DNA from: a virus
Length of the DNA stretch: 43,750 nucleotides
IMG/VR virus record: IMGVR_UViG_3300044691_000847
Location: 1 to 43,750 of that record
Direction: 5' to 3' (one strand)
In this document: one piece after another, positions 1 through 43,750 of the stretch
How the letters are laid out: each line of letters opens with the position of its first letter
How positions within the stretch are numbered: position 1 is the first letter of the stretch
Position numbers and translations under genes: made by a program
The notes under the pieces: model-generated
Databases searched by the model: none
Told to the model about the DNA's origin: nothing
Seen by the model: the letters and a program-made list of their open reading frames with translations, nothing else

Positions 1-633
1 ATGCGATGGCGCTCTAGTACCAGCGTACGCCCCGCTCCCGGCTTCATCGAGCCGTGCGTGCCCACCGTGGCGAAGCGCGCGCCGATGGGGCCGGATTGGG
101 TCTACGAAATCAAGCACGACGGCTACCGGCTAATGGTGCGGAAGCAGGATGACCGCGTGCGCGTCTACACCCGGCGCGGCGCGGACTGGACCGAGCGTTT
201 CCCGCGCATCGTCCAGGCGGCGCGGCGGCTGAAGGTGCGCTCTATCCTGCTCGACGGTGAGTGCATCGTCTACGACAAGAACGGCATTCCCAGCTTCGCC
301 CTACTGCACTCCCGCGACTACGACCGGGAAGCGTCCCTCGCGGCGTTCGACCTCCTAGAGCTGGACGGCGAGGACGTGCGCCGGCATGCGCTGCTCGATC
401 GCAAGACGCGCCTTGCGCGGCTGCTCGCCAGGGCAAAGCTCGGCATTGAGTTCAACGTACACATGGAAGGCGAAGGCGCCGTCATCTTCGAGCACGCCTG
501 CAAGTTGGGCTTTGAAGGAATCGTCGCCAAGCGCAAGGACCTTCCTTACGAAAGCGGCCGCTCGCGCCGCTGGCTGAAGATAAAGAACCCGAACAGTCCG
601 GCCGCGAAGCGGGTGGAAGATGGGACGTTCTAG
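1..633 (+). CDS. Short ATP-dependent DNA ligase (LigD-like adenylation domain)
   Basis: The protein (210 aa) reads as the nucleotidyltransferase domain of an ATP-dependent DNA ligase. Motif I is EIKHDGYR near residue 37, with the lysine that would carry AMP. The later motifs DLLELDGEDVR, FEGIVAKRKD and WLKIKN follow in the right order. It stops after motif V, so the C-terminal OB-fold of a full ligase is absent. Short ligases of this form are common in Bradyrhizobium, both on the chromosome and on mobile elements. The first base of the window is the first base of an ATG, so the true start could lie further upstream. Whether it belongs to the element or the host is open. Confidence 0.85.
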   Translation: MRWRSSTSVRPAPGFIEPCVPTVAKRAPMGPDWVYEIKHDGYRLMVRKQDDRVRVYTRRGADWTERFPRIVQAARRLKVRSILLDGECIVYDKNGIPSFALLHSRDYDREASLAAFDLLELDGEDVRRHALLDRKTRLARLLARAKLGIEFNVHMEGEGAVIFEHACKLGFEGIVAKRKDLPYESGRSRRWLKIKNPNSPAAKRVEDGTF

Positions 634-684
634 TCTCCCCGCCCGGTAGCGGGCTGGGGGAACTGTGAAGAGGAATTGGAGCCG

Positions 685-879
685 GTGGATAAGAACTGCC
701 GCATATGCTTCGGCATCGGATGGGTTTGTGAGAACCATCCCGACCGTGCGTGGGATGACGAGCTAGGCTGCACCTGTGGAGCGGGCGAGCCATGCAAATG
801 CAACGCCGTCGGACCGGGTGTGGATGAGCCCGATATCAGCCAAGTGATTATCGAGGACGGGAAGCTGACGCGGCATTAG
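685..879 (+). CDS. Small Cys-rich hypothetical protein
   Basis: A 64-residue protein with CxxC-like pairs (CRICFGIGWVCENHPDR, then CTCGAGEPCKC), so it probably binds a metal. It resembles small Cys-rich proteins I associate with rhizobial genomes. A GTG at 685 and a TTG at 676 are both possible starts; I prefer GTG because the purine-rich AGAGGA lies at a better distance. It lies 52 bases after the ligase on the same strand. Its stop overlaps the stop of the convergent HNH gene by four bases. No function is known to me. Confidence 0.6.
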   Translation: MDKNCRICFGIGWVCENHPDRAWDDELGCTCGAGEPCKCNAVGPGVDEPDISQVIIEDGKLTRH

Positions 880-1103
880 GCCAAGAACATGTTTTCAGGC
901 TTCTTGTTGCAAGAGCGGCAAACAATGCGGAGGTCGTGATAAGTAGCACCTTTGTATTTGGTGTGATGAATTTCGTATTTACCCTCTTCTATTTTCCGGC
1001 CGTCGAGTTCGCATCGGGTGAAGTTGCGGCCATCCTGCCGCATCAGGAAGAGAATGTAAGGTCGCAGATGTTCGATTTGGTTGTCTTTAGCTTTGCCAGC
1101 CAT
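876..1103 (-). CDS. Small HNH-type nuclease-like protein
   Basis: The protein (75 aa) has the layout of a minimal HNH domain: CELDGRKI, then EIHHTKY with the HH pair, then IVCRSCNKK with a second Cys pair. The core would bind one zinc or magnesium ion and cut DNA. In phages such proteins assist packaging or act as free-standing endonucleases. It is the last gene of the minus-strand early cluster (876-4502). The next gene upstream ends 20 bases away, so co-transcription is likely. Function is inferred from the motif only. Confidence 0.65.
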   Translation of the reverse strand: MAGKAKDNQIEHLRPYILFLMRQDGRNFTRCELDGRKIEEGKYEIHHTKYKGATYHDLRIVCRSCNKKPENMFLA

Positions 1104-1123
1104 AGCGGGAGGGTCGTATGCGA

Positions 1124-1435
1124 TTAAGCGCCCATTGATAACGCCAACTGCTTCGCCTGCTCGCTGGCAGGTTGTTCCGGTGCAGGTTTTTCAATAGCGC
1201 GAAGGTACGCGGGGTTGATGATGTACTCCTCGAACGGGTGCGCACCGTCGTAGTACCTCTTGCCGTCGCTGATAATCACTTCGGGCAATGCCTCAGCCCG
1301 CGCCTTCTTATTCATCTCGGTAATTCGTGCAGAGGGACATGACACCCATATGCTGTGCTGAATGTCTGCGGTGGTGGAGTGCGGGGTGCGCAGGATGAAG
1401 TCGTAGACCTTTTGTTCTTGTTTGGAGAGGTTCAT
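1124..1435 (-). CDS. Winged-helix DNA-binding protein
   Basis: A 103-residue protein whose first 60 residues look like a phage winged helix. A helical start (LSKQEQKVYDFILRTPHSTTADIQ) is followed by a recognition-helix-like stretch (WVSCPSARITEMNKKA) and a beta wing (IISDGKRYYDG). The tail is Pro/Ala/Glu-rich and probably disordered. It sits in the early recombination cluster, consistent with a regulatory or replication-accessory role. No specific family is recognised. Confidence 0.6.
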   Translation of the reverse strand: MNLSKQEQKVYDFILRTPHSTTADIQHSIWVSCPSARITEMNKKARAEALPEVIISDGKRYYDGAHPFEEYIINPAYLRAIEKPAPEQPASEQAKQLALSMGA

Positions 1436-1441
1436 ATCCTT

Positions 1442-1657
1442 CTATTCTTTTGAGCGGATAATGGTGGCGGCGACTGCACGAAAGCCCTTTAATGTGTCGC
1501 TTGTTGCCTCAAGCCCCTCCACCTCGACCGCCTTTTCTTCAAGATACGTGTCGATGGCGGTCATGATGGTTTCTGCTGTCTCAGCGGGTGTGCCGTGTTC
1601 CGAGTAACTTTCCAATATTGCGCTTGCGATCTCCTCTCTCAATTGGGAATAGGTCAT
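1442..1657 (-). CDS. Hypothetical early phage protein
   Basis: A 71-residue, acidic, mainly helical protein (TYSQLREEIASAILESYSEHG). I do not recognise a family. It lies 6 bases upstream of the winged-helix gene and 8 bases downstream of the SSB-like gene, so it is part of the same transcript. Confidence 0.6.
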   Translation of the reverse strand: MTYSQLREEIASAILESYSEHGTPAETAETIMTAIDTYLEEKAVEVEGLEATSDTLKGFRAVAATIIRSKE

Positions 1658-1665
1658 AGCGCAGC

Positions 1666-1956
1666 TCAGAACGGGATTTGAGAATCCGGCTCATCTATCG
1701 GGTTCGGCGCTTCGTCACGATGTGAGCGGTGCTGGTAATCGTCGGCAGGGCGGCTGTACTGGTTCAGTTCGCAGTACAGCTTACCTCCCTTGCTTTCCTT
1801 GACTGAAATGTTCACCCAGCCGTCGGGTTTGGCATGGTCTTGTAAGAAGGTGGTTAGCTCGTCAACCTTGCAAGAGATGTTGAGCTTAACGAAGTCGGGT
1901 GCGCTTTCGTGCGGTAATTTGGCGAGCATTCCATTTACGAATATTTTGTCTGACAT
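1666..1956 (-). CDS. SSB-like ssDNA-binding protein with IPF tip
   Basis: A 96-residue protein. The first 65 residues alternate beta-prone stretches (KIFVNGMLAKL, FVKLNISCKV, WVNISVKES, KLYCELNQY) as in a single OB-like fold. The last residues are acidic and end in DSQIPF, resembling the DDDIPF tail by which bacterial SSB recruits repair and replication proteins. It lies near the ERF recombinase gene, where phages usually keep their SSB. I infer single-strand binding during recombination; the body is too divergent to call SSB outright. Confidence 0.6.
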   Translation of the reverse strand: MSDKIFVNGMLAKLPHESAPDFVKLNISCKVDELTTFLQDHAKPDGWVNISVKESKGGKLYCELNQYSRPADDYQHRSHRDEAPNPIDEPDSQIPF

Positions 1957-1966
1957 AAGTTGGTGA

Positions 1967-2476
1967 TTACGCGGTTTTTAATGGCGGTTGTGCGCCGTAC
2001 GTGTCTGTCTTGCGGTGACAGGGGACGCATAGGGCACGGCCGTTACTAATCTCGAATCGGAGGTCGGGAAATTGAGCGAACGGTTTTATGTGGTCCGCAT
2101 CAAGTCTGCCGGTAGCGCCACAGAGGACGCATTTGCGGCCATCTCTTGTGAGTACTGCCGACCGCCATTCGCGATAGGCTGGTGATTTGCGGAGCTTGGC
2201 GAGAATCGGTGTGATGCCGCCTTTCCACGTACGGCTTCGCGGGCCGGTGTTCCAGGGTGTCTTTCTTCCCTTCAAGGCTAGTGAGATAGAGCGGGAATGC
2301 TGTGGCGATAGCGGCACGCCCTTGTGTGCTTTGCTGAGCTTGGCACGCCATGCAGCGGGCATCTTCTTTCCGAAATTCCAATGTTTAGGTCCGGTGCGCG
2401 ATTCGCTCATGCGACGGCGATGGATCTCGGTAAACGGCGGCGGTGATTTTCGTTTGTGAGACGGCGCGGCTTCCAT
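1967..2476 (-). CDS. HNH homing-type endonuclease with NUMOD3-like repeats
   Basis: A 169-residue basic protein. Residues 20-85 contain short repeated motifs of the NUMOD3 DNA-binding kind (GPKHWNFGKKM, LSKAHKGVPLS, ISLALKGRKTPWN). The HNH domain follows: CVLCGATGRLDADHIKPF, then NGRALCVPCH. This is the usual layout of free-standing homing endonucleases that interrupt phage gene clusters. It sits between the YopX and SSB-like genes, with 3-10 base gaps, and may be a recent insertion in the operon. Confidence 0.85.
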   Translation of the reverse strand: MEAAPSHKRKSPPPFTEIHRRRMSESRTGPKHWNFGKKMPAAWRAKLSKAHKGVPLSPQHSRSISLALKGRKTPWNTGPRSRTWKGGITPILAKLRKSPAYREWRSAVLTRDGRKCVLCGATGRLDADHIKPFAQFPDLRFEISNGRALCVPCHRKTDTYGAQPPLKTA

Positions 2477-2479
2477 ACA

Positions 2480-2887
2480 TCATTCGTTAGTTTTTTCCTG
2501 TTCTTCGCTGGTAAAGCTGTCGGGGTATTTGCCGATGAGGTAGCCATGGTCGTAGATGTTGCCGATGACTTCAAAGCGGCCTTTGTAGACACCTCTGCCG
2601 AAGTACAGTTTCCAAGCTCCGTCGTCCGCTACCCATTCGCACTCATCATTGAAGATGACTGGAAGGTTGACGTATTTTTGGTTCGCTACATCATCGCATT
2701 TCAGAATATCCCCCTCATAAATTTCTTTTCCTGTCTTGTCGTGCAGGCCCGTGAATTGCATGAGGATATTTTTGGGCCAGTAGGCACCAACTGTTCCGTC
2801 CCCCAATACCTCAACATCAGTCCTGTCGGTGAACTGCTGCATCTCTTTTCTGAGTGGGTTCCACTGTCTGAATTTAATTTCGCGCAT
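2480..2887 (-). CDS. YopX family phage protein
   Basis: A 135-residue protein that starts MREIKFRQWNPLRKEM and continues with MQFTGLHDKTGKEIYEGDIL and FEVIGNIYDHGYLI, the hallmark signature of YopX-family phage proteins. Its biochemical role is unknown; it is common in early phage modules. It lies 3 bases downstream of the ERF gene and 3 bases upstream of the HNH gene. The ATG at 2887 gives the full family N-terminus. Confidence 0.9.
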   Translation of the reverse strand: MREIKFRQWNPLRKEMQQFTDRTDVEVLGDGTVGAYWPKNILMQFTGLHDKTGKEIYEGDILKCDDVANQKYVNLPVIFNDECEWVADDGAWKLYFGRGVYKGRFEVIGNIYDHGYLIGKYPDSFTSEEQEKTNE

Positions 2888-2890
2888 ACG

Positions 2891-3541
2891 TTATTGGTCG
2901 GCTACAGCTTCTAATTGCTCGATCTTGGCTGAGAGGATTTCTGCAATAGCTTCGAGGTTGGTGTCTGTCAGTTCGGCATTGGCGTGCTTGAAGACGGCGT
3001 CCGCGACCTCTGCGCGCTTCTCTGCGACGGTCTTGCCTACAGGCTTGAAGCCAAGCTGTTTTAGGAGGGACACAACGCGGTCTTTTTGGGCGAGAAGCTC
3101 CATGGACGGGTCTTTTCCCGTGTCGGTCGGTTTCGTTCGCTGTGGGGCAGCCTGACGCGTCTGGGAGGGCTTTGAAGCCTCGTTCCCATCGTCGTCGTCC
3201 TCGGTGGCGATGCCGAGGGCGGCAGAAAGGGCGTAGCGGCGCATATAGGTGATGGCGCTGCCCTGGCCTTGTGGGGTCTGCTTGTCGAGAGTGAGGGCTG
3301 CTGTTGCTTTAATCCACTCGCCGGACTTGTGCATGATGAGAGTGGTGAGGCCGTTCCCGTCGGGAAACTGCACGAACGATAATTCAGCCGAGAGCATGGG
3401 CGCTCTCACGGTATCAATTACGTTCTCTAGGGTAGCGTATCGCCCGTAGTTCGCTTTGGCGTCCTTACCGACTTTGATGGCAGCGCGTTGGAATTCCAAG
3501 AGGGCAGATGCTATCTTTGTGATTTCTGGTGATGTTTCCAT
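2891..3541 (-). CDS. erf: ERF family single-strand annealing recombinase
   Basis: A 216-residue protein with the ERF core in the first 120 residues: YGRYATLENVIDTVRAPM, GLTTLIMHKSGEWI, and GQGSAITYMRRYALSAALGI followed by EDDDDGNEA. ERF proteins anneal complementary single strands during phage recombination and circularisation. The C-terminal third is a lysine-rich linker and a helical segment that may contact partners. It is the central gene of the early minus-strand cluster and would work with the SSB-like protein at 1666-1956. Confidence 0.92.
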   Translation of the reverse strand: METSPEITKIASALLEFQRAAIKVGKDAKANYGRYATLENVIDTVRAPMLSAELSFVQFPDGNGLTTLIMHKSGEWIKATAALTLDKQTPQGQGSAITYMRRYALSAALGIATEDDDDGNEASKPSQTRQAAPQRTKPTDTGKDPSMELLAQKDRVVSLLKQLGFKPVGKTVAEKRAEVADAVFKHANAELTDTNLEAIAEILSAKIEQLEAVADQ

Positions 3542-3552
3542 ACATGATGTGA

Positions 3553-3738
3553 TTAATTTTCTAATCTCTCATCCGGATGCGAACCGCCGAAAGAGGGTTC
3601 GTATTTTTCATCGAAGTCCTCTACAGAGCCTCCGATGAGCCGGACGAGTGCGGTGATGTTTCCGTGTTTCGTGTAGTCGCGGACGATCTGGTTGAAGCGT
3701 TGCGTGCGTCCCTCTTCTGTTCCTGTGTCGAAGGTCAT
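3553..3738 (-). CDS. Hypothetical early phage protein
   Basis: A 61-residue hydrophilic protein with a helical first half (TQRFNQIVRDYTKHG) and an acidic second half. No family is recognised. Its ATG overlaps the stop of the upstream gene in an ATGA arrangement, implying translational coupling. The ERF gene starts 11 bases downstream of its stop. Confidence 0.6.
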   Translation of the reverse strand: MTFDTGTEEGRTQRFNQIVRDYTKHGNITALVRLIGGSVEDFDEKYEPSFGGSHPDERLEN

Positions 3739-3920
3739 AGGTCGTATTTCTTTTTGTACACTTGTAATTTTTCTAGGCTCTCATCTCGGTCGCGCTTTGC
3801 TTTGACGACATCGGCGTGGGCATCGACTAGGGCGTGTTCGGCTTGCAGCAGTTCTTTCTCGTCGTCGCGCAATTCTTCTTCGAGTTCCCACATACGCTGT
3901 AGGGCTGTAATCTCGTTCAT
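3735..3920 (-). CDS. Small coiled-coil protein
   Basis: A 61-residue, almost entirely helical and charged protein (LEEELRDDEKELLQAEHALV, then VVKAKRDRDESLEKLQVYKK) that should form a coiled coil along nearly its whole length. It is coupled by ATGA overlaps to genes on both sides. The function is unknown; small coiled-coil proteins in this position often act as adaptors or nuclease inhibitors, but nothing here proves that. Confidence 0.6.
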   Translation of the reverse strand: MNEITALQRMWELEEELRDDEKELLQAEHALVDAHADVVKAKRDRDESLEKLQVYKKKYDL

Positions 3921-4084
3921 ACGAATGTTGAGCTACTGAGTGCTAATCCCACCGTGAGCATGATGCTGATGGGGACGCTCGTTCTGTTGCGCTTCTCGCG
4001 GCGCATCTCTCTCTTCACTTGCTTGCCGCGATGAGAATAGGCGCTGTAGTGGATGCCATCGCGGATGATGTCGGGGTGTTTCAT
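3917..4084 (-). CDS. Small hypothetical protein, hydrophobic C-terminus
   Basis: A 55-residue protein in a frame bounded by ATGA overlaps at both ends: start at 4084 over the previous stop, stop at 3917-3919 under the next ATG. That is the packing used across this operon. The first two thirds are very basic (RGKQVKREMRREKRNRT); the last 18 residues are hydrophobic (VPISIMLTVGLALSSS) and could insert in the membrane. A longer reading in another frame across this stretch has no supporting signal and I reject it. Confidence 0.6.
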   Translation of the reverse strand: MKHPDIIRDGIHYSAYSHRGKQVKREMRREKRNRTSVPISIMLTVGLALSSSTFV

Positions 4085-4260
4085 ATGGTTGATGGGTAGA
4101 ATCGTACGGGAAGAGTGAATTTGCCGTCCTTGCCGATTTCGTTCTTGATGTATTCGCCTTTATGAGTGCGGTAATATGCCGGTCGGTCACCGTCTGGCGA
4201 GCAAGCGGGCGGCGCAACGTACCTGTACTCACCGGTCTTGGTTCCAATTTTCATTTTCAT
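4081..4260 (-). CDS. Hypothetical early phage protein
   Basis: A 59-residue protein (MKMKIGTKTGEYRYVAPPAC...) of unknown family, with a beta-rich middle. I start at the ATG at 4260; another ATG lies two codons on. A TTG further upstream at 4326 is less likely. The stop overlaps the start of the next gene as ATGA. No clear ribosome-binding site is seen. Confidence 0.55.
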   Translation of the reverse strand: MKMKIGTKTGEYRYVAPPACSPDGDRPAYYRTHKGEYIKNEIGKDGKFTLPVRFYPSTI

Positions 4261-4337
4261 AATGTGATTGATGTTTATTCCTCTGTCTCGCGCGCCTTGT
4301 AGGTACGCGAGAGACGGAAGATACAAGGCTTGATAAT

Positions 4338-4502
4338 TTATTCGCCGAAAGCATCTCGGATAAGAATGCGCATCGAAGCGATGTTGATGAATTCGCCTCG
4401 TTCGAGATGCTCTGCGATTACCTGTGAGAACTTTCGTTTGACGTCAGGTGAGAACCTGCCGCCTACGTATTCGATCATGAGGAGGATAGCGTCTGCTGTC
4501 AT
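4338..4502 (-). CDS. Small helical protein, first gene of early operon
   Basis: A 54-residue protein (MTADAILLMIEYVGGRFSPD... ending RILIRDAFGE). The codon pattern and in-line position make it the probable first gene of the 876-4502 minus-strand operon. About 75 bases separate its stop from the preferred start of the next gene. Family unknown. Confidence 0.55.
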   Translation of the reverse strand: MTADAILLMIEYVGGRFSPDVKRKFSQVIAEHLERGEFINIASMRILIRDAFGE

Positions 4503-4695
4503 AGATGATGTGTTAGTTGATAATGCGATGATGAGTTGGGAGGGAGAGCTAAAAGTAGAGTCTAACTACCCGTGAGGTCGTTACCCTCTCTAAGTGCTGT
4601 CGGTCAGCAATCTTGCTCCATTTTACAGGCGGGCGTTTTTTTCATCGCCTCACTCCCCCCTCCAAACTCACCATCGTTGTCGTGTCGGGATATGT
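4503..4695. other. Intergenic stretch upstream of early operon
   Basis: No gene is supported here. The minus-strand early operon must be transcribed from somewhere in this stretch, but I cannot point to a convincing -35/-10 pair. The plus strand contains a C-rich tract near 4655-4665 just before the structured segment at 4696. Confidence 0.4.
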
Positions 4696-4820
4696 GATAC
4701 AGGCTCGCGGGGAGAAAGGACGAGACTAGCAGTGCCGTCCAGTGTTGCAGAGCCGTGGGCTAGTCACACATCGCGCTCAACACCCTTCGGGGGCTACACT
4801 CTCCCCCGTGAACCTGTATC
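4696..4820 (+). ncRNA. Candidate structured RNA with closing stem and pseudoknot option
   Basis: GATACAGG (4696-4703) pairs perfectly with CCTGTATC (4813-4820), and CGGGGAGA (4708-4715) pairs with 4800-4808 with one bulged base, closing a 125-nt domain. Inside, GACTAGC (4724-4730) pairs with GCTAGTC (4759-4765). GTGTTG (4742-4747) can pair with CAACAC (4778-4783), which crosses the previous helix as a pseudoknot or alternative fold. CCC-TTCG-GGG at 4783-4792 is a UUCG tetraloop hairpin. No coding frame is supported. Strand is unproven: the inverted repeats exist on both strands, but the UUCG loop favours plus. Confidence 0.5.
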
Positions 4821-5007
4821 GTGATTGTCAAAGAACAGATGGAGGAAGCGGGCGAGGATTTGCCACAAAACGTATTTCACTGTGTGCAGTCACCTCGCAA
4901 TTGTTATGGTCTAGACCCATTAGCGTCTACCTATTCCGCCACCGCTTCTTTCCATCTGCGGTCATTGTCTCATGGCTCAGAAAACCCGCAAGCGAGTTAT
5001 CCCCACA
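4821..5007. other. Non-coding stretch, no clear feature
   Basis: I see no supported gene or strong repeat between the structured segment and the small basic protein gene. The frames that run through it on both strands have no recognisable sequence. Confidence 0.4.
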
Positions 5008-5184
5008 TCAGGCGCGGGGCGATGATTTGCGTTTCGTGTCAAGTTTGCGTTTGCGGGGCTTCTTGTCTTTGCTGCCTTTGGGGCGACCGCCGAGGCTGCC
5101 CCACTTGGCAAATTGTGCGGCGGAATATTTGTCTCGCTGAGCGCGGTTTCCTTTGCGTGCAAATTCAGTAATCGTCATCGTCAT
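5008..5184 (-). CDS. Small basic protein
   Basis: A 58-residue protein, very rich in Lys and Arg (MTMTITEFARKGNRAQRDKY..., then WGSLGGRPKGSKDKKPRKRK). The GGRPKGS stretch is an AT-hook-like or nucleic-acid-binding motif seen in many small phage and plasmid proteins. I start at the ATG at 5184; a second ATG lies two codons on. Upstream on the minus strand, TGATAGAAT (about 5191-5199) fits the extended -10 motif found across the element. Function unknown. Confidence 0.55.
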   Translation of the reverse strand: MTMTITEFARKGNRAQRDKYSAAQFAKWGSLGGRPKGSKDKKPRKRKLDTKRKSSPRA

Positions 5185-5285
5185 GCGGCGTATTCTATCA
5201 CAGCGAAAAGCCACAAGCCCGTTTATCCCCAACCGTTCCTGTAACCGTTCCCCTGCCCCTACATGAAGAATTGAGGTGTAAAATA

Positions 5286-6167
5286 ATGTGGGCGCTCTTT
5301 GTTTACGGCGGGCGGCCCGCAAGCAGCGCTGTCAACGATGCGGCCTCTACTTGCCTCGTCGCTCGCCAATATATGAACGCATTAATCGTCGGCGCCAATA
5401 AAACCCCCATCCTCGACCACGTGGAATCGTCTCCTTTTTTACTGATAGACGACGGCCCTTTGATTGATGCACTGGTCATTCCTCCACGAAGGAAGGTCGT
5501 CCACTTCGATGTTAAAAAGCACCACCTCAACCCATTGCATGAAATGGATTACAGGCGGGCGCGGGAGTTCATTTCAATACTCGACGCGATTTTCCCAGAG
5601 GGCGACAGCACGCTAACGAAGAAGAACGCGAATTTCGTATTGCTTAATGCCCTACTCGACAAGCCTACCTATCTTGACAAGCTGCTGCGGGGCGACAAGC
5701 GTGACCCTGCGAAACAGGATGCCTACCAGAAGATAGAGACCATCCTGCTCTCGCCTGTGCTGCGTTCGGTGCTGTGCGAGCCGACCAACTTTTCAATGAA
5801 AGGAATTGTGCTGGCGCGGCTCGACCGTGCGGTGCTCGGTGACTTCGATGCGTTCGTTCTCGCCAACCTGCTCATCTCGCAATTCGAGGGCCAGGTGATA
5901 ATCCCCGACTTCGGCTTCTACGGCCGTGAGCACCACATCTCGCTTATCAGGCAGGACAGGCTCGTTGCCGGCGTCAGCACGCTCTCTCAGCTGCCGCTGC
6001 GCCTCCAGCAAGCCCTCCTGACCGTGCCGGAGAAGATCGCGTCACGGACAACGTCTGAGGATGCGGAGATCTTGGCGAAGTATCGTGGTTTCGTGCCGCA
6101 CACAAATGAGTTTAACGATTTCATACTGGGTGCGATTTCTGCAAGTGGGGACACTCACCGAGCCTGA
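5286..6167 (+). CDS. Degenerate TraG/HerA-like ATPase (catalytically dead)
   Basis: A 293-residue protein whose order of segments matches the active VirD4/TraG-like ATPase at 36828-38549. ALIVGANKTPIL replaces the P-loop (GPSGSGKTT there), LLIDDGPL matches VIIDPKGL, VHFDVKKHHLNPL matches IIIDPTFSPPPALN, and KGIVLARLDRAVLGDFDAFV matches KSIVLVNTGMNTLGSDASQL. VIIPDFGFY stands where the Walker B strand LIIDEFQEF is. The GKT lysine context and the DE pair are both lost, so it should not hydrolyse ATP. It may be a regulatory or structural subunit of the other ATPase, or a substrate adaptor. The ATG at 5286 has GAGG about ten bases upstream. The homology is my alignment by eye. Confidence 0.6.
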   Translation: MWALFVYGGRPASSAVNDAASTCLVARQYMNALIVGANKTPILDHVESSPFLLIDDGPLIDALVIPPRRKVVHFDVKKHHLNPLHEMDYRRAREFISILDAIFPEGDSTLTKKNANFVLLNALLDKPTYLDKLLRGDKRDPAKQDAYQKIETILLSPVLRSVLCEPTNFSMKGIVLARLDRAVLGDFDAFVLANLLISQFEGQVIIPDFGFYGREHHISLIRQDRLVAGVSTLSQLPLRLQQALLTVPEKIASRTTSEDAEILAKYRGFVPHTNEFNDFILGAISASGDTHRA

Positions 6168-6225
6168 GATGCGCGGATGAGTGCGGCATGTTGATAGGAA
6201 GTTCCGTTCGTGCTATCCAAGGTGC

Positions 6226-6378
6226 ATGACGTGCGCGATATCCATCAGCTTGATTTTGGCCGCGATTGCAGCAGTTCTTGCGTCGTTTGCTTCCGTCGAG
6301 CGTAATCTTCTAAAGGTAATTCGCTTCGGAAAAGCCATTGGCCGCGAGCTGATTGTGTCAAAAAAAAGCGCCCATTGA
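6226..6378 (+). CDS. Possible small membrane protein
   Basis: A 50-residue frame with one strong hydrophobic helix (AISISLILAAIAAVLASFA) followed by a basic tail. It lies downstream of the degenerate ATPase on the same strand. The ATG at 6226 is chosen because the longer GTG-started version adds a non-hydrophobic basic leader. There is no obvious ribosome-binding site, so this is a weak call. Confidence 0.35.
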   Translation: MTCAISISLILAAIAAVLASFASVERNLLKVIRFGKAIGRELIVSKKSAH

Positions 6379-6443
6379 GGCCGCACTGAAGACAATGAAT
6401 GCCTATTGTGGATAGAGTTCACAAACGTGTGAGAAAAAAAAGA

Positions 6444-6659
6444 TCAGCTCTTATATCGCAAGCGGCTGACGAGAGGATTAAACGAGCCGCGCGTCTCATG
6501 GACGTGTAACGGCTCTGTGCATTTAGGAATGCGACATTTGCGGGCGGGCGTGTCGGGCACGTACTTGGTCTCTCGATTCGGGCACTGTCCGGGCAGTCGT
6601 TGTACTTTCCATTGATGGTCTTGGCCTGGGCGACCGCAATTTTTGCAGGCGGGCATCAT
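6444..6659 (-). CDS. Zinc-binding CxxC protein
   Basis: A 71-residue protein with paired cysteines and histidines (ACKNCGRPGQDHQW, QCPNRE, then KCRIPKCTEPLHVHE), enough for two small zinc sites. The ATG at 6659 overlaps the stop of the methylase gene in an ATGA arrangement, so the two are translationally coupled. It may be a DNA- or RNA-binding accessory to the methylase, but that is only positional inference. Confidence 0.65.
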   Translation of the reverse strand: MMPACKNCGRPGQDHQWKVQRLPGQCPNRETKYVPDTPARKCRIPKCTEPLHVHETRGSFNPLVSRLRYKS

Positions 6660-7234
6660 ACAGCGAGGCGGGCATTCGGCTCCCACGGATTGATGGCCCA
6701 ATCGAGGATGTGTTTGCCTAACTCTGCGTTCACAGCGTTTCTCTCTAGGAGAGGGATTCTGTTTGCTTTTTGATTCTTCCCCGACATCTTCCCAATGGAA
6801 TCATTCGGCAATGCGAGGTCGGGGAATGGAAAGTTGGACCAGATGTAGTGTCTGCCTATCGTTGTTGGTCGGATGAGGGGTTCGTAGTATGCGATTACAT
6901 TTTCTACTGCCCATTTCCCCTCGAAGAATTCACGCAGGAAGATTATTTCTTGATATAGGGCCATATCAGGAAACCGAAAAATGCCTTTTCCCTTCAGGAA
7001 GTAGTTAGTTCTGCTGTGTGTAGGACAGGGTGGAGAACTCCAAATGAAATCATAATCTTGGAAATGTTCTAAGAGATATCGGTGAGCGTCGGCTACGATC
7101 ACCTTATCGTTCGGGAAAAAGTTTTGGTAGATGGCTGCAATTTGCGGATTTAGTTCGACCGCTGTTATCTGATGCTCGTTTCCCCACAGCTTCCTATTTC
7201 CTCCGATGCCAGCGTACAGGTTCAATATTTTCAC
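6656..7234 (-). CDS. DNA (cytosine-5) methyltransferase-like protein
   Basis: A 192-residue protein with the AdoMet-binding start KILNLYAGIGGNRKLW, the acidic strand AVELNPQ, and the catalytic loop SSPPCPTHSRTN with the PPC cysteine of C5-cytosine methylases. ENVIAYYEP matches motif VI. It is about half the usual length and lacks a recognisable target-recognition domain, as in small phage methylases. I start at GTG 7234 because AAGGA lies just upstream. Likely role: protecting phage DNA from host restriction. No partner nuclease is adjacent. Confidence 0.8.
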   Translation of the reverse strand: MKILNLYAGIGGNRKLWGNEHQITAVELNPQIAAIYQNFFPNDKVIVADAHRYLLEHFQDYDFIWSSPPCPTHSRTNYFLKGKGIFRFPDMALYQEIIFLREFFEGKWAVENVIAYYEPLIRPTTIGRHYIWSNFPFPDLALPNDSIGKMSGKNQKANRIPLLERNAVNAELGKHILDWAINPWEPNARLAV

Positions 7235-7613
7235 GATCCTTTTCGCTTGAACGTACAGCCGCGCTTGGGAGAACGGCTGCACACTCAAACGCCCAAGCTA
7301 GTAATGACTCATTGTCTCATGCCCCGTCCCGCTGTCTACTCCCGCTCCCTGCGGAATCGTGGGCTGGTAAAAGGACACGGCTATCGGACGCGCCTCATGG
7401 ACGGCGGGGAATAACGGACGCGCCTTGGCGTGTTCGTTATCGACACGATGTACATGAGGCGTGATCTTCAGGCATCGACGTCTGTCCAGGCTCGATGAGC
7501 AGAGGCGCCCGATAGGGAGCCTCCGAGCACTTTGTACACATGGTACAGGTATCAGGAACATCGTAGCACGGTTCACGTGTAACGCTTGGCGGGGCTGTCA
7601 GGAGGAGCACTGT
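7235..7613. ncRNA. Hairpin-rich non-coding stretch
   Basis: No gene is supported for this part of a 780-base gap. It holds an 11-base direct repeat (CGGACGCGCCT at 7385-7395 and 7415-7425) and a chain of hairpins on the plus strand: CGTGT/ACACG at 7429-7447, CATCGA/TCGATG around 7473-7497, GAGGC-CCC/GGG-GCCTC at 7502-7523 with a GATA loop, and TGTAC/GTACA around 7534-7548. TGGCGG near 7587 can also pair with CCGCCA at 7614, competing with the big hairpin. This may be the 5' part of one large structured RNA. The strand is inferred from the flanking plus-strand gene. Confidence 0.35.
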
Positions 7614-7809
7614 CCGCCACGGTGGCGTCGGTGGTCTGCGTATGCAGCCACGACCTGATTAGGTTTGCGTCCTCGCCCCCGAGCTTTAGCGAAGAGGGGC
7701 GATGGGTATGGGGCAGTCCAGCCGGTAGGCGGTGTGCGGAGCGCAGGAAAGGACCATAGAGTCAAACGTAATCAGGTCGTGGCTGGATAGCCCGACGGCA
7801 CCGTGGCGG
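7614..7809 (+). ncRNA. 196-nt interrupted long hairpin, candidate large structured RNA
   Basis: Arms 7614-7631 and 7792-7809 pair at 17 of 18 positions. After an asymmetric internal loop (13 and 6 bases), arms 7645-7667 and 7763-7785 pair at 22 of 23. The apex (7668-7762) contains TCGCCCC/GGGGCGA (7673-7679 with 7696-7702) and TATGG/CCATA (7707-7711 with 7754-7758). No coding frame is convincing. It lies 210 bases before a plus-strand gene. It could be a structured RNA, a replication or transfer origin that extrudes as a cruciform, or a miniature transposable element; no target-site duplication is visible. Confidence 0.6.
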
Positions 7810-8018
7810 AAATGTAGGAATTGCAGGCATTGTCAGCGTAGACACAGTTGTAGGTACAGTGAGTAGGACTGTGGGGTGGGGTGTAGGTAGGCACTGTGAA
7901 GGTGAAATGTGCGCGAGCGGCCGAAGCCGAAGGCCGAGACCGTAGGGCTCGGTTCACGAGGACGCGGTCCCCGAAGTGGGGCGCGCCGGCAGCGGACCGA
8001 ATCGGATAAAGTAAAAGG
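7810..8018. other. Non-coding leader upstream of membrane protein gene
   Basis: No gene is supported. Smaller pairings are present: CACAGT with ACTGTG around 7842-7872, CGGCC with GGCCG near 7917-7936, and CGGTCC with GGACCG around 7965-7999 enclosing CCCC/GGGG. These may continue the structured region to the left and form the leader of the 8019 gene. A minus-strand frame here encodes a Thr/Pro/Cys-rich stretch that I do not accept as a gene. Confidence 0.35.
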
Positions 8019-8630
8019 ATGACACCGTTCGAAATAGCCTTGGAAGCGGAGCTAAACACGGAGGTTCGCCGTTTCCATGATCAGTGGTTATTCAGGTGGT
8101 ACGACATGACGTACGAAGGCGGCCTGACTGAGGTGGAGGATTTCAAGGGTGGCGTGATCCGGTACGGAGGCGTCACGTTCGGATATCAGCAGCAGGGTGT
8201 ATACTGGCAAGCCATAGATTTGTATCTACGGCAGAAGGTTCACGCTGTATTTAAGCAGTGGGATATCGAGACGCGGAGTTACGCCCTAGCGACGCGGCGA
8301 GCATCGGTGGATGGTGCAGCTCGGATCCTCGGGTTGTTCGTGGCTGACGTGTTGGTGCGTTCGTTGGAGACTGACAAGCGGCTTCGGGGGGACGGGATGC
8401 CTTACGTTCCGCCAGCAGGTCATGCGCAAGGCGGCTCAGGGGCCGATATGGTTCGATTGTTGGAGGCCCATCGGGCGCTTGTCGATCAGGAGATAGAAGA
8501 GCAAAAGCGGAAGGCAAGCGGGTTGTGGAAATGGATTGAAACGTTCTACGCCGAGAACAAGGGATTGATTTGGTTCGGCGGGGCGCTAATTGCAGTCGTG
8601 AGCGCGGCCGTACACTTCTTCGTACGATAG
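8019..8630 (+). CDS. Hypothetical protein with C-terminal membrane anchor
   Basis: A 203-residue protein with a soluble, charged body and one transmembrane helix at residues 179-200 (LIWFGGALIAVVSAAVHFFV), followed by only a residue or two. A tail-anchored topology with the body in the cytoplasm is likely. Residues 140-170 form a charged helix (LVDQEIEEQKRKASGLWKW). No family is recognised. A purine stretch (AAAAGG) lies immediately before the ATG. The gene follows a 780-base non-coding region rich in RNA structure and is followed by a candidate small RNA. Confidence 0.7.
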   Translation: MTPFEIALEAELNTEVRRFHDQWLFRWYDMTYEGGLTEVEDFKGGVIRYGGVTFGYQQQGVYWQAIDLYLRQKVHAVFKQWDIETRSYALATRRASVDGAARILGLFVADVLVRSLETDKRLRGDGMPYVPPAGHAQGGSGADMVRLLEAHRALVDQEIEEQKRKASGLWKWIETFYAENKGLIWFGGALIAVVSAAVHFFVR

Positions 8631-8663
8631 AGGTTATCCCCATCCCCTTCATGTCCGCTTCAG

Positions 8664-8678
8664 GCGGCATGGTATATT
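8664..8678 (+). promoter_or_regulatory. Promoter of candidate small RNA
   Basis: CATGGTATATT ends at 8678 and fits the extended -10 pattern TGnTAnAnT seen before many genes of this element. Initiation would fall near 8685, right before the first stem of the candidate RNA. There is no convincing -35. Confidence 0.45.
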
Positions 8679-8684
8679 GTGCAC

Positions 8685-8815
8685 ATGCAAAGGTTGAATG
8701 TAGAATGCTTAGTGTGCACGGCGGGCGCAAGCCCCGTTCAGTCTCGAACTGAAAGCCGCGCGCAACAAGCATTCAACCTGCCGGAGGAGCCGCTTCAGAA
8801 ATGAGGCGGCTTTTT
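8685..8815 (+). ncRNA. Candidate small RNA with three-way junction and terminator
   Basis: The closing stem is AGGTTGAATG (8691-8700) with CATTCAACCT (8770-8779), plus CTT/AAG next to it. A second helix is GTGCaCGGC (8714-8722) with GCCGcGCGC (8755-8763), one mismatch. It carries two hairpins: GGGC-GCAA-GCCC (8723-8734), a GNRA tetraloop, and TTCAGT-CTCGA-ACTGAA (8737-8753). A rho-independent terminator follows at 8788-8815. Promoter, folded body and terminator are all present in order and no protein is encoded. AAGCATTC can alternatively pair with GAATGCTT (8703-8710), which suggests a second fold. Confidence 0.65.
8788..8815 (+). terminator. Rho-independent terminator of the small RNA
   Basis: AGCCGCTTC pairs with GAGGCGGCT (9 pairs, one of them G-U) around a 6-base loop, followed directly by five T residues. 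Confidence 0.8.
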
Positions 8816-8829
8816 CGTTATCGCATTGC

Positions 8830-9283
8830 TCAGTGTCCCGAGAGGGTAGAGCCGTACAGGACGTTAAAAAAGGGGCGGCGATAAAGGGGTGAGCCATATA
8901 CCGAGAAGGTCTCGCAGAAACCCGTCGTAGATCGAACACGCAGCGCGACGTTAAAGAGTGCCATCCCCAAAGGAGAAGCACCGGCCAGAGTTGGTTTATG
9001 TCCTACGTGAGTGAGCGCCCGAGAGAAAACGGATTTCGCGCCGCTAAATACAAATCCTGAACACGAGAGGATATGGGGCTCGCCATGCCCGAGAAGACGG
9101 TAAGATACGAGAGTGGATTTCAATACCGAACGTGAACGCCAGAACATTGCTTGCTTCGTTCTAGGAACGGTCGTTGGACTTTTTATATGGGCGCTGCACT
9201 CGCTTTTGATTTAGAGGGTTCACACCCACCGTCTCGTCCACTGGTCGAAAGTAAAAAAGTGTCAGCGGACGAGGCGCTAGGTA
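8830..9283. repeat. Non-coding stretch with degenerate short repeats
   Basis: No gene is supported. The CGAGA core recurs six times between 8838 and 9115 (cccgagagg, accgagaag, cccgagaga, acgagagg, cccgagaag, acgagagt). GACGTTAAA occurs twice, and GGGTGAGCCAT/GGGCTCGCCAT occur with the same downstream CCGAGAAG. A long minus-strand frame runs through it and looks like several diverged copies of a 27-residue unit, but it has no start signal I trust. At 9230-9270, CTCGTCC and GGACGAG form a hairpin just beyond the last late gene; it lacks a T-run, so it is not a classical terminator. Confidence 0.35.
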
Positions 9284-9481
9284 CTACTTGCGAATGCCGG
9301 CGATGTTGACGCCGCCGAGGCGGTATCGGCCGATTGCCGTCATGACAGAACCGGTTGCGAGCGGGGCGAATTCGACAATTTTAGAGACGAGTTCGGTCGA
9401 ACAAGCGTCAGAGATATGGAAGACTTGGACAAAGACGGTGCCGAGCACCGCTACCCAAATTCCCCCGAATGTAAGTGACAT
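9284..9481 (-). CDS. Holin-like small membrane protein
   Basis: A 65-residue protein with a hydrophobic helix at residues 5-25 (FGGIWVAVLGTVFVQVFHI) and a second weaker hydrophobic stretch (FAPLATGSVMTAIG), ending basic. It follows the lysin gene by 5 bases and is the last gene of the late transcript. Position, size and two hydrophobic segments suggest a holin or spanin-like helper; no family motif is visible. Confidence 0.6.
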   Translation of the reverse strand: MSLTFGGIWVAVLGTVFVQVFHISDACSTELVSKIVEFAPLATGSVMTAIGRYRLGGVNIAGIRK

Positions 9482-9486
9482 AAGAG

Positions 9487-10707
9487 TTAGGCCAAGAGAT
9501 TTTTCACTGGCGTTTCGACCTTCACGCCTATCTGCTTGGCGACATGGAGAGCGTACAGCGTCGGATTATTGCCGTCGCTTGCGGGAGCGTAGTCTTCAAA
9601 GAATTGCGTGATGGTGCGGTCAGGATGCGCGATGATTTTTTCTGTGACGAGGTTCTTCAGATAGCGGAATCCCGTTTCGTAGTCTTTGAAGATGGCGAAG
9701 TTTTGCGGGTCGCGGCCGACGTAACCGTATGACGGGTCGTATCCAATGGATGAATAGCGGCAGTTGCCCGGATTGTTGTTACGATAATTCCTGTCGCCTG
9801 GTCCTCCTTCGTAGTCTCGGATAGCGGTGCAGAACGCCTCTAGGAGGTCAGCTTTGGGCGTCTGAGGTACAGGAGCGGGCTGAGGGGCTGGCGGGGCTAC
9901 AGGAGGCGTATAGGCGGGTTTCTGAGTCTTCAAGAGACCGAGCCACATTTGCAAGACGGTTACGAGCCGTTGGAGCAATGAGACCTGTGTTTGATAGGTA
10001 GATGGTCGCAAGGCATAGCGTTTTATGAGGTCGGGCTTGTGGTCCCAGGCAATTTTCTTGTGCGTGGCGTCGTAGCTGTCGAAGACCTTCCAGAATTTCC
10101 CCTCTTCATATCCGTAGCAACAGACCCAGTGGTGGTCGCCACCGCTTGGTCCTCGGTGTATCCAGATCCCGTTGTCGTCAACGCCATTGTAATCGACGGT
10201 CATGCCGATGGGGGAATAGCGCAGCGCGTCCATCATGCTTGTCGGGTCGTTCGGCACCCAGTCGTGCAGGAAGTCGTAGGTCTCGATGAAGACGTGCGCT
10301 TTGTCCGTTACTGATTGCGGGATTGGCGCGTAATATTTCTCGTAGGTGTCGATGTCGTCGCTGAATGGCCAGACGTCTTCGGGGGGGCTCCCTACTTTTC
10401 GGAGCGCTTCTGCAACGGTGTGCGGTGAGTTGCCGTGTAGAGTCTCGGTGCCGCTGATGTTTGCGAGAAAGCGGTCGGAATAGTTGTCGGTTTTTCCGTT
10501 CAGTTTGCGATTGAGGATTTCGAGGCAGTTCAAGGTGCCGAACGTGCAGCAGGCGAACGTCTCGATGCCGCGCATGTTCTGTAGTTCGTCGTATGGAAGG
10601 TAGGCGTCCCACTGGCCGTCCGGCTGTACCGTAGGAGCGACGATTTGCAGGTCGCCGAAGATGTATTGCTCAGGAAGGATTTTATCTTTAATGAGGCCGT
10701 GGTTCAT
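9487..10707 (-). CDS. Two-domain lysin: papain-like peptidase plus lysozyme-like C-terminus
   Basis: A 406-residue protein. Residues 20-240 look like a papain-type cysteine peptidase: FACCTFGTLNCLEI supplies a Cys nucleophile, GDHHWVCCYGYEEGKFW the His, and VFDSYD the Asn/Asp position. A Pro-rich linker (APPAPQPAPVPQTP) leads to a C-terminal domain starting near residue 290. That domain contains NYRNNNPGNCRY, the RNNNPGN signature of phage muramidase-like domains, then FAIFKDYETGFRYL. It would cut peptide and glycan parts of the cell wall. It has no signal peptide, so release would need the neighbouring holin-like proteins. Confidence 0.7.
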   Translation of the reverse strand: MNHGLIKDKILPEQYIFGDLQIVAPTVQPDGQWDAYLPYDELQNMRGIETFACCTFGTLNCLEILNRKLNGKTDNYSDRFLANISGTETLHGNSPHTVAEALRKVGSPPEDVWPFSDDIDTYEKYYAPIPQSVTDKAHVFIETYDFLHDWVPNDPTSMMDALRYSPIGMTVDYNGVDDNGIWIHRGPSGGDHHWVCCYGYEEGKFWKVFDSYDATHKKIAWDHKPDLIKRYALRPSTYQTQVSLLQRLVTVLQMWLGLLKTQKPAYTPPVAPPAPQPAPVPQTPKADLLEAFCTAIRDYEGGPGDRNYRNNNPGNCRYSSIGYDPSYGYVGRDPQNFAIFKDYETGFRYLKNLVTEKIIAHPDRTITQFFEDYAPASDGNNPTLYALHVAKQIGVKVETPVKNLLA

Positions 10708-10976
10708 ATTCCAAGAAATGAGAGGACTAATCCTGCCTTGTCGAAGCCGAGTCCGATGAGCAGGCCGAACATGAGAACGAGGGCGAGGATGATTTTGCGC
10801 ACCTTGCCGTTCGTGTATTGGACTTGAGTTTTGATTTCGCCTTGTTCTGTTTCGATCCTTGAGAGGGAATCGCGCGTATCCCTGTCCGATGTGGACATGC
10901 GCAGTTCGAGAAGATTGCCAAGGTTCTTGATGTCGTTGCGGATGCTATCGCGGTATGTTTGTTCTTCGTTGGGCAT
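10704..10976 (-). CDS. Coiled-coil membrane protein, holin or hemolysin XhlA-like
   Basis: A 90-residue protein. The first 60 residues form a charged coiled coil (IRNDIKNLGNLLELRMSTSD), followed by a transmembrane helix (KIILALVLMFGLLIGLGF) and a short hydrophobic end. This layout resembles XhlA-type accessory proteins found next to phage lysins. The stop overlaps the lysin start by four bases, implying coupled translation. Confidence 0.65.
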   Translation of the reverse strand: MPNEEQTYRDSIRNDIKNLGNLLELRMSTSDRDTRDSLSRIETEQGEIKTQVQYTNGKVRKIILALVLMFGLLIGLGFDKAGLVLSFLGI

Positions 10977-10986
10977 AGAGTTGTGG

Positions 10987-11721
10987 TCACCACCAGAAAG
11001 CTAAGAAGAAAGGACCCGATGCTGCTGCGCTGGCGCTCGCAGTGGTAAGATTTACTGCTGCAACAGCATAAGAGCCGCTTACACTCGTCCAGTTTAGGGC
11101 CGTGGGAGAAACGACGCCATTCGAGTCTGCCAAGTCTCGACCGTCAACGTCGTGCGCTCTAGACGTTGTGTTCGTGCTTGCTGTCACGGCGCCGCTACCA
11201 TTAGAGGCGATGCCGACGAGCCACGGTGATGAGCCAGAGCCCGTAAGTGCGACGGTTGGACTGCTTCCGGCGTTCGTATTATTGGTGGCGGTGGGGAGAG
11301 AGCTACACGCGGTCGTTTGGTCAACTCCTGAATAGGAAGTCGCCATGACATTGAACGTGTCGCCTGCGCTCATTCCGCTAAACGATGCCGCGAGTGTATT
11401 AGCTCCGCTTGCAGGGGCCAAAAGACACCACAAATATACTGCTTCGTGATTATTTGCCGTCGTGGAAGTGGCGAGGGAGCCAGCCTTAACGGAATTATAG
11501 GTAGCGCCGGTAAGGCTTCCGATAATGCCGGTATTATCGTCGGCCCAAATTCCAATGATAATTGCTCGGTTTGCACCAGAGCCGACTGTAAAAGAGCAGG
11601 AAATAGTCGAGGCACTGCTGGCGGGGGTGCAAGAAACTGCATTGTCGAAGGCAATTGCCGCAAATGCATTAAACGGGAGTGCGAAGATAAAAAGCGAGAT
11701 AAGAAGGCGATATTTTCTCAT
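10987..11721 (-). CDS. Secreted beta-rich phage surface protein
   Basis: A 244-residue protein with a clear Sec signal peptide (KYRLLISLFIFALPFNAFA), then Ser/Thr/Gly/Ala-rich sequence with alternating beta pattern and no long helices. The mature part resembles repeats of an all-beta lectin-like fold (AIIIGIWADDNTG, TFNVMATSYSGV, SPWLVGIASNGS). Secretion signals are unusual for virion proteins. It may decorate the cell surface or the virion, or block superinfection. It lies 1 base downstream of another secreted repeat protein. Confidence 0.6.
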   Translation of the reverse strand: MRKYRLLISLFIFALPFNAFAAIAFDNAVSCTPASSASTISCSFTVGSGANRAIIIGIWADDNTGIIGSLTGATYNSVKAGSLATSTTANNHEAVYLWCLLAPASGANTLAASFSGMSAGDTFNVMATSYSGVDQTTACSSLPTATNNTNAGSSPTVALTGSGSSPWLVGIASNGSGAVTASTNTTSRAHDVDGRDLADSNGVVSPTALNWTSVSGSYAVAAVNLTTASASAAASGPFFLAFWW

Positions 11722-11722
11722 A

Positions 11723-13207
11723 TTATGTTTGTTTAGCGGTCACGGTGCATGTGACTGTCGTAGGTGAAGATGCGGGTGTACCGGCTTTGACGCCAACAAC
11801 GTTCGGCGAAACGGGTGTGTTGTTCGACGTAAAGTTGGTTGTACCGACGGTTGTGGACGCGGGAATCATGGGGAGGACGAGAGTTGGCCCGCTGCCGTAT
11901 TGGTACTGGATATTGAGTGTGCCGGCATCGGTTGCACATTGTGCCGCAGAGAACGTGAAGCCAATCGGCGCGATACCGAGCTGAAGCAGTGTCGTCGTTC
12001 CTGTCCAGGCGGTCGTAGTGGCGTAGGTGAAGGTGAGATAGCGTTTCCCGGTAACCGTATCTCCTCCCACGGAAAACGCGGTTGAGGAGGCATTCGGAAT
12101 TGTGGTGAATTGGCTTGCGTTGAGAGTAAGGATCGTCCAAGCGGTTCCCGTCGAAGAAGTGGCGATGCCATAGACACCTGTCGTACCGTTCGAGACCAAA
12201 ACGTTGCTCGAAGCAGGTTGCGAGGTGGTTGCGAGTCCGAGCCATGTGATCGCGCCGCCGCCAGTCAAGACGGCGTGTGCGGCACACAGAAGGGGCGCGG
12301 TGCAGGTTTCAGACGATGTTGCAACGCCATAGACACCGCTTGTTCCATTCGAGACGAGCAGGTTACTGGAAGAGAGTGAGGTCGTAGTAGCGAGACCGCT
12401 CCACGTTATTGCTCCACCACCAATAAGAACTCCATGTGCTGCACAAACGAGCGGAGCTGTACACGTCTCCGAAGATGTCGCTACACCGTAGACGCCACTC
12501 GTGCCATTCGACACAAGAATATTGCTCGAAGACGGCTGAGATGTGGTTGCAAGGCCAAGCCAGCTAATAGCGCCGCCGCCGACGAGCACTCCATGAGCTG
12601 CACAAAGTAGCGGAGCGGTGCAGGTTTCCGAAGAAGTAGCGACCCCATAAATTCCATTGGTGCCGTTTGACACGAGGATATTGCTTGATGACGGTTGGGA
12701 AGTCGTTGCAAGACCGCCCCATGAGAGCGTGCCGGTCGTGGTGAAGGTACCGCCAAGAATAGGCCAGGTCGAAGCAACGGAAGTAACCGTTCCGCTTCCC
12801 TTACTGTTGAAGGTTGTCCAATCGGTGGATGACAGGCAGCCGGTAGCGGAGCCGGTAGCGGTCGTGCATCCGATGGTGAGTCCGGTGCCGATGATGCTTT
12901 GGCCTGCCGTTACAGTGACGCCGCCAGAGCCGCTCACGGTGCTTGTTGCGACTGATCCGAGCGTTGATGGCGTGCCGTTGCCTGTCCAGTAGGCGAGACG
13001 GCCGACGGTTGGGACAGAGGAAGTCCCTATTGGTCCGGCCGTTATGAGCCCTGTGTTGAGGTTGGTTAGGGATGTGTTGACGTTCGTTCTGAACGTCCCG
13101 ATTGTGTCATTGCTGTTGGTGAGGAGGACGGTCGCGGCGTTGACGAGGGTGATAGAGATGGCGAAGGCGACGACGCCGAGGATAATGCTAGGCCAGAAAT
13201 ATTTCAT
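11723..13207 (-). CDS. Secreted repeat protein (tail fibre or surface adhesin)
   Basis: A 494-residue protein. A hydrophobic N-terminus (FWPSIILGVVAFAISITLVNA) acts as a signal or membrane anchor. Residues 100-145 contain GCLSSTDWTTFNSKGSGTVT, a phrase common in phage and Bacteroidetes-type fibre proteins. Then come three and a half copies of a 53-residue unit that begins GLATTSQPSSSNILVSNG and includes two cysteines. The C-terminal 130 residues are beta-rich and Thr-rich. Fibre or adhesin function is inferred from repeats and composition. Confidence 0.65.
   Translation of the reverse strand: MKYFWPSIILGVVAFAISITLVNAATVLLTNSNDTIGTFRTNVNTSLTNLNTGLITAGPIGTSSVPTVGRLAYWTGNGTPSTLGSVATSTVSGSGGVTVTAGQSIIGTGLTIGCTTATGSATGCLSSTDWTTFNSKGSGTVTSVASTWPILGGTFTTTGTLSWGGLATTSQPSSSNILVSNGTNGIYGVATSSETCTAPLLCAAHGVLVGGGAISWLGLATTSQPSSSNILVSNGTSGVYGVATSSETCTAPLVCAAHGVLIGGGAITWSGLATTTSLSSSNLLVSNGTSGVYGVATSSETCTAPLLCAAHAVLTGGGAITWLGLATTSQPASSNVLVSNGTTGVYGIATSSTGTAWTILTLNASQFTTIPNASSTAFSVGGDTVTGKRYLTFTYATTTAWTGTTTLLQLGIAPIGFTFSAAQCATDAGTLNIQYQYGSGPTLVLPMIPASTTVGTTNFTSNNTPVSPNVVGVKAGTPASSPTTVTCTVTAKQT
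12161..12722 (-). repeat. 159-bp tandem coding repeats (3.5 copies)
   Basis: Inside the 11723-13207 gene, a 159-bp unit is repeated about 3.5 times, encoding GLATTSQPSSSNILVSNGTn and the following Cys-containing segment. Copies differ mostly at synonymous and conservative positions, for example SQPSSSN, TSLSSSN and SQPASSN. The count could change by recombination between units. Confidence 0.8.
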
Positions 13208-13210
13208 AGG

Positions 13211-13456
13211 TTAGTGTTTTGTGGCGTTGCTCCACACCTGGTCTGTTAATTGGTCAAATGTCACGTTGGCAAGTGTCCCACCTTCCATAAAAGCCGGGTC
13301 GTCAAATGTGCGGTCGCCCAGGTCTTGGTTGTCGTTCGTGTCGCCGACGAGCGGTTGATGGCCGTGCCGCAGATAGGTCATGTAAGAAGAGATATTCTTC
13401 GTTGCGCTGGAAAACGTCGAAGTGTGTTTCGTGCCGTTGGTGAATGATGTGGTCAT
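13211..13456 (-). CDS. Small late protein, probably leaderless
   Basis: An 81-residue hydrophilic protein of unknown family (MTTSFTNGTKHTSTFSSATK...). It sits between the internal-virion-like protein and the repeat protein. The promoter motif TGCTACAAT lies at 13463-13471 on the same strand, only six bases before the ATG, so transcripts from it would start at or near the ATG without a ribosome-binding site. Confidence 0.6.
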   Translation of the reverse strand: MTTSFTNGTKHTSTFSSATKNISSYMTYLRHGHQPLVGDTNDNQDLGDRTFDDPAFMEGGTLANVTFDQLTDQVWSNATKH

Positions 13457-13462
13457 GATGAA

Positions 13463-13471
13463 ATTGTAGCA
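13463..13471 (-). promoter_or_regulatory. Extended -10 promoter motif
   Basis: TGCTACAAT on the minus strand, six bases from the ATG of the 13211-13456 gene. Same form as the motifs near 28495, 31021, 33201, 34700 and 36816. Confidence 0.5.
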
Positions 13472-15187
13472 CTACTTTTTCTTGGGCGAGTAGGTGTTGG
13501 TGACAAACCCAATTGCATCGGCAATTTCAGCTAGCACGGGATTTGCGGCATTTGGATTTGTCATGAGTTCTTGGACGTTGGTGATCGGAAGCGGAACAAG
13601 GAGATTGGTAAGCTCGCCGGCCACAGTCGGGTTATTACCGTTGTGGTCTTGGCCTTTGAGGATGTCGAGCAGGGTGCCGGCGAGGGGCGATGCTTTATTG
13701 GTGGCAAAATTACTTACAACATCCCATCCGGTCGTCGCGCCGAATTTCCCAGAATTGAGCGGCGTTATCTTGCCTGTGGTGCTGCTCTTCGATGACATGG
13801 TGGCGAGGCGAGCTGCGAGTGTAACGAGCGACGACATACCTCCGCTGACATCAAAACGGGTATCTCCTATGCGTATCTTACCGAAGTCTGCGCTTCGCGG
13901 GTCGAAGTCAACGCTGTTCGGATTAAGGGCTTTCGCTACTCCGAAAATAACCGCCATGCCTGCGGTCACTTTTAGTAGGTTCTTGGCGGCCTGCATGCGT
14001 GAGTAAGCGCTCATTTCGTCGGCGGCGTGTAGCGTCAGGAAGTCGAAAGATGCTTTGAGAGATTTAGGAGAGAAGAACAGTGTGTTCACCGTTTTTCCGA
14101 CCTTCTCCAATGTTCCGAGCGATCCGCGGCCAGTGAGCGAATTCACTAATCGACCTAAGCTCTTGATGTTGAGGTCCTCGGTGAGGTCGTGGTTGTTGTT
14201 CCTTGCGATGTCAATTACTTGGTCTGCGATATCGGCTCGTAGGCGTATCGCCATGCCGTTGTAGGCAACTTCGCTGGCCTTATAGAGACGGCCAATGCCG
14301 GGTATTTTTTCTGGGAGAGCGGTCGGGTACGCTTCCTCAGTGTCGAGACCGACATCGAGTTTCATATTCTTGTAGGTGCCGTTCAGTGCGTTCGGTCGAG
14401 AGAAGATATCGGCTTTGATTGCGTTCATTACGGCGTTGTCGCTAGGCTTCGCGCCGAGTTGCTTGGCGATGTAGCCGAAAGATTGCAGGAAGTTCTTGGC
14501 CCAGAGCGTCGGATGGACGAACATTGCCTTGAAGCCTTGTCGGCCGCCGAAGCTGTTGTCGAACGATGCTTTTAGACCCTTCGCGACACCGGCTAATGTG
14601 GAAATGCTGTCTATGGCGGCTCTGCGTGGATTGGTCTTAGCGCTGGTGAGGGTGTCTTTAAATGTGGAAGCATTGGAAAGCTTCAGTTCATGGACATAGT
14701 TCTGAAGAGCGACGTATTTTGCTCCGTATTCCAGGCGTGATGGGCTGCCTACGGGGTCTGTCGGGTTAATTGCGGTCTTGGTATCGGCTACCTTCTTGGA
14801 GAGAGCGGCGATGGTTTGCGCCTCTTCGAATGATATTTCTGTGCCAAGCTTCTTGGCGGCGAGATCTTCAAGGAAGGAATGTTGGTCTGTGGCGTCCAGT
14901 ACCTTGTCCATTTTCTGAATGCGGGAAATCATATCAGCGCGGACAGTCTCGCTGATGCCGCTGACTTTCTTCGCCCAGGCTACCATGCCTCGCTTCTGGT
15001 CTTTGAGGAGAAGCTTGCTTTCGAGGAGCGCGTTCACCTCCTTCGCGTCGGCTTCTCCCACAACATCTTTGAAGAAGGTACGGCGCTCTTCGGAAGACAT
15101 CTCAATGAGTTTTGCGGGGTCGATGGTGCCGTCTTTGAGGGCGGTAAGGAATTTGTTGGCAAACTCTTTTGGTAGACAGAATCCCAT
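13472..15187 (-). CDS. Large internal-virion or polyvalent-type protein
   Basis: A 571-residue, mostly helical, basic protein. The N-terminal 100 residues are charged helices (EFANKFLTALKDGTIDPAKL). The middle holds FGGRQGFKAMFVHPTLWAKN and a hydrophobic stretch (AGMAVIFGVAKALNPN). The C-terminus ends SPKKK. It resembles the C-terminal parts of large polyvalent or ejection proteins of short-tailed phages, which enter the host with the DNA. It lies directly after the 624-residue protein with a one-base gap. Exact role is inferred. Confidence 0.6.
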   Translation of the reverse strand: MGFCLPKEFANKFLTALKDGTIDPAKLIEMSSEERRTFFKDVVGEADAKEVNALLESKLLLKDQKRGMVAWAKKVSGISETVRADMISRIQKMDKVLDATDQHSFLEDLAAKKLGTEISFEEAQTIAALSKKVADTKTAINPTDPVGSPSRLEYGAKYVALQNYVHELKLSNASTFKDTLTSAKTNPRRAAIDSISTLAGVAKGLKASFDNSFGGRQGFKAMFVHPTLWAKNFLQSFGYIAKQLGAKPSDNAVMNAIKADIFSRPNALNGTYKNMKLDVGLDTEEAYPTALPEKIPGIGRLYKASEVAYNGMAIRLRADIADQVIDIARNNNHDLTEDLNIKSLGRLVNSLTGRGSLGTLEKVGKTVNTLFFSPKSLKASFDFLTLHAADEMSAYSRMQAAKNLLKVTAGMAVIFGVAKALNPNSVDFDPRSADFGKIRIGDTRFDVSGGMSSLVTLAARLATMSSKSSTTGKITPLNSGKFGATTGWDVVSNFATNKASPLAGTLLDILKGQDHNGNNPTVAGELTNLLVPLPITNVQELMTNPNAANPVLAEIADAIGFVTNTYSPKKK

Positions 15188-15188
15188 A

Positions 15189-17063
15189 TCAGTAGGCGCA
15201 TTGCACTTCCTTGATAAATTCTTCCCATGTTACGCGCTTCGATGCGTTGGATTTAATTTCCTTCTTGATGTCGTCGGTGATGCTCTTGGTGGCTTTCTGG
15301 AGACCGCCCCTTTTCTCGATGGCAGCTTCTCGGGCGGATTTAATTTCTCGGTATTTGGCGGTGATGCTATCGGGCACTCGCTCGGCCATGAGCCGCATTT
15401 CTTGAGCTGCGGCGGAGCCTTCCGAGACAAGCGGTGAGTTCGCAAGTTCATAGGCCATTTCGGGATTGGGGTTGGCCTTGATGTGCTCTTCCATCGCTGT
15501 GATGAGCGCCGTGCCGCGTAATCCTTCGGGGAGCGGCTGTTCTCCTCGCACAACGGCGCGAGCCGTGTCTATGTTATCGTTGATGAGGGATGTCGCTTTC
15601 TGTGCTTGGTCCTTAACGGTGATGGTGTCATAGCCAGCGGTCTTATCGAAGCCCTGAGTGAGTTTCGCTTCAACAGCCTTCGCTTCAATGCTTTTACCTA
15701 TCCGGCTCGTGCCCGGCTCGACCTGAAGGGGTTTGGGTGGCGGTTCTTGTGCGCGTGCCGTAGTCGCTTGAACTGGTCGTGCGGTAGGCTCCTGTACGGC
15801 GTTTGGGGATGCGGTCGTGGGCTTGATTGGCTCGATAGTGAAGTCGCCAGGGACCTTTCGGACTGGCGGGGCTTCAGCTTGGATGACAGGCTCGGCCGTC
15901 TTCGGCTTCGCGCCCATTTGAATGACGGGCAGTTGGTTCTCGGGCGTGTATGGTTCGTAGGCGGTCGGTGGCTGGTTGTCTTCGGTTGGTCGCGCCGCTT
16001 CGTTAGCTGCAAGAACGGGCGTTGTTTCTGCCGCCGTTGCTCGTATGGGTTCGGATGGATAGGTCGGCAGCGACTTGGGGTTGATTTTGGCAAGTTCGGA
16101 TTTGATGAACGCGGCCCGCGCTTCGGAGTGCAATTCGTTGGCGCGCTCGGCGATGTCGTACGCGCGTGATGCTTGGAGGTTCGGCATTTGGTCTTGGACG
16201 GATTTGGCAAGCTGGTGGACGGTTGGTGCGGGTTGTTCGGCAGGCGCGTTCTTCTGAGCTTCGATAGCCGCTTTGATGGCTGGGTCGTTCGACAGCTCGG
16301 TCATGATGGCTTTAGAGTTGTCTGCGATTTTGGCGATGGCTGTTTTTCCAAGGTCTCCCGCTGCTTTGCCTGCAACCATTTGAGCGACGAGGGCGGCTGT
16401 GTCATGAACGGCGGGGGTGATGGTGTCTTTAGTCGCTTGGGAAATAGGCAGTTGGTTGACCAGCTCGGCGGCTCCTGCCCCTGCCCCGTTGCCGATGGCG
16501 CCGAATATCTTATTCAGTCCGTCAATCGCGTTTCCGAGGACGGGTACGGTAGCGTAGCCCTGAAGCGGTGAGAGGAGGATGCCGAACACGCTGTTGACGG
16601 TGCCGACGACTGCTTCTGCGGTCGCAGCGCCTTTTTGGAGGGCGTTGGTGTGAGCGTCGGTAATGATGTTGAGTTGCTTGGAGAGATTATCAACGCCTTG
16701 GTGTAGGGCGCTCTCAGCAGCGTTTTGCGTCCCGCCACCGATGCCTTCAACGAAGTCGGTTGTCTTCGGAGCTGAAGGCGTGTTTTGAAATCCAGAGACC
16801 GCTCCTGCGACTTCAGCCTTGCCCACAGAAACGGCTTTTTGAATTGGATTGAGTAGCGCTGGGTTGGCTTGGTCGTAGAGACTCGGCGCGTAGTTAGTAG
16901 GCGGCAATACAAATTGTTTCGCGGCGTTGATGGTGTTGGATATAGCGCCGCCGATTTTGGAAATAAGTGAGGGCGTTGAGGGACTGGATGCGGCTGCGGG
17001 AGTGCTGCCCAGTGGAGTGAAGCTGGGCGATGGTTTCGCGGATTGTAATGCTGTGAAGGCCAT
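15189..17063 (-). CDS. Large virion-associated protein, Pro-rich
   Basis: A 624-residue protein. Residues 30-260 are Ala/Gly-rich, partly amphipathic helices (AGAAELVNQLPISQATKDTI). Residues 290-430 are Pro/Ala/Thr-rich and probably disordered. The C-terminal 150 residues are charged helices ending FIKEVQCAY. Its ATG overlaps the upstream stop as TAATG. With the neighbouring 571- and 640-residue proteins it forms a trio of large proteins between tailspike and lysis genes, where podovirus ejection proteins lie. Confidence 0.6.
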   Translation of the reverse strand: MAFTALQSAKPSPSFTPLGSTPAAASSPSTPSLISKIGGAISNTINAAKQFVLPPTNYAPSLYDQANPALLNPIQKAVSVGKAEVAGAVSGFQNTPSAPKTTDFVEGIGGGTQNAAESALHQGVDNLSKQLNIITDAHTNALQKGAATAEAVVGTVNSVFGILLSPLQGYATVPVLGNAIDGLNKIFGAIGNGAGAGAAELVNQLPISQATKDTITPAVHDTAALVAQMVAGKAAGDLGKTAIAKIADNSKAIMTELSNDPAIKAAIEAQKNAPAEQPAPTVHQLAKSVQDQMPNLQASRAYDIAERANELHSEARAAFIKSELAKINPKSLPTYPSEPIRATAAETTPVLAANEAARPTEDNQPPTAYEPYTPENQLPVIQMGAKPKTAEPVIQAEAPPVRKVPGDFTIEPIKPTTASPNAVQEPTARPVQATTARAQEPPPKPLQVEPGTSRIGKSIEAKAVEAKLTQGFDKTAGYDTITVKDQAQKATSLINDNIDTARAVVRGEQPLPEGLRGTALITAMEEHIKANPNPEMAYELANSPLVSEGSAAAQEMRLMAERVPDSITAKYREIKSAREAAIEKRGGLQKATKSITDDIKKEIKSNASKRVTWEEFIKEVQCAY

Positions 17064-18985
17064 TAGAGTAGCGTGTATGTTTTGGTGTTGTATTCAGTGA
17101 GGTCGATATATCCGACTTGGCCGGTCGCGTTATCGACGACCCCGACCTTCCCGCTTGGAATTTTTGCTAATGCGTCGGGGTAGCTGATACCGGCTCGCGT
17201 GAGAGCGACGTTGACGAACATTGCGTTGCTCATCGTGCCCTTAGATGAGTCGGATGAGCTGGGTGAGCTAGGTTTTGCGGGTGTGGGCGAAGATACAATG
17301 ACGTTTCCGTTTGCGTCGAAGCGGGTATTTCCGATTGTGAAGCCTCCACTGGTTTGCTCTTTGTACCAATTCTTTTGAACGCCATGGGTGTCGGTGGTGG
17401 TGACCGGTGTCACGCCAGCGATCGGCGTGCTTGAATATCCGGCTGCTGCCATTTTGTTCGCGTTGTCCGAAAGTTCTGTTGCATATCCATAGGTGGCAAG
17501 TTTCGCATTTATCTGTGCCGGGGAGTCGGTGAGCGATACGCCGGCGCGATTGAACGCGTCGGCGGTGGTCGGGTCGAGCATCGCTTTGGAGATGGCGTCG
17601 ACGTTCGTCTGAACGGTTTTAATCGTATCTTGTTGCTGTTGGATTTGTGCGTCGATGTAGGTTTTCTGGTCGCTAGTAAGCGATGTGATCTTCGATTTAC
17701 TCGCATCGATGATGGAGTTGTAGTAGTCGATCTGGTCCTTGGCGATGGAAGTAATGGCATCGGTCGAGGATCTGAGTTGGGCTTGCGCAGCCGATATTTG
17801 TCCGTCCCGTGCGCTGAGAAGGGAGTTGATGATACCGGCACGGGCGGCTACGTCGGTCATCGTTTGGGATATACGCGGGGACATTATTGATGAAAGGCCG
17901 GTGGTCGCTTTCATCTGCTCGATGACTTGATTCCCTGTTGTGAGCAGGCCGTCCATTTCGTTGATGAGGGCTTGTTTGGCATCGTACTGGTCTTGGAATT
18001 GTTTTTGTTCGGTTGCGAGTGCGGCTTGTTTGTCGGTCGTCTCTTTAGAGACAACGCTGGATTCGGAATTAGTTGCATCCGCTTGCTGTTTGTTAAGGGC
18101 GTCAATCTGCGATTGGTAGCCTGATATTTTGCTCTGGTAGCTCGCGTCGAGAGTCGCTTTGAGTGATGCAAGTTGCGTCGTGAGCGAGGTGGTGTATTGG
18201 GTCGCATCTGCCGCGGCGTTGCCTGTTGGAGGCGTGTAGGTGCCGCCGGATGAAGTTGGCGGGGTGAGCGTGGATGGGATGCTCGTCGGTTGGGGGGCTG
18301 CTGTGGCTGTATTTGTAACTCCAGATGGAGACGTTGTTCCCGGAGCGGGAAGGTTAGAGTTACCCGATGCGATACGAGCGTTGTATTGGGCGATACTCTC
18401 GCCGGGATGGAGGGTGTAATCGACGGCGGGTTGGGCTGCGGGTGGAGCGCCGCCGTTGTTCGGCAATGCTGTCGCGCCAGTTGCTGCGGTAGCTGCCGGT
18501 CCCGTAAGAGCGGGCTGTACGCCGGGCTGAACGCCAGGGCCGAGCGCATTTTGGGTAGTATTGATAGCTACGCTTGTGCTGGCAGCCGGACCGATAGGCG
18601 CGGCAAAGAATGAATTGGGGTCGGTACCCGCGTTCTGGAATTGATACCCACCCGTTCCGTAAATCTTACCGGGTGCAACGCCATTTACATAGGTCATGTT
18701 CTTATTCTGAATGTAACCGCCGTAGTCAAAGGTCGGGAGGGAGTTGAAATCAATCCCGTAATCGGACTTCAGTTTCGCTACGGCGGCTGACGCTTGTCCG
18801 CCTGCGTTACCGTTGGCAGTGCCACCGCCGAATGCGTTGAGTAGGTCAAAGGATTTTCCGTTGGTGAGGTCGAACAATTGCGTACCGAAATCGCCTTGCA
18901 TTCGGTACAGGCCGGCGGTTGGGACGTTTACAGTCGATGCGGTGGGATTGAGGCGTGCTGCGAGTTGTTCGGCGGTGGGATTCAT
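17063..18985 (-). CDS. Large coiled-coil virion protein
   Basis: A 640-residue protein. The N-terminus (to about residue 130) has Gly-rich globular sequence. Residues 140-250 are Pro/Thr-rich. A long coiled coil spans about 260-470 (LKATLDASYQSKISGYQSQI, KQQADATNSESSVVSKETTD). The C-terminal 60 residues form a small domain (AMFVNVALTRAGISYPDALA). Coiled coil plus end domains fit a fibre or ejection protein. TAATATAACGCC lies immediately before the ATG and may be a promoter giving a very short leader. Confidence 0.6.
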   Translation of the reverse strand: MNPTAEQLAARLNPTASTVNVPTAGLYRMQGDFGTQLFDLTNGKSFDLLNAFGGGTANGNAGGQASAAVAKLKSDYGIDFNSLPTFDYGGYIQNKNMTYVNGVAPGKIYGTGGYQFQNAGTDPNSFFAAPIGPAASTSVAINTTQNALGPGVQPGVQPALTGPAATAATGATALPNNGGAPPAAQPAVDYTLHPGESIAQYNARIASGNSNLPAPGTTSPSGVTNTATAAPQPTSIPSTLTPPTSSGGTYTPPTGNAAADATQYTTSLTTQLASLKATLDASYQSKISGYQSQIDALNKQQADATNSESSVVSKETTDKQAALATEQKQFQDQYDAKQALINEMDGLLTTGNQVIEQMKATTGLSSIMSPRISQTMTDVAARAGIINSLLSARDGQISAAQAQLRSSTDAITSIAKDQIDYYNSIIDASKSKITSLTSDQKTYIDAQIQQQQDTIKTVQTNVDAISKAMLDPTTADAFNRAGVSLTDSPAQINAKLATYGYATELSDNANKMAAAGYSSTPIAGVTPVTTTDTHGVQKNWYKEQTSGGFTIGNTRFDANGNVIVSSPTPAKPSSPSSSDSSKGTMSNAMFVNVALTRAGISYPDALAKIPSGKVGVVDNATGQVGYIDLTEYNTKTYTLL

Positions 18986-19002
18986 GGCGTTATATTATCA
19001 TG

Positions 19003-20244
19003 CTAATTATCGGCGACGCCGATGTTGCTTCTGATCTTGGTGCCTGTGCCCGAATCGGTGACGTTGCCTGCGGTGTTCGTCCCGAGAAAGTTCATGCCGA
19101 TGATGTTGTTGTCGCACGTCGATGCGGCGATGTTGATGCCCCATCCGGTGTTGTCGTGAATTTGCAGGCCATTGATGGAGCATTGGTCGGTCGTTGCGGT
19201 GAGCTTGATGGCATCCGAACTGCTGTTCTTGATAACGCCGCTGGTGATGCCGATGTCGGTGTTACCTGAGACGAAATTGATGCCCTTCCCGGTCGTCTGT
19301 TGGATGCTGAAGTCGAGCACGTCGTTATTGGATGAGTCTTGGAAGGAGAGCGCGTCGCCCGTGTTGTTCTGGAAGGAGAACACATCGATGCACCAATTGC
19401 GGATGTTGACACAGATGAGGCCGCCGCCACTCGTCGAGTTGAGAACGTTGTTGTTGAAGAACGTCCCGAAGAAGAAATTGTTGAACGTCATGCCCGTGCC
19501 ACACGAATCGCACGCGGAGTTAAATATGTTGATGAAGCTGGAATCGTCGCCGTCGAGACCGATGAGGCCGTTGTAATAAACGATGTCGTCGGTGTTGAGG
19601 ACGTTGACGTAGCGCGCTTTGAGGAGTGCAGCTGTTGAGTTCTGAAGCGTGAGGCCGTTGATGGTGACGGAATCGACGGTCGTGACGATGGTGTAGGTTG
19701 CTCCGGAGAGCGTTGTGCCGAGATACGCTGAGCCGATGGTGAGGTGAGTGCCGTCTGCTACCGCTGTGATTTCATACCAGAAGTCTTCGAGGAGAATGGA
19801 CTGTCCTATCATCGCAGCGGTCCAGGTGGTCCCCGTTCCTACTACTCCCGTTCCGTCATTCGAGATTGCCACACTGCCGGTTGCATATGCACTTGAACCG
19901 ACGACGCTGAATTGCGCGGCCGTGTTGCTGAAGTCGATGACGCTGAGAGAAGACCCTGCGCCGGCAATCTTTATGTTCGATGGAATGTTAATCGTCGTCG
20001 TGAGGACATAAATGCCGGGGTTCATCGAAAGGATGCCGCCGCCCGCGTTGCTGAGGTTTTTGATAGCTGTCTGAATGTCGTCGCCAGGGCTGACGGTGAC
20101 CGTCCTATTCGCAACGGTCGTGCGTTGGGGAAGCTGGGAGGCGTCCGGCGCAATAGAGGTGCCGGTGTTGCTGTCGGAATAGATCGGTGGAAGGGTTACT
20201 TCCTGTTCAAAGGTCTGGATTGGGAAATGCGGCGTGATATCCAT
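19003..20244 (-). CDS. Tailspike-like right-handed beta-helix protein
   Basis: A 413-residue protein. PGDDIQTAIKNLSNAGGGIL near residue 55 is the classic entry to a pectate-lyase-type beta-helix. Asn-rich coils follow (SSFINIFNSACDSCGTGMTF, NNFFFGTFFNNNVLNSTSGG, SSNNDVLDFSIQ). The N-terminal 50 residues would attach to the particle. Such proteins bind or cleave host polysaccharide. Six or more cysteines in the helix are unusual. No catalytic residues can be assigned by eye. Confidence 0.8.
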   Translation of the reverse strand: MDITPHFPIQTFEQEVTLPPIYSDSNTGTSIAPDASQLPQRTTVANRTVTVSPGDDIQTAIKNLSNAGGGILSMNPGIYVLTTTINIPSNIKIAGAGSSLSVIDFSNTAAQFSVVGSSAYATGSVAISNDGTGVVGTGTTWTAAMIGQSILLEDFWYEITAVADGTHLTIGSAYLGTTLSGATYTIVTTVDSVTINGLTLQNSTAALLKARYVNVLNTDDIVYYNGLIGLDGDDSSFINIFNSACDSCGTGMTFNNFFFGTFFNNNVLNSTSGGGLICVNIRNWCIDVFSFQNNTGDALSFQDSSNNDVLDFSIQQTTGKGINFVSGNTDIGITSGVIKNSSSDAIKLTATTDQCSINGLQIHDNTGWGINIAASTCDNNIIGMNFLGTNTAGNVTDSGTGTKIRSNIGVADN

Positions 20245-20246
20245 AC

Positions 20247-21704
20247 TTATTTTTCAACGTAGTGCCCCTCTACGATGATCTCGCGTATTGCCGCGTCATT
20301 CGATGCAGAACCATTCGCCCAATTGAGAAAAATGCGGAAGTCTTCACGCGAGAGGAAGCCGAGTTGCGAGAAAACGTGTCGGCGTTTGCCTGTTCCGGTG
20401 ATTTGTTGCGTAGCGCTTGAAGCCGAAGCCTGATCGCCCTCTAAAATGAGGTCGCAGCGCGCCGAGGCTCCTAACGTCTTGGTCAAAACGATGATTTGGT
20501 CGATGTAGCCGAGCATTCGTGCCGAAATGATAGGGAGGACAATACTGCGCCACGTTGCGGCGGTAGTGTATCCGCTGAATTGGGCGAGTTTAAAGCTCGT
20601 TGACTGAGTTGAGGCGACCATTGGGGTGCCGAAGGGCGCTGCGAGCGCTCCTACGGTCGTATAACCGCCAGTGGCGAGGTGGGATATCTGCACGGGAAGC
20701 TGCGGAATGACCGCTCCGCACGAATAAATGAGTCCGTTTGATATGAAAGCGATGGTGCTGTTGTAGAGGGTCTTCTGAGCGAAGGTGGGAAGCGTGCCGG
20801 TGAAGTAGCGGAGCGGGATGAGCTGGCGTCCCTTGACGTATCCGATGGCAAAGCCGCCCGTGGAGGAGAGGTCTTGGTACGCGACATAGACGATGCCGTT
20901 GACCGGGTAGATGAAACCGATCTTCTGACGGCCGACTGCCACTTCATCTGAGAGGATCGCGCTAATAGCGCCTCCGTCGTAGAGGTAGATTTGTGCGCTC
21001 GATCTGTTCGTTCCAGTTATTACGCCTGAATTGATCGCTATCCACCACTGGTTGGCATGGAATGCCACGTCGGCGCATTGCGTGTCCGCTCCGAAGTCCA
21101 GTTTCGTAGGAGAGAGGACCAATCCGGTTGAAACGAACGTGCCGACGTAGCGGCCATTCCCGAAGAGCATGATGTCTTGTTTGGTGGCGATGGGGTGTGG
21201 CGCGTTCTGGAGCGCTGCGGCGCCGATCGGTACCGCAGAAAAGTAAGCATCGGTGAAGCTGGATGCCAGGTCATACATGCCGCAGTCGGCTCCGCTCGCT
21301 TTGTTATAGAAATAGTAGAGCGCGCCTTGGAATAGAGCGGCGGATGAGCCTGCGGTTGCTCCGGTGATTGCGTGCGGCCATGCACCTGTGTTGGTTACGG
21401 CTGAGGGAGTTATCTTGTGCAGCTTGGTTGCTGCGATGCCGTAGGTCACTCCGTCCGTGACGGGCTTATCAAGGATGAAATTGATGAGTTCGCCGACAGC
21501 TCCGCTTTCGTCGCCTGCTGTGAGTGTCGCAAGTCCCGGTCCCTGGGTGAGGAGGCCGGGCTTGGAGATGATGTCCACATTTGCCGCAGCGCTGTAATGC
21601 CCCGTTTGTCCTATCTGTGTGAGAGAGTCGAGGTGCGCTAACGGGGCCGCTCCATCATTGAAGTTGGAGAATTTGAGGGTGAACGTGTTGTCCTTAGAAG
21701 CCAT
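20247..21704 (-). CDS. Propeller-like tail or adaptor protein
   Basis: A 485-residue beta-rich protein, starting MASKDNTFTLKFSNFNDGAA. Repeated blocks such as LFQGALYYFYNKASG, IMLFGNGRYVGTFVSTGL, VNGIVYVAYQDLSSTGG and NSTIAFISNGLIYSCGA are typical of beta-propeller blades. The C-terminus is a jelly-roll-like region (FRIFLNWANGSASNDAAIRE). I use the ATG at 21704, which overlaps the previous gene by 11 bases. It probably connects the neck and the tailspike. Confidence 0.65.
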   Translation of the reverse strand: MASKDNTFTLKFSNFNDGAAPLAHLDSLTQIGQTGHYSAAANVDIISKPGLLTQGPGLATLTAGDESGAVGELINFILDKPVTDGVTYGIAATKLHKITPSAVTNTGAWPHAITGATAGSSAALFQGALYYFYNKASGADCGMYDLASSFTDAYFSAVPIGAAALQNAPHPIATKQDIMLFGNGRYVGTFVSTGLVLSPTKLDFGADTQCADVAFHANQWWIAINSGVITGTNRSSAQIYLYDGGAISAILSDEVAVGRQKIGFIYPVNGIVYVAYQDLSSTGGFAIGYVKGRQLIPLRYFTGTLPTFAQKTLYNSTIAFISNGLIYSCGAVIPQLPVQISHLATGGYTTVGALAAPFGTPMVASTQSTSFKLAQFSGYTTAATWRSIVLPIISARMLGYIDQIIVLTKTLGASARCDLILEGDQASASSATQQITGTGKRRHVFSQLGFLSREDFRIFLNWANGSASNDAAIREIIVEGHYVEK

Positions 21705-22446
21705 GCGGGTTTGATGAAATGCCGTCGGTGAGACCACGCTCGCCGTAGTCCTCGCGTTTGAAGGTTATGGACGGCTGCTGGTCGGCATTACGGTTGCTGT
21801 AGAAGGTCGTCAACTCATCCTCCATTGCGGTGATTTTGGCTTGGATCATAGCAACACGGGTATTGAGCGAATTCACCTCGCAATAATTGAGGGCAGCGCC
21901 GAGCGAGACGAGGCGATGGAATTGCGTGGCAAAGCCGGGCGTCTTGGTGGTGTCTCCGTTGTCGAAGTAACTTGCGCCTCTTTGGAATTGCAGCTCAAGG
22001 CCGCTCGTCGATGAATATGAGGGTGTGGGGTACAGAAAGATGGAACTGCCGAGCGGGTCGTATGAGTCGGGCGTGCCGGCAGATGCGTCAAGCTGTCCGT
22101 CATTGAGGCTCTTCCGGCTGACAGGATTAAGAATTGTCCAATTGCCGTTCGGGTCTTTGATGCGGACGCGCCGTATTTTGAGTTGGGTGACCGCGATGCT
22201 GTAGTCCTGCTGGTTCGCCACAAGGTTCGTGGTAGCGATCGGAAGGTCGGTGTTGTTGGTGTCGTCGAACTCCCATTGAGCGTCTGATTTGAGAATGAGG
22301 GCTATAACCCGGTCGAGGACAAGGTTCGCGTTCCGAGTGAATGCCTTGATAGGGTACGAGGTCGTGTCTGACGTTTCGTCCAAACCGCAGAGGTAGAGAG
22401 CGTCGCTGTAGAGGTCCAAGCCGTTCGCTTCGCCATTGAACTGCAT
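21694..22446 (-). CDS. Head-tail connector or neck protein
   Basis: A 250-residue protein that starts MQFNGEANGLDLYSDALYLC. Its helical first half and later YDPLGSSIFLYPTPSYSSTS and FATQFHRLVSLGAALNYCEV resemble neck adaptor proteins of short-tailed phages. The ATG at 22446 is three bases from the upstream stop. A much longer reading upstream has sequence that looks like out-of-frame translation of the preceding gene. Position between capsid and tail genes supports the call. Confidence 0.6.
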   Translation of the reverse strand: MQFNGEANGLDLYSDALYLCGLDETSDTTSYPIKAFTRNANLVLDRVIALILKSDAQWEFDDTNNTDLPIATTNLVANQQDYSIAVTQLKIRRVRIKDPNGNWTILNPVSRKSLNDGQLDASAGTPDSYDPLGSSIFLYPTPSYSSTSGLELQFQRGASYFDNGDTTKTPGFATQFHRLVSLGAALNYCEVNSLNTRVAMIQAKITAMEDELTTFYSNRNADQQPSITFKREDYGERGLTDGISSNPHGF

Positions 22447-22448
22447 AT

Positions 22449-22835
22449 CTATTGTGAGAAGGCGCTTGTCGTTATCGTCGTTGAAGCAAACCCGTATGTG
22501 GTCACTGCGCCACAGCCATAGAGTGCGTTGTCGTAGGCGACGGTTGTGCTGCCGCTTTGTAGGTGTCCGACCGTTCCTGTTGGTGTGACGGAGGAGCTGA
22601 AGGAAAGCATGACGGCTTGGGCAAACGTGGTGACGATCCTCGTTGTGCAGGCGGAATTGGCCGAGAATATCGTAGTAACGGCCTGCGGCCCGACGCTGAT
22701 GGTCGAGGAGGTAGCGATTTTTGGAACGATGCCCTGCGTGATGACGTTGCCGATGTTTGCCACCGGAGGACTGAAAGCGAGATAGAGCGCACCGATGGCG
22801 ATGACAGTAGCGACTCCGAGGATGAATTTGTACAT
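22449..22835 (-). CDS. Membrane-anchored or secreted virion-region protein
   Basis: A 128-residue protein. The N-terminal helix (KFILGVATVIAIGALYLAF) is followed by a Ser/Thr-rich beta-prone domain with three cysteines. It resembles the neighbouring 22912-23298 protein in layout and length and may be an ancient duplicate. Such anchors are unusual between capsid and neck genes. Function unknown. Confidence 0.6.
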   Translation of the reverse strand: MYKFILGVATVIAIGALYLAFSPPVANIGNVITQGIVPKIATSSTISVGPQAVTTIFSANSACTTRIVTTFAQAVMLSFSSSVTPTGTVGHLQSGSTTVAYDNALYGCGAVTTYGFASTTITTSAFSQ

Positions 22836-22911
22836 ATGGGATTGTGATTTGGTAATGAGGTCGTTGCCTCACTCCCCTGCACCATTGCTGATGCAGAGAA
22901 TGAGGCTGCGA

Positions 22912-23298
22912 TTACGGACACGTGCCGTAGGACACAACCGGGATGACGCCAGAGCCGTTCGTCGGCGCTGTCGTCGAAGCTGTGAAGTACAGTTTCAACG
23001 CTGTGGCGGTGCTGGTCGCATAGGACTGATAGCAGCCGTTCACGAGCGTTGAAGTAGCCGTGTTCGAGGTGGTATTGGTAATACCCTTGAATGTTGCAGC
23101 GGCGGTGCTGGTAATCACGCCGACATTCGAGACGCTGAATTGGTCGCGCTGGCCTCCCGCGAGTCCCTGTAAGAAGGATTCGGTTTGGAAGTGAGCTTGG
23201 CCGGTCGAGGCTCCGAATATCTGCGTTTTCGTCGATGCAACGAAGAAGATGACGAGTGTAACAGCTACCAATACACCCGCGACTATTTTTGAGTTCAT
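22912..23298 (-). CDS. Membrane-anchored or secreted virion-region protein
   Basis: A 128-residue protein with an N-terminal hydrophobic helix (KIVAGVLVAVTLVIFFVAST), then QGLAGGQRDQFSVSNVGVIT and Thr/Ala/Ser repeats, with two cysteines. Same length and plan as the 22449 protein. It follows the major capsid gene by 22 bases. It could be a capsid decoration protein or an exclusion protein; neither can be shown. Confidence 0.6.
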   Translation of the reverse strand: MNSKIVAGVLVAVTLVIFFVASTKTQIFGASTGQAHFQTESFLQGLAGGQRDQFSVSNVGVITSTAAATFKGITNTTSNTATSTLVNGCYQSYATSTATALKLYFTASTTAPTNGSGVIPVVSYGTCP

Positions 23299-23320
23299 AG
23301 TGTTTGGTATTGATTAGCTG

Positions 23321-24550
23321 TTATACCCAGTCCGAAGTTCCTGCGTTGATCTTGACGCGCACCATCTGGCGAGCGCCGTCCGCGTAGGTCTTCTTACCGA
23401 AACCGAGGAGCGATTTGACGTTGTCTGCGAACTGTTTGTTGTCGCGGATAACTTCGATCTTCGGCGGGATCTGCACGATGATGTCGATGCTGCCTTGAAC
23501 GAGAAACAGCGAGTCCTGGCGCTGAGCGCTCCAGACGTTGGCTGCTGCGGTCATGGACTGCGAAACGACGATGTCGCCGTAGCCCGAGAGAGTAATCTTG
23601 GTGCTCACGTCGTCAACCGCCGAGATGCGGCGTTTGTCGCGGAGCAAGAAGATGTTTTCTGCACTGAGGGCCACGAAGCCGGCGTCAGTTGCCGAAGTAA
23701 CCGACGTGTCTACCGCGTTCAAAGCTGCTGCGAACGTAGCGCGTGTGTGCGCGGCGTCCGAACAGATGTGAACGTTTCCTGCGGTCGTACCGAGGGTCGT
23801 CTTGAACGTGAAGACAACGCCCGCGATGGTGACGGTGTCGCCGTCGGTCGGGTTGGTCGTGAGCGTAAAGACAGCCGAGTACGGCAGGTTGTTGCTGTAC
23901 ATGATGTCCCAGCCGAACAGAGGAGCGCCGACGAAGCCGCGGGCATTCACTGCGTCCGCGAGCGGAGAGCCGGGGCGTCCTGCTTGCTGGAGCTTCAATT
24001 GGCCGAGGAAGTGACCGCCGACTACGGCGATGCGTCCTGCCTTCGGCGCGTCGATAGCGTCGAGCTTGGTGTCGGCAGCAACGAAGAACTGCGGCACGGT
24101 GTTCGTGTTGACAGTCGCGTTGTTGCCTGCGGTGCCGCCGACATTTCCATCGTCGAGCGTCCAGGATGAGTTGGTAACTTCCGCGAGAACGGCCTGTTCG
24201 ATGCGGTTGTTGTGGTCGTGCATCATCTTGTTCGAGATGTTGGTCCCGAGTTCGATGATGGATTGGGCGCGTTCCGTGTCGTCGATGACGACGCGGGATG
24301 CGAGCCACGTAGCGATAGAGAGAGATTCGTTAGAACCCGTGACGGCGACGGAAGTGATGTCCGAACCCGGCGTGTACGTAGACGACGAGGGGTAGGAAAC
24401 GATCACCCGTTTCACCGTGTCGCCCTCTCCGGCGACAAGATTCCTCAGGGTCGTGTTGGCGATAGCGATCGCTTTGTTCTCGACGAACAACGAACGCTGC
24501 GCTTCACGCGCCCAAAAGGTCGGGTTAAGAGATGATAATGAGTTTGCGAT
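23321..24550 (-). CDS. Major capsid protein
   Basis: The protein has an N-terminus typical of a phage coat protein family (NPTFWAREAQRSLFVENKAI), central TNISNKMMHDHNNRIEQAVL, and a C-terminal domain with APLFGWDIMYSNNLPYSA. An inserted Ig-like or beta segment lies near residues 220-260. The conserved N-terminal part has no ATG, GTG or TTG in front of it. The best-placed codon is ATC at 24550, giving MANSLSSLNPTFW if read as Met. TTG at 24490 is the first standard start but would cut off part of the conserved region. It follows the scaffold-like gene. Confidence 0.75.
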   Translation of the reverse strand: MANSLSSLNPTFWAREAQRSLFVENKAIAIANTTLRNLVAGEGDTVKRVIVSYPSSSTYTPGSDITSVAVTGSNESLSIATWLASRVVIDDTERAQSIIELGTNISNKMMHDHNNRIEQAVLAEVTNSSWTLDDGNVGGTAGNNATVNTNTVPQFFVAADTKLDAIDAPKAGRIAVVGGHFLGQLKLQQAGRPGSPLADAVNARGFVGAPLFGWDIMYSNNLPYSAVFTLTTNPTDGDTVTIAGVVFTFKTTLGTTAGNVHICSDAAHTRATFAAALNAVDTSVTSATDAGFVALSAENIFLLRDKRRISAVDDVSTKITLSGYGDIVVSQSMTAAANVWSAQRQDSLFLVQGSIDIIVQIPPKIEVIRDNKQFADNVKSLLGFGKKTYADGARQMVRVKINAGTSDWV

Positions 24551-24553
24551 AAG

Positions 24554-24570
24554 CCTATTGTGTCAATAGG
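24554..24570 (-). promoter_or_regulatory. Hairpin between scaffold-like and capsid genes
   Basis: CCTATTG and CAATAGG form a perfect 7-bp hairpin with a 3-base loop, three bases before the putative ATC start of the capsid gene. It may affect initiation on this unusual start, or protect a processed mRNA end. There is no T-run, so it is not a terminator. Confidence 0.45.
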
Positions 24571-24578
24571 CAAGAGGG

Positions 24579-25193
24579 TCAGTTACCCGCTTTTTTCAAC
24601 GCTTCTTTGTAGGCATCCCACTCCTTGCGTCCTTCTTCGGTGGACATGTCTACATCGGGCGGTGAGTCAATTGTGTAATTTTTCTTGCCGCTTGAACGAT
24701 TAGTCCTGCTAATTGCGGCGTCGTCTGCTTGTTGCGTCTTTTCGTAGTCCGCGATTTGGGCTGCGATGTGGGGCGCGCGGGCAGCTTGCTTGACGGTGAT
24801 CCCTTTGAAACGTGCCCAGTCGCCGATTTCCTTTCTGAGTTCGTCAGAAACGGACATTTCTTCGAGGTCGCGTTGCGCCAGTCTTTCATCAAGCCGTTTG
24901 TCGATGTCTTCGGGAGGAACAGTTTTGTTCTCCACTGGAGGGGTAGCGGTCACTTTAGGCTTGGTAGCCTCGGTGCGCCACTTGACCTTCTGCTTTGTGA
25001 GAGACGCCTTGGTCTGATGTGCAGACACGCGTTCACTGGTCAGTTTGTCAATGCGTTCTGCGTCCGCCACTTCATCGAAGCCGTATTCTGATATGACGTT
25101 CGCGCGCACTTCCTCCGTTTTGGCCTCTTGCAAGGCGTCTTGTTCAGCTTTGAGTTCGTCGGCGCTGACTGCCGTGTTATTTTCTGGGTCCAT
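24579..25193 (-). CDS. Scaffold-like protein
   Basis: A 204-residue acidic, highly helical protein with little hydrophobic core (AVSADELKAEQDALQEAKTE, then KRLDERLAQRDLEEMSVSDE). It lies directly before the major capsid gene, where phage scaffolds are encoded. I start at ATG 25193 (MDPENNTAVS). The longer frame runs through an untranslated leader with strong hairpins. Scaffolding is inferred from composition and position. Confidence 0.65.
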   Translation of the reverse strand: MDPENNTAVSADELKAEQDALQEAKTEEVRANVISEYGFDEVADAERIDKLTSERVSAHQTKASLTKQKVKWRTEATKPKVTATPPVENKTVPPEDIDKRLDERLAQRDLEEMSVSDELRKEIGDWARFKGITVKQAARAPHIAAQIADYEKTQQADDAAISRTNRSSGKKNYTIDSPPDVDMSTEEGRKEWDAYKEALKKAGN

Positions 25194-25240
25194 ATTGTTT
25201 GGATTAATTTGCCTGTTATCGGCGAGTTTTTTAATAGGAA

Positions 25241-25266
25241 AACCGACTGCTTGGTGGCAATCGGTT
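25241..25266 (-). terminator. Terminator-like hairpin in scaffold leader
   Basis: On the minus strand AACCGATTG pairs with CAGTCGGTT at 8 of 9 positions, followed by TTCC. With the stem's last two T residues this gives a short T-run. It stands between the 25357 gene and the scaffold-like gene, so it could attenuate late transcription. Confidence 0.45.
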
Positions 25267-25270
25267 GAAA

Positions 25271-25338
25271 CTCTAAAGAAGGAGACCATCACGAAACCTC
25301 CCTTAGAGCCTCGGCCGAGTGCCCCAAGATGTGATGGT
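25271..25338 (-). promoter_or_regulatory. Competing hairpins in scaffold leader
   Basis: ACCATCAC (25285-25292) and GTGATGGT (25331-25338) form a perfect 8-bp stem enclosing the palindrome CTCGGCCGAG. CTCTAA...GGAG (25271-25284) can pair with CTCC...TTAGAG (25299-25309), which excludes the first stem. This resembles an attenuator control region upstream of the terminator-like hairpin. Confidence 0.4.
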
Positions 25339-25356
25339 TTTCGCGCTATTGAAATA

Positions 25357-25563
25357 TCAATGAACGGTGCTTCCGGGCGTGTGATCGGAAAATTCCTTCG
25401 CTAGTTCTGCGAAGTTCTCGCCATGGTCCGCAAGAGTGTATGACCGGATGTGCCCGCCAGTAGCGCTATGGACAGCAGCTGAAGTTACATCGGCCTTTGC
25501 CGCTGCCTTCTCTGCGTCCTTCGCGGCCTTTGCCGCTGCCTTCTCGTCTGGTGTTGAAACCAT
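25357..25563 (-). CDS. Small Ala/Lys-rich late protein
   Basis: A 68-residue protein. The first 30 residues are a Lys/Ala repeat helix (EKAAAKAAKDAEKAAAKADV). The second half has SATGGHIRSYTLADHGENFA, reminiscent of a small head protein. TGGTATAGT lies upstream near 25599-25607 and may be its promoter. Function unknown. Confidence 0.55.
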   Translation of the reverse strand: MVSTPDEKAAAKAAKDAEKAAAKADVTSAAVHSATGGHIRSYTLADHGENFAELAKEFSDHTPGSTVH

Positions 25564-25592
25564 AGAATTATGTGTAATTGCTAATGCGGCAA

Positions 25593-25844
25593 CTATACCA
25601 CGTATTCCGAGGCGCTAATGCCGCCTGTGGATTGCGCGGTATTCAAGAGCGGGTCGAGCATCTTCTTGATTTTTTCGTATGCGCGCAGTCGCGCTGTCGT
25701 CTCGTATGCGCGCTCGGTGAACGTAAGAGAGGCGAGGCCGTCTAAATTATTCAGTTCTTGAGCCACAGAATGGAGATGTGCGACAAGCTGCTGCACCTCG
25801 GGGACGGTCTCCGTCAACTTCTGTGCAACTTTTGGGTCGAGCAT
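25593..25844 (-). CDS. Small helical late protein, probably leaderless
   Basis: An 83-residue helical protein (MLDPKVAQKLTETVPEVQQL). The ATG at 25844 lies five bases after the previous stop. Upstream sequence in the same frame is the reverse of the previous gene and is excluded. GTACAAT ends seven bases before the ATG, so a leaderless transcript is possible. Function unknown. Confidence 0.6.
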   Translation of the reverse strand: MLDPKVAQKLTETVPEVQQLVAHLHSVAQELNNLDGLASLTFTERAYETTARLRAYEKIKKMLDPLLNTAQSTGGISASEYVV

Positions 25845-25849
25845 GGTGG

Positions 25850-26122
25850 TTATTGTACTACGACTTCTCCGGTCGAGAGGTTGATGGAGCACTTGGTGTC
25901 CTGTGGAAATCCGCACTCCACGAGCTTCTGCGATATCCAAAGGTTTTTCGCGTTATTAAGTAGTGCTGCAATGGCGGTTGTCTGTTCTGCAACCTTCTGC
26001 CCGTCAGGGACGAGTGCGGTGTTGGCGGCGATCTGTGCGGCCTCGAACTTGCGGGCATTCACGATGCGGTTCATTTCCAGCACTTCCATTGTCTCTTCGG
26101 GTGTGAAATTGCGCTTGGTCAT
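25850..26122 (-). CDS. Hypothetical late protein
   Basis: A 90-residue protein (MTKRNFTPEETMEVLEMNRI...), helical in its first two thirds with a beta-prone C-terminus (CSINLSTGEVVVQ). The ATG at 26122 overlaps the upstream stop as ATGA; another ATG three codons earlier is possible. No family is recognised. Confidence 0.6.
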   Translation of the reverse strand: MTKRNFTPEETMEVLEMNRIVNARKFEAAQIAANTALVPDGQKVAEQTTAIAALLNNAKNLWISQKLVECGFPQDTKCSINLSTGEVVVQ

Positions 26123-26358
26123 GCTTGGCATTTGAGGATTGCTATCACTTCGCGCATGGAAGCAATTTTTAAGTCGATCTCCTCGTGCTTGGAGCGTTCT
26201 ACAAGTGCCTGAAGGCGCGTGGTGAGTCCATTTTCGAGTGCGTCAATCTTGTCCTTTTCGATGGGATTGAGGAGGCGCTGGTGGAGTTCAATGACGTTTA
26301 CAAGCCCGTTGAGGACGGATTGCTTGTAGGCGAGTGTGTCTGTTCCTTTCGTTTTCAT
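26119..26358 (-). CDS. Hypothetical late protein
   Basis: A 79-residue charged helical protein (LNGLVNVIELHQRLLNPIEK, then LVERSKHEEIDLKIASMREV). ATGA overlaps link it to both neighbours, placing it in the portal-to-scaffold block. Unknown family. Confidence 0.6.
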   Translation of the reverse strand: MKTKGTDTLAYKQSVLNGLVNVIELHQRLLNPIEKDKIDALENGLTTRLQALVERSKHEEIDLKIASMREVIAILKCQA

Positions 26359-26492
26359 AATCCAGTGTCGGCTACCTTCTCCTCTCTCCGTTTCTCTCTG
26401 TCATGTTTCCGTTTGGCCTTTTCGCGTTCCTCGGGGTCACTCAGCGTCTTGAACATACGCAGCCAGTCTTCCGTCGATTCGGTGGTGTTCAT
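26355..26492 (-). CDS. Very small charged late protein
   Basis: A 45-residue protein (MNTTESTEDWLRMFKTLSDP..., then very basic KAKRKHDREKRREEK). Its start overlaps the portal stop as ATGA and its stop overlaps the next ATG in the same way. That double coupling, filling the gap exactly, makes it convincing despite its size. Function unknown. Confidence 0.6.
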   Translation of the reverse strand: MNTTESTEDWLRMFKTLSDPEEREKAKRKHDREKRREEKVADTGL

Positions 26493-28345
26493 TGTGCTTT
26501 AGCGAGTTGCCGTGTCGCGCGGTGGACGACGTGAGCGGGATTAGGCTTCGGTGTCGGTTGAGGTGGCGGTTGTTCGCCTGGCTGTCCCTGACCTTGCTCT
26601 TGTCCGTCCTGCGGCATCATTTGCTGCGGCGGCATCTTTGGAAGGGAAGCAACGTCTATTCCCTTCTTCGCCATTGCCATCTCGATCATGGCACTGCGGC
26701 GGACGGGGTCTTGTTCAAGGCCGATGAAGGTGGAGAATGTTTGCAGGTCTTGCGGGAGCGTAGAGTTCTCTCCCGTGATGTCGATGGAAACGCTCGGCAA
26801 GAAGTCGTCAAAAATGTCTCTGATGCCCTTCATGAGAAGGTGCGGACGCTTCTGTAGCTCTTCGAGCTTTTGTTGCTTTAGCATTTGCGCGATCTCAGGT
26901 CCGTGCGGACCAATTGCGAGCAAATTATCGAGATACCAGTCCTCAACGATCATGTTGTTGAGCCGGTCCATGATCGAGGCATCGCCCACAAGCCGGATGA
27001 TGTCCTTCGCTTTCAGGTCTTTTACCTGTTCGGGTACGATCCACTCCTCGAATATCTCGGTGAACGGGATCGCAAGCTTCTGGCGGATGTAATCGAAAAG
27101 CTTGTTGGAGTTCTGATTGAGAAGTGCGGCGACTTGGAATGGCATACGTTGCGGCAGTCCCTCGCCTGTGACGATCGGTGAAGAATTGGCAAGGTCGTTC
27201 ATGTGCTGCTGTACCTGATTCCACTCTTCGACAAGCTGGCTGAAGCCGTGGAATATCATGTCAACCTGTTTGAGGTCTTTGGCTTTGATGATGTCACCGC
27301 TCGTGAGGTCGCCATTGACGTTCTGGATGATGAGCCTGTCATCTGAGGCCAAGACGATTTTAGATGCGTACTCAAGTCCGCGTGCTATCTGGTTGCCGAT
27401 CTGATTGAGGCGTACTTGGTCGTCGAAGAGCAGTTCGTACATTCCCTCGCGCCACCATGTTCCTCTGTAGCGGGAGCGGTGAAATTCCTTGTAGATATCT
27501 TCGTTGGTCTTGCCCTTCATCTCCTCGGCGAAGACGATGAACTCGATTTTTACACCAGCAGCCGTGCCTTCCGTGCCGGCTGCGATGATTTTGGCGAATG
27601 TGTATTTTTCTTCGTCACCGTCGGCGGGGGTCTCGCCCTTCACCTCTTTCAAGTCTTTGACGCACACCTCGCCGTTGCGTTCGTAGATATCGTAGTAGGG
27701 AACGGTCGTATCCTTGGCGACGGATGAAATCTCTGTTTTGAATGTATCGCTCTTGCACTGTTCCAAAACCTCCTTGACGTTATCCCACTTCCCCGTTCGT
27801 TCACGTAGATCGGACTGGGAGAATTGATGCCGCTCGATAACGGGCGTTTCGCACAACTCCCGTGCGGTCTGGTTGATGACATAGAAGTTCTTGAGGTCAA
27901 CCCGCTCGTAGGTCTTCTTAACTTTCTTCCAAACGATGTTTCCCCAGCCGGAGCCTTCCTCGATGGCGGAGTTAATCTCATCCGCCTGCCCTGTCTCGCG
28001 TAAGTATTCCTTGAGTTTGAGGTTTGAGATGAGTACCGGGAGGTCGTCCTTCTGCGGCGCGGTTTGCCGATCGGAATAAATCTTGATGTCCTTCGTGTCG
28101 AAGTCGATGTTCTTCACTTCGTTGACGATGCGAGAATAGATGCCGTCGTACCAGAACTTGTAATTGCCCTGGCTGTCGAACTTGCCTGTTGGGTAGGTGT
28201 GTGTCTCGAAGAGCGAGATGCGGCGCACGAGTTTGTGCTGCGAGTAGTCGTAGGTCTGGCCGACATTCACCACCTCTGTGTGGTACTGGCGTATCTCTTT
28301 TTCTATTTGCGTCTTGAGACCTGAGGCGGTGTTGTCGATTGACAT
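26489..28345 (-). CDS. Phage portal protein
   Basis: A 618-residue protein. RISLFETHTYPTGKFDSQGN and FWYDGIYSRIVNEVKNIDFD lie near the N-terminus. The centre has the portal-like clip and stem region (LLFDDQVRLNQIGNQIARGL, LANSSPIVTGEGLPQRMPFQ, NSNKLFDYIRQKLAIPFTEI). The C-terminus is Pro/Gln-rich (QDGQEQGQGQPGEQPPPQPT) and disordered. Twelve copies would form the vertex channel for DNA. Size and position right after the large terminase support the call. Confidence 0.8.
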   Translation of the reverse strand: MSIDNTASGLKTQIEKEIRQYHTEVVNVGQTYDYSQHKLVRRISLFETHTYPTGKFDSQGNYKFWYDGIYSRIVNEVKNIDFDTKDIKIYSDRQTAPQKDDLPVLISNLKLKEYLRETGQADEINSAIEEGSGWGNIVWKKVKKTYERVDLKNFYVINQTARELCETPVIERHQFSQSDLRERTGKWDNVKEVLEQCKSDTFKTEISSVAKDTTVPYYDIYERNGEVCVKDLKEVKGETPADGDEEKYTFAKIIAAGTEGTAAGVKIEFIVFAEEMKGKTNEDIYKEFHRSRYRGTWWREGMYELLFDDQVRLNQIGNQIARGLEYASKIVLASDDRLIIQNVNGDLTSGDIIKAKDLKQVDMIFHGFSQLVEEWNQVQQHMNDLANSSPIVTGEGLPQRMPFQVAALLNQNSNKLFDYIRQKLAIPFTEIFEEWIVPEQVKDLKAKDIIRLVGDASIMDRLNNMIVEDWYLDNLLAIGPHGPEIAQMLKQQKLEELQKRPHLLMKGIRDIFDDFLPSVSIDITGENSTLPQDLQTFSTFIGLEQDPVRRSAMIEMAMAKKGIDVASLPKMPPQQMMPQDGQEQGQGQPGEQPPPQPTPKPNPAHVVHRATRQLAKAQ

Positions 28346-28348
28346 AAA

Positions 28349-28495
28349 TTATGTAATTGGCGGTTTTTCACATTTCCAAGAATACCACCATCCGGTAGCA
28401 GACTTGAACTGTTGGAGAATCATGCAATAACCGCCGCAGATATAGCATTTGCGATGAACGATGATTTCTCCTCCCGGTTGGCATAGGCTCCGCAA
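28349..28495 (-). CDS. Possible small zinc-ribbon protein between terminase and portal
   Basis: A 48-residue frame from TTG 28495 with KCYICGGYCMILQQF and WWYSWKCEKPP, a plausible single zinc site. GAGGTG lies 8 bases before the TTG. However, the same bases form a consensus extended -10 (TGCTATAAT), and a strong GGGAGGAG lies inside the frame just before an ATC codon. So this is either a small gene expressed from upstream or simply the portal leader. Confidence 0.35.
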   Translation of the reverse strand: MRSLCQPGGEIIVHRKCYICGGYCMILQQFKSATGWWYSWKCEKPPIT

Positions 28496-28503
28496 TTATA
28501 GCA
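28495..28503 (-). promoter_or_regulatory. Extended -10 promoter upstream of portal gene
   Basis: TGCTATAAT on the minus strand, a perfect extended -10. TTGACA is present upstream but only 13 bases away. It would give a 140-base leader before the portal ATG. Confidence 0.5.
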
Positions 28504-28521
28504 CCTCAAAAGCTGTCAAGG

Positions 28522-29844
28522 TCATAGGCCGGTGTCACTGCGTACAGCCGAGGAGTTGTCCCGGCGCGCCAGTCTGAGTTGAAGTTCCTTGCGCGCATCA
28601 GCCTCAGGGTCGGCATCCGCCTTGACCATTTCAGTCAGGAAATATCTTGCTGCCGACATGAGGTGATTGGGACAATTTGGATCCTCAGTACCAAGGTGGG
28701 TGTCCTCCTCGACGGCATCCTTGTTTCGCTTCCACGCATAGTTCTCATATTCATATTTCAGATTCTTGCCTGTTGCGGTGTACGAGATAGGAAGCGCCTG
28801 CACATGCTTGATGCCGAAATTGATGCTGTCCTTCCCCTTCTCGCATGGGATGATGTGAACGCCGAGCACCTTCAGCTCCTCAATGCTTTTTGGCTCCGCG
28901 CTGTCTGCGACGATAGTAGAGGTTGGAAGAAGCTTGATGTTAGTTGCAAGGGCATCGTTCGTGAGACGGGTGGCGTAAAGCTTCTCATCAAGGATATAGC
29001 CGCCATTGTGGTAAAACACATCGACAAGAGCGGCCGGGTCCGGGTCAAAACCGAAGTCGAGGCCGCGCCCGAGCAGACGCGCTTCATGCGGAACGGCTGG
29101 AATCTCGCGCCAGCCTGAATAAATACGCCCCATGACGACCTCGGGGCAGAGGCCGCGTATCATCTGCCAGTAGTACGCTCGCTTCGTAGCTTGATAGCCT
29201 TCATAGCGCTCGTGAACGGCGTCGGCCAGGTATGGGTTGTCGGCATGGGTCGAGAAGATGAACTCGACATCCTTCGCGGCTTCGGGCTTTAGTTCGATGC
29301 GATAAAACCCGTTCGCTTCGCTCGGGGTGACATTGAACCACCGTTTGATGATCCAGTGGCTTTTAGGCGGCGTGTTCAACGAGAGATGTATTTGAGAGCC
29401 TTCGGCGCGCAACGAGTCGTCGAGCTGGCGAAATTCGTCCTCGCCGATTTCCTCGGCCTCTTCGATAAATGCATCGGTGTAGTTCGCAAGTGATTTGAGT
29501 TTAGCCGTTCGGTCGGAAGAAGATTTCTTGAATCCATGTGCATGCACGCTGTTATGAGCATGCTCCATTTCCATCGTGCTGTCTGCAATACGGAGCGTCG
29601 GTCCTATCTCCCAATCCCGCACGCGGTCGGTAAGTTCTTGCCATATCGAATGGCGGATGTCGGTATGGACGGCGCGCATGATAGCGGCTCTGAACGGCCG
29701 CTTATTCTGCACGAGTTTGGCCGTGACCTTCTGCGATGTTTCGTAGGAGCGGCCAGCTCCACGTCCGCCCATGACGATGATGTAGCGCTTTTGTGATTCC
29801 CAGAGCGGGCGATAAATACTGTTCGCTTCGATCTTCACTTTCAT
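28522..29844 (-). CDS. terL: Terminase large subunit (PBSX/Terminase_3 type)
   Basis: A 440-residue protein. The ATPase part has GGRGAGRSYETSQK in the Walker A position near residue 26 and DAFIEEAEEI as Walker B, with LSLNTPPKSHWIIKR after it. The nuclease part has GLDFGFDPDPAALVDV and STIVADSAEPKSIEEL, carrying the acidic metal ligands. The usual lysine of the P-loop is an arginine here. The start overlaps the small-subunit-like stop as ATGA. It packages DNA into procapsids through the portal. Confidence 0.9.
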   Translation of the reverse strand: MKVKIEANSIYRPLWESQKRYIIVMGGRGAGRSYETSQKVTAKLVQNKRPFRAAIMRAVHTDIRHSIWQELTDRVRDWEIGPTLRIADSTMEMEHAHNSVHAHGFKKSSSDRTAKLKSLANYTDAFIEEAEEIGEDEFRQLDDSLRAEGSQIHLSLNTPPKSHWIIKRWFNVTPSEANGFYRIELKPEAAKDVEFIFSTHADNPYLADAVHERYEGYQATKRAYYWQMIRGLCPEVVMGRIYSGWREIPAVPHEARLLGRGLDFGFDPDPAALVDVFYHNGGYILDEKLYATRLTNDALATNIKLLPTSTIVADSAEPKSIEELKVLGVHIIPCEKGKDSINFGIKHVQALPISYTATGKNLKYEYENYAWKRNKDAVEEDTHLGTEDPNCPNHLMSAARYFLTEMVKADADPEADARKELQLRLARRDNSSAVRSDTGL

Positions 29845-30092
29845 TTCTTGAAGGTGATTTCGATGGCCTTTATTTCCATCGGCCCGCCTTCGGGGCCGGT
29901 GAGAGGCTGCGGCGCTTTACCGAAGAGATGATCGCCAAGCCAAACAGCTAGGCGCATGTCGCCCATGTAGGAATCAAGGATGAACTCGACGAATTGGTTG
30001 CGGTCTTTTTCACTCACGTAGTCGCGGAATTGAGGGACGGTCTTAGTCCCCTTCGGTCGTCCTGCTCCCGGTCGTGCGCCGCCTTTAGCCAT
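29841..30092 (-). CDS. Terminase small subunit-like protein
   Basis: An 83-residue protein opening with AKGGARPGAGRPKGTKTVPQ, the Gly/Arg-rich start common to many small terminase subunits, then a helical body (YVSEKDRNQFVEFILDSYMG). It is shorter than typical TerS. Position immediately before TerL and ATGA coupling support the role of recognising phage DNA. TGGTACAAT at 30128-30136 may be its promoter. Confidence 0.65.
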   Translation of the reverse strand: MAKGGARPGAGRPKGTKTVPQFRDYVSEKDRNQFVEFILDSYMGDMRLAVWLGDHLFGKAPQPLTGPEGGPMEIKAIEITFKK

Positions 30093-30162
30093 AGAAAAGA
30101 TTGAAAAATATTCAGGTTATCGCTTTGATTGTACCACTAATTTGAGGGGATGGAGGTCGGAA

Positions 30163-30408
30163 CTATCCACCCGGACAATTCCGGCTGCAGTAGCCGCTCG
30201 GATTGCTCCATCCAAGACTGATGTTGTAGCTAATGCATCCGTTGTAGTCACTGAACTTTGTGGCTCCAGGGCATTTTGACGTCGACGTGCGTTTGACAGC
30301 TTTGGTAGATTTTGCAGACGTGTTCTGCGCTTCGGCCAAGGTTGCTCCTATTGATATGGTCACCGCAATCGCGACGGATAGAACAAGTATTGTGCGTAGC
30401 ATTTGCAT
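30163..30408 (-). CDS. Small secreted Cys-containing protein (likely moron)
   Basis: An 81-residue protein with a Sec signal peptide (LRTILVLSVAIAVTISIGAT, cleavage likely after EAQ or AEA). The mature part is Lys/Thr-rich, then has four cysteines in the last 35 residues (KCPGATKF, GCISYNISLGW, GYCSRNCPGG). Secreted, disulfide-stabilised proteins of this kind are usually host-interaction or lysogenic-conversion genes rather than structural ones. It lies between a nuclease gene and the terminase genes. Confidence 0.6.
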   Translation of the reverse strand: MQMLRTILVLSVAIAVTISIGATLAEAQNTSAKSTKAVKRTSTSKCPGATKFSDYNGCISYNISLGWSNPSGYCSRNCPGG

Positions 30409-30429
30409 TCTCCACTGGTTAAGTGAGTT

Positions 30430-30741
30430 TCATAGTCCTGCCGTCTGCACGTCATTGATGCTGCGTGCGACAATATACATCCCGCCGTTCAAGACAATAT
30501 CCCGGCCAAGTTCCTCCTGTTCCGGCGATAATCGTCCTACCTCGCTCTTGACCTCGATGCCGTAGAACTTCCCGCCCTTGATGAGACAGATATCCGGCCA
30601 GCCCTTGCGGGTGTATTTTGGAAGCGCGCGAAACGCGCCGCGTGTTTTATCGTAGATCGGAGCGTTATTGGTGCGGGAGAAGAGATAACCCTTGAGGGCC
30701 AGGTAGTCGCAGATGGCGGACTGAACATCCGTCTCCTTCAT
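30430..30741 (-). CDS. VRR-NUC domain nuclease
   Basis: A 103-residue single-domain protein: KETDVQSAICDYLALKGYLF, then GWPDICLIKGGKFYGIEVKS with the PD...EVK catalytic motif, then LSPEQEELGRDIVLNGGMYI. Stand-alone VRR-NUC proteins are structure-specific endonucleases common in phages, where they resolve branched DNA before packaging. The start overlaps the upstream stop as ATGA. Confidence 0.9.
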   Translation of the reverse strand: MKETDVQSAICDYLALKGYLFSRTNNAPIYDKTRGAFRALPKYTRKGWPDICLIKGGKFYGIEVKSEVGRLSPEQEELGRDIVLNGGMYIVARSINDVQTAGL

Positions 30742-30923
30742 ACCTTCGGTGGATTAGCGGTGAAACCGATAGCTTCCGCGAGATGTTTCTCCTGCCACTT
30801 CTCGTCTACGAAAATCTCATGTACGGGAGTTTGCTTTTCGCGGCGGGCTGCATCGACAACAGAAGACGCCATCACATATTTGCGGATGACGTAGAGCTTC
30901 TGTTCTTTCGAGTTCCGAGCCAT
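30738..30923 (-). CDS. Hypothetical protein, first gene of late cluster
   Basis: A 61-residue protein (MARNSKEQKLYVIRKYVMAS...) of a mostly helical type. No family is recognised. It is the first gene after the promoter at 31021 and has a strongly folded leader that ends at its start codon. Coupled by ATGA to the VRR-NUC gene. Confidence 0.65.
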   Translation of the reverse strand: MARNSKEQKLYVIRKYVMASSVVDAARREKQTPVHEIFVDEKWQEKHLAEAIGFTANPPKV

Positions 30924-31003
30924 TCCGCCCGAGGCAACGGGGTCGAGGTTGCCTGCAGGCGGAGAAGTAGGTGTCCGACTGGCCTTTTATCAGTCGGGCG
31001 GAA
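30923..31003 (-). promoter_or_regulatory. Three-way-junction leader RNA
   Basis: TTCCGCCC (30923-30930) pairs perfectly with GGGCGGAA (30996-31003). Inside are GGCAAC/GTTGCC (30933-30938 with 30948-30953) and CCGACTG/CAGTCGG (30975-30981 with 30991-30997, sharing two bases with the closing stem). One closing arm abuts the ATG of the 30738-30923 gene, so the fold would control its translation. Confidence 0.55.
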
Positions 31004-31020
31004 TAGCGGGGACTGAGGGA

Positions 31021-31029
31021 ATTATAGCA
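31021..31029 (-). promoter_or_regulatory. Extended -10 promoter of the late cluster
   Basis: TGCTATAAT on the minus strand, a perfect extended -10 hexamer; no recognisable -35. It points at the first late gene and lies 38 bases downstream of the repressor stop. Candidate late or constitutive promoter. Confidence 0.5.
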
Positions 31030-31066
31030 CTCGCGCGGGCAGCGTCGGATGCGCTGCTGTGGATAC

Positions 31067-31429
31067 TCAGCGTTCTGACAGGTTCACCACGAGTCCCACT
31101 ATCACGCTGCGGAGTCGCTGGTTCTCAATCTTGTTGAACGCCTCTGCGAGCCTGAACGCATCGCGGCGACCGAGAAGCTGAATGGGTGCGACTGTAGGCG
31201 CGGTTGCTCCCTTCGCCCCCTCGTAAAACGCTCCGACCGGCACCTTCAGCAAGTTGGCGACGATGAGCAGCCGCCCCGCTCCTACCCTGTTCGTACCCTT
31301 CTCGTACTTCTGAACCTGCTGAAAGGTGACGCCAAGTTTCGTCGCCATCTCGGTCTGCGACATGTGAGCCGCGTTCCGACGAAACCGGATGTTAGCTCCA
31401 ACAAGCACGTCATTCGGGTGGGAAGCCAT
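31067..31429 (-). CDS. Xre/Cro-CI family repressor
   Basis: A 120-residue protein, MASHPNDVLVGANIRFRRNA then MSQTEMATKLGVTFQQVQKY and EKGTNRVGAGRLLIVANLL. This is the standard alphaproteobacterial HTH_3 repressor. The C-terminal half (APIQLLGRRDAFRLAEAFNK) probably mediates dimerisation and lacks a LexA-like peptidase. The ATG at 31429 removes an N-terminal extension with no helix-turn-helix similarity. It is divergent to the serine recombinase; the shared intergenic stretch is the likely operator region. Confidence 0.85.
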   Translation of the reverse strand: MASHPNDVLVGANIRFRRNAAHMSQTEMATKLGVTFQQVQKYEKGTNRVGAGRLLIVANLLKVPVGAFYEGAKGATAPTVAPIQLLGRRDAFRLAEAFNKIENQRLRSVIVGLVVNLSER

Positions 31430-31464
31430 TGTCTGCAACCTCCATGGAGTCTGCATTAAAAGCA

Positions 31465-31633
31465 AATATCTTGATTTGTGACGGGTCTGTAAAGTACTGA
31501 AATTACTTGGTATTTGATAAACTACCTGTATGAGTTCCACAATTGAAACACAACTCCTTTTACGGCTTAAACACTCGCGATTCCGTATTTTTTCGCTTTC
31601 TCCTCAACTGCCGCTTGCAAAAATCAAGATATT
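31465..31633. repeat. Perfect 13-bp inverted repeats bounding the divergent promoter region
   Basis: AATATCTTGATTT at 31465-31477 and its exact reverse complement AAATCAAGATATT at 31621-31633, 143 bases apart; similarity extends to about 18 bp with two mismatches. Each arm itself has a partial dyad (CAAAT n6 ATTTG around the first). They sit between the repressor and the serine recombinase. They could be repressor operators or crossover sites for the recombinase, in which case the segment would invert. Confidence 0.6.
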
Positions 31634-31642
31634 CGCCGGATT

Positions 31643-32194
31643 ATGAACCTTTACGGCTATGCGCGGGTCAGTACGAACGGACAGGCACTTGATGCCCAGG
31701 TATCGCAATTGGAAGCGGCCGGGTGCGCCCGCATCTTTCGTGAGAAGGTGAGCGGCGCAAAGACCGACCGAGCCGAGCTAAAGAAGCTGCTGCGGACGCT
31801 TCGGGTCGGGGATGTGGTGTTGGTCACGCGGCTCGATAGGCTTGCCCGTTCAACCCGCGACCTGCTCAACATCCTGGCCTCGGTGAGTGCCAAGAGCGCC
31901 GGCTTCCGCTCCCTAAGCGATGTGTGGGCAGATACGACGACGGCGCATGGCCGGCTCATGTTGACGATACTAGGCGGGCTGGCAGAGTTCGAGCGCGAGC
32001 TGATTAAGTCCAGGACAGCCGAAGGGCGGGCTCGGGCGGTGGCAATGGGCGTCCGCCTCGGTCGGCGCCCTAAGCTGGATGAGGAGCAGCGCAAGGCCGC
32101 GTGTGAGCGCAAGCTGGCGGGTGAGGACGTGGCGTCGATTGCGCGGGACTACAACGTGTCCGATTCTACGATTTCGAGGATTCAGTGCGGTTGA
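31643..32194 (+). CDS. Serine recombinase (resolvase/invertase family)
   Basis: A 183-residue protein. The catalytic domain begins LYGYARVSTNGQALDAQVSQ with the nucleophilic serine at position 10 and has VTRLDRLARSTRDLL with conserved arginines. ERELIKSRTAEGRARAVAMG is the long arm helix. The C-terminal helix-turn-helix is VASIARDYNVSDSTISRIQ. Length and layout match Tn3-type resolvases and DNA invertases. It is divergent to the repressor. It may resolve replicon multimers or invert the segment between the flanking repeats. Confidence 0.92.
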   Translation: MNLYGYARVSTNGQALDAQVSQLEAAGCARIFREKVSGAKTDRAELKKLLRTLRVGDVVLVTRLDRLARSTRDLLNILASVSAKSAGFRSLSDVWADTTTAHGRLMLTILGGLAEFERELIKSRTAEGRARAVAMGVRLGRRPKLDEEQRKAACERKLAGEDVASIARDYNVSDSTISRIQCG

Positions 32195-32468
32195 GAGCGA
32201 GCCACAAGCGGGCGACGGCTTCGGTGGGAGTTGAACCATTTCCCCGCAATTCGTAAATTGTTGCCATCCAATCATCTTGTGTTTTTCCAAGAACAAATCC
32301 GTCTGTGTTTCCACACGCCTCTATGAGTTCTTCGAGGGTTGGACATACATACCACGTACCCTTCTCCGGGATTTGTACTGCTGGGGTGTCGAGCAGTTGA
32401 TGCTCACGCTCCATTGGAGCAAAAGGAAACCCCGCGTCTCTGAGTTCGCTCGCCAGCGCGTAATCCAT
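32166..32468 (-). CDS. Hypothetical protein, probably leaderless
   Basis: A 100-residue protein (MDYALASELRDAGFPFAP..., WYVCPTLEELIEACGNTDGF, ending ALNRTESSKS). It resembles small phage proteins of unknown function. ATGGTAAAAT ends six bases before the ATG at 32468, so the mRNA may be leaderless. The last 29 bases overlap the convergent recombinase gene. Confidence 0.65.
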   Translation of the reverse strand: MDYALASELRDAGFPFAPMEREHQLLDTPAVQIPEKGTWYVCPTLEELIEACGNTDGFVLGKTQDDWMATIYELRGNGSTPTEAVARLWLALNRTESSKS

Positions 32469-32490
32469 CACTGAATTTTACCATAAAGAA

Positions 32491-32514
32491 CACAGCGCCA
32501 AACGTGACGCTGTG
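32491..32514 (-). terminator. Possible weak terminator hairpin
   Basis: CACAGCG and CGCTGTG form a perfect 7-bp stem with a 10-base loop. On the minus strand it is followed by TTCTTTAT, a weak T-run. It lies downstream of the 32596-32784 gene. Confidence 0.4.
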
Positions 32515-32595
32515 AATAGCAAACGCACCATACGCGGGTCATCAGGAGCGGACTGCCGTAGCCAGCCGCCTACCCCTCGCCGCAAGCACATTCAC

Positions 32596-32784
32596 TCACT
32601 TCTCGAATAGAAGCGGCTGCGAGTATCGACCGTCTACAGAACGCTGTGTCTCTGGCCTTCGGTCTTCCTTCACCTCGAAAAGTGTAGGTTGCGGTTGTCG
32701 TTCCGCTTTCTGTTGCTCTCTGCGGAGCCTCAGTAGTTCACGCCATAGGATACGGTCGCCGTTGGGCAAGGTGACGTACCGCAT
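32596..32784 (-). CDS. Small hypothetical protein
   Basis: A 62-residue basic protein (MRYVTLPNGDRILWRELLRL, then Arg/Gln-rich). It starts three bases after the DUF3768 stop, so it is in the same operon. No family recognised; a nucleic-acid-binding role is possible from its charge. Confidence 0.6.
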   Translation of the reverse strand: MRYVTLPNGDRILWRELLRLRREQQKAERQPQPTLFEVKEDRRPETQRSVDGRYSQPLLFEK

Positions 32785-32787
32785 GGC

Positions 32788-33129
32788 CTAGTACTCATCG
32801 GCTCTCATCAGCACCCACACGCGCTTCGTTTTCTTCGGGTCGCTGGGGTCGTCGGAGAGGTAGCGTTCATCGACATCGTAGTAATCGCATTTGCCGATGT
32901 ACTTCTGCCCGTCCACGTCGAGGAACACCATGTCGTGTTCGCCGTGCGGGTCGTTGTCGTCGTTGAAGTCGTTGAACGAGCGGAAGGCTTCGAGCGTTTT
33001 TGCCTTCTCAAGGTCAGGGAGCGCGGCGATGCCGGACGTAATCATTATCCGGCCGCCGGTAAATCCCCTGCGGACTTGGTCGTTTAGTTCTCGTATGCGG
33101 ACCACCTTTGAGGGTGCGTCAATGTCCAT
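32788..33129 (-). CDS. DUF3768 family protein
   Basis: A 113-residue protein with the family signature: VRIRELNDQVRRGFTGGRIM, FRSFNDFNDDNDPHGEHDMV, YIGKCDYYDVDERYLSDDPS and a C-terminal VWVLMRADEY. DUF3768 proteins are common on alphaproteobacterial plasmids and mobile elements; their function is unknown. A second, diverged member lies directly upstream (33202-33483). The ribosome-binding site is inside a hairpin (see 33135-33189). Confidence 0.9.
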   Translation of the reverse strand: MDIDAPSKVVRIRELNDQVRRGFTGGRIMITSGIAALPDLEKAKTLEAFRSFNDFNDDNDPHGEHDMVFLDVDGQKYIGKCDYYDVDERYLSDDPSDPKKTKRVWVLMRADEY

Positions 33130-33134
33130 ATGAG

Positions 33135-33189
33135 CCTCCGTTGCGGTAGCGACCTCGGAGGTTTCCGGGGTCGCAGAACAAAACGGAGG
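33135..33189 (-). promoter_or_regulatory. SD-sequestering leader hairpin of DUF3768 gene
   Basis: CCTCCGTT (33135-33142 on the plus strand) and AACGGAGG (33182-33189) form a perfect 8-bp stem that locks the AACGGAGG ribosome-binding site. Inside, GCGACC/GGTCGC (33149-33154 with 33169-33174) and CGG/CCG form a second hairpin. The promoter motif CGCTATAAT is at 33201-33209. Translation of the DUF3768 gene should depend on opening this structure. Confidence 0.55.
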
Positions 33190-33201
33190 TGCCTGAAATA
33201 A

Positions 33202-33483
33202 TTATAGCGCGGTTTGAAGCGCATCACGCTCGACCCACACTCGCAGCACTCGCTCGTCGTTCTCAACGTCGATCCGCCAAACGAACGAAAAACCACAGAA
33301 GATAAATAGACCTTCGTCGTGCAAGCTTTCAGGCTCGAAGCGATTGTACCGGGCCAGGACGCACAGCATCCTTCCTACGATACGGTCTTCAAGTTCGTAG
33401 GGACCGTGATGCACCTCGATACGGCCGCCCTTAAAACCTGTCCGCAGTTCGTCATTAAGTTGGATGATGTGCGCCTTGTCCAT
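33202..33483 (-). CDS. DUF3768-like protein, diverged paralog
   Basis: A 93-residue protein: IIQLNDELRTGFKGGRIEVH matches the family start (IRELNDQVRRGFTGGRIMIT in the neighbour). The later Asp/Gly-rich DNDPHGEHD block is replaced by FEPESLHDEGLF, but WRIDVENDERVLRVWVERD keeps the C-terminal pattern. I use ATG 33483 because it gives the family N-terminus. Its stop overlaps the promoter motif of the second DUF3768 gene. Confidence 0.75.
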   Translation of the reverse strand: MDKAHIIQLNDELRTGFKGGRIEVHHGPYELEDRIVGRMLCVLARYNRFEPESLHDEGLFIFCGFSFVWRIDVENDERVLRVWVERDALQTAL

Positions 33484-33502
33484 CCGATGTAGCCAAACAA
33501 AA

Positions 33503-33520
33503 GCCCGCGCTAAGGCGGGC
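33503..33520 (-). terminator. Rho-independent terminator
   Basis: GCCCGC and GCGGGC form a 6-bp stem with a 6-base loop; on the minus strand TTTTGTTT follows. It stands just downstream of the 33534-33734 gene and just before the start of the DUF3768-like gene, so it separates the two transcripts or attenuates the second. Confidence 0.65.
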
Positions 33521-33533
33521 AAGTTGAAAGAAC

Positions 33534-33734
33534 TCAGGGCTGGAAACGCCTTGCACTGGCGTCAGCAGCGAACTGCCGATAACCGTCAAGTTCTGCATTG
33601 AATGCGTCTAGTTCAGCTTCGTAGGCAGTTGCAGCGGGCTTAGGATTGCTGCGTCTAGCTTGTGCGTCGTCCACAAAACGATAGATGTAATCCAGCTCCG
33701 CATTGAAGTCGTCGAGTCTCTGTGCGTAGGTCAT
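33534..33734 (-). CDS. Small protein made of two 30-residue repeats
   Basis: A 66-residue protein that is almost exactly two copies of a unit: YAQRLDDFNAELDYIYRFVD followed by DAQARRSNP, then YEAELDAFNAELDGYRQFAA followed by DASARRFQP. Each copy would be a helix with a basic end. The ATG at 33734 has AGGAG upstream and starts with the first repeat. Function unknown. Confidence 0.65.
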   Translation of the reverse strand: MTYAQRLDDFNAELDYIYRFVDDAQARRSNPKPAATAYEAELDAFNAELDGYRQFAADASARRFQP

Positions 33735-33803
33735 GGGCTGTGCTCCTGTTTCCCTATGAAAGCGTACCATGCGCTCGTGCGCAAAGGTCGCTATGCAAAA
33801 GAA

Positions 33804-33825
33804 CGCGCCGCAATGAAGCGGCGCG
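33804..33825 (-). terminator. Terminator downstream of primase gene
   Basis: CGCGCCGC and GCGGCGCG form an 8-bp stem with a 6-base loop. On the minus strand it is followed by TTCTTTTGC. It lies 44 bases after the primase stop. Confidence 0.6.
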
Positions 33826-33868
33826 AGGAGCTATGAGCAGACGAAGATTTATTCCGTTGTCTTAAAAG

Positions 33869-34663
33869 TCAGAACAGCTCAACCGTCTCAACCTTCATCT
33901 CGTCGCACAGCGCGGCAAGCATTTCCAAGGATTGAGGCGTGATAGGCGCTAGGAACGCCACGACGTTCTCCACGCCCTGTTCGGAGGCGGTGAGGACCTG
34001 AAGCGGGTCGCGGACAAGGTACAACTCCCCTGCCCCTACGCGGTCACAGCCAAAGATAACCGAGTGAGGGTCGAAGCCGTTCGGGAACAGCAGCTTGGGC
34101 GATTGTTCGTCCGTGACTGCGATGCCGACGTAAGCGAGTAGCGTGCCGTCCTTGCTATGGATTGGCACTGCGAACCTGCCTCGTAGGATGCCTTTTGGAG
34201 CGTATCCCGCTCCCCATGTAAGAGCCGTTTCAGGCGAAACACCGAGTGCCTGAACGGACTCATGCGCTGCCTCCAGATAGGTCAGCGGTTGAAGCTCGCG
34301 CTTCTCCTGCTGCTTTGCTGGCGGGCTGGGGGCTGGTTTGGAAGCGGCCGGCGCGGGCTTTGTGTCTCCTCCTCCAAACTGTTGCTCGATGTACAACGCC
34401 GCTTCACGCTGCGTCATGCCTCGGATGTGAGCGACGAGACTGATAACGTCGCCTCCCTTGCCCTGCGCGAAGCAGTAATAGGAGCCGCCGTTCTTCTGCG
34501 TGTTGATGGCGAGCGCCCTGTCACCGCCTTGGCGGCAAGTCGGGCAAGCGCCGCGGTACTGCGCGCCATTCTGTTTGAGCGTGAGGTTGAGCACTGGAAT
34601 CAATTGCTCGATACGCACCCGCTCTTTCAAACGGGCAAAATCCACATATGCGGCCTCGGTCAT
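33869..34663 (-). CDS. Reduced CHC2-type DNA primase
   Basis: A 264-residue protein. VDFARLKERVRIEQLIPVLN opens like DnaG, then GACPTCRQGGDRALAI and YYCFAQGKGGDVISLVAHIR give the CHC2 zinc finger. The ligands vary from the usual pattern: CPTC for CPxH, and the last Cys of CFGC is absent. A Pro/Ala/Lys linker follows, then a Toprim-like half (KDGTLLAYVGIAVTDEQSPK, GELYLVRDPLQVLTASEQGV) without its usual Glu. There is no helicase domain. It may prime phage or element replication, or be a regulatory remnant. AAAGGAG lies before the ATG. Confidence 0.8.
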   Translation of the reverse strand: MTEAAYVDFARLKERVRIEQLIPVLNLTLKQNGAQYRGACPTCRQGGDRALAINTQKNGGSYYCFAQGKGGDVISLVAHIRGMTQREAALYIEQQFGGGDTKPAPAASKPAPSPPAKQQEKRELQPLTYLEAAHESVQALGVSPETALTWGAGYAPKGILRGRFAVPIHSKDGTLLAYVGIAVTDEQSPKLLFPNGFDPHSVIFGCDRVGAGELYLVRDPLQVLTASEQGVENVVAFLAPITPQSLEMLAALCDEMKVETVELF

Positions 34664-34699
34664 GGCTATTCTCCTTTCAATGAGCGGGAGCCGCTATGA

Positions 34700-34708
34700 A
34701 TTGTACCG
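34700..34708 (-). promoter_or_regulatory. Promoter motif upstream of primase gene
   Basis: GCGGTACAAT on the minus strand, a one-base variant of the element's extended -10 motif, 36 bases before the primase ATG. A small AGCGG/CCGCT hairpin follows it in the leader. Confidence 0.45.
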
Positions 34709-34710
34709 CA

Positions 34711-34719
34711 TGGTAAGAT
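34711..34719 (+). promoter_or_regulatory. Promoter motif upstream of structured leader
   Basis: TGGTAAGAT on the plus strand fits the extended -10 form TGnTAnnAT. It ends 11 bases before the first base of the long stem at 34731 and is nearly back to back with the primase promoter motif. Confidence 0.4.
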
Positions 34720-34730
34720 GAAGCCAGGAC

Positions 34731-34866
34731 ATCGAACGTGGATGGGGGGATGTGAAAGGTCTTAATCAGTCGCGGGAAAATTCTAAGCCCACACTTCACC
34801 GCGATTGAGTGTGGTTCACGGGTGAAAGTCCCATCAAATCCTACCTTCCCCCACCCGCGTTCGATT
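34731..34866 (+). ncRNA. Structured RNA or riboswitch-like leader, 20-bp closing stem
   Basis: 34731-34750 pairs with 34846-34865 over 20 positions (17 Watson-Crick, 2 G-U, 1 mismatch). Inside, CCACACT (34789-34795) pairs with AGTGTGG (34808-34814) around a 12-base loop, and TTCA-CGGG-TGAA forms a hairpin at 34815-34826. The loop of the first hairpin contains TTCACC, which can instead pair with GGTGAA (34821-34826). A promoter motif precedes it and an 84-residue gene follows 35 bases later. It is long and well folded for a leader; regulatory RNA or independent small RNA are both possible. Confidence 0.6.
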
Positions 34867-34900
34867 CAAATGTACATTCGCGGGAGAAAGCGAGCATGCA

Positions 34901-35155
34901 ATGAGTGAAACCGACACGCGCCCTAGGCGTGGTCAGCAAACGACGGAACGGCGCGAGATCGCCTACTACGTTCGTGCCAAAACCGGTCCCGGTCCTCGTG
35001 ACTGGAGTCCCGTAGGAGTTTGTTTCGCCCGGAAGAATGGCGCGGAAGGCTTCACAATAAAATTGAACACCTGGCCCATCGACACGGCGTCGTTTAAGGG
35101 AGCGCTTGTCCTCGTTCCCCCGTTCGCGGACGACGACGAACCAATCGACGAATAG
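34901..35155 (+). CDS. Small protein behind structured leader
   Basis: An 84-residue protein: basic start (SETDTRPRRGQQTTERREIA), compact beta-prone centre (GVCFARKNGAEGFTIKLNTW), acidic end (PFADDDEPIDE). It resembles small proteins on rhizobial mobile elements that I cannot name. Its transcript would contain the 34731-34866 structure and end at the terminator at 35169. It is a self-contained unit of promoter, leader, gene and terminator. Confidence 0.7.
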   Translation: MSETDTRPRRGQQTTERREIAYYVRAKTGPGPRDWSPVGVCFARKNGAEGFTIKLNTWPIDTASFKGALVLVPPFADDDEPIDE

Positions 35156-35168
35156 CCATCGTCACCTT

Positions 35169-35196
35169 GGGCGGCCTCACGGTCGCCCTCATTTTT
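35169..35196 (+). terminator. Rho-independent terminator
   Basis: GGGCGGCC and GGTCGCCC form an 8-bp stem (one G-U) with a TCAC loop, followed by TCATTTTTATT. It lies 14 bases after the stop of the 34901-35155 gene. Confidence 0.8.
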
Positions 35197-35271
35197 ATTA
35201 CAACATATCCACAGTTTGAAACTCCGACGAAAATGGAACATCATTGGCTCTGTGCCGTCGAGTGAAACGAG

Positions 35272-35310
35272 AAACTTGACAGGAACGTGGCTCAATTGCT
35301 TGTCAAGTTT
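35272..35310. repeat. Perfect 10-bp inverted repeat
   Basis: AAACTTGACA and TGTCAAGTTT, separated by 19 bases, in the non-coding stretch before the 35440 gene. One arm contains TTGACA but no matching -10 follows. It may be an operator, or a terminator-like hairpin since the second arm is followed by TCC after four T residues. Confidence 0.5.
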
Positions 35311-35331
35311 TCCTAGTGAGCTGCATGGTTG

Positions 35332-35384
35332 AGCCGTTTCACGGCTAAAAACAACGCTAAAACGGCGATTCAAAAAAGCCGTTT
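35332..35384 (+). promoter_or_regulatory. Operator-like cluster of GCCGTTT motifs
   Basis: AGCCGTTTCACGGCT (35332-35346) is a perfect 6-bp palindrome around TTC. AAACGGC and GCCGTTT then form a 7-bp inverted repeat ending at the promoter. Three copies of the same GCCGTTT half-site upstream of a strong -10 suggest binding by a dimeric regulator, perhaps the repressor. Confidence 0.45.
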
Positions 35385-35392
35385 GGTATAAT
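35384..35392 (+). promoter_or_regulatory. Extended -10 promoter of the 35440 gene
   Basis: TGGTATAAT, a perfect TATAAT with extended TG. Initiation near 35399 would give a 40-base leader with the hairpin AAGCGG/CCGCTT. Confidence 0.65.
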
Positions 35393-35439
35393 GGAGGTTG
35401 GAAGCGGATTCGTCCCCGCTTACTGCTGCTCATTGACAT

Positions 35440-35655
35440 ATGCAATTACACATCTACGGGCCTTGGAGAAAAAGCGAAGAAGAGGCTGCGGAGGATAGGA
35501 AACACTTCTGCAACTTATTCCAACTCCAGCACTCGCACGGATTAGAGAGTCGAATGGATTACGATGATGAGGGCAAGAAAGCCGGAAGAATTTTCCGCGC
35601 TGACTGCAACATCGAAGAAAGCGATTACAGTATCCACGGCTCCCAAAAGAAATAG
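35440..35655 (+). CDS. Small hydrophilic protein
   Basis: A 71-residue protein (MQLHIYGPWRKSEEEAAEDR...DYSIHGSQKK), charged, with one Cys pair far apart. No family is recognised. Support comes from context: a consensus promoter and operator-like repeats upstream and a strong terminator 40 bases after the stop. There is no good ribosome-binding site; a hairpin lies between promoter and ATG. Confidence 0.6.
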   Translation: MQLHIYGPWRKSEEEAAEDRKHFCNLFQLQHSHGLESRMDYDDEGKKAGRIFRADCNIEESDYSIHGSQKK

Positions 35656-35695
35656 CTCCCCCGCCAGAGAGAGCCACTTACCAGAAGTATAGCAT

Positions 35696-35729
35696 ACCGC
35701 CGCCGCAGCAGTCGGCGGTTTTGCTTTTT
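35696..35729 (+). terminator. Rho-independent terminator
   Basis: ACCGCCG and CGGCGGT form a 7-bp stem with a 10-base loop, followed by TTTGCTTTTT. It ends the 35440 transcript and abuts the stop of the convergent replication-relaxation gene. Confidence 0.8.
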
Positions 35730-36717
35730 ACTTAGCGCCCAACTCCGCAAGAATATCAAGCGGCGGATGCCCTACCCGCTGCCACGGCTCGGTCAGCATA
35801 AAGCCCGTAGGCTTCGGGAAATAGTCAATGGATGCGAACTCGCGGACGTATTTGAAGGCGATATGCGCCGAGCCTTTCCCGCCTGTGCGGTCCTCCAGAA
35901 TATTCATCATCTCCCGCATTTCGTGCTCGCTGATAGCGACGAAGAGCGTCACGGCGTTCGGGATGCCGAGCTGGCGCTGATAGGTGCGTTGCCTGTGCAG
36001 CTCAAGTGCCGCCAGTATCTTTTCATTGATGGTCTGCCGCACGGTCTTTTCCGGGTTGCGCGTCTCTGTCCCGCGATCGACTTCGATGCCGGCGACGAAC
36101 AGCCGCTTGGTCTTATCTGCCTGCGTGTAGGCGATAGCGAACGGCTTGCTGTCGTGCACTGTATCGCGGTCTACCTCCACAAGCCTGTTGAGGCGCGGCG
36201 TGTGGTAGCTGAACTGCGTAGGAAAATGGAAAGGGGTTGTTGAACGTTTCGTCTCGGGCGGGCAGGACGGATGCGCAAGTATGTCACGATAGGTGACGAG
36301 CGAAAGCCCAGCTGTCTCCTTCACTCCGAGAGCAAAGGATGCGTCCACGATGCAGCGCGCCGACTTGTGTTTGATATGGTCGTTGCCGCGCGGTGTAGGC
36401 CGGTACATGCCCGCGTTGGTCAATGCCTGCTCGCCTTTCGAGGAAAGCGCATATAGAGCATGGCGATAGCGGGCGTTCGGCGTGTCCCATGAGCCGGGCG
36501 GGCACTCAATCACTCCCGCCTTGTGCCGCAGGATGGAGAGGCGCGCGAGCGTGTATTCCACAGGCAAGTCTAGGATGACGGGAATGTAGTTGCTCGGCAG
36601 GCACTCGTAGTCCTGCAAGAGGTCGAGAATACGCAGGTCGGTTTGACTGATACGGAAAACGCCGCCCTTCGCGGTGTTGTCGAACCGGGAAACTCGTTTG
36701 GCAGTTTTGGTCGGCAT
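35728..36717 (-). CDS. Replication-relaxation family winged-helix protein
   Basis: A 329-residue protein. The N-terminal winged helix reads FRISQTDLRILDLLQDYECL, LARLSILRHKAGVIECPPGS and RYRHALYALSSKGEQALTNA, as in the replication-relaxation family (Pfam PF13814) known from conjugative and plasmid elements. The rest is a mixed domain with FVAGIEVDRGTETRNPEKTV, whose E-x-D-R-G-T-E resembles a nuclease-like core. It lies 110 bases downstream of the TraG-like ATPase gene on the same strand. Probable role: DNA processing or regulation of replication with that ATPase. Confidence 0.75.
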   Translation of the reverse strand: MPTKTAKRVSRFDNTAKGGVFRISQTDLRILDLLQDYECLPSNYIPVILDLPVEYTLARLSILRHKAGVIECPPGSWDTPNARYRHALYALSSKGEQALTNAGMYRPTPRGNDHIKHKSARCIVDASFALGVKETAGLSLVTYRDILAHPSCPPETKRSTTPFHFPTQFSYHTPRLNRLVEVDRDTVHDSKPFAIAYTQADKTKRLFVAGIEVDRGTETRNPEKTVRQTINEKILAALELHRQRTYQRQLGIPNAVTLFVAISEHEMREMMNILEDRTGGKGSAHIAFKYVREFASIDYFPKPTGFMLTEPWQRVGHPPLDILAELGAK

Positions 36718-36739
36718 AAAAGCTGAATGCAGCCGCGCT

Positions 36740-36768
36740 CTCCTTCCGTCAACGTTGACAGTAAGGAG
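36740..36768. promoter_or_regulatory. Palindrome in replication-relaxation leader
   Basis: CTCCTT and AAGGAG flank the perfect 12-base palindrome GTCAACGTTGAC (36748-36759). It lies between the promoter motif at 36816 and the ATG at 36717. It could be an autoregulatory operator for the winged-helix protein, or an RNA hairpin. Confidence 0.5.
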
Positions 36769-36815
36769 CTGTGGGTGATGGCGGTGAAGTATGAAGCGCG
36801 ATGAGGCGCGCGATA

Positions 36816-36824
36816 ATTATACCA
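36816..36824 (-). promoter_or_regulatory. Extended -10 promoter of replication-relaxation gene
   Basis: TGGTATAAT on the minus strand, perfect match to the recurring motif, in the gap between the ATPase stop and the replication-relaxation gene. Confidence 0.55.
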
Positions 36825-36827
36825 TCG

Positions 36828-38549
36828 CTACCACTTTGTTGAGACGATAGAGCCGTCATCCTCGGGGGGCGTTGGCGGTGCTGCCTTTCGCTTTGGTGCG
36901 GGTTCGGATGGAAGGGGCGCAGGCAGCGGTTGGAACGCTGCTGGTAGCGGCTTTGAGGGCAACTCTTGAAGCGATAATCGCTTGGCGTTCGCCCGCAGCA
37001 TCCTTTCCAGCGCTTCCCTGTTCATGTGCGGTTGGCGGTCAATTTCTCCGAACGGCGCGGAGTGTACGAACGGATGCTGCGTGAATCCTCGGACAAAGCA
37101 GGCGAAGCGGGCTTCTGTCGATGTCTTGCTCTGCGCCGTGAGGAATGACGGTTCGCAGCGGAGATCCCGCGCGACATATGAGAGGTCTACACCCTCGGGG
37201 CTTGAGGCGTACTTGATGCTGGTATTGGTCGATACGGCCGAACGTATCTTCTCGGTCATTCCTGAGCCGTGCATCTCCTGATGTGCGAGCGTGACGGCCA
37301 GATTGTACTCTCGCGCGAGCCGCAACAGCTCGGGGGTCTTTTCCTCGTCAGCGAACTCCTGAAACTCGTCGATGATGAGATGAACCTGATGCCATTCATT
37401 CTGGGGAAGCGTGAAACGAGCATAGGCGGCGTTGAGTGTAAGGGAAATTATGTAACGCCCAAGAAGCTGCGAGGCATCCGAGCCAAGCGTATTCATGCCG
37501 GTGTTAACCAGGACGATTGATTTGTTCTGCAAGCAGTCGAGCATATCGAGCTTGCGTTCCCTCGCCTCGAACATGCGGACAAATTCTGGGTGCTGCAACA
37601 CGCCATAGATGCGGGCCTTTATCTGTTGGCGCGTCTCCTTGTAGTTTGAGCTGAAGAACTCGTTTCGGAAGAAGCGCTCAGAAGTGGTGTCGAGTCTCCC
37701 GATGAAGGGCGCGAAGCGGCATTGAGAATACGGCTGCCCTTTCGGGTCGTCGGTGCGCGTCGGGTCGTCCATCAGGTCAATGAGCGTGTGGATATTCGAT
37801 TCCATCCCGAACATGAGTCGTACTGCGAAGCCAAATGGTGTCGCCTGTTTGTCCGTGAGTTTGGAGCCGGTACTTGAGAAAATAAAAGCGAACGTGCTTA
37901 TCGCTTGGTTCTCAACGCGCCGCCGCTGCTCTACTGACCAGATTTGGTTCCACCGCGAGGCTGCGTGGAACATGTTGAGCGCGGGCGGCGGGCTGAAAGT
38001 CGGGTCGATGATGATGAGCCGGTCTTTGAGGCGGCCGTTATCGGGGTTGAACACGTCAAGCGATTGGAGCCGTTTTACCATCAAGCCCTTCGGGTCGATG
38101 ATGACCATGCCGGGCGGGCCTTCTTTAGCCAGGTCGGCAAGGATGAGCTGCTGTAGGAGCGTCGTTTTGCCCGAGCCGCTTGGACCGAGGATGTGCGTGT
38201 GCTCGGAACGGAATTTGTCGGGGATGGGTCGCGGCACAAGCAGTTCTTGAAATGCCCTTTCTTCCTCTTCTCGTGCTCGGTTCGCCTCGGCAAGCTTGTT
38301 GGCCTCCTGCTGAGAGCGGTATGCGACTTCAGCAAACCATTTGGAGCGATAGGCCGCGAGGTGTCTATGAATCACGCCTTGCAGCTCAGGGTGCTGCAGG
38401 TCGGCGGGTATTAACTCGGGCAACGTGCGTTTGAGTGCTTTGTATTTGCATTCTTCTGAGCAGAAGGCGAACGGGTCGGCAGGTTCGATTCGGACTCGTG
38501 ACTGGAAGAGTTGGCTGCATTCAACACATCGGTCAGTATCAAATTTCAT
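36828..38549 (-). CDS. VirD4/TraG-like coupling ATPase with N-terminal zinc ribbon
   Basis: A 573-residue protein. Residues 8-35 form a zinc ribbon (CVECSQLF...FCSEECKY). The ATPase has Walker A HILGPSGSGKTTLLQQLILA near residue 120, MVIIDPKGLMVKRLQSLD, and Walker B VHLIIDEFQEFADEEKT. AREYNLAVTLAHQEMHGSG is the Gln-containing sensor strand of TraG/HerA proteins. The C-terminal 60 residues are Pro-rich. No N-terminal membrane helices are seen, unlike classical VirD4. It should pump or deliver DNA, or act in element replication. It is coupled by ATGA to the zinc-ribbon gene and has a dead relative at 5286-6167. Confidence 0.85.
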   Translation of the reverse strand: MKFDTDRCVECSQLFQSRVRIEPADPFAFCSEECKYKALKRTLPELIPADLQHPELQGVIHRHLAAYRSKWFAEVAYRSQQEANKLAEANRAREEEERAFQELLVPRPIPDKFRSEHTHILGPSGSGKTTLLQQLILADLAKEGPPGMVIIDPKGLMVKRLQSLDVFNPDNGRLKDRLIIIDPTFSPPPALNMFHAASRWNQIWSVEQRRRVENQAISTFAFIFSSTGSKLTDKQATPFGFAVRLMFGMESNIHTLIDLMDDPTRTDDPKGQPYSQCRFAPFIGRLDTTSERFFRNEFFSSNYKETRQQIKARIYGVLQHPEFVRMFEARERKLDMLDCLQNKSIVLVNTGMNTLGSDASQLLGRYIISLTLNAAYARFTLPQNEWHQVHLIIDEFQEFADEEKTPELLRLAREYNLAVTLAHQEMHGSGMTEKIRSAVSTNTSIKYASSPEGVDLSYVARDLRCEPSFLTAQSKTSTEARFACFVRGFTQHPFVHSAPFGEIDRQPHMNREALERMLRANAKRLSLQELPSKPLPAAFQPLPAPLPSEPAPKRKAAPPTPPEDDGSIVSTKW

Positions 38550-39295
38550 CGGCGCTTTAGGGCTTCAATGCGTTGCCGTTCTGCTTCGACTTCCGTTTCC
38601 ATTTTTTCGGTAAACTTCGCTGTTTCCCTCCGCAGCACGAAGTCTCGTTGCGCTTCCCAATTCCTAGTGAATGTTGCAAGTGCATCGTGTTCGGCGTTTA
38701 TCCTGTCTTGATTAAACTTGCCTTCGGTCTCAATCAGTTTGTTTCTCAACGCATCTATAGCTTCGTGCCGCGATTTCCCGGTGGAGGCATATAACCCTTC
38801 TCTGACGTAATCTTCGTCGCTGACAGCGCACACTTCGTCCAAGCCCTCACTAAGTGCACTGTACTGATCATCTTCTTGGAGGGTTTGCTTTTCGAAATCC
38901 TTCGGTAGGTACGGGCGAATGGCTTTGGCACGGCAATCCTGGCTACAGAACTGAAATTGCGCAGACGATGTTCCCGGAATCGCCTGTCCGCAGTTAGCGC
39001 AACGGCCGACATCAAAATACATGCCGCCGCTGCTCTTGCCTGCGACCAAGGCCTGTTCGCTTGTTGAGAGATGCGTTGGCTCGGGAGGTGGGTGATAAGT
39101 GATGGTTGGCTTGGGGATGGCGACCTCACCAAGGCATTTCTGTGAGCAGTACCGAACGTCCTTAAGGAAGGAATCTAGAAGGCGGTCAGGGTGCATCAGC
39201 ACTTCGCTGCCGAGCGCGTTGCCGCATCGAGCACAATGGGTATTCGTCCAATCCGCAAGTTTTTGCTCAGGAGACTTCGTATTGAACGGCCACAT
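38546..39295 (-). CDS. Double zinc-ribbon coiled-coil protein
   Basis: A 249-residue protein with two ribbons of the same kind as the N-terminus of the ATPase: CARCGNALG...YCSQKC and CANCGQAIP...FCSQDC. The second half is a long charged helix ending VEAERQRIEALKRR. I start at MWPFNTKSPE (39295). ATGA overlap with the ATPase gene argues that the two are made together and may form one complex through like ribbons. Confidence 0.75.
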   Translation of the reverse strand: MWPFNTKSPEQKLADWTNTHCARCGNALGSEVLMHPDRLLDSFLKDVRYCSQKCLGEVAIPKPTITYHPPPEPTHLSTSEQALVAGKSSGGMYFDVGRCANCGQAIPGTSSAQFQFCSQDCRAKAIRPYLPKDFEKQTLQEDDQYSALSEGLDEVCAVSDEDYVREGLYASTGKSRHEAIDALRNKLIETEGKFNQDRINAEHDALATFTRNWEAQRDFVLRRETAKFTEKMETEVEAERQRIEALKRR

Positions 39296-39363
39296 GACGA
39301 GCCTCGTCCCATGAAATGTGGACGGCCGAGATGTGCGCTCCCGGGCCGCGCGGTCCAAATCTA

Positions 39364-39372
39364 TGCTAAAAT
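39364..39372 (+). promoter_or_regulatory. Promoter motif of the HNH gene
   Basis: ATGCTAAAAT on the plus strand, of the extended -10 form. Initiation near 39379 would make a leader containing the competing hairpins at 39387-39438. Confidence 0.45.
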
Positions 39373-39386
39373 AATAGGCATTACTA

Positions 39387-39438
39387 GCGTTGTTGCCGGA
39401 GTGGACGCCCTTCTAACAACGCGGGGTGTCCGCTCTGG
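39387..39438 (+). promoter_or_regulatory. Bistable leader RNA of the HNH gene
   Basis: GCGTTGTT (39387-39394) pairs perfectly with AACAACGC (39415-39422). The segment 39396-39410 pairs with 39424-39438 over 15 positions (G-U pairs at three). The two helices cross, and loops of one base make a true pseudoknot unlikely, so the folds exclude each other. The 15-bp stem ends three bases before the GAGG ribosome-binding site. Confidence 0.55.
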
Positions 39439-39447
39439 CTGAGGTTC

Positions 39448-39930
39448 ATGGATGAAATTTGGAAGGACATCGAAGGCTGGGAGGGATTTTATCAGGTAAG
39501 CAATTTTGCCCGCGTTAAATCTCTCGCGCGGGGGCGATGCGAGCACTGCGGAGCAAGAAGCAAACGCGGTGGTTTTCTCTCGCAATACACAAGCAAGCAA
39601 GGCAAGGGATACAAAGTCGTTAGGTTCTCGCGACCGAGCGGCAAAATCTACCGGTCAATGTTTCCCGTCCACCGTCTTGTCGCAATAGCGTTCGTACCGA
39701 ATCCGCTAAATCTGCCGCAGGTCAATCATATCGATGGTAACAAGTTCAATAATGAACCAAGCAATTTGGAGTGGGTGACGTGCAAGCAAAACATCCATCA
39801 CGCTTGGCGGCTCGGTTTAAGTAAACCGCCTCCATCGCAACTGAAGCATGGGCGGTACGTCGGCATGCATAAGGCCGGAGGATATGTTCCAGTGAAGGAA
39901 CGCAATAAGGGGCTAGGGTTGGACGCCTAG
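39448..39930 (+). CDS. NUMOD4-HNH homing endonuclease
   Basis: A 160-residue protein. EIWKDIEGWEGFYQVSNFAR is the NUMOD4 signature; a CEHCG pair follows. The HNH domain is FPVHRLVAIAFVPNPLNLPQ, then VNHIDGNKFNNEPSNLEWVT and CKQNIHHAWRLGL. This is the common free-standing homing endonuclease of phages. It is the only plus-strand gene between the ATPase operon and the integrase. GAGG precedes the ATG. The leader is highly structured. Confidence 0.9.
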   Translation: MDEIWKDIEGWEGFYQVSNFARVKSLARGRCEHCGARSKRGGFLSQYTSKQGKGYKVVRFSRPSGKIYRSMFPVHRLVAIAFVPNPLNLPQVNHIDGNKFNNEPSNLEWVTCKQNIHHAWRLGLSKPPPSQLKHGRYVGMHKAGGYVPVKERNKGLGLDA

Positions 39931-39941
39931 CCCCTTCCCCT

Positions 39942-40145
39942 TTACGGGGATTGCCTAGAGTCTCGTTTGGCTATCGCTGCCTTCATCCACTCTTCAACTT
40001 CGGACTCAAGGTATCCGACGCGAGCGTAGCGGCCGTCCCCTAGCTTGATCCGCTTTGGAAAAGTGCCAGCCTCTTCGAGTCGGGCGCGATGAGCGTCACT
40101 GTAAAGCGTTAGGGCTTTGACTTCCTTTTTCGAGAGAAATTTCAT
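39942..40145 (-). CDS. AlpA/excisionase-like DNA-binding protein
   Basis: A 67-residue protein of the AlpA/MerR-like winged-helix form: FLSKKEVKALTLYSDAHRAR, then GTFPKRIKLGDGRYARVGYL and ESEVEEWMKAAIAKRDSR. Such proteins regulate integrase or act directly as excisionases. It lies beside the integrase gene. GGAG lies seven bases before the ATG and inside an inverted repeat. Confidence 0.85.
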   Translation of the reverse strand: MKFLSKKEVKALTLYSDAHRARLEEAGTFPKRIKLGDGRYARVGYLESEVEEWMKAAIAKRDSRQSP

Positions 40146-40174
40146 TGCAAGTCTCCGTGTAGGAGAGCTTGCAA
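40145..40174 (-). promoter_or_regulatory. Inverted repeat over the excisionase SD
   Basis: TTGCAAG (40145-40151) and CTTGCAA (40168-40174) pair perfectly, with CTC/GAG extending the stem past one bulged base. The GGAG ribosome-binding site is in the loop or upper stem. CTTGCAA repeats may also be arm-type integrase or excisionase sites. Confidence 0.5.
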
Positions 40175-40261
40175 GCCCGCCGGTTAGACCACCGTGGACA
40201 GCGAGATGTTATGTGGAATCATGGGGAACTGGCAAGATGCGTATACCGCCTCATAGTGCCC

Positions 40262-40292
40262 CAAAAGAGAAAGCCCGGGTCATGCCCGGGCT
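40262..40292 (-). terminator. Integrase terminator
   Basis: AGCCCGGG and CCCGGGCT form an 8-bp stem with a 5-base loop. On the minus strand TTCTCTTTT follows. It lies 11 bases after the integrase stop. Confidence 0.8.
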
Positions 40293-40302
40293 AGTACTTC
40301 AC

Positions 40303-41412
40303 CTATGCGGGCATCAGTCCGCGTAGGTGAGCCTCGTAGCGCTCCACGGCCACACGCATCTGAGGAAGGTAAGAATACCTGTCGTATATGGCCTCCACGT
40401 CGGTCTGAACGCCGGCCGCATGGTTGATAAGTCGCTCCGCTATTTCGCGCGGGGTCCCTATCTCTCCGTGGGTGCTGCGGTAGGTCCGCCTTAGGTCATG
40501 GAGCGTCCAGCCTGAGACGCCATCCGCCAGCTCCTTCTTGAACTTGCTCCATCCCGAGAGAGGCCGTTCGTCGGACACCTTCGAGGGAAAGAGCAGGTCA
40601 GTCGAATTGCGGCGGGGTATCGTTCCGAGTATTTCCGCGACCATCCCGTTATACGGGAACGTATGGTCCCGCTTGTTCTTGGTCACGCCGTCCTCCCCGC
40701 CGGGAAGGGTTATCGTTTGCGCTTTCAGGTCTATCCACGGCCAGCGAAGGTTGGCGATCTCGCCACGCCGCTGTCCGGTGAGGATAAGCAGCCGCACGAT
40801 AACGCCGTGCGGATAGCTTTGCCTTCCCGCTGCCGTCCAGACGGTCTTTAGCTCCTCCGGCTTCAAGATGCGCTTGCGCTTCTTCGCCACCTTCACCTCT
40901 ATGCCCTCTAGGGGCGAGTGGGGGATGTAGCGACGAGGCGGCTTGACGCACCAGCGCAGGAAGGTCCTACAGACGACCAGGGCGTGCGCTGCTTCGCTTG
41001 GGGCCGCGCCCGCGATGCAAGCCACCACCAGCTCGTAGGTAAGCTCCCGCAGGCGCTTCTTGCCGAGCCGGGGGATGAAGTACTTGCCGAGGAACCGCTT
41101 GTATTCCGTCCGGGTCTTCGGCTTCTTGGCAGCGAGAGTAGCTTCGTACTCCTGATAGGCTTCGGCCAAGGTCAGCCCGCCGCGCGGGGCCGGTTCTTCG
41201 ACCAGGCGCTTCTTCGCTTCCTTGCGGGCCTCCGCAAGGCTCATGCTTGGGTAGCGGCCGATAGCGATACGCTGCCGGTCGGTCCCTCTCGTGATGACCC
41301 ACGTCTTACGGTTCTTGCCGACGCGGACGCCGAACGCGGGAGTGGTTTCGTCGTAGTAGATTCCGGGTGTGGTGAGACGCTGCACCACAATTTCTGTGAG
41401 GTGCGTGCGCAT
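40303..41412 (-). CDS. int: Tyrosine-family site-specific integrase
   Basis: A 369-residue protein. The N-terminal arm-binding part has AFGVRVGKNRKTWVITRG. The core-binding domain follows (TLAEAYQEYEATLAAKKPKT). Catalytic residues appear in LTGQRRGEIANLRW (Arg), DGVTKNKRDHTFPY (Lys), LHDLRRTYRS (His and Arg), LINHAAGVQ (His) and AIYDRYSYLPQ (Tyr). I start at ATG 41412 with GGAG seven bases upstream. A longer reading would begin WVGSNHRPPVPQ, which is the antisense of the tRNA fragment and not protein. It recombines the element into the tRNA-His gene. Confidence 0.92.
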   Translation of the reverse strand: MRTHLTEIVVQRLTTPGIYYDETTPAFGVRVGKNRKTWVITRGTDRQRIAIGRYPSMSLAEARKEAKKRLVEEPAPRGGLTLAEAYQEYEATLAAKKPKTRTEYKRFLGKYFIPRLGKKRLRELTYELVVACIAGAAPSEAAHALVVCRTFLRWCVKPPRRYIPHSPLEGIEVKVAKKRKRILKPEELKTVWTAAGRQSYPHGVIVRLLILTGQRRGEIANLRWPWIDLKAQTITLPGGEDGVTKNKRDHTFPYNGMVAEILGTIPRRNSTDLLFPSKVSDERPLSGWSKFKKELADGVSGWTLHDLRRTYRSTHGEIGTPREIAERLINHAAGVQTDVEAIYDRYSYLPQMRVAVERYEAHLRGLMPA

Positions 41413-41517
41413 TTTTGTCTCCTTTTTGTCTCTCAAAGAGCGTGTGTAGAGGTGAGTTTCCAGGAGACAGTATACACCGCTCAATAGGGAAAAACTTTTC
41501 AAATACAGAGACTTACG

Positions 41518-41532
41518 GTGACTATGCGTCAC
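41518..41532. repeat. Short dyad next to attachment site
   Basis: GTGAC and GTCAC around TATGC, between the integrase start and the tRNA fragment. A likely arm or accessory-protein site for integration. Confidence 0.35.
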
Positions 41533-41545
41533 TATGAGGAAGTCA

Positions 41546-41598
41546 AATCCTGTCTGTGGAACAGGAGGTCGGTGGTTCGAGCCCACCCAACTGTACCA
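41546..41598 (+). other. Right attachment site: 3' part of a tRNA-His gene
   Basis: CCTGT (41549-41553) and ACAGG (41561-41565) form the anticodon stem with a 7-base loop carrying GTG (41556-41558), the His anticodon. GGTGG-TTCGAGC-CCACC (41571-41587) is the T-arm. CAACTGT, discriminator A and CCA follow to 41598. No matching 5' acceptor strand (ACAGTTG) or D-arm lies to the left; that side is element DNA. So this is the 3' fragment left at the far end of an element integrated in a tRNA-His gene. The intact tRNA should lie at the other end, outside the window. Confidence 0.8.
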
Positions 41599-41981
41599 GC
41601 AACTCAACGGCTTAGCTTGAACTCACCGGCATTCGAATTTTCATAGGTACTTTTTAGGTTCGAGACACGTGGGCGGAAGCCCTCGGTCCATAGAACGCGC
41701 TGTATGGCTCGGCTTCCTCGAACAGGAAACGGTCTCGAATCGACTGTCCCTGTGCATTCAGCAATTGAGCGGCAATGTCCGGCAACTCGTTCCGAGCGCG
41801 GGCATAGTCCCTCCGCGCTCACCAATGAAATCAGGCATAACTCGACTACCGGCCCGATCCGCTCTGTGATTTGGCAATGCTCTTGGCAATGTGTCGCTAG
41901 ATTTGAGCGATCATCATAAAATAGCCCGCCTATGGGCCGGGATGATGGCTTGCTCGCCGAATATGCGTGGCGGAGGCGGGC
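41599..41981. other. Host flank with no supported gene
   Basis: High-GC chromosomal sequence right of the attachment site. I see no convincing gene. TTGGCAATG occurs twice 13 bases apart near 41871-41892. Frames across the stretch have no recognisable protein sequence. Confidence 0.4.
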
Positions 41982-42158
41982 TTACTTCGCTTTGCCGGAC
42001 GTCATGGCCTGCTCGACTTCATCGGCCAGCCCATTGAAATGTTGGTGCAGCCTGTCATACATCGCGCGTTTGGTCTTGTCCGTTGCAAGGTCGCGGATCA
42101 GGGCTGCCTCTGCGGCATCCTTCCTGAGTTTTTCGATGGAAGCTTGGTAATCCTTCAA
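41982..42158 (-). CDS. Small conserved host protein
   Basis: A 58-residue helical protein, MKDYQASIEKLRKDAAEAAL then LATDKTKRAMYDRLHQHFNG and a C-terminal ADEVEQAMTSGKAK. I recognise it as a small protein type recurring in Bradyrhizobium genomes, without known function. In this copy the first codon is TTG at 42158, translated as Met. Confidence 0.65.
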   Translation of the reverse strand: MKDYQASIEKLRKDAAEAALIRDLATDKTKRAMYDRLHQHFNGLADEVEQAMTSGKAK

Positions 42159-42203
42159 TGGCCAATCTCTTGAGATTAGAAAATGGAATCAGGATGGGCG
42201 ACG

Positions 42204-42611
42204 TTACGTTTCCGGAGTAGTTGGCGGGGCCGCATTTAGAAGCTGTGCGAGGGCAGTCACTAGCTGCGCTGGCGCAAATGGTTTTGCGAGCATAACGCTG
42301 TTCGGCACGCCCTTGACCGCCCAATCTTCCGCGTGTGCGCCGCTCATGTAGATAACCGGGAATGCATGGTCGATCTCTCTAGCTCTGTGAGCGACTTCCC
42401 AGCCATCCATTTTGCCTGAAAGATTTATGTCTGTAACGACCGCCCGGTATTTCCCCTTGTCACTCACCAGAAGGGTGACAGCTTCCTCTCCGGATGCGGA
42501 GATGGCAGCTTCAAAGCCGCCATCCGTCAAGGTCTCCTCAACAAGAGCCTGAAGCGATTGGTCGTCTTCCGCAACGAGTATTATTGGCAGTTCTGACACG
42601 GTGTCCCCCAT
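42204..42611 (-). CDS. Stand-alone response-regulator receiver protein
   Basis: A 135-residue CheY-like receiver. AEDDQSLQALVEETL supplies the acidic pair near residue 16. RAVVTDINLSGKMDGWEVAH carries the phospho-acceptor Asp. VIYMSGAHAED has the conserved Ser, and SVMLAKPFAPAQLV the Lys. There is no output domain, so it acts by phosphorylation-dependent protein contacts, as in many Bradyrhizobium single-domain regulators. Its kinase is not nearby. Confidence 0.9.
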   Translation of the reverse strand: MGDTVSELPIILVAEDDQSLQALVEETLTDGGFEAAISASGEEAVTLLVSDKGKYRAVVTDINLSGKMDGWEVAHRAREIDHAFPVIYMSGAHAEDWAVKGVPNSVMLAKPFAPAQLVTALAQLLNAAPPTTPET

Positions 42612-42677
42612 CGCCGCGCGGCGCGCTGTGACACCACGCGCAAGGACCGGAAAAGTTCCATCGGCCGCGCGGTCGCC

Positions 42678-42782
42678 TTATTTCTTTTCCTCAAGGTGCA
42701 GCGCGGCCTTGGCGTTCGCCAATTCCTTCAGCAATCCAGCGATCCCATCCAAGGTAAGTGGATCGGTGATGCGCGTTGCCAT
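42678..42782 (-). CDS. Very small host protein
   Basis: A 34-residue frame, ATG 42782 to TAA, reading MATRITDPLTLDGIAGLLKE and then LANAKAALHLEEKK. It is a clean amphipathic helix with host-like codon use. I know no family; short length keeps confidence low. Confidence 0.4.
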   Translation of the reverse strand: MATRITDPLTLDGIAGLLKELANAKAALHLEEKK

Positions 42783-42886
42783 CTGCCTGTAATGCGCAAT
42801 CTTGAAATCTAATGCGGTGCACTTTGCGCACATAACTTACCGCATGGAACAGGCATCCGTCCCTACGATGTACGCTCGGTACTCGT

Positions 42887-43087
42887 TCACTTGGGCGAGG
42901 CCAGTCCCGGAGAGTTCAGCCACTCGCTGATGTGCGAAGCTGTTTCGGCTTGCCGAGCCCGCCGCAAAAGCAGTTCCCGCGCGGTACTACCGGGGCGCTC
43001 CCTTTCTGCGGCCTCTCTAAACCGCTTGGCCTCTTCCGCAAGTCGCTGCTCGAAAGTGAGTTTGTTCTCGATGCGCCGGCTTCCCAT
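42887..43087 (-). CDS. Small conserved host protein
   Basis: A 66-residue helical protein: FEQRLAEEAKRFREAAERER, then ELLLRRARQAETASHISEWL and NSPGLASPK. The RARQAETASH...EWLxSPGL form recurs in Bradyrhizobium genomes; function unknown. A FixK/FNR-type box lies 140 bases upstream. Confidence 0.7.
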   Translation of the reverse strand: MGSRRIENKLTFEQRLAEEAKRFREAAERERPGSTARELLLRRARQAETASHISEWLNSPGLASPK

Positions 43088-43226
43088 GGCGCTGCCTCCA
43101 AGGCTGACGGTCCGTTTAGCTTAGAATCGCCCCAAGCAGTCAGTCTGTACGGAAGCGGACTGTGATAAGGTAAAAAGTGGCAGTCAAACTTTGCGTTTCT
43201 CGTTCGTTCGCTGCGGATTTAATCCC

Positions 43227-43240
43227 TTGATGTAGATCAA
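43227..43240. promoter_or_regulatory. FNR/FixK-type binding site
   Basis: TTGATGTAGATCAA matches TTGAT-n4-ATCAA exactly, the consensus for FNR/FixK2 regulators of low-oxygen genes in rhizobia. It is palindromic and could serve the 42887-43087 gene (140 bases away) or an unseen plus-strand transcript. Confidence 0.6.
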
Positions 43241-43427
43241 GGTCGGACCGGTCCATCGAAAAAATCGTGACTTTGGGATATGTTGAAGCATGGCTCCCAA
43301 ATATCATCCAATTCCGCTGTCCGGTGGGGACAGAAAGGCCCTCGCCAAGGACGGGACGTTCGTTTTGAAGAGCTTTCGGCCCCGATCGTCGAATTCGAAG
43401 ATTCCAGCGCGCATAACAGCATTGCTT

Positions 43428-43461
43428 CTTATTATGTGATATTTACATATCCTATAATAAG
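43428..43461. repeat. AT-rich interrupted hairpin
   Basis: CTTATTA/TAATAAG (7 bp) and GATAT/ATATC (5 bp) are separated by a 3x3 internal loop, apex TTAC. Strikingly AT-rich for this flank. Possible regulator site or RNA hairpin. Confidence 0.45.
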
Positions 43462-43582
43462 ACGCGTTCCTGTTATTAGCTAGGGTTGATCCGTTCGATC
43501 CGGCAGAAGGCCTTCACAGCCGGCAGATTCCGGATTTTGCGACGGCCAAACAACGCGCCGCGCGACGGTGGCCATTGGACCT

Positions 43583-43750
43583 TTAGCTTTTGCCGGCGCG
43601 CCGCGCTGCCTCGGCTGCGATCAAGCGCTCAAGCCAATCGGCGAGTGACCGGGCGTCCTTCTGCGCAAGCTGCGCAGCCATAGCTTTGACGGATGGTTTC
43701 ATGCGCACACGTATCGCGGCTGTGCGCGCTTTCGGCTTTGGCTTTTTCAT
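43583..43750 (-). CDS. Small ribbon-helix-helix-like protein
   Basis: A 55-residue basic protein, MKKPKPKARTAAIRVRMKPS then VKAMAAQLAQKDARSLADWL and ERLIAAEAARRAGKS. A beta strand (AIRVRMKPS) followed by two helices fits the ribbon-helix-helix fold of antitoxins and plasmid regulators. The ATG is the last base triplet of the window, so a longer N-terminus cannot be excluded. Confidence 0.6.
   Translation of the reverse strand: MKKPKPKARTAAIRVRMKPSVKAMAAQLAQKDARSLADWLERLIAAEAARRAGKS

Follow-up and report, generated by a model that had tools for sequence, protein, structure and literature searches.

The long interrupted hairpin in an intergenic gap of a tailed-phage genome forms the center of a family of folded nucleic acids that has not been described before and that is common to environmental phages and to integrated elements of Alphaproteobacteria. 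Its fold is kept by compensatory change, it has a single functional polarity, and it co-occurs with the family of the protein encoded at 5373-6167. The nucleic acid is most likely RNA. We lean toward the reading that the hairpin and its 3' tail (~7606-7905, plus strand) form a standalone structured non-coding RNA that acts in trans within a DNA-mobilization module.

The window, i.e., the whole stretch of 43,750 bases that was analyzed, is a tailed-phage record; it encodes a terminase, tail and lysis proteins, and a tyrosine integrase (Table 1). The gap extends for ~784 bases, from the likely GTG start at 7234 of a minus-strand C5-methyltransferase gene to an ATG at 8019, in agreement with the ~780 bases of the original prediction. 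The predicted 196-nt hairpin at 7614-7809, with 39 of 41 positions paired, was recovered exactly, the exceptions being two G.G oppositions. Two helices (P1 and P2) are separated by an asymmetric internal loop and enclose a variable apex, and the base of P2 is near-invariant (CCRYGAC/GTCRYGG). These helices are the sole long inverted repeats in the 43.75 kb window (score >= 14, arms <= 350 nt apart). Folded as RNA, the plus strand of 7614-7809 reached -116.6 kcal/mol (z = -8.3) and its complement -103.5 kcal/mol (z = -9.2); none of 200 shuffles was equally stable on either strand. Additional hairpins had been proposed on both sides of the core, and these were found upstream (7389-7463, which covaries) and downstream (7912-8002).

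Table 1. Features discussed in the text, in positions of the window.
Feature	Position	Strand	Remark
Degenerate VirB4/VirD4-like protein, partner-gene candidate	5373..6167	+	Near hairpin in all 12 intact cases
Separate pseudoknot	7244..7298	-	Precedes start codon of divergent methyltransferase gene
Pseudoknot S1	7244-7250/7285-7291	-	
Pseudoknot S2	7253-7261/7274-7282	-	
Pseudoknot helix, loop to 3' side	7263-7269/7292-7298	-	
Domain B, phage-only accessory hairpin	7386..7465	+	Outer and inner helix
Domain B outer helix	7389-7402/7450-7463	+	Fully rewritten in L193 and L194
Domain B inner helix	7411-7424/7427-7440	+	Two invariant G.U pairs
Domain C, core hairpin	7613..7810	+	P1, internal loop, P2, variable apex
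P1	7613-7631/7792-7810	+	18/19 Watson-Crick, one G.G
P2	7645-7667/7763-7785	+	22/23 Watson-Crick, one G.G
Asymmetric internal loop between P1 and P2		+	3' side conserved: GGATAGCC and variants
Apical part of domain C	7668-7762	+	Variable; ~50-170 nt across family
Domain D, 3' tail	7811..7905	+	C-poor, GTAGG-rich
Domain D motif copies	AGGAATTG near 7817; TACAGTGAGTAG at 7855-7866	+	Weakly supported family-wide
Domain E, phage-only 3' hairpins	7912..8002	+	Window and L192 only; one compensated pair
Replication-relaxation protein (PF13814-like)	35728..36717	-	E 3e-4, below cut-off
TrwB/VirD4-type ATPase (PF10412)	36828..38549	-	Module member
Tyrosine integrase	40303..41607	-	

Screening against the 4227 families of Rfam returned no match for the window at the gathering threshold and none for 7250-8030 even at E-values up to 5. 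At the gathering level the other loci yielded tRNAs only, and an sbcD match in L242 (E = 1) is at chance level. Comparison of the gap with INPHARED phages (blastn) yielded no match, and a protein search with the 8019 gene yielded no relatives. A pattern for the domain B hairpin retrieved mostly chance coding matches and two known copies, while a pattern on GTGGCGGAAATGNAGGAATT retrieved a single chance coding match (L211).

Patterns applied to IMG/VR yielded four further phages with the hairpin. L191 (also L090) was retrieved with a 14-base word from the stem, L192 and L193 via the conserved 5373-6167 gene, and L194 by matching to a pattern taken from the hairpin's 3' side. The whole gap is present in L191 at 79% identity to the window, and the hairpin region sits at an equivalent position in all five phages, ~1.2-1.5 kb past the 5373-family gene. 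The stems are compensated, as seen from CCACGACCTGATTAGG/CGTAATCAGGTCGTGG in the window, CCGCGACCTAAACATATCC/GGATATGTTTAGGTCGCGG in L192, and CCGCGACTTCCTTTTCC/GGAAAAGGAAGTCGCGG in L194. In an alignment of the arms of the five copies, from which the apex was masked, both partners had changed in 17 of 37 pairs and 91.9% of cells were paired; pairing fell to 48% or less when one arm was slid by one to three columns.

A lone relative of the 5373-6167 protein was first found in genome contigs, in an element of a Hyphomicrobium metagenome-assembled genome (MAG; L199/L238), where the P1-loop-P2 hairpin was seen by eye. More relatives were identified in 4 of 397 genomes of the order, 2 of 385 of the class, and 4 of 103 of the family, and in the virus record L197. 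Patescibacteria had been considered as phage hosts and were dropped, as the integrated relatives occur in the Hyphomicrobium MAG and other Alphaproteobacteria; host assignments based on MAGs are subject to possible misbinning.

A covariance search with a model built from homologous gaps, as suggested in the original prediction, was conducted with the five phage copies alone as the training set and a short calibration that renders the E-values rough. On this rough scale the model recovered the hairpin in L238 (44.6 bits, E = 6e-9), L197 (43.6 bits, E = 1e-8), L237 (36.9 bits, E = 5e-7), L235 (34.4 bits, E = 2e-6), and L236 (24.2 bits, E = 7e-4), always with one preferred strand. One locus was predicted beforehand: next to a new 5373 homolog in genome G971 the hairpin was found at L242:7446-7589 (51.1 bits, rough E = 3.7e-11), 150 nt upstream of the homolog and divergent from it, as predicted. 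The model thus yielded six copies beyond its training set (E = 7e-4 to 4e-11), and a seventh, L221, was identified by eye. The orientation of L221 is uncertain because its model match (16 bits) and the choice made by eye fall on opposite strands. Among 397 Hyphomicrobiales genomes the model detected the known element and chance-level matches of up to 26 bits, and blastn of the 3' core detected no match. Since scores of 24-26 bits arise by chance in this set, the assignment of L236 rests also on its position and on a perfect stem of 20 bp.

Across the 12 sequences, both partners had changed in 16 of 23 scored pairs, with 94.5% of cells paired, whereas slid arms gave at most 50% and none of 500 shuffles reached the observed value. 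Compensatory changes in both arms, which had been proposed as the test for RNA, are therefore abundant. Each of the 12 intact 5373 homologs has the hairpin nearby (11 by the model, including the five training copies, and L221 by eye); no hairpin was found with a split homolog (G423, L222).

The protein encoded at 5373-6167 comprises 264 amino acids and is present, besides the window, in L191-L194, L197, L221, L235-L238, and L242. It had no matches in Pfam, PHROG, or NCBIfam, and tblastn detected none among INPHARED phages or PLSDB plasmids; it represents a new protein family of phages and integrated elements. AlphaFold2 applied to the family alignment (pLDDT 88) predicts a VirB4/VirD4-like fold, with matches to Thermoanaerobacter VirB4 (4ag6, E = 1e-4), the C-domain of DndH, and chains of the R388 type IV secretion system (T4SS) ATPase. 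The predicted fold is like that of VirB4/VirD4/HerA-type ATPases; however, the family alignment lacks an intact Walker A motif (GxxxxGK[ST]) and has VGxNKxPxL without a conserved GK[ST] in its place. This suggests that the protein is a pseudo-ATPase.

The relaxation-type protein and the TraG-like ATPase that had been reported elsewhere in the phage are both present where they had been placed. In all 10 records that contain both, the ATPase gene and the hairpin lie on opposite strands, ~28 kb apart in phages. In most integrated elements the hairpin adjoins the 5373 homolog, divergently, and the order is integrase, AlpA-like gene (assigned by reading), GC-rich hairpin, core hairpin, 5373 homolog, VirD4-like ATPase, and relaxation-type protein. 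Phage structural genes are absent from the parts of these elements that were read. In genome G406 (L221:9221-19209), cargo genes separate the hairpin from the 5373 homolog; by reading, they encode an MMPL-type exporter, MarR and TetR regulators, and an MFS transporter.

The domains around the core are less widely shared. Domain D is nearly identical among the window, L191, and L192, and its motif TACAGNG exceeds shuffles across the family by only ~2.4 standard deviations. An additional helix, P0 (CACTGT/ACAGTG), was not adopted, as it fits only the window, L191, and L221. In L193 the equivalent of domain B (L193:8314-8390) is inside the apex of domain C, not upstream as in the window, and this relocated block keeps the inner sequence CTATCGTGACGGCC..GGCTGTTCGATAG of window 7386-7465. 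Domain B of L194 contains a strong terminator-like hairpin (AAAAGGACACCcgagGGTGTCCTTTT, L194:9902-9935), which suggests that any transcript of domain C in this phage would start after domain B. Terminator-like hairpins of the form AAAGGACGCGCC..GGCGTGTTCCTTT were also observed downstream of 5373 homologs (L090:892-918 and L193:7268-7298), and these share their two G.U wobbles with the domain B inner helix.

Domains B and E are absent from the integrated elements, and a pseudoknot at the upstream end of the gap is a separate element, such that the proposal of one large RNA filling the whole gap does not hold. The pseudoknot is conserved with covariation in the window, L191, L192, and L193, and all seven of its irregular pairs are A.C on the plus strand and hence G.U on the minus strand. 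This indicates a minus-strand element distinct from the large hairpin. The pseudoknot and its G.U wobbles are kept while the gene behind it changes (C5-methyltransferase, another methyltransferase, an unidentified gene, and a YopX-like gene). It had no match in Rfam and may act as a phage leader or control translation. A minus-strand 12-mer, CATGAGANAATG, occurs at window 7310-7321 and 4963-4974, with both copies kept in relatives (L191:4684 and 7915; L192:4865 and 8178). One copy is upstream of the pseudoknot and the other follows a terminator-like hairpin, and the 12-mer is a candidate phage promoter or operator element. The minus strand at 4950-4920 contains a tRNA-Leu-like 5' half (AGCGGTGGCGGAATAGGTAGACGC), a possible remnant of an attachment site; ARAGORN found no full tRNA there and no tRNA gene was detected in the window. 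A resemblance of GGTGGCGGAA to tRNA-Leu was judged coincidental with respect to the hairpin.

The homologous strand of the core folds better than its complement in all 12 copies, and in 10 of 12 by a z-score controlled for dinucleotide content. This one-sided polarity favors a folded single strand over an operator in double-stranded DNA. It is also unlikely that a cruciform with a spacer of 50-170 nt is extruded. Polarity and pairing, the sole proven properties of the hairpin, fit RNA and single-stranded DNA alike. Core pairs comprise 251 Watson-Crick, 5 G.T, and 3 A.C pairs; G.U pairs are scarcer here than is usual in RNA helices, which counts against RNA and would be compatible with DNA. A promoter before the hairpin is not convincing, and the terminator-like hairpins that lie behind the core in the integrated elements could just as well act for the convergent int-alpA side. 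In favor of RNA are the invariant G.U pairs and block movement of domain B, the independence of the hairpin from its neighbors, and its constant company with the 5373 gene.

These properties could also be those of a hairpin of single-stranded DNA that acts in cis, as a single-strand origin (sso) or part of an oriT, folded while the element is copied or moved in single-stranded form and recognized by the relaxation protein, the VirD4-like ATPase, or the host RNA polymerase or primase. We regard this explanation as the main rival, though rather unlikely. Folded single-stranded DNA would account for most of the observations, and the association with a module of relaxation protein and TraG-like ATPase is real. 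Beyond the few wobbles in the core, the explanation draws on the position of the hairpin in integrated elements, upstream of an operon of 5373 homolog, ATPase, and relaxation gene as expected of an oriT, and on the polarity relative to the ATPase gene, which is fixed even over ~28 kb in phages. In phages, however, the hairpin accompanies the 5373 gene and is far from the relaxation gene, the PF13814 match of which is below the cut-off, and neither a HUH relaxase nor a known sso or oriT sequence was recognized here. P1 and P2 enclose 50-170 nt of unrelated apical sequence, an architecture unlike that of known oriT or sso hairpins. The G.U pairs and block movement of domain B, moreover, look RNA-like. 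The sso of ICEBs1 and rolling-circle plasmids is an intergenic, orientation-specific region of stem-loops in a mobile element (PMC4595007) and to that extent alike, but the stem described here is much longer and strictly compensated and has a replaceable apex.

Under the preferred reading of a trans-acting RNA, the module would comprise the integrase, the VirB4-like protein encoded at 5373-6167, the VirD4-like ATPase, and the replication-relaxation protein, in temperate phages as in alphaproteobacterial integrated elements. The region 7606-7905 would be transcribed, and the RNA would bind proteins of the module in trans, most likely the degenerate VirB4-like protein. The near-invariant base of P2 and the internal loop are a putative protein-binding site, while the long variable stem may serve as a rigid spacer and the apex as a platform that can be replaced. 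The RNA would then help to assemble or control the DNA-processing or transfer complex, as may be the case for sgm-sRNA in the mobilization of SGI1. A more far-reaching version, which we consider unlikely, holds that the RNA is an integral part of a ribonucleoprotein in which the degenerate VirB4-like protein binds RNA beside the active VirD4-like ATPase and the relaxation protein, such that phages and elements would share an RNA-dependent apparatus for DNA transfer or packaging.

The closest functional precedent, by resemblance in layout, would be sgm-sRNA, which is encoded by SGI1 beside its mobilization genes, is required for transfer, and, as its authors suggest, may take part in the transfer complex (PMC9299015). 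Both are non-coding RNAs (the one described here putatively so) of a few hundred bases in integrated mobile elements with non-classical mobilization proteins; in contrast, sgm-sRNA is processed from the 3' end of an mRNA, and SGI1 encodes MpsA/MpsB rather than a VirB4-like pseudo-ATPase (PMC9299015). The hosts also differ, and the likeness described here is one of layout.

The original prediction of a structured RNA of the GOLLD or ROOL kind stands in part, as a structured RNA is favored by the compensated arms, but by Rfam search and by fold it is a member of neither family. GOLLD and ROOL are multi-branched with pseudoknots and are often near tRNA islands. Here, one hairpin of two helices dominates the fold and its apex varies; the window has no tRNA gene, and the hairpin is common to integrated elements that lack phage structural genes in the parts read. 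What is shared is that all are large structured RNAs (putatively so here) of phages or prophages (PMC12286853). A retron or diversity-generating retroelement (DGR) non-coding RNA was rejected, as RVT_1 was not found in six phage and virus records by a search that did detect its controls.

A cis-regulatory leader or antisense element of neighboring genes would be consistent with the divergent intergenic position, and the separate pseudoknot in the gap resembles a leader of the minus-strand gene. The neighbors vary, however, while the hairpin stays. The upstream neighbor encodes the C5-methyltransferase, another methyltransferase, a small protein of no assigned identity, a YopX-like protein, or, across an intervening small gene, an N6-type methyltransferase, all names but the first being assigned by reading the sequences. 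Downstream are plus-strand genes, a convergent gene (L191), or an IS1595-type transposase gene directly behind the RNA region (L194:10410-11282). This variation indicates that the hairpin does not serve as leader to any one gene and, with the polarity of the core opposing the upstream gene, makes such a role improbable. A miniature transposable element or other selfish repeat, suggested by the long inverted repeats and by the new position of the hairpin block in L193, is very improbable given that the arms diverge with compensation, that the partner gene is fixed, and that the multiple dispersed copies proposed as its hallmark were not found, with one copy per record and none dispersed in 397 genomes.

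Collectively, these observations define an uncatalogued family of structured nucleic acids with strong covariation and a constant candidate protein partner, distributed over phages and integrated elements. Should the hairpin act as single-stranded DNA, it would define the origin in a class of alphaproteobacterial elements about which little is known. Should it act as RNA, it would join a very short roster of structured RNAs linked to DNA mobilization, and the Hyphomicrobiaceae element would provide a simple genetic entry point to the function of such RNAs.

Follow-up and report, generated by a model that had tools for sequence, protein, structure and literature searches.

What is a conjugation-type coupling ATPase doing in the genome of a tailed phage, next to a protein of the replication-relaxation (Replic_Relax) family? 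The question is raised by a 43,750-base virus record, the whole of which was analysed and is referred to below as the window. Judged from its sequence, this phage appears to carry, between its integrase and packaging genes, a pair of the plasmid-transfer type, consisting of a putative DNA-nicking protein and a DNA-moving motor.

Organization of the window

On the minus strand, the genes follow in the order integrase, AlpA-type regulator, double zinc-ribbon protein, ATPase, Replic_Relax protein, CHC2 primase-like protein, large terminase subunit (TerL), connector-like protein and major head protein. The genes that flank the zinc-ribbon, ATPase and Replic_Relax genes are listed below, together with the tRNA remnant that probably marks the right prophage end.

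41549..41598 (+), tRNA 3′ half, probable att core of the right prophage end; anticodon GTG (His) by eye
40303..41607 (-), tyrosine integrase; likely start ATG at 41412
39942..40145 (-), AlpA-type excisionase/regulator
33869..34663 (-), CHC2 zinc-finger primase-like protein
28522..29844 (-), TerL; Terminase_3, 6.9e-33
26489..28345 (-), portal/connector-like protein; phrog_332, 2.3e-4
23321..24490 (-), major head protein; phrog_267, 2e-14

With TerL, a head protein, a portal-like protein and an integrase in one record, the window represents a temperate tailed phage, and the terminase, portal and capsid genes that a first-pass annotation had read from the letters were all identified. No second copy of the tRNA half was found within the 43,750-base window, so the left end of the prophage lies beyond it or was missed. 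An Rfam search of the window returned no matches.

Several other features of the window were observed. A NUMOD4-HNH homing-endonuclease-like gene occupies 39448-39930, on the opposite strand in the interval between the excisionase and zinc-ribbon genes, and a partial ATP-dependent DNA ligase gene lies at the left end (1-633). A 159-nt unit is present in three tandem copies within a tail-region gene (12152-12721). In a region devoid of clear genes, a long inverted repeat (7613-7810), with arms of 19 and 34 nt that are 85-95% complementary, could form a hairpin of ~200 nt. A 43-bp non-coding block (34700-34742), almost identical in another record with the pair (L002) despite diverged flanking genes, is probably the primase promoter.

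The pair is part of the phage and is exchanged between phages

A neighbourhood survey for co-occurrence with terL found the ATPase, Replic_Relax and terminase genes together in 10 virus records (the window and nine others) and on a single bacterial contig, the genes almost always sharing a strand; a CHC2 primase gene came next after the pair in 9 of these 11 records. The ten virus records were all drawn from a virus collection, a source biased to terminase-bearing contigs. The exception is a Hyphomicrobiales contig (L086), which was found by genome scan, is free of that bias, and has the pair 5 kb from TerL. Integrases and terminases differ among the records with the pair: L002 and L003 carry other integrases, and the TerL proteins of L002 and the window are only 46% identical, as compared with 82% for their ATPases. 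Both genes of the pair are under purifying selection (dN/dS 0.10-0.18 and 0.08-0.14). In L003, an apparent tRNA gene (Gln by eye) lies between the Replic_Relax and primase genes, at about 6005-6085.

The phage label required 5 changes on the ATPase tree, versus 10.2 in shuffles. The window ATPase falls in a well-supported clade of seven rows, six of them phage-borne, and a clear membrane helix is absent from all seven members. Of the relatives of the window TerL whose records extend 3.5-10 kb upstream, 26 lack the module there, which argues that it has been exchanged between phages; it is exchangeable and is not essential to the structural lineage of the window.

A phage lying in tandem with an integrated mobilisable element would also bring these genes together, and in Phaeobacter (L062/L088) the pair is indeed 14 kb from the terminase, with an integrase in between. 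Within the window, however, neither an att-like sequence nor a second tyrosine integrase was detected between the pair and the capsid module, the sole att-like sequence lying outside the integrase. The order integrase-ATPase-Replic_Relax-primase-TerL is repeated in other records despite their different integrases and terminases, and the Hyphomicrobiales contig has a similarly close arrangement. We consider a tandem origin very improbable. The ATPase and Replic_Relax genes are real and part of the phage, and the initial view that a tailed-phage genome has a coupling-type ATPase as an integral part is upheld.

A coupling-type motor with a zinc ribbon in place of the membrane anchor

The ATPase and the zinc-ribbon gene upstream of it comprise the following features.

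38546..39295 (-), double zinc-ribbon protein; two CxxC...CxxxC ribbons, ATG start
36828..38549 (-), T4CP/TrwB-like ATPase, 573 aa; zinc ribbon, coiled coil and RecA-like motor
38163..38186 (-), ATPase Walker A GPSGSGKT, residues 122-129; G125, G127 and K128 invariant
37365..37370 (-), ATPase Walker B acidic pair D394-E395; D invariant, E at least 90%

The ATPase, which had been described as TraG/VirD4-like, matches the Pfam model TrwB_AAD_bind (E=1.8e-9). Its structure model (mean pLDDT 83) has TrwB as best fold match, with a Z score of 26.6 over 346 residues, followed by VirB4 (26.0), DndH-C (24.2) and HerA (21); together with the Walker A and B motifs, this identifies a TrwB-type RecA-like motor. 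The N-terminal transmembrane domain of type IV coupling proteins is lacking, as a simple hydropathy scan revealed no membrane helix or hydrophobic segment, in line with the earlier reading. On its modelled structure, the window ATPase is a coupling-protein-type motor in which an N-terminal zinc ribbon replaces the membrane anchor. Zinc ribbons are also present in the ATPases of L002, L003 and L007, with a comparable cysteine pattern in L087, and membrane helices are present in the phage ATPases of L091, L092 and L098.

The two ribbons recognized earlier in the upstream protein were borne out, and a third sits at the N-terminus of the ATPase. The longest ORF of the zinc-ribbon gene begins at a TTG (39358), and the gene shares an ATGA overlap with the ATPase start. 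Its last ribbon and coiled coil resemble the ATPase N-terminus of a relative (E=3e-4); in many relatives a protein of ~120 aa is encoded at this position instead.

The partner probably belongs to the MobC relaxase superfamily

The Replic_Relax gene falls just beyond the span on which the first-pass annotation centred (36828-39295).

35728..36717 (-), Replic_Relax/MobC-superfamily protein, 329 aa, putative relaxase or nickase; PF13814, 21.3 bits
36406..36654 (-), its winged-helix domain, residues 22-104; MarR-type matches
35848..36375 (-), its C-terminal domain, residues 115-290; secondary-structure order fits the PD-(D/E)XK fold

The presence of a replication-relaxation-type protein near the ATPase was confirmed, its score on PF13814 (21.3 bits) being below the cut-off of 25.3 and that of its relatives reaching 30-52 bits; NCBIfam holds no model for these proteins. 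The structure model (pLDDT 92) consists of a winged helix and an alpha/beta domain. MOBC relaxases are related to PD-(D/E)XK enzymes and have an N-terminal winged helix (PMC12857230), and the window protein likewise begins with one (residues 20-104; MarR-type, Z about 10.8 over 77 residues). H117, D189 and E212 of the C-terminal domain are invariant in 50 of 50 aligned sequences and are positioned as in PD-(D/E)XK enzymes. A Foldseek search with this domain gave no significant match, PaqCI and Shedu appearing only at E 0.3-0.6. Some cellular ATPases carry a fused C-terminal domain; a profile comparison shows no similarity between it and Replic_Relax.

MobC of the CloDF13 type is a relaxase by published experiments. 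Since mobB/mobC are broken in the CloDF13 reference record, the comparison used a related plasmid in which both are intact. Its MobC scores 78.7 bits on PF13814, the same Pfam model as the window protein; the partner of MobC, MobB, matches the ATPase profile (E=2e-6); and the order of the two plasmid genes is that of the ATPase and Replic_Relax genes. The MobC motifs H, PD and E-x-E land on conserved Replic_Relax columns, in an alignment that is weak (E=0.054). Because relaxase and window protein share a model, the motors are homologous and the order is common to both, the initial statement that no relaxase is visible was probably wrong. The window differs from CloDF13 in that the pair resides in a tailed-phage genome, a zinc ribbon takes the place of the membrane anchor in the ATPase, and a primase gene comes next.

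These family ties also bear on whether the pair might be a phage-borne defence or superinfection-exclusion system, built from a HerA-like motor and a nuclease. The ATPase matches the PADLOC model mad8 (E=1.2e-19) and resembles DndH and HerA-nuclease complexes, with which it shares the motor fold; the C-terminal domain of some cellular relatives is nuclease-like by eye; and the pair adjoins the integrase. PADLOC nevertheless matches the ATPase only, the Replic_Relax and zinc proteins matching no defence model, and no cognate partner genes of HerA/DndH-type systems, nor an effector beside the ATPase, were recognized. Given also the relationship to MobB/MobC and the many phages that keep the order beside primase and terminase, we consider a defence function improbable.

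Relatives in cells and in cultured phages

Replic_Relax is present in 41 of the 42 cellular genomes that have the ATPase, and VirB4 lies within 20 kb of it in one, Citromicrobium (L057), at about 7 kb from the Replic_Relax gene. TerL was found within 20 kb at 1 of 41 cellular loci, versus about 0.6 expected by chance, which indicates that in cellular genomes the pair has no association with phages. N-terminal membrane helices are present in most ATPases encoded at cellular loci with Replic_Relax.

Many loci hold a second, shorter coupling-type ATPase. The window encodes a possible counterpart:

5271..6167 (+), coupling-type-ATPase-like protein with a broken Walker A; hhalign E=2.9e-4, probability 40%, to the second ATPase family

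Seven of these phages have this protein, including the window, L101, L110, L112, L114 and L117, and it adjoins the ATPase in three; it could build mixed rings with the active ATPase. A separate group of islands, mostly alphaproteobacterial (L013-L049; for example L019, 9143-11995), contains two coupling-type ATPases and a protein of ~120-150 aa, the larger ATPase having a C-terminal domain that is PD-(D/E)XK-like by eye (about 24 loci).

Are the window prophage and its relatives mobilisable? On this reading, Replic_Relax would be a genuine relaxase of the MOBC type with an oriT as its target, and the ATPase would bring the excised phage to the secretion channel of a conjugative element already in the cell, in the way that MobC/MobB serve CloDF13. 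Both families and their order match CloDF13-type mobBC. PF13814 with VirD4 is listed as a streptococcal mobilisation module (PMC5357655), and class 8 of these integrative elements (IMEs; VirD4, PF13814 and serine integrase) is a similarly compact module of coupling ATPase, Replic_Relax and recombinase, differing from the window in its serine integrase and its lack of phage structural genes. The cellular distribution, with Replic_Relax nearly always present and VirB4 nearby only once, is that expected of mobilisable elements, and plasmid-type ArdC and DUF3768 genes are close by. The 10 phage records contain no VirB4, consistent with the earlier view that the window has no type IV secretion genes, and a helper could supply such a system. 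Against this, MobB, which also takes part in DNA relaxation, needs its anchor for mobilisation (PMC7431656) and the window ATPase has none; no oriT was found, the interval between the Replic_Relax and primase genes containing no oriT-like repeats or other origin candidate; and a comparable pair is found in phages that have been described as apparently having lost lysogeny. Mobilisation, the main alternative to the model below, is possible but rather unlikely, and we think it a little less likely still that temperate tailed phages double as mobilisable elements, nicking the excised prophage with their own MOBC-type relaxase and leaving both through a resident conjugation channel and in virions.

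A pair like this one, FtsK with Replic_Relax, is already known from the annotation of cultured Bacillus phages. Pony, Page, Finn and Novomoskovsk are tailed phages with a motor gene beside a Replic_Relax gene; they differ from the window in having an FtsK-class rather than a TrwB-class motor, a short partner of 206 aa and separate replication proteins. In Pony the FtsK/SpoIIIE gene overlaps the replication-relaxation gene. Relatives of the Pony Replic_Relax protein occur in 57 phage records, with a neighbouring FtsK-type gene annotated in most among the matches listed. For two Bacillus phages with such a pair, a loss of plasmid lysogeny has been proposed; both have their own helicase, primase and polymerase (PMC9658697).

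For the Pony FtsK protein, a role in DNA entry or packaging has been proposed (PMC3853050), and the fold of the window motor is also common to a viral packaging NTPase. The pair is not in the structural block, however; every phage has its own TerL; the ATPase lacks a membrane anchor; and such a role leaves the Replic_Relax partner unexplained. We regard it as quite improbable. Among the roles first offered for the ATPase (replication, chromosome pumping during ejection or a hybrid phage-conjugative lifestyle), pumping gained no support for a motor encoded outside the virion block and lacking an anchor, and replication, or intracellular DNA processing, fits best.

A proposed model of intracellular DNA processing

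We propose, with a probability of roughly 0.4, that the pair is a MobB/MobC-type DNA-processing module adopted by temperate phages, its most likely task being to nick phage DNA and move it within the cell. The winged helix of Replic_Relax would bind a site on the excised phage DNA that serves as an origin, and its acidic centre would nick that DNA. A ring of the soluble zinc-ribbon ATPase might then load on the opened DNA and move or unwind it, with the CHC2 primase aiding the copying of the displaced strand. The output would be rolling-circle or concatemeric DNA for the terminase, made inside the cell and with no need of a secretion channel.

Intracellular processing would account for a motor that lacks an anchor, the absence of a channel, the primase gene beside the pair and the lack of a DnaB-type helicase (DnaB_C) in the 10 records, where other helicases or that of the host could still act. 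It is favoured by the window ATPase clade, which has no clear membrane helix, whereas MobB requires its anchor to mobilise, and by the presence of a comparable pair in cultured Bacillus phages, of which two have apparently given up lysogeny according to their description. Against it stand the lack of an origin or oriT, the 26 terminase relatives without the module, the replication proteins that the Bacillus phages themselves encode, the helices in the ATPases of L091, L092 and L098, and a nuclease fold to which structure searches gave no significant match.

Taken together, these data place a relaxase-family protein and a coupling ATPase, normally taken as a signature of conjugation, in a conserved arrangement in tailed phages; in the closest relatives of the window, a zinc ribbon takes the place of the anchor. 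Either conjugation-type DNA processing serves phage replication, or some prophages are mobilisable. Surveys of mobilisable elements that rely on PF13814 or on coupling proteins will include phages.
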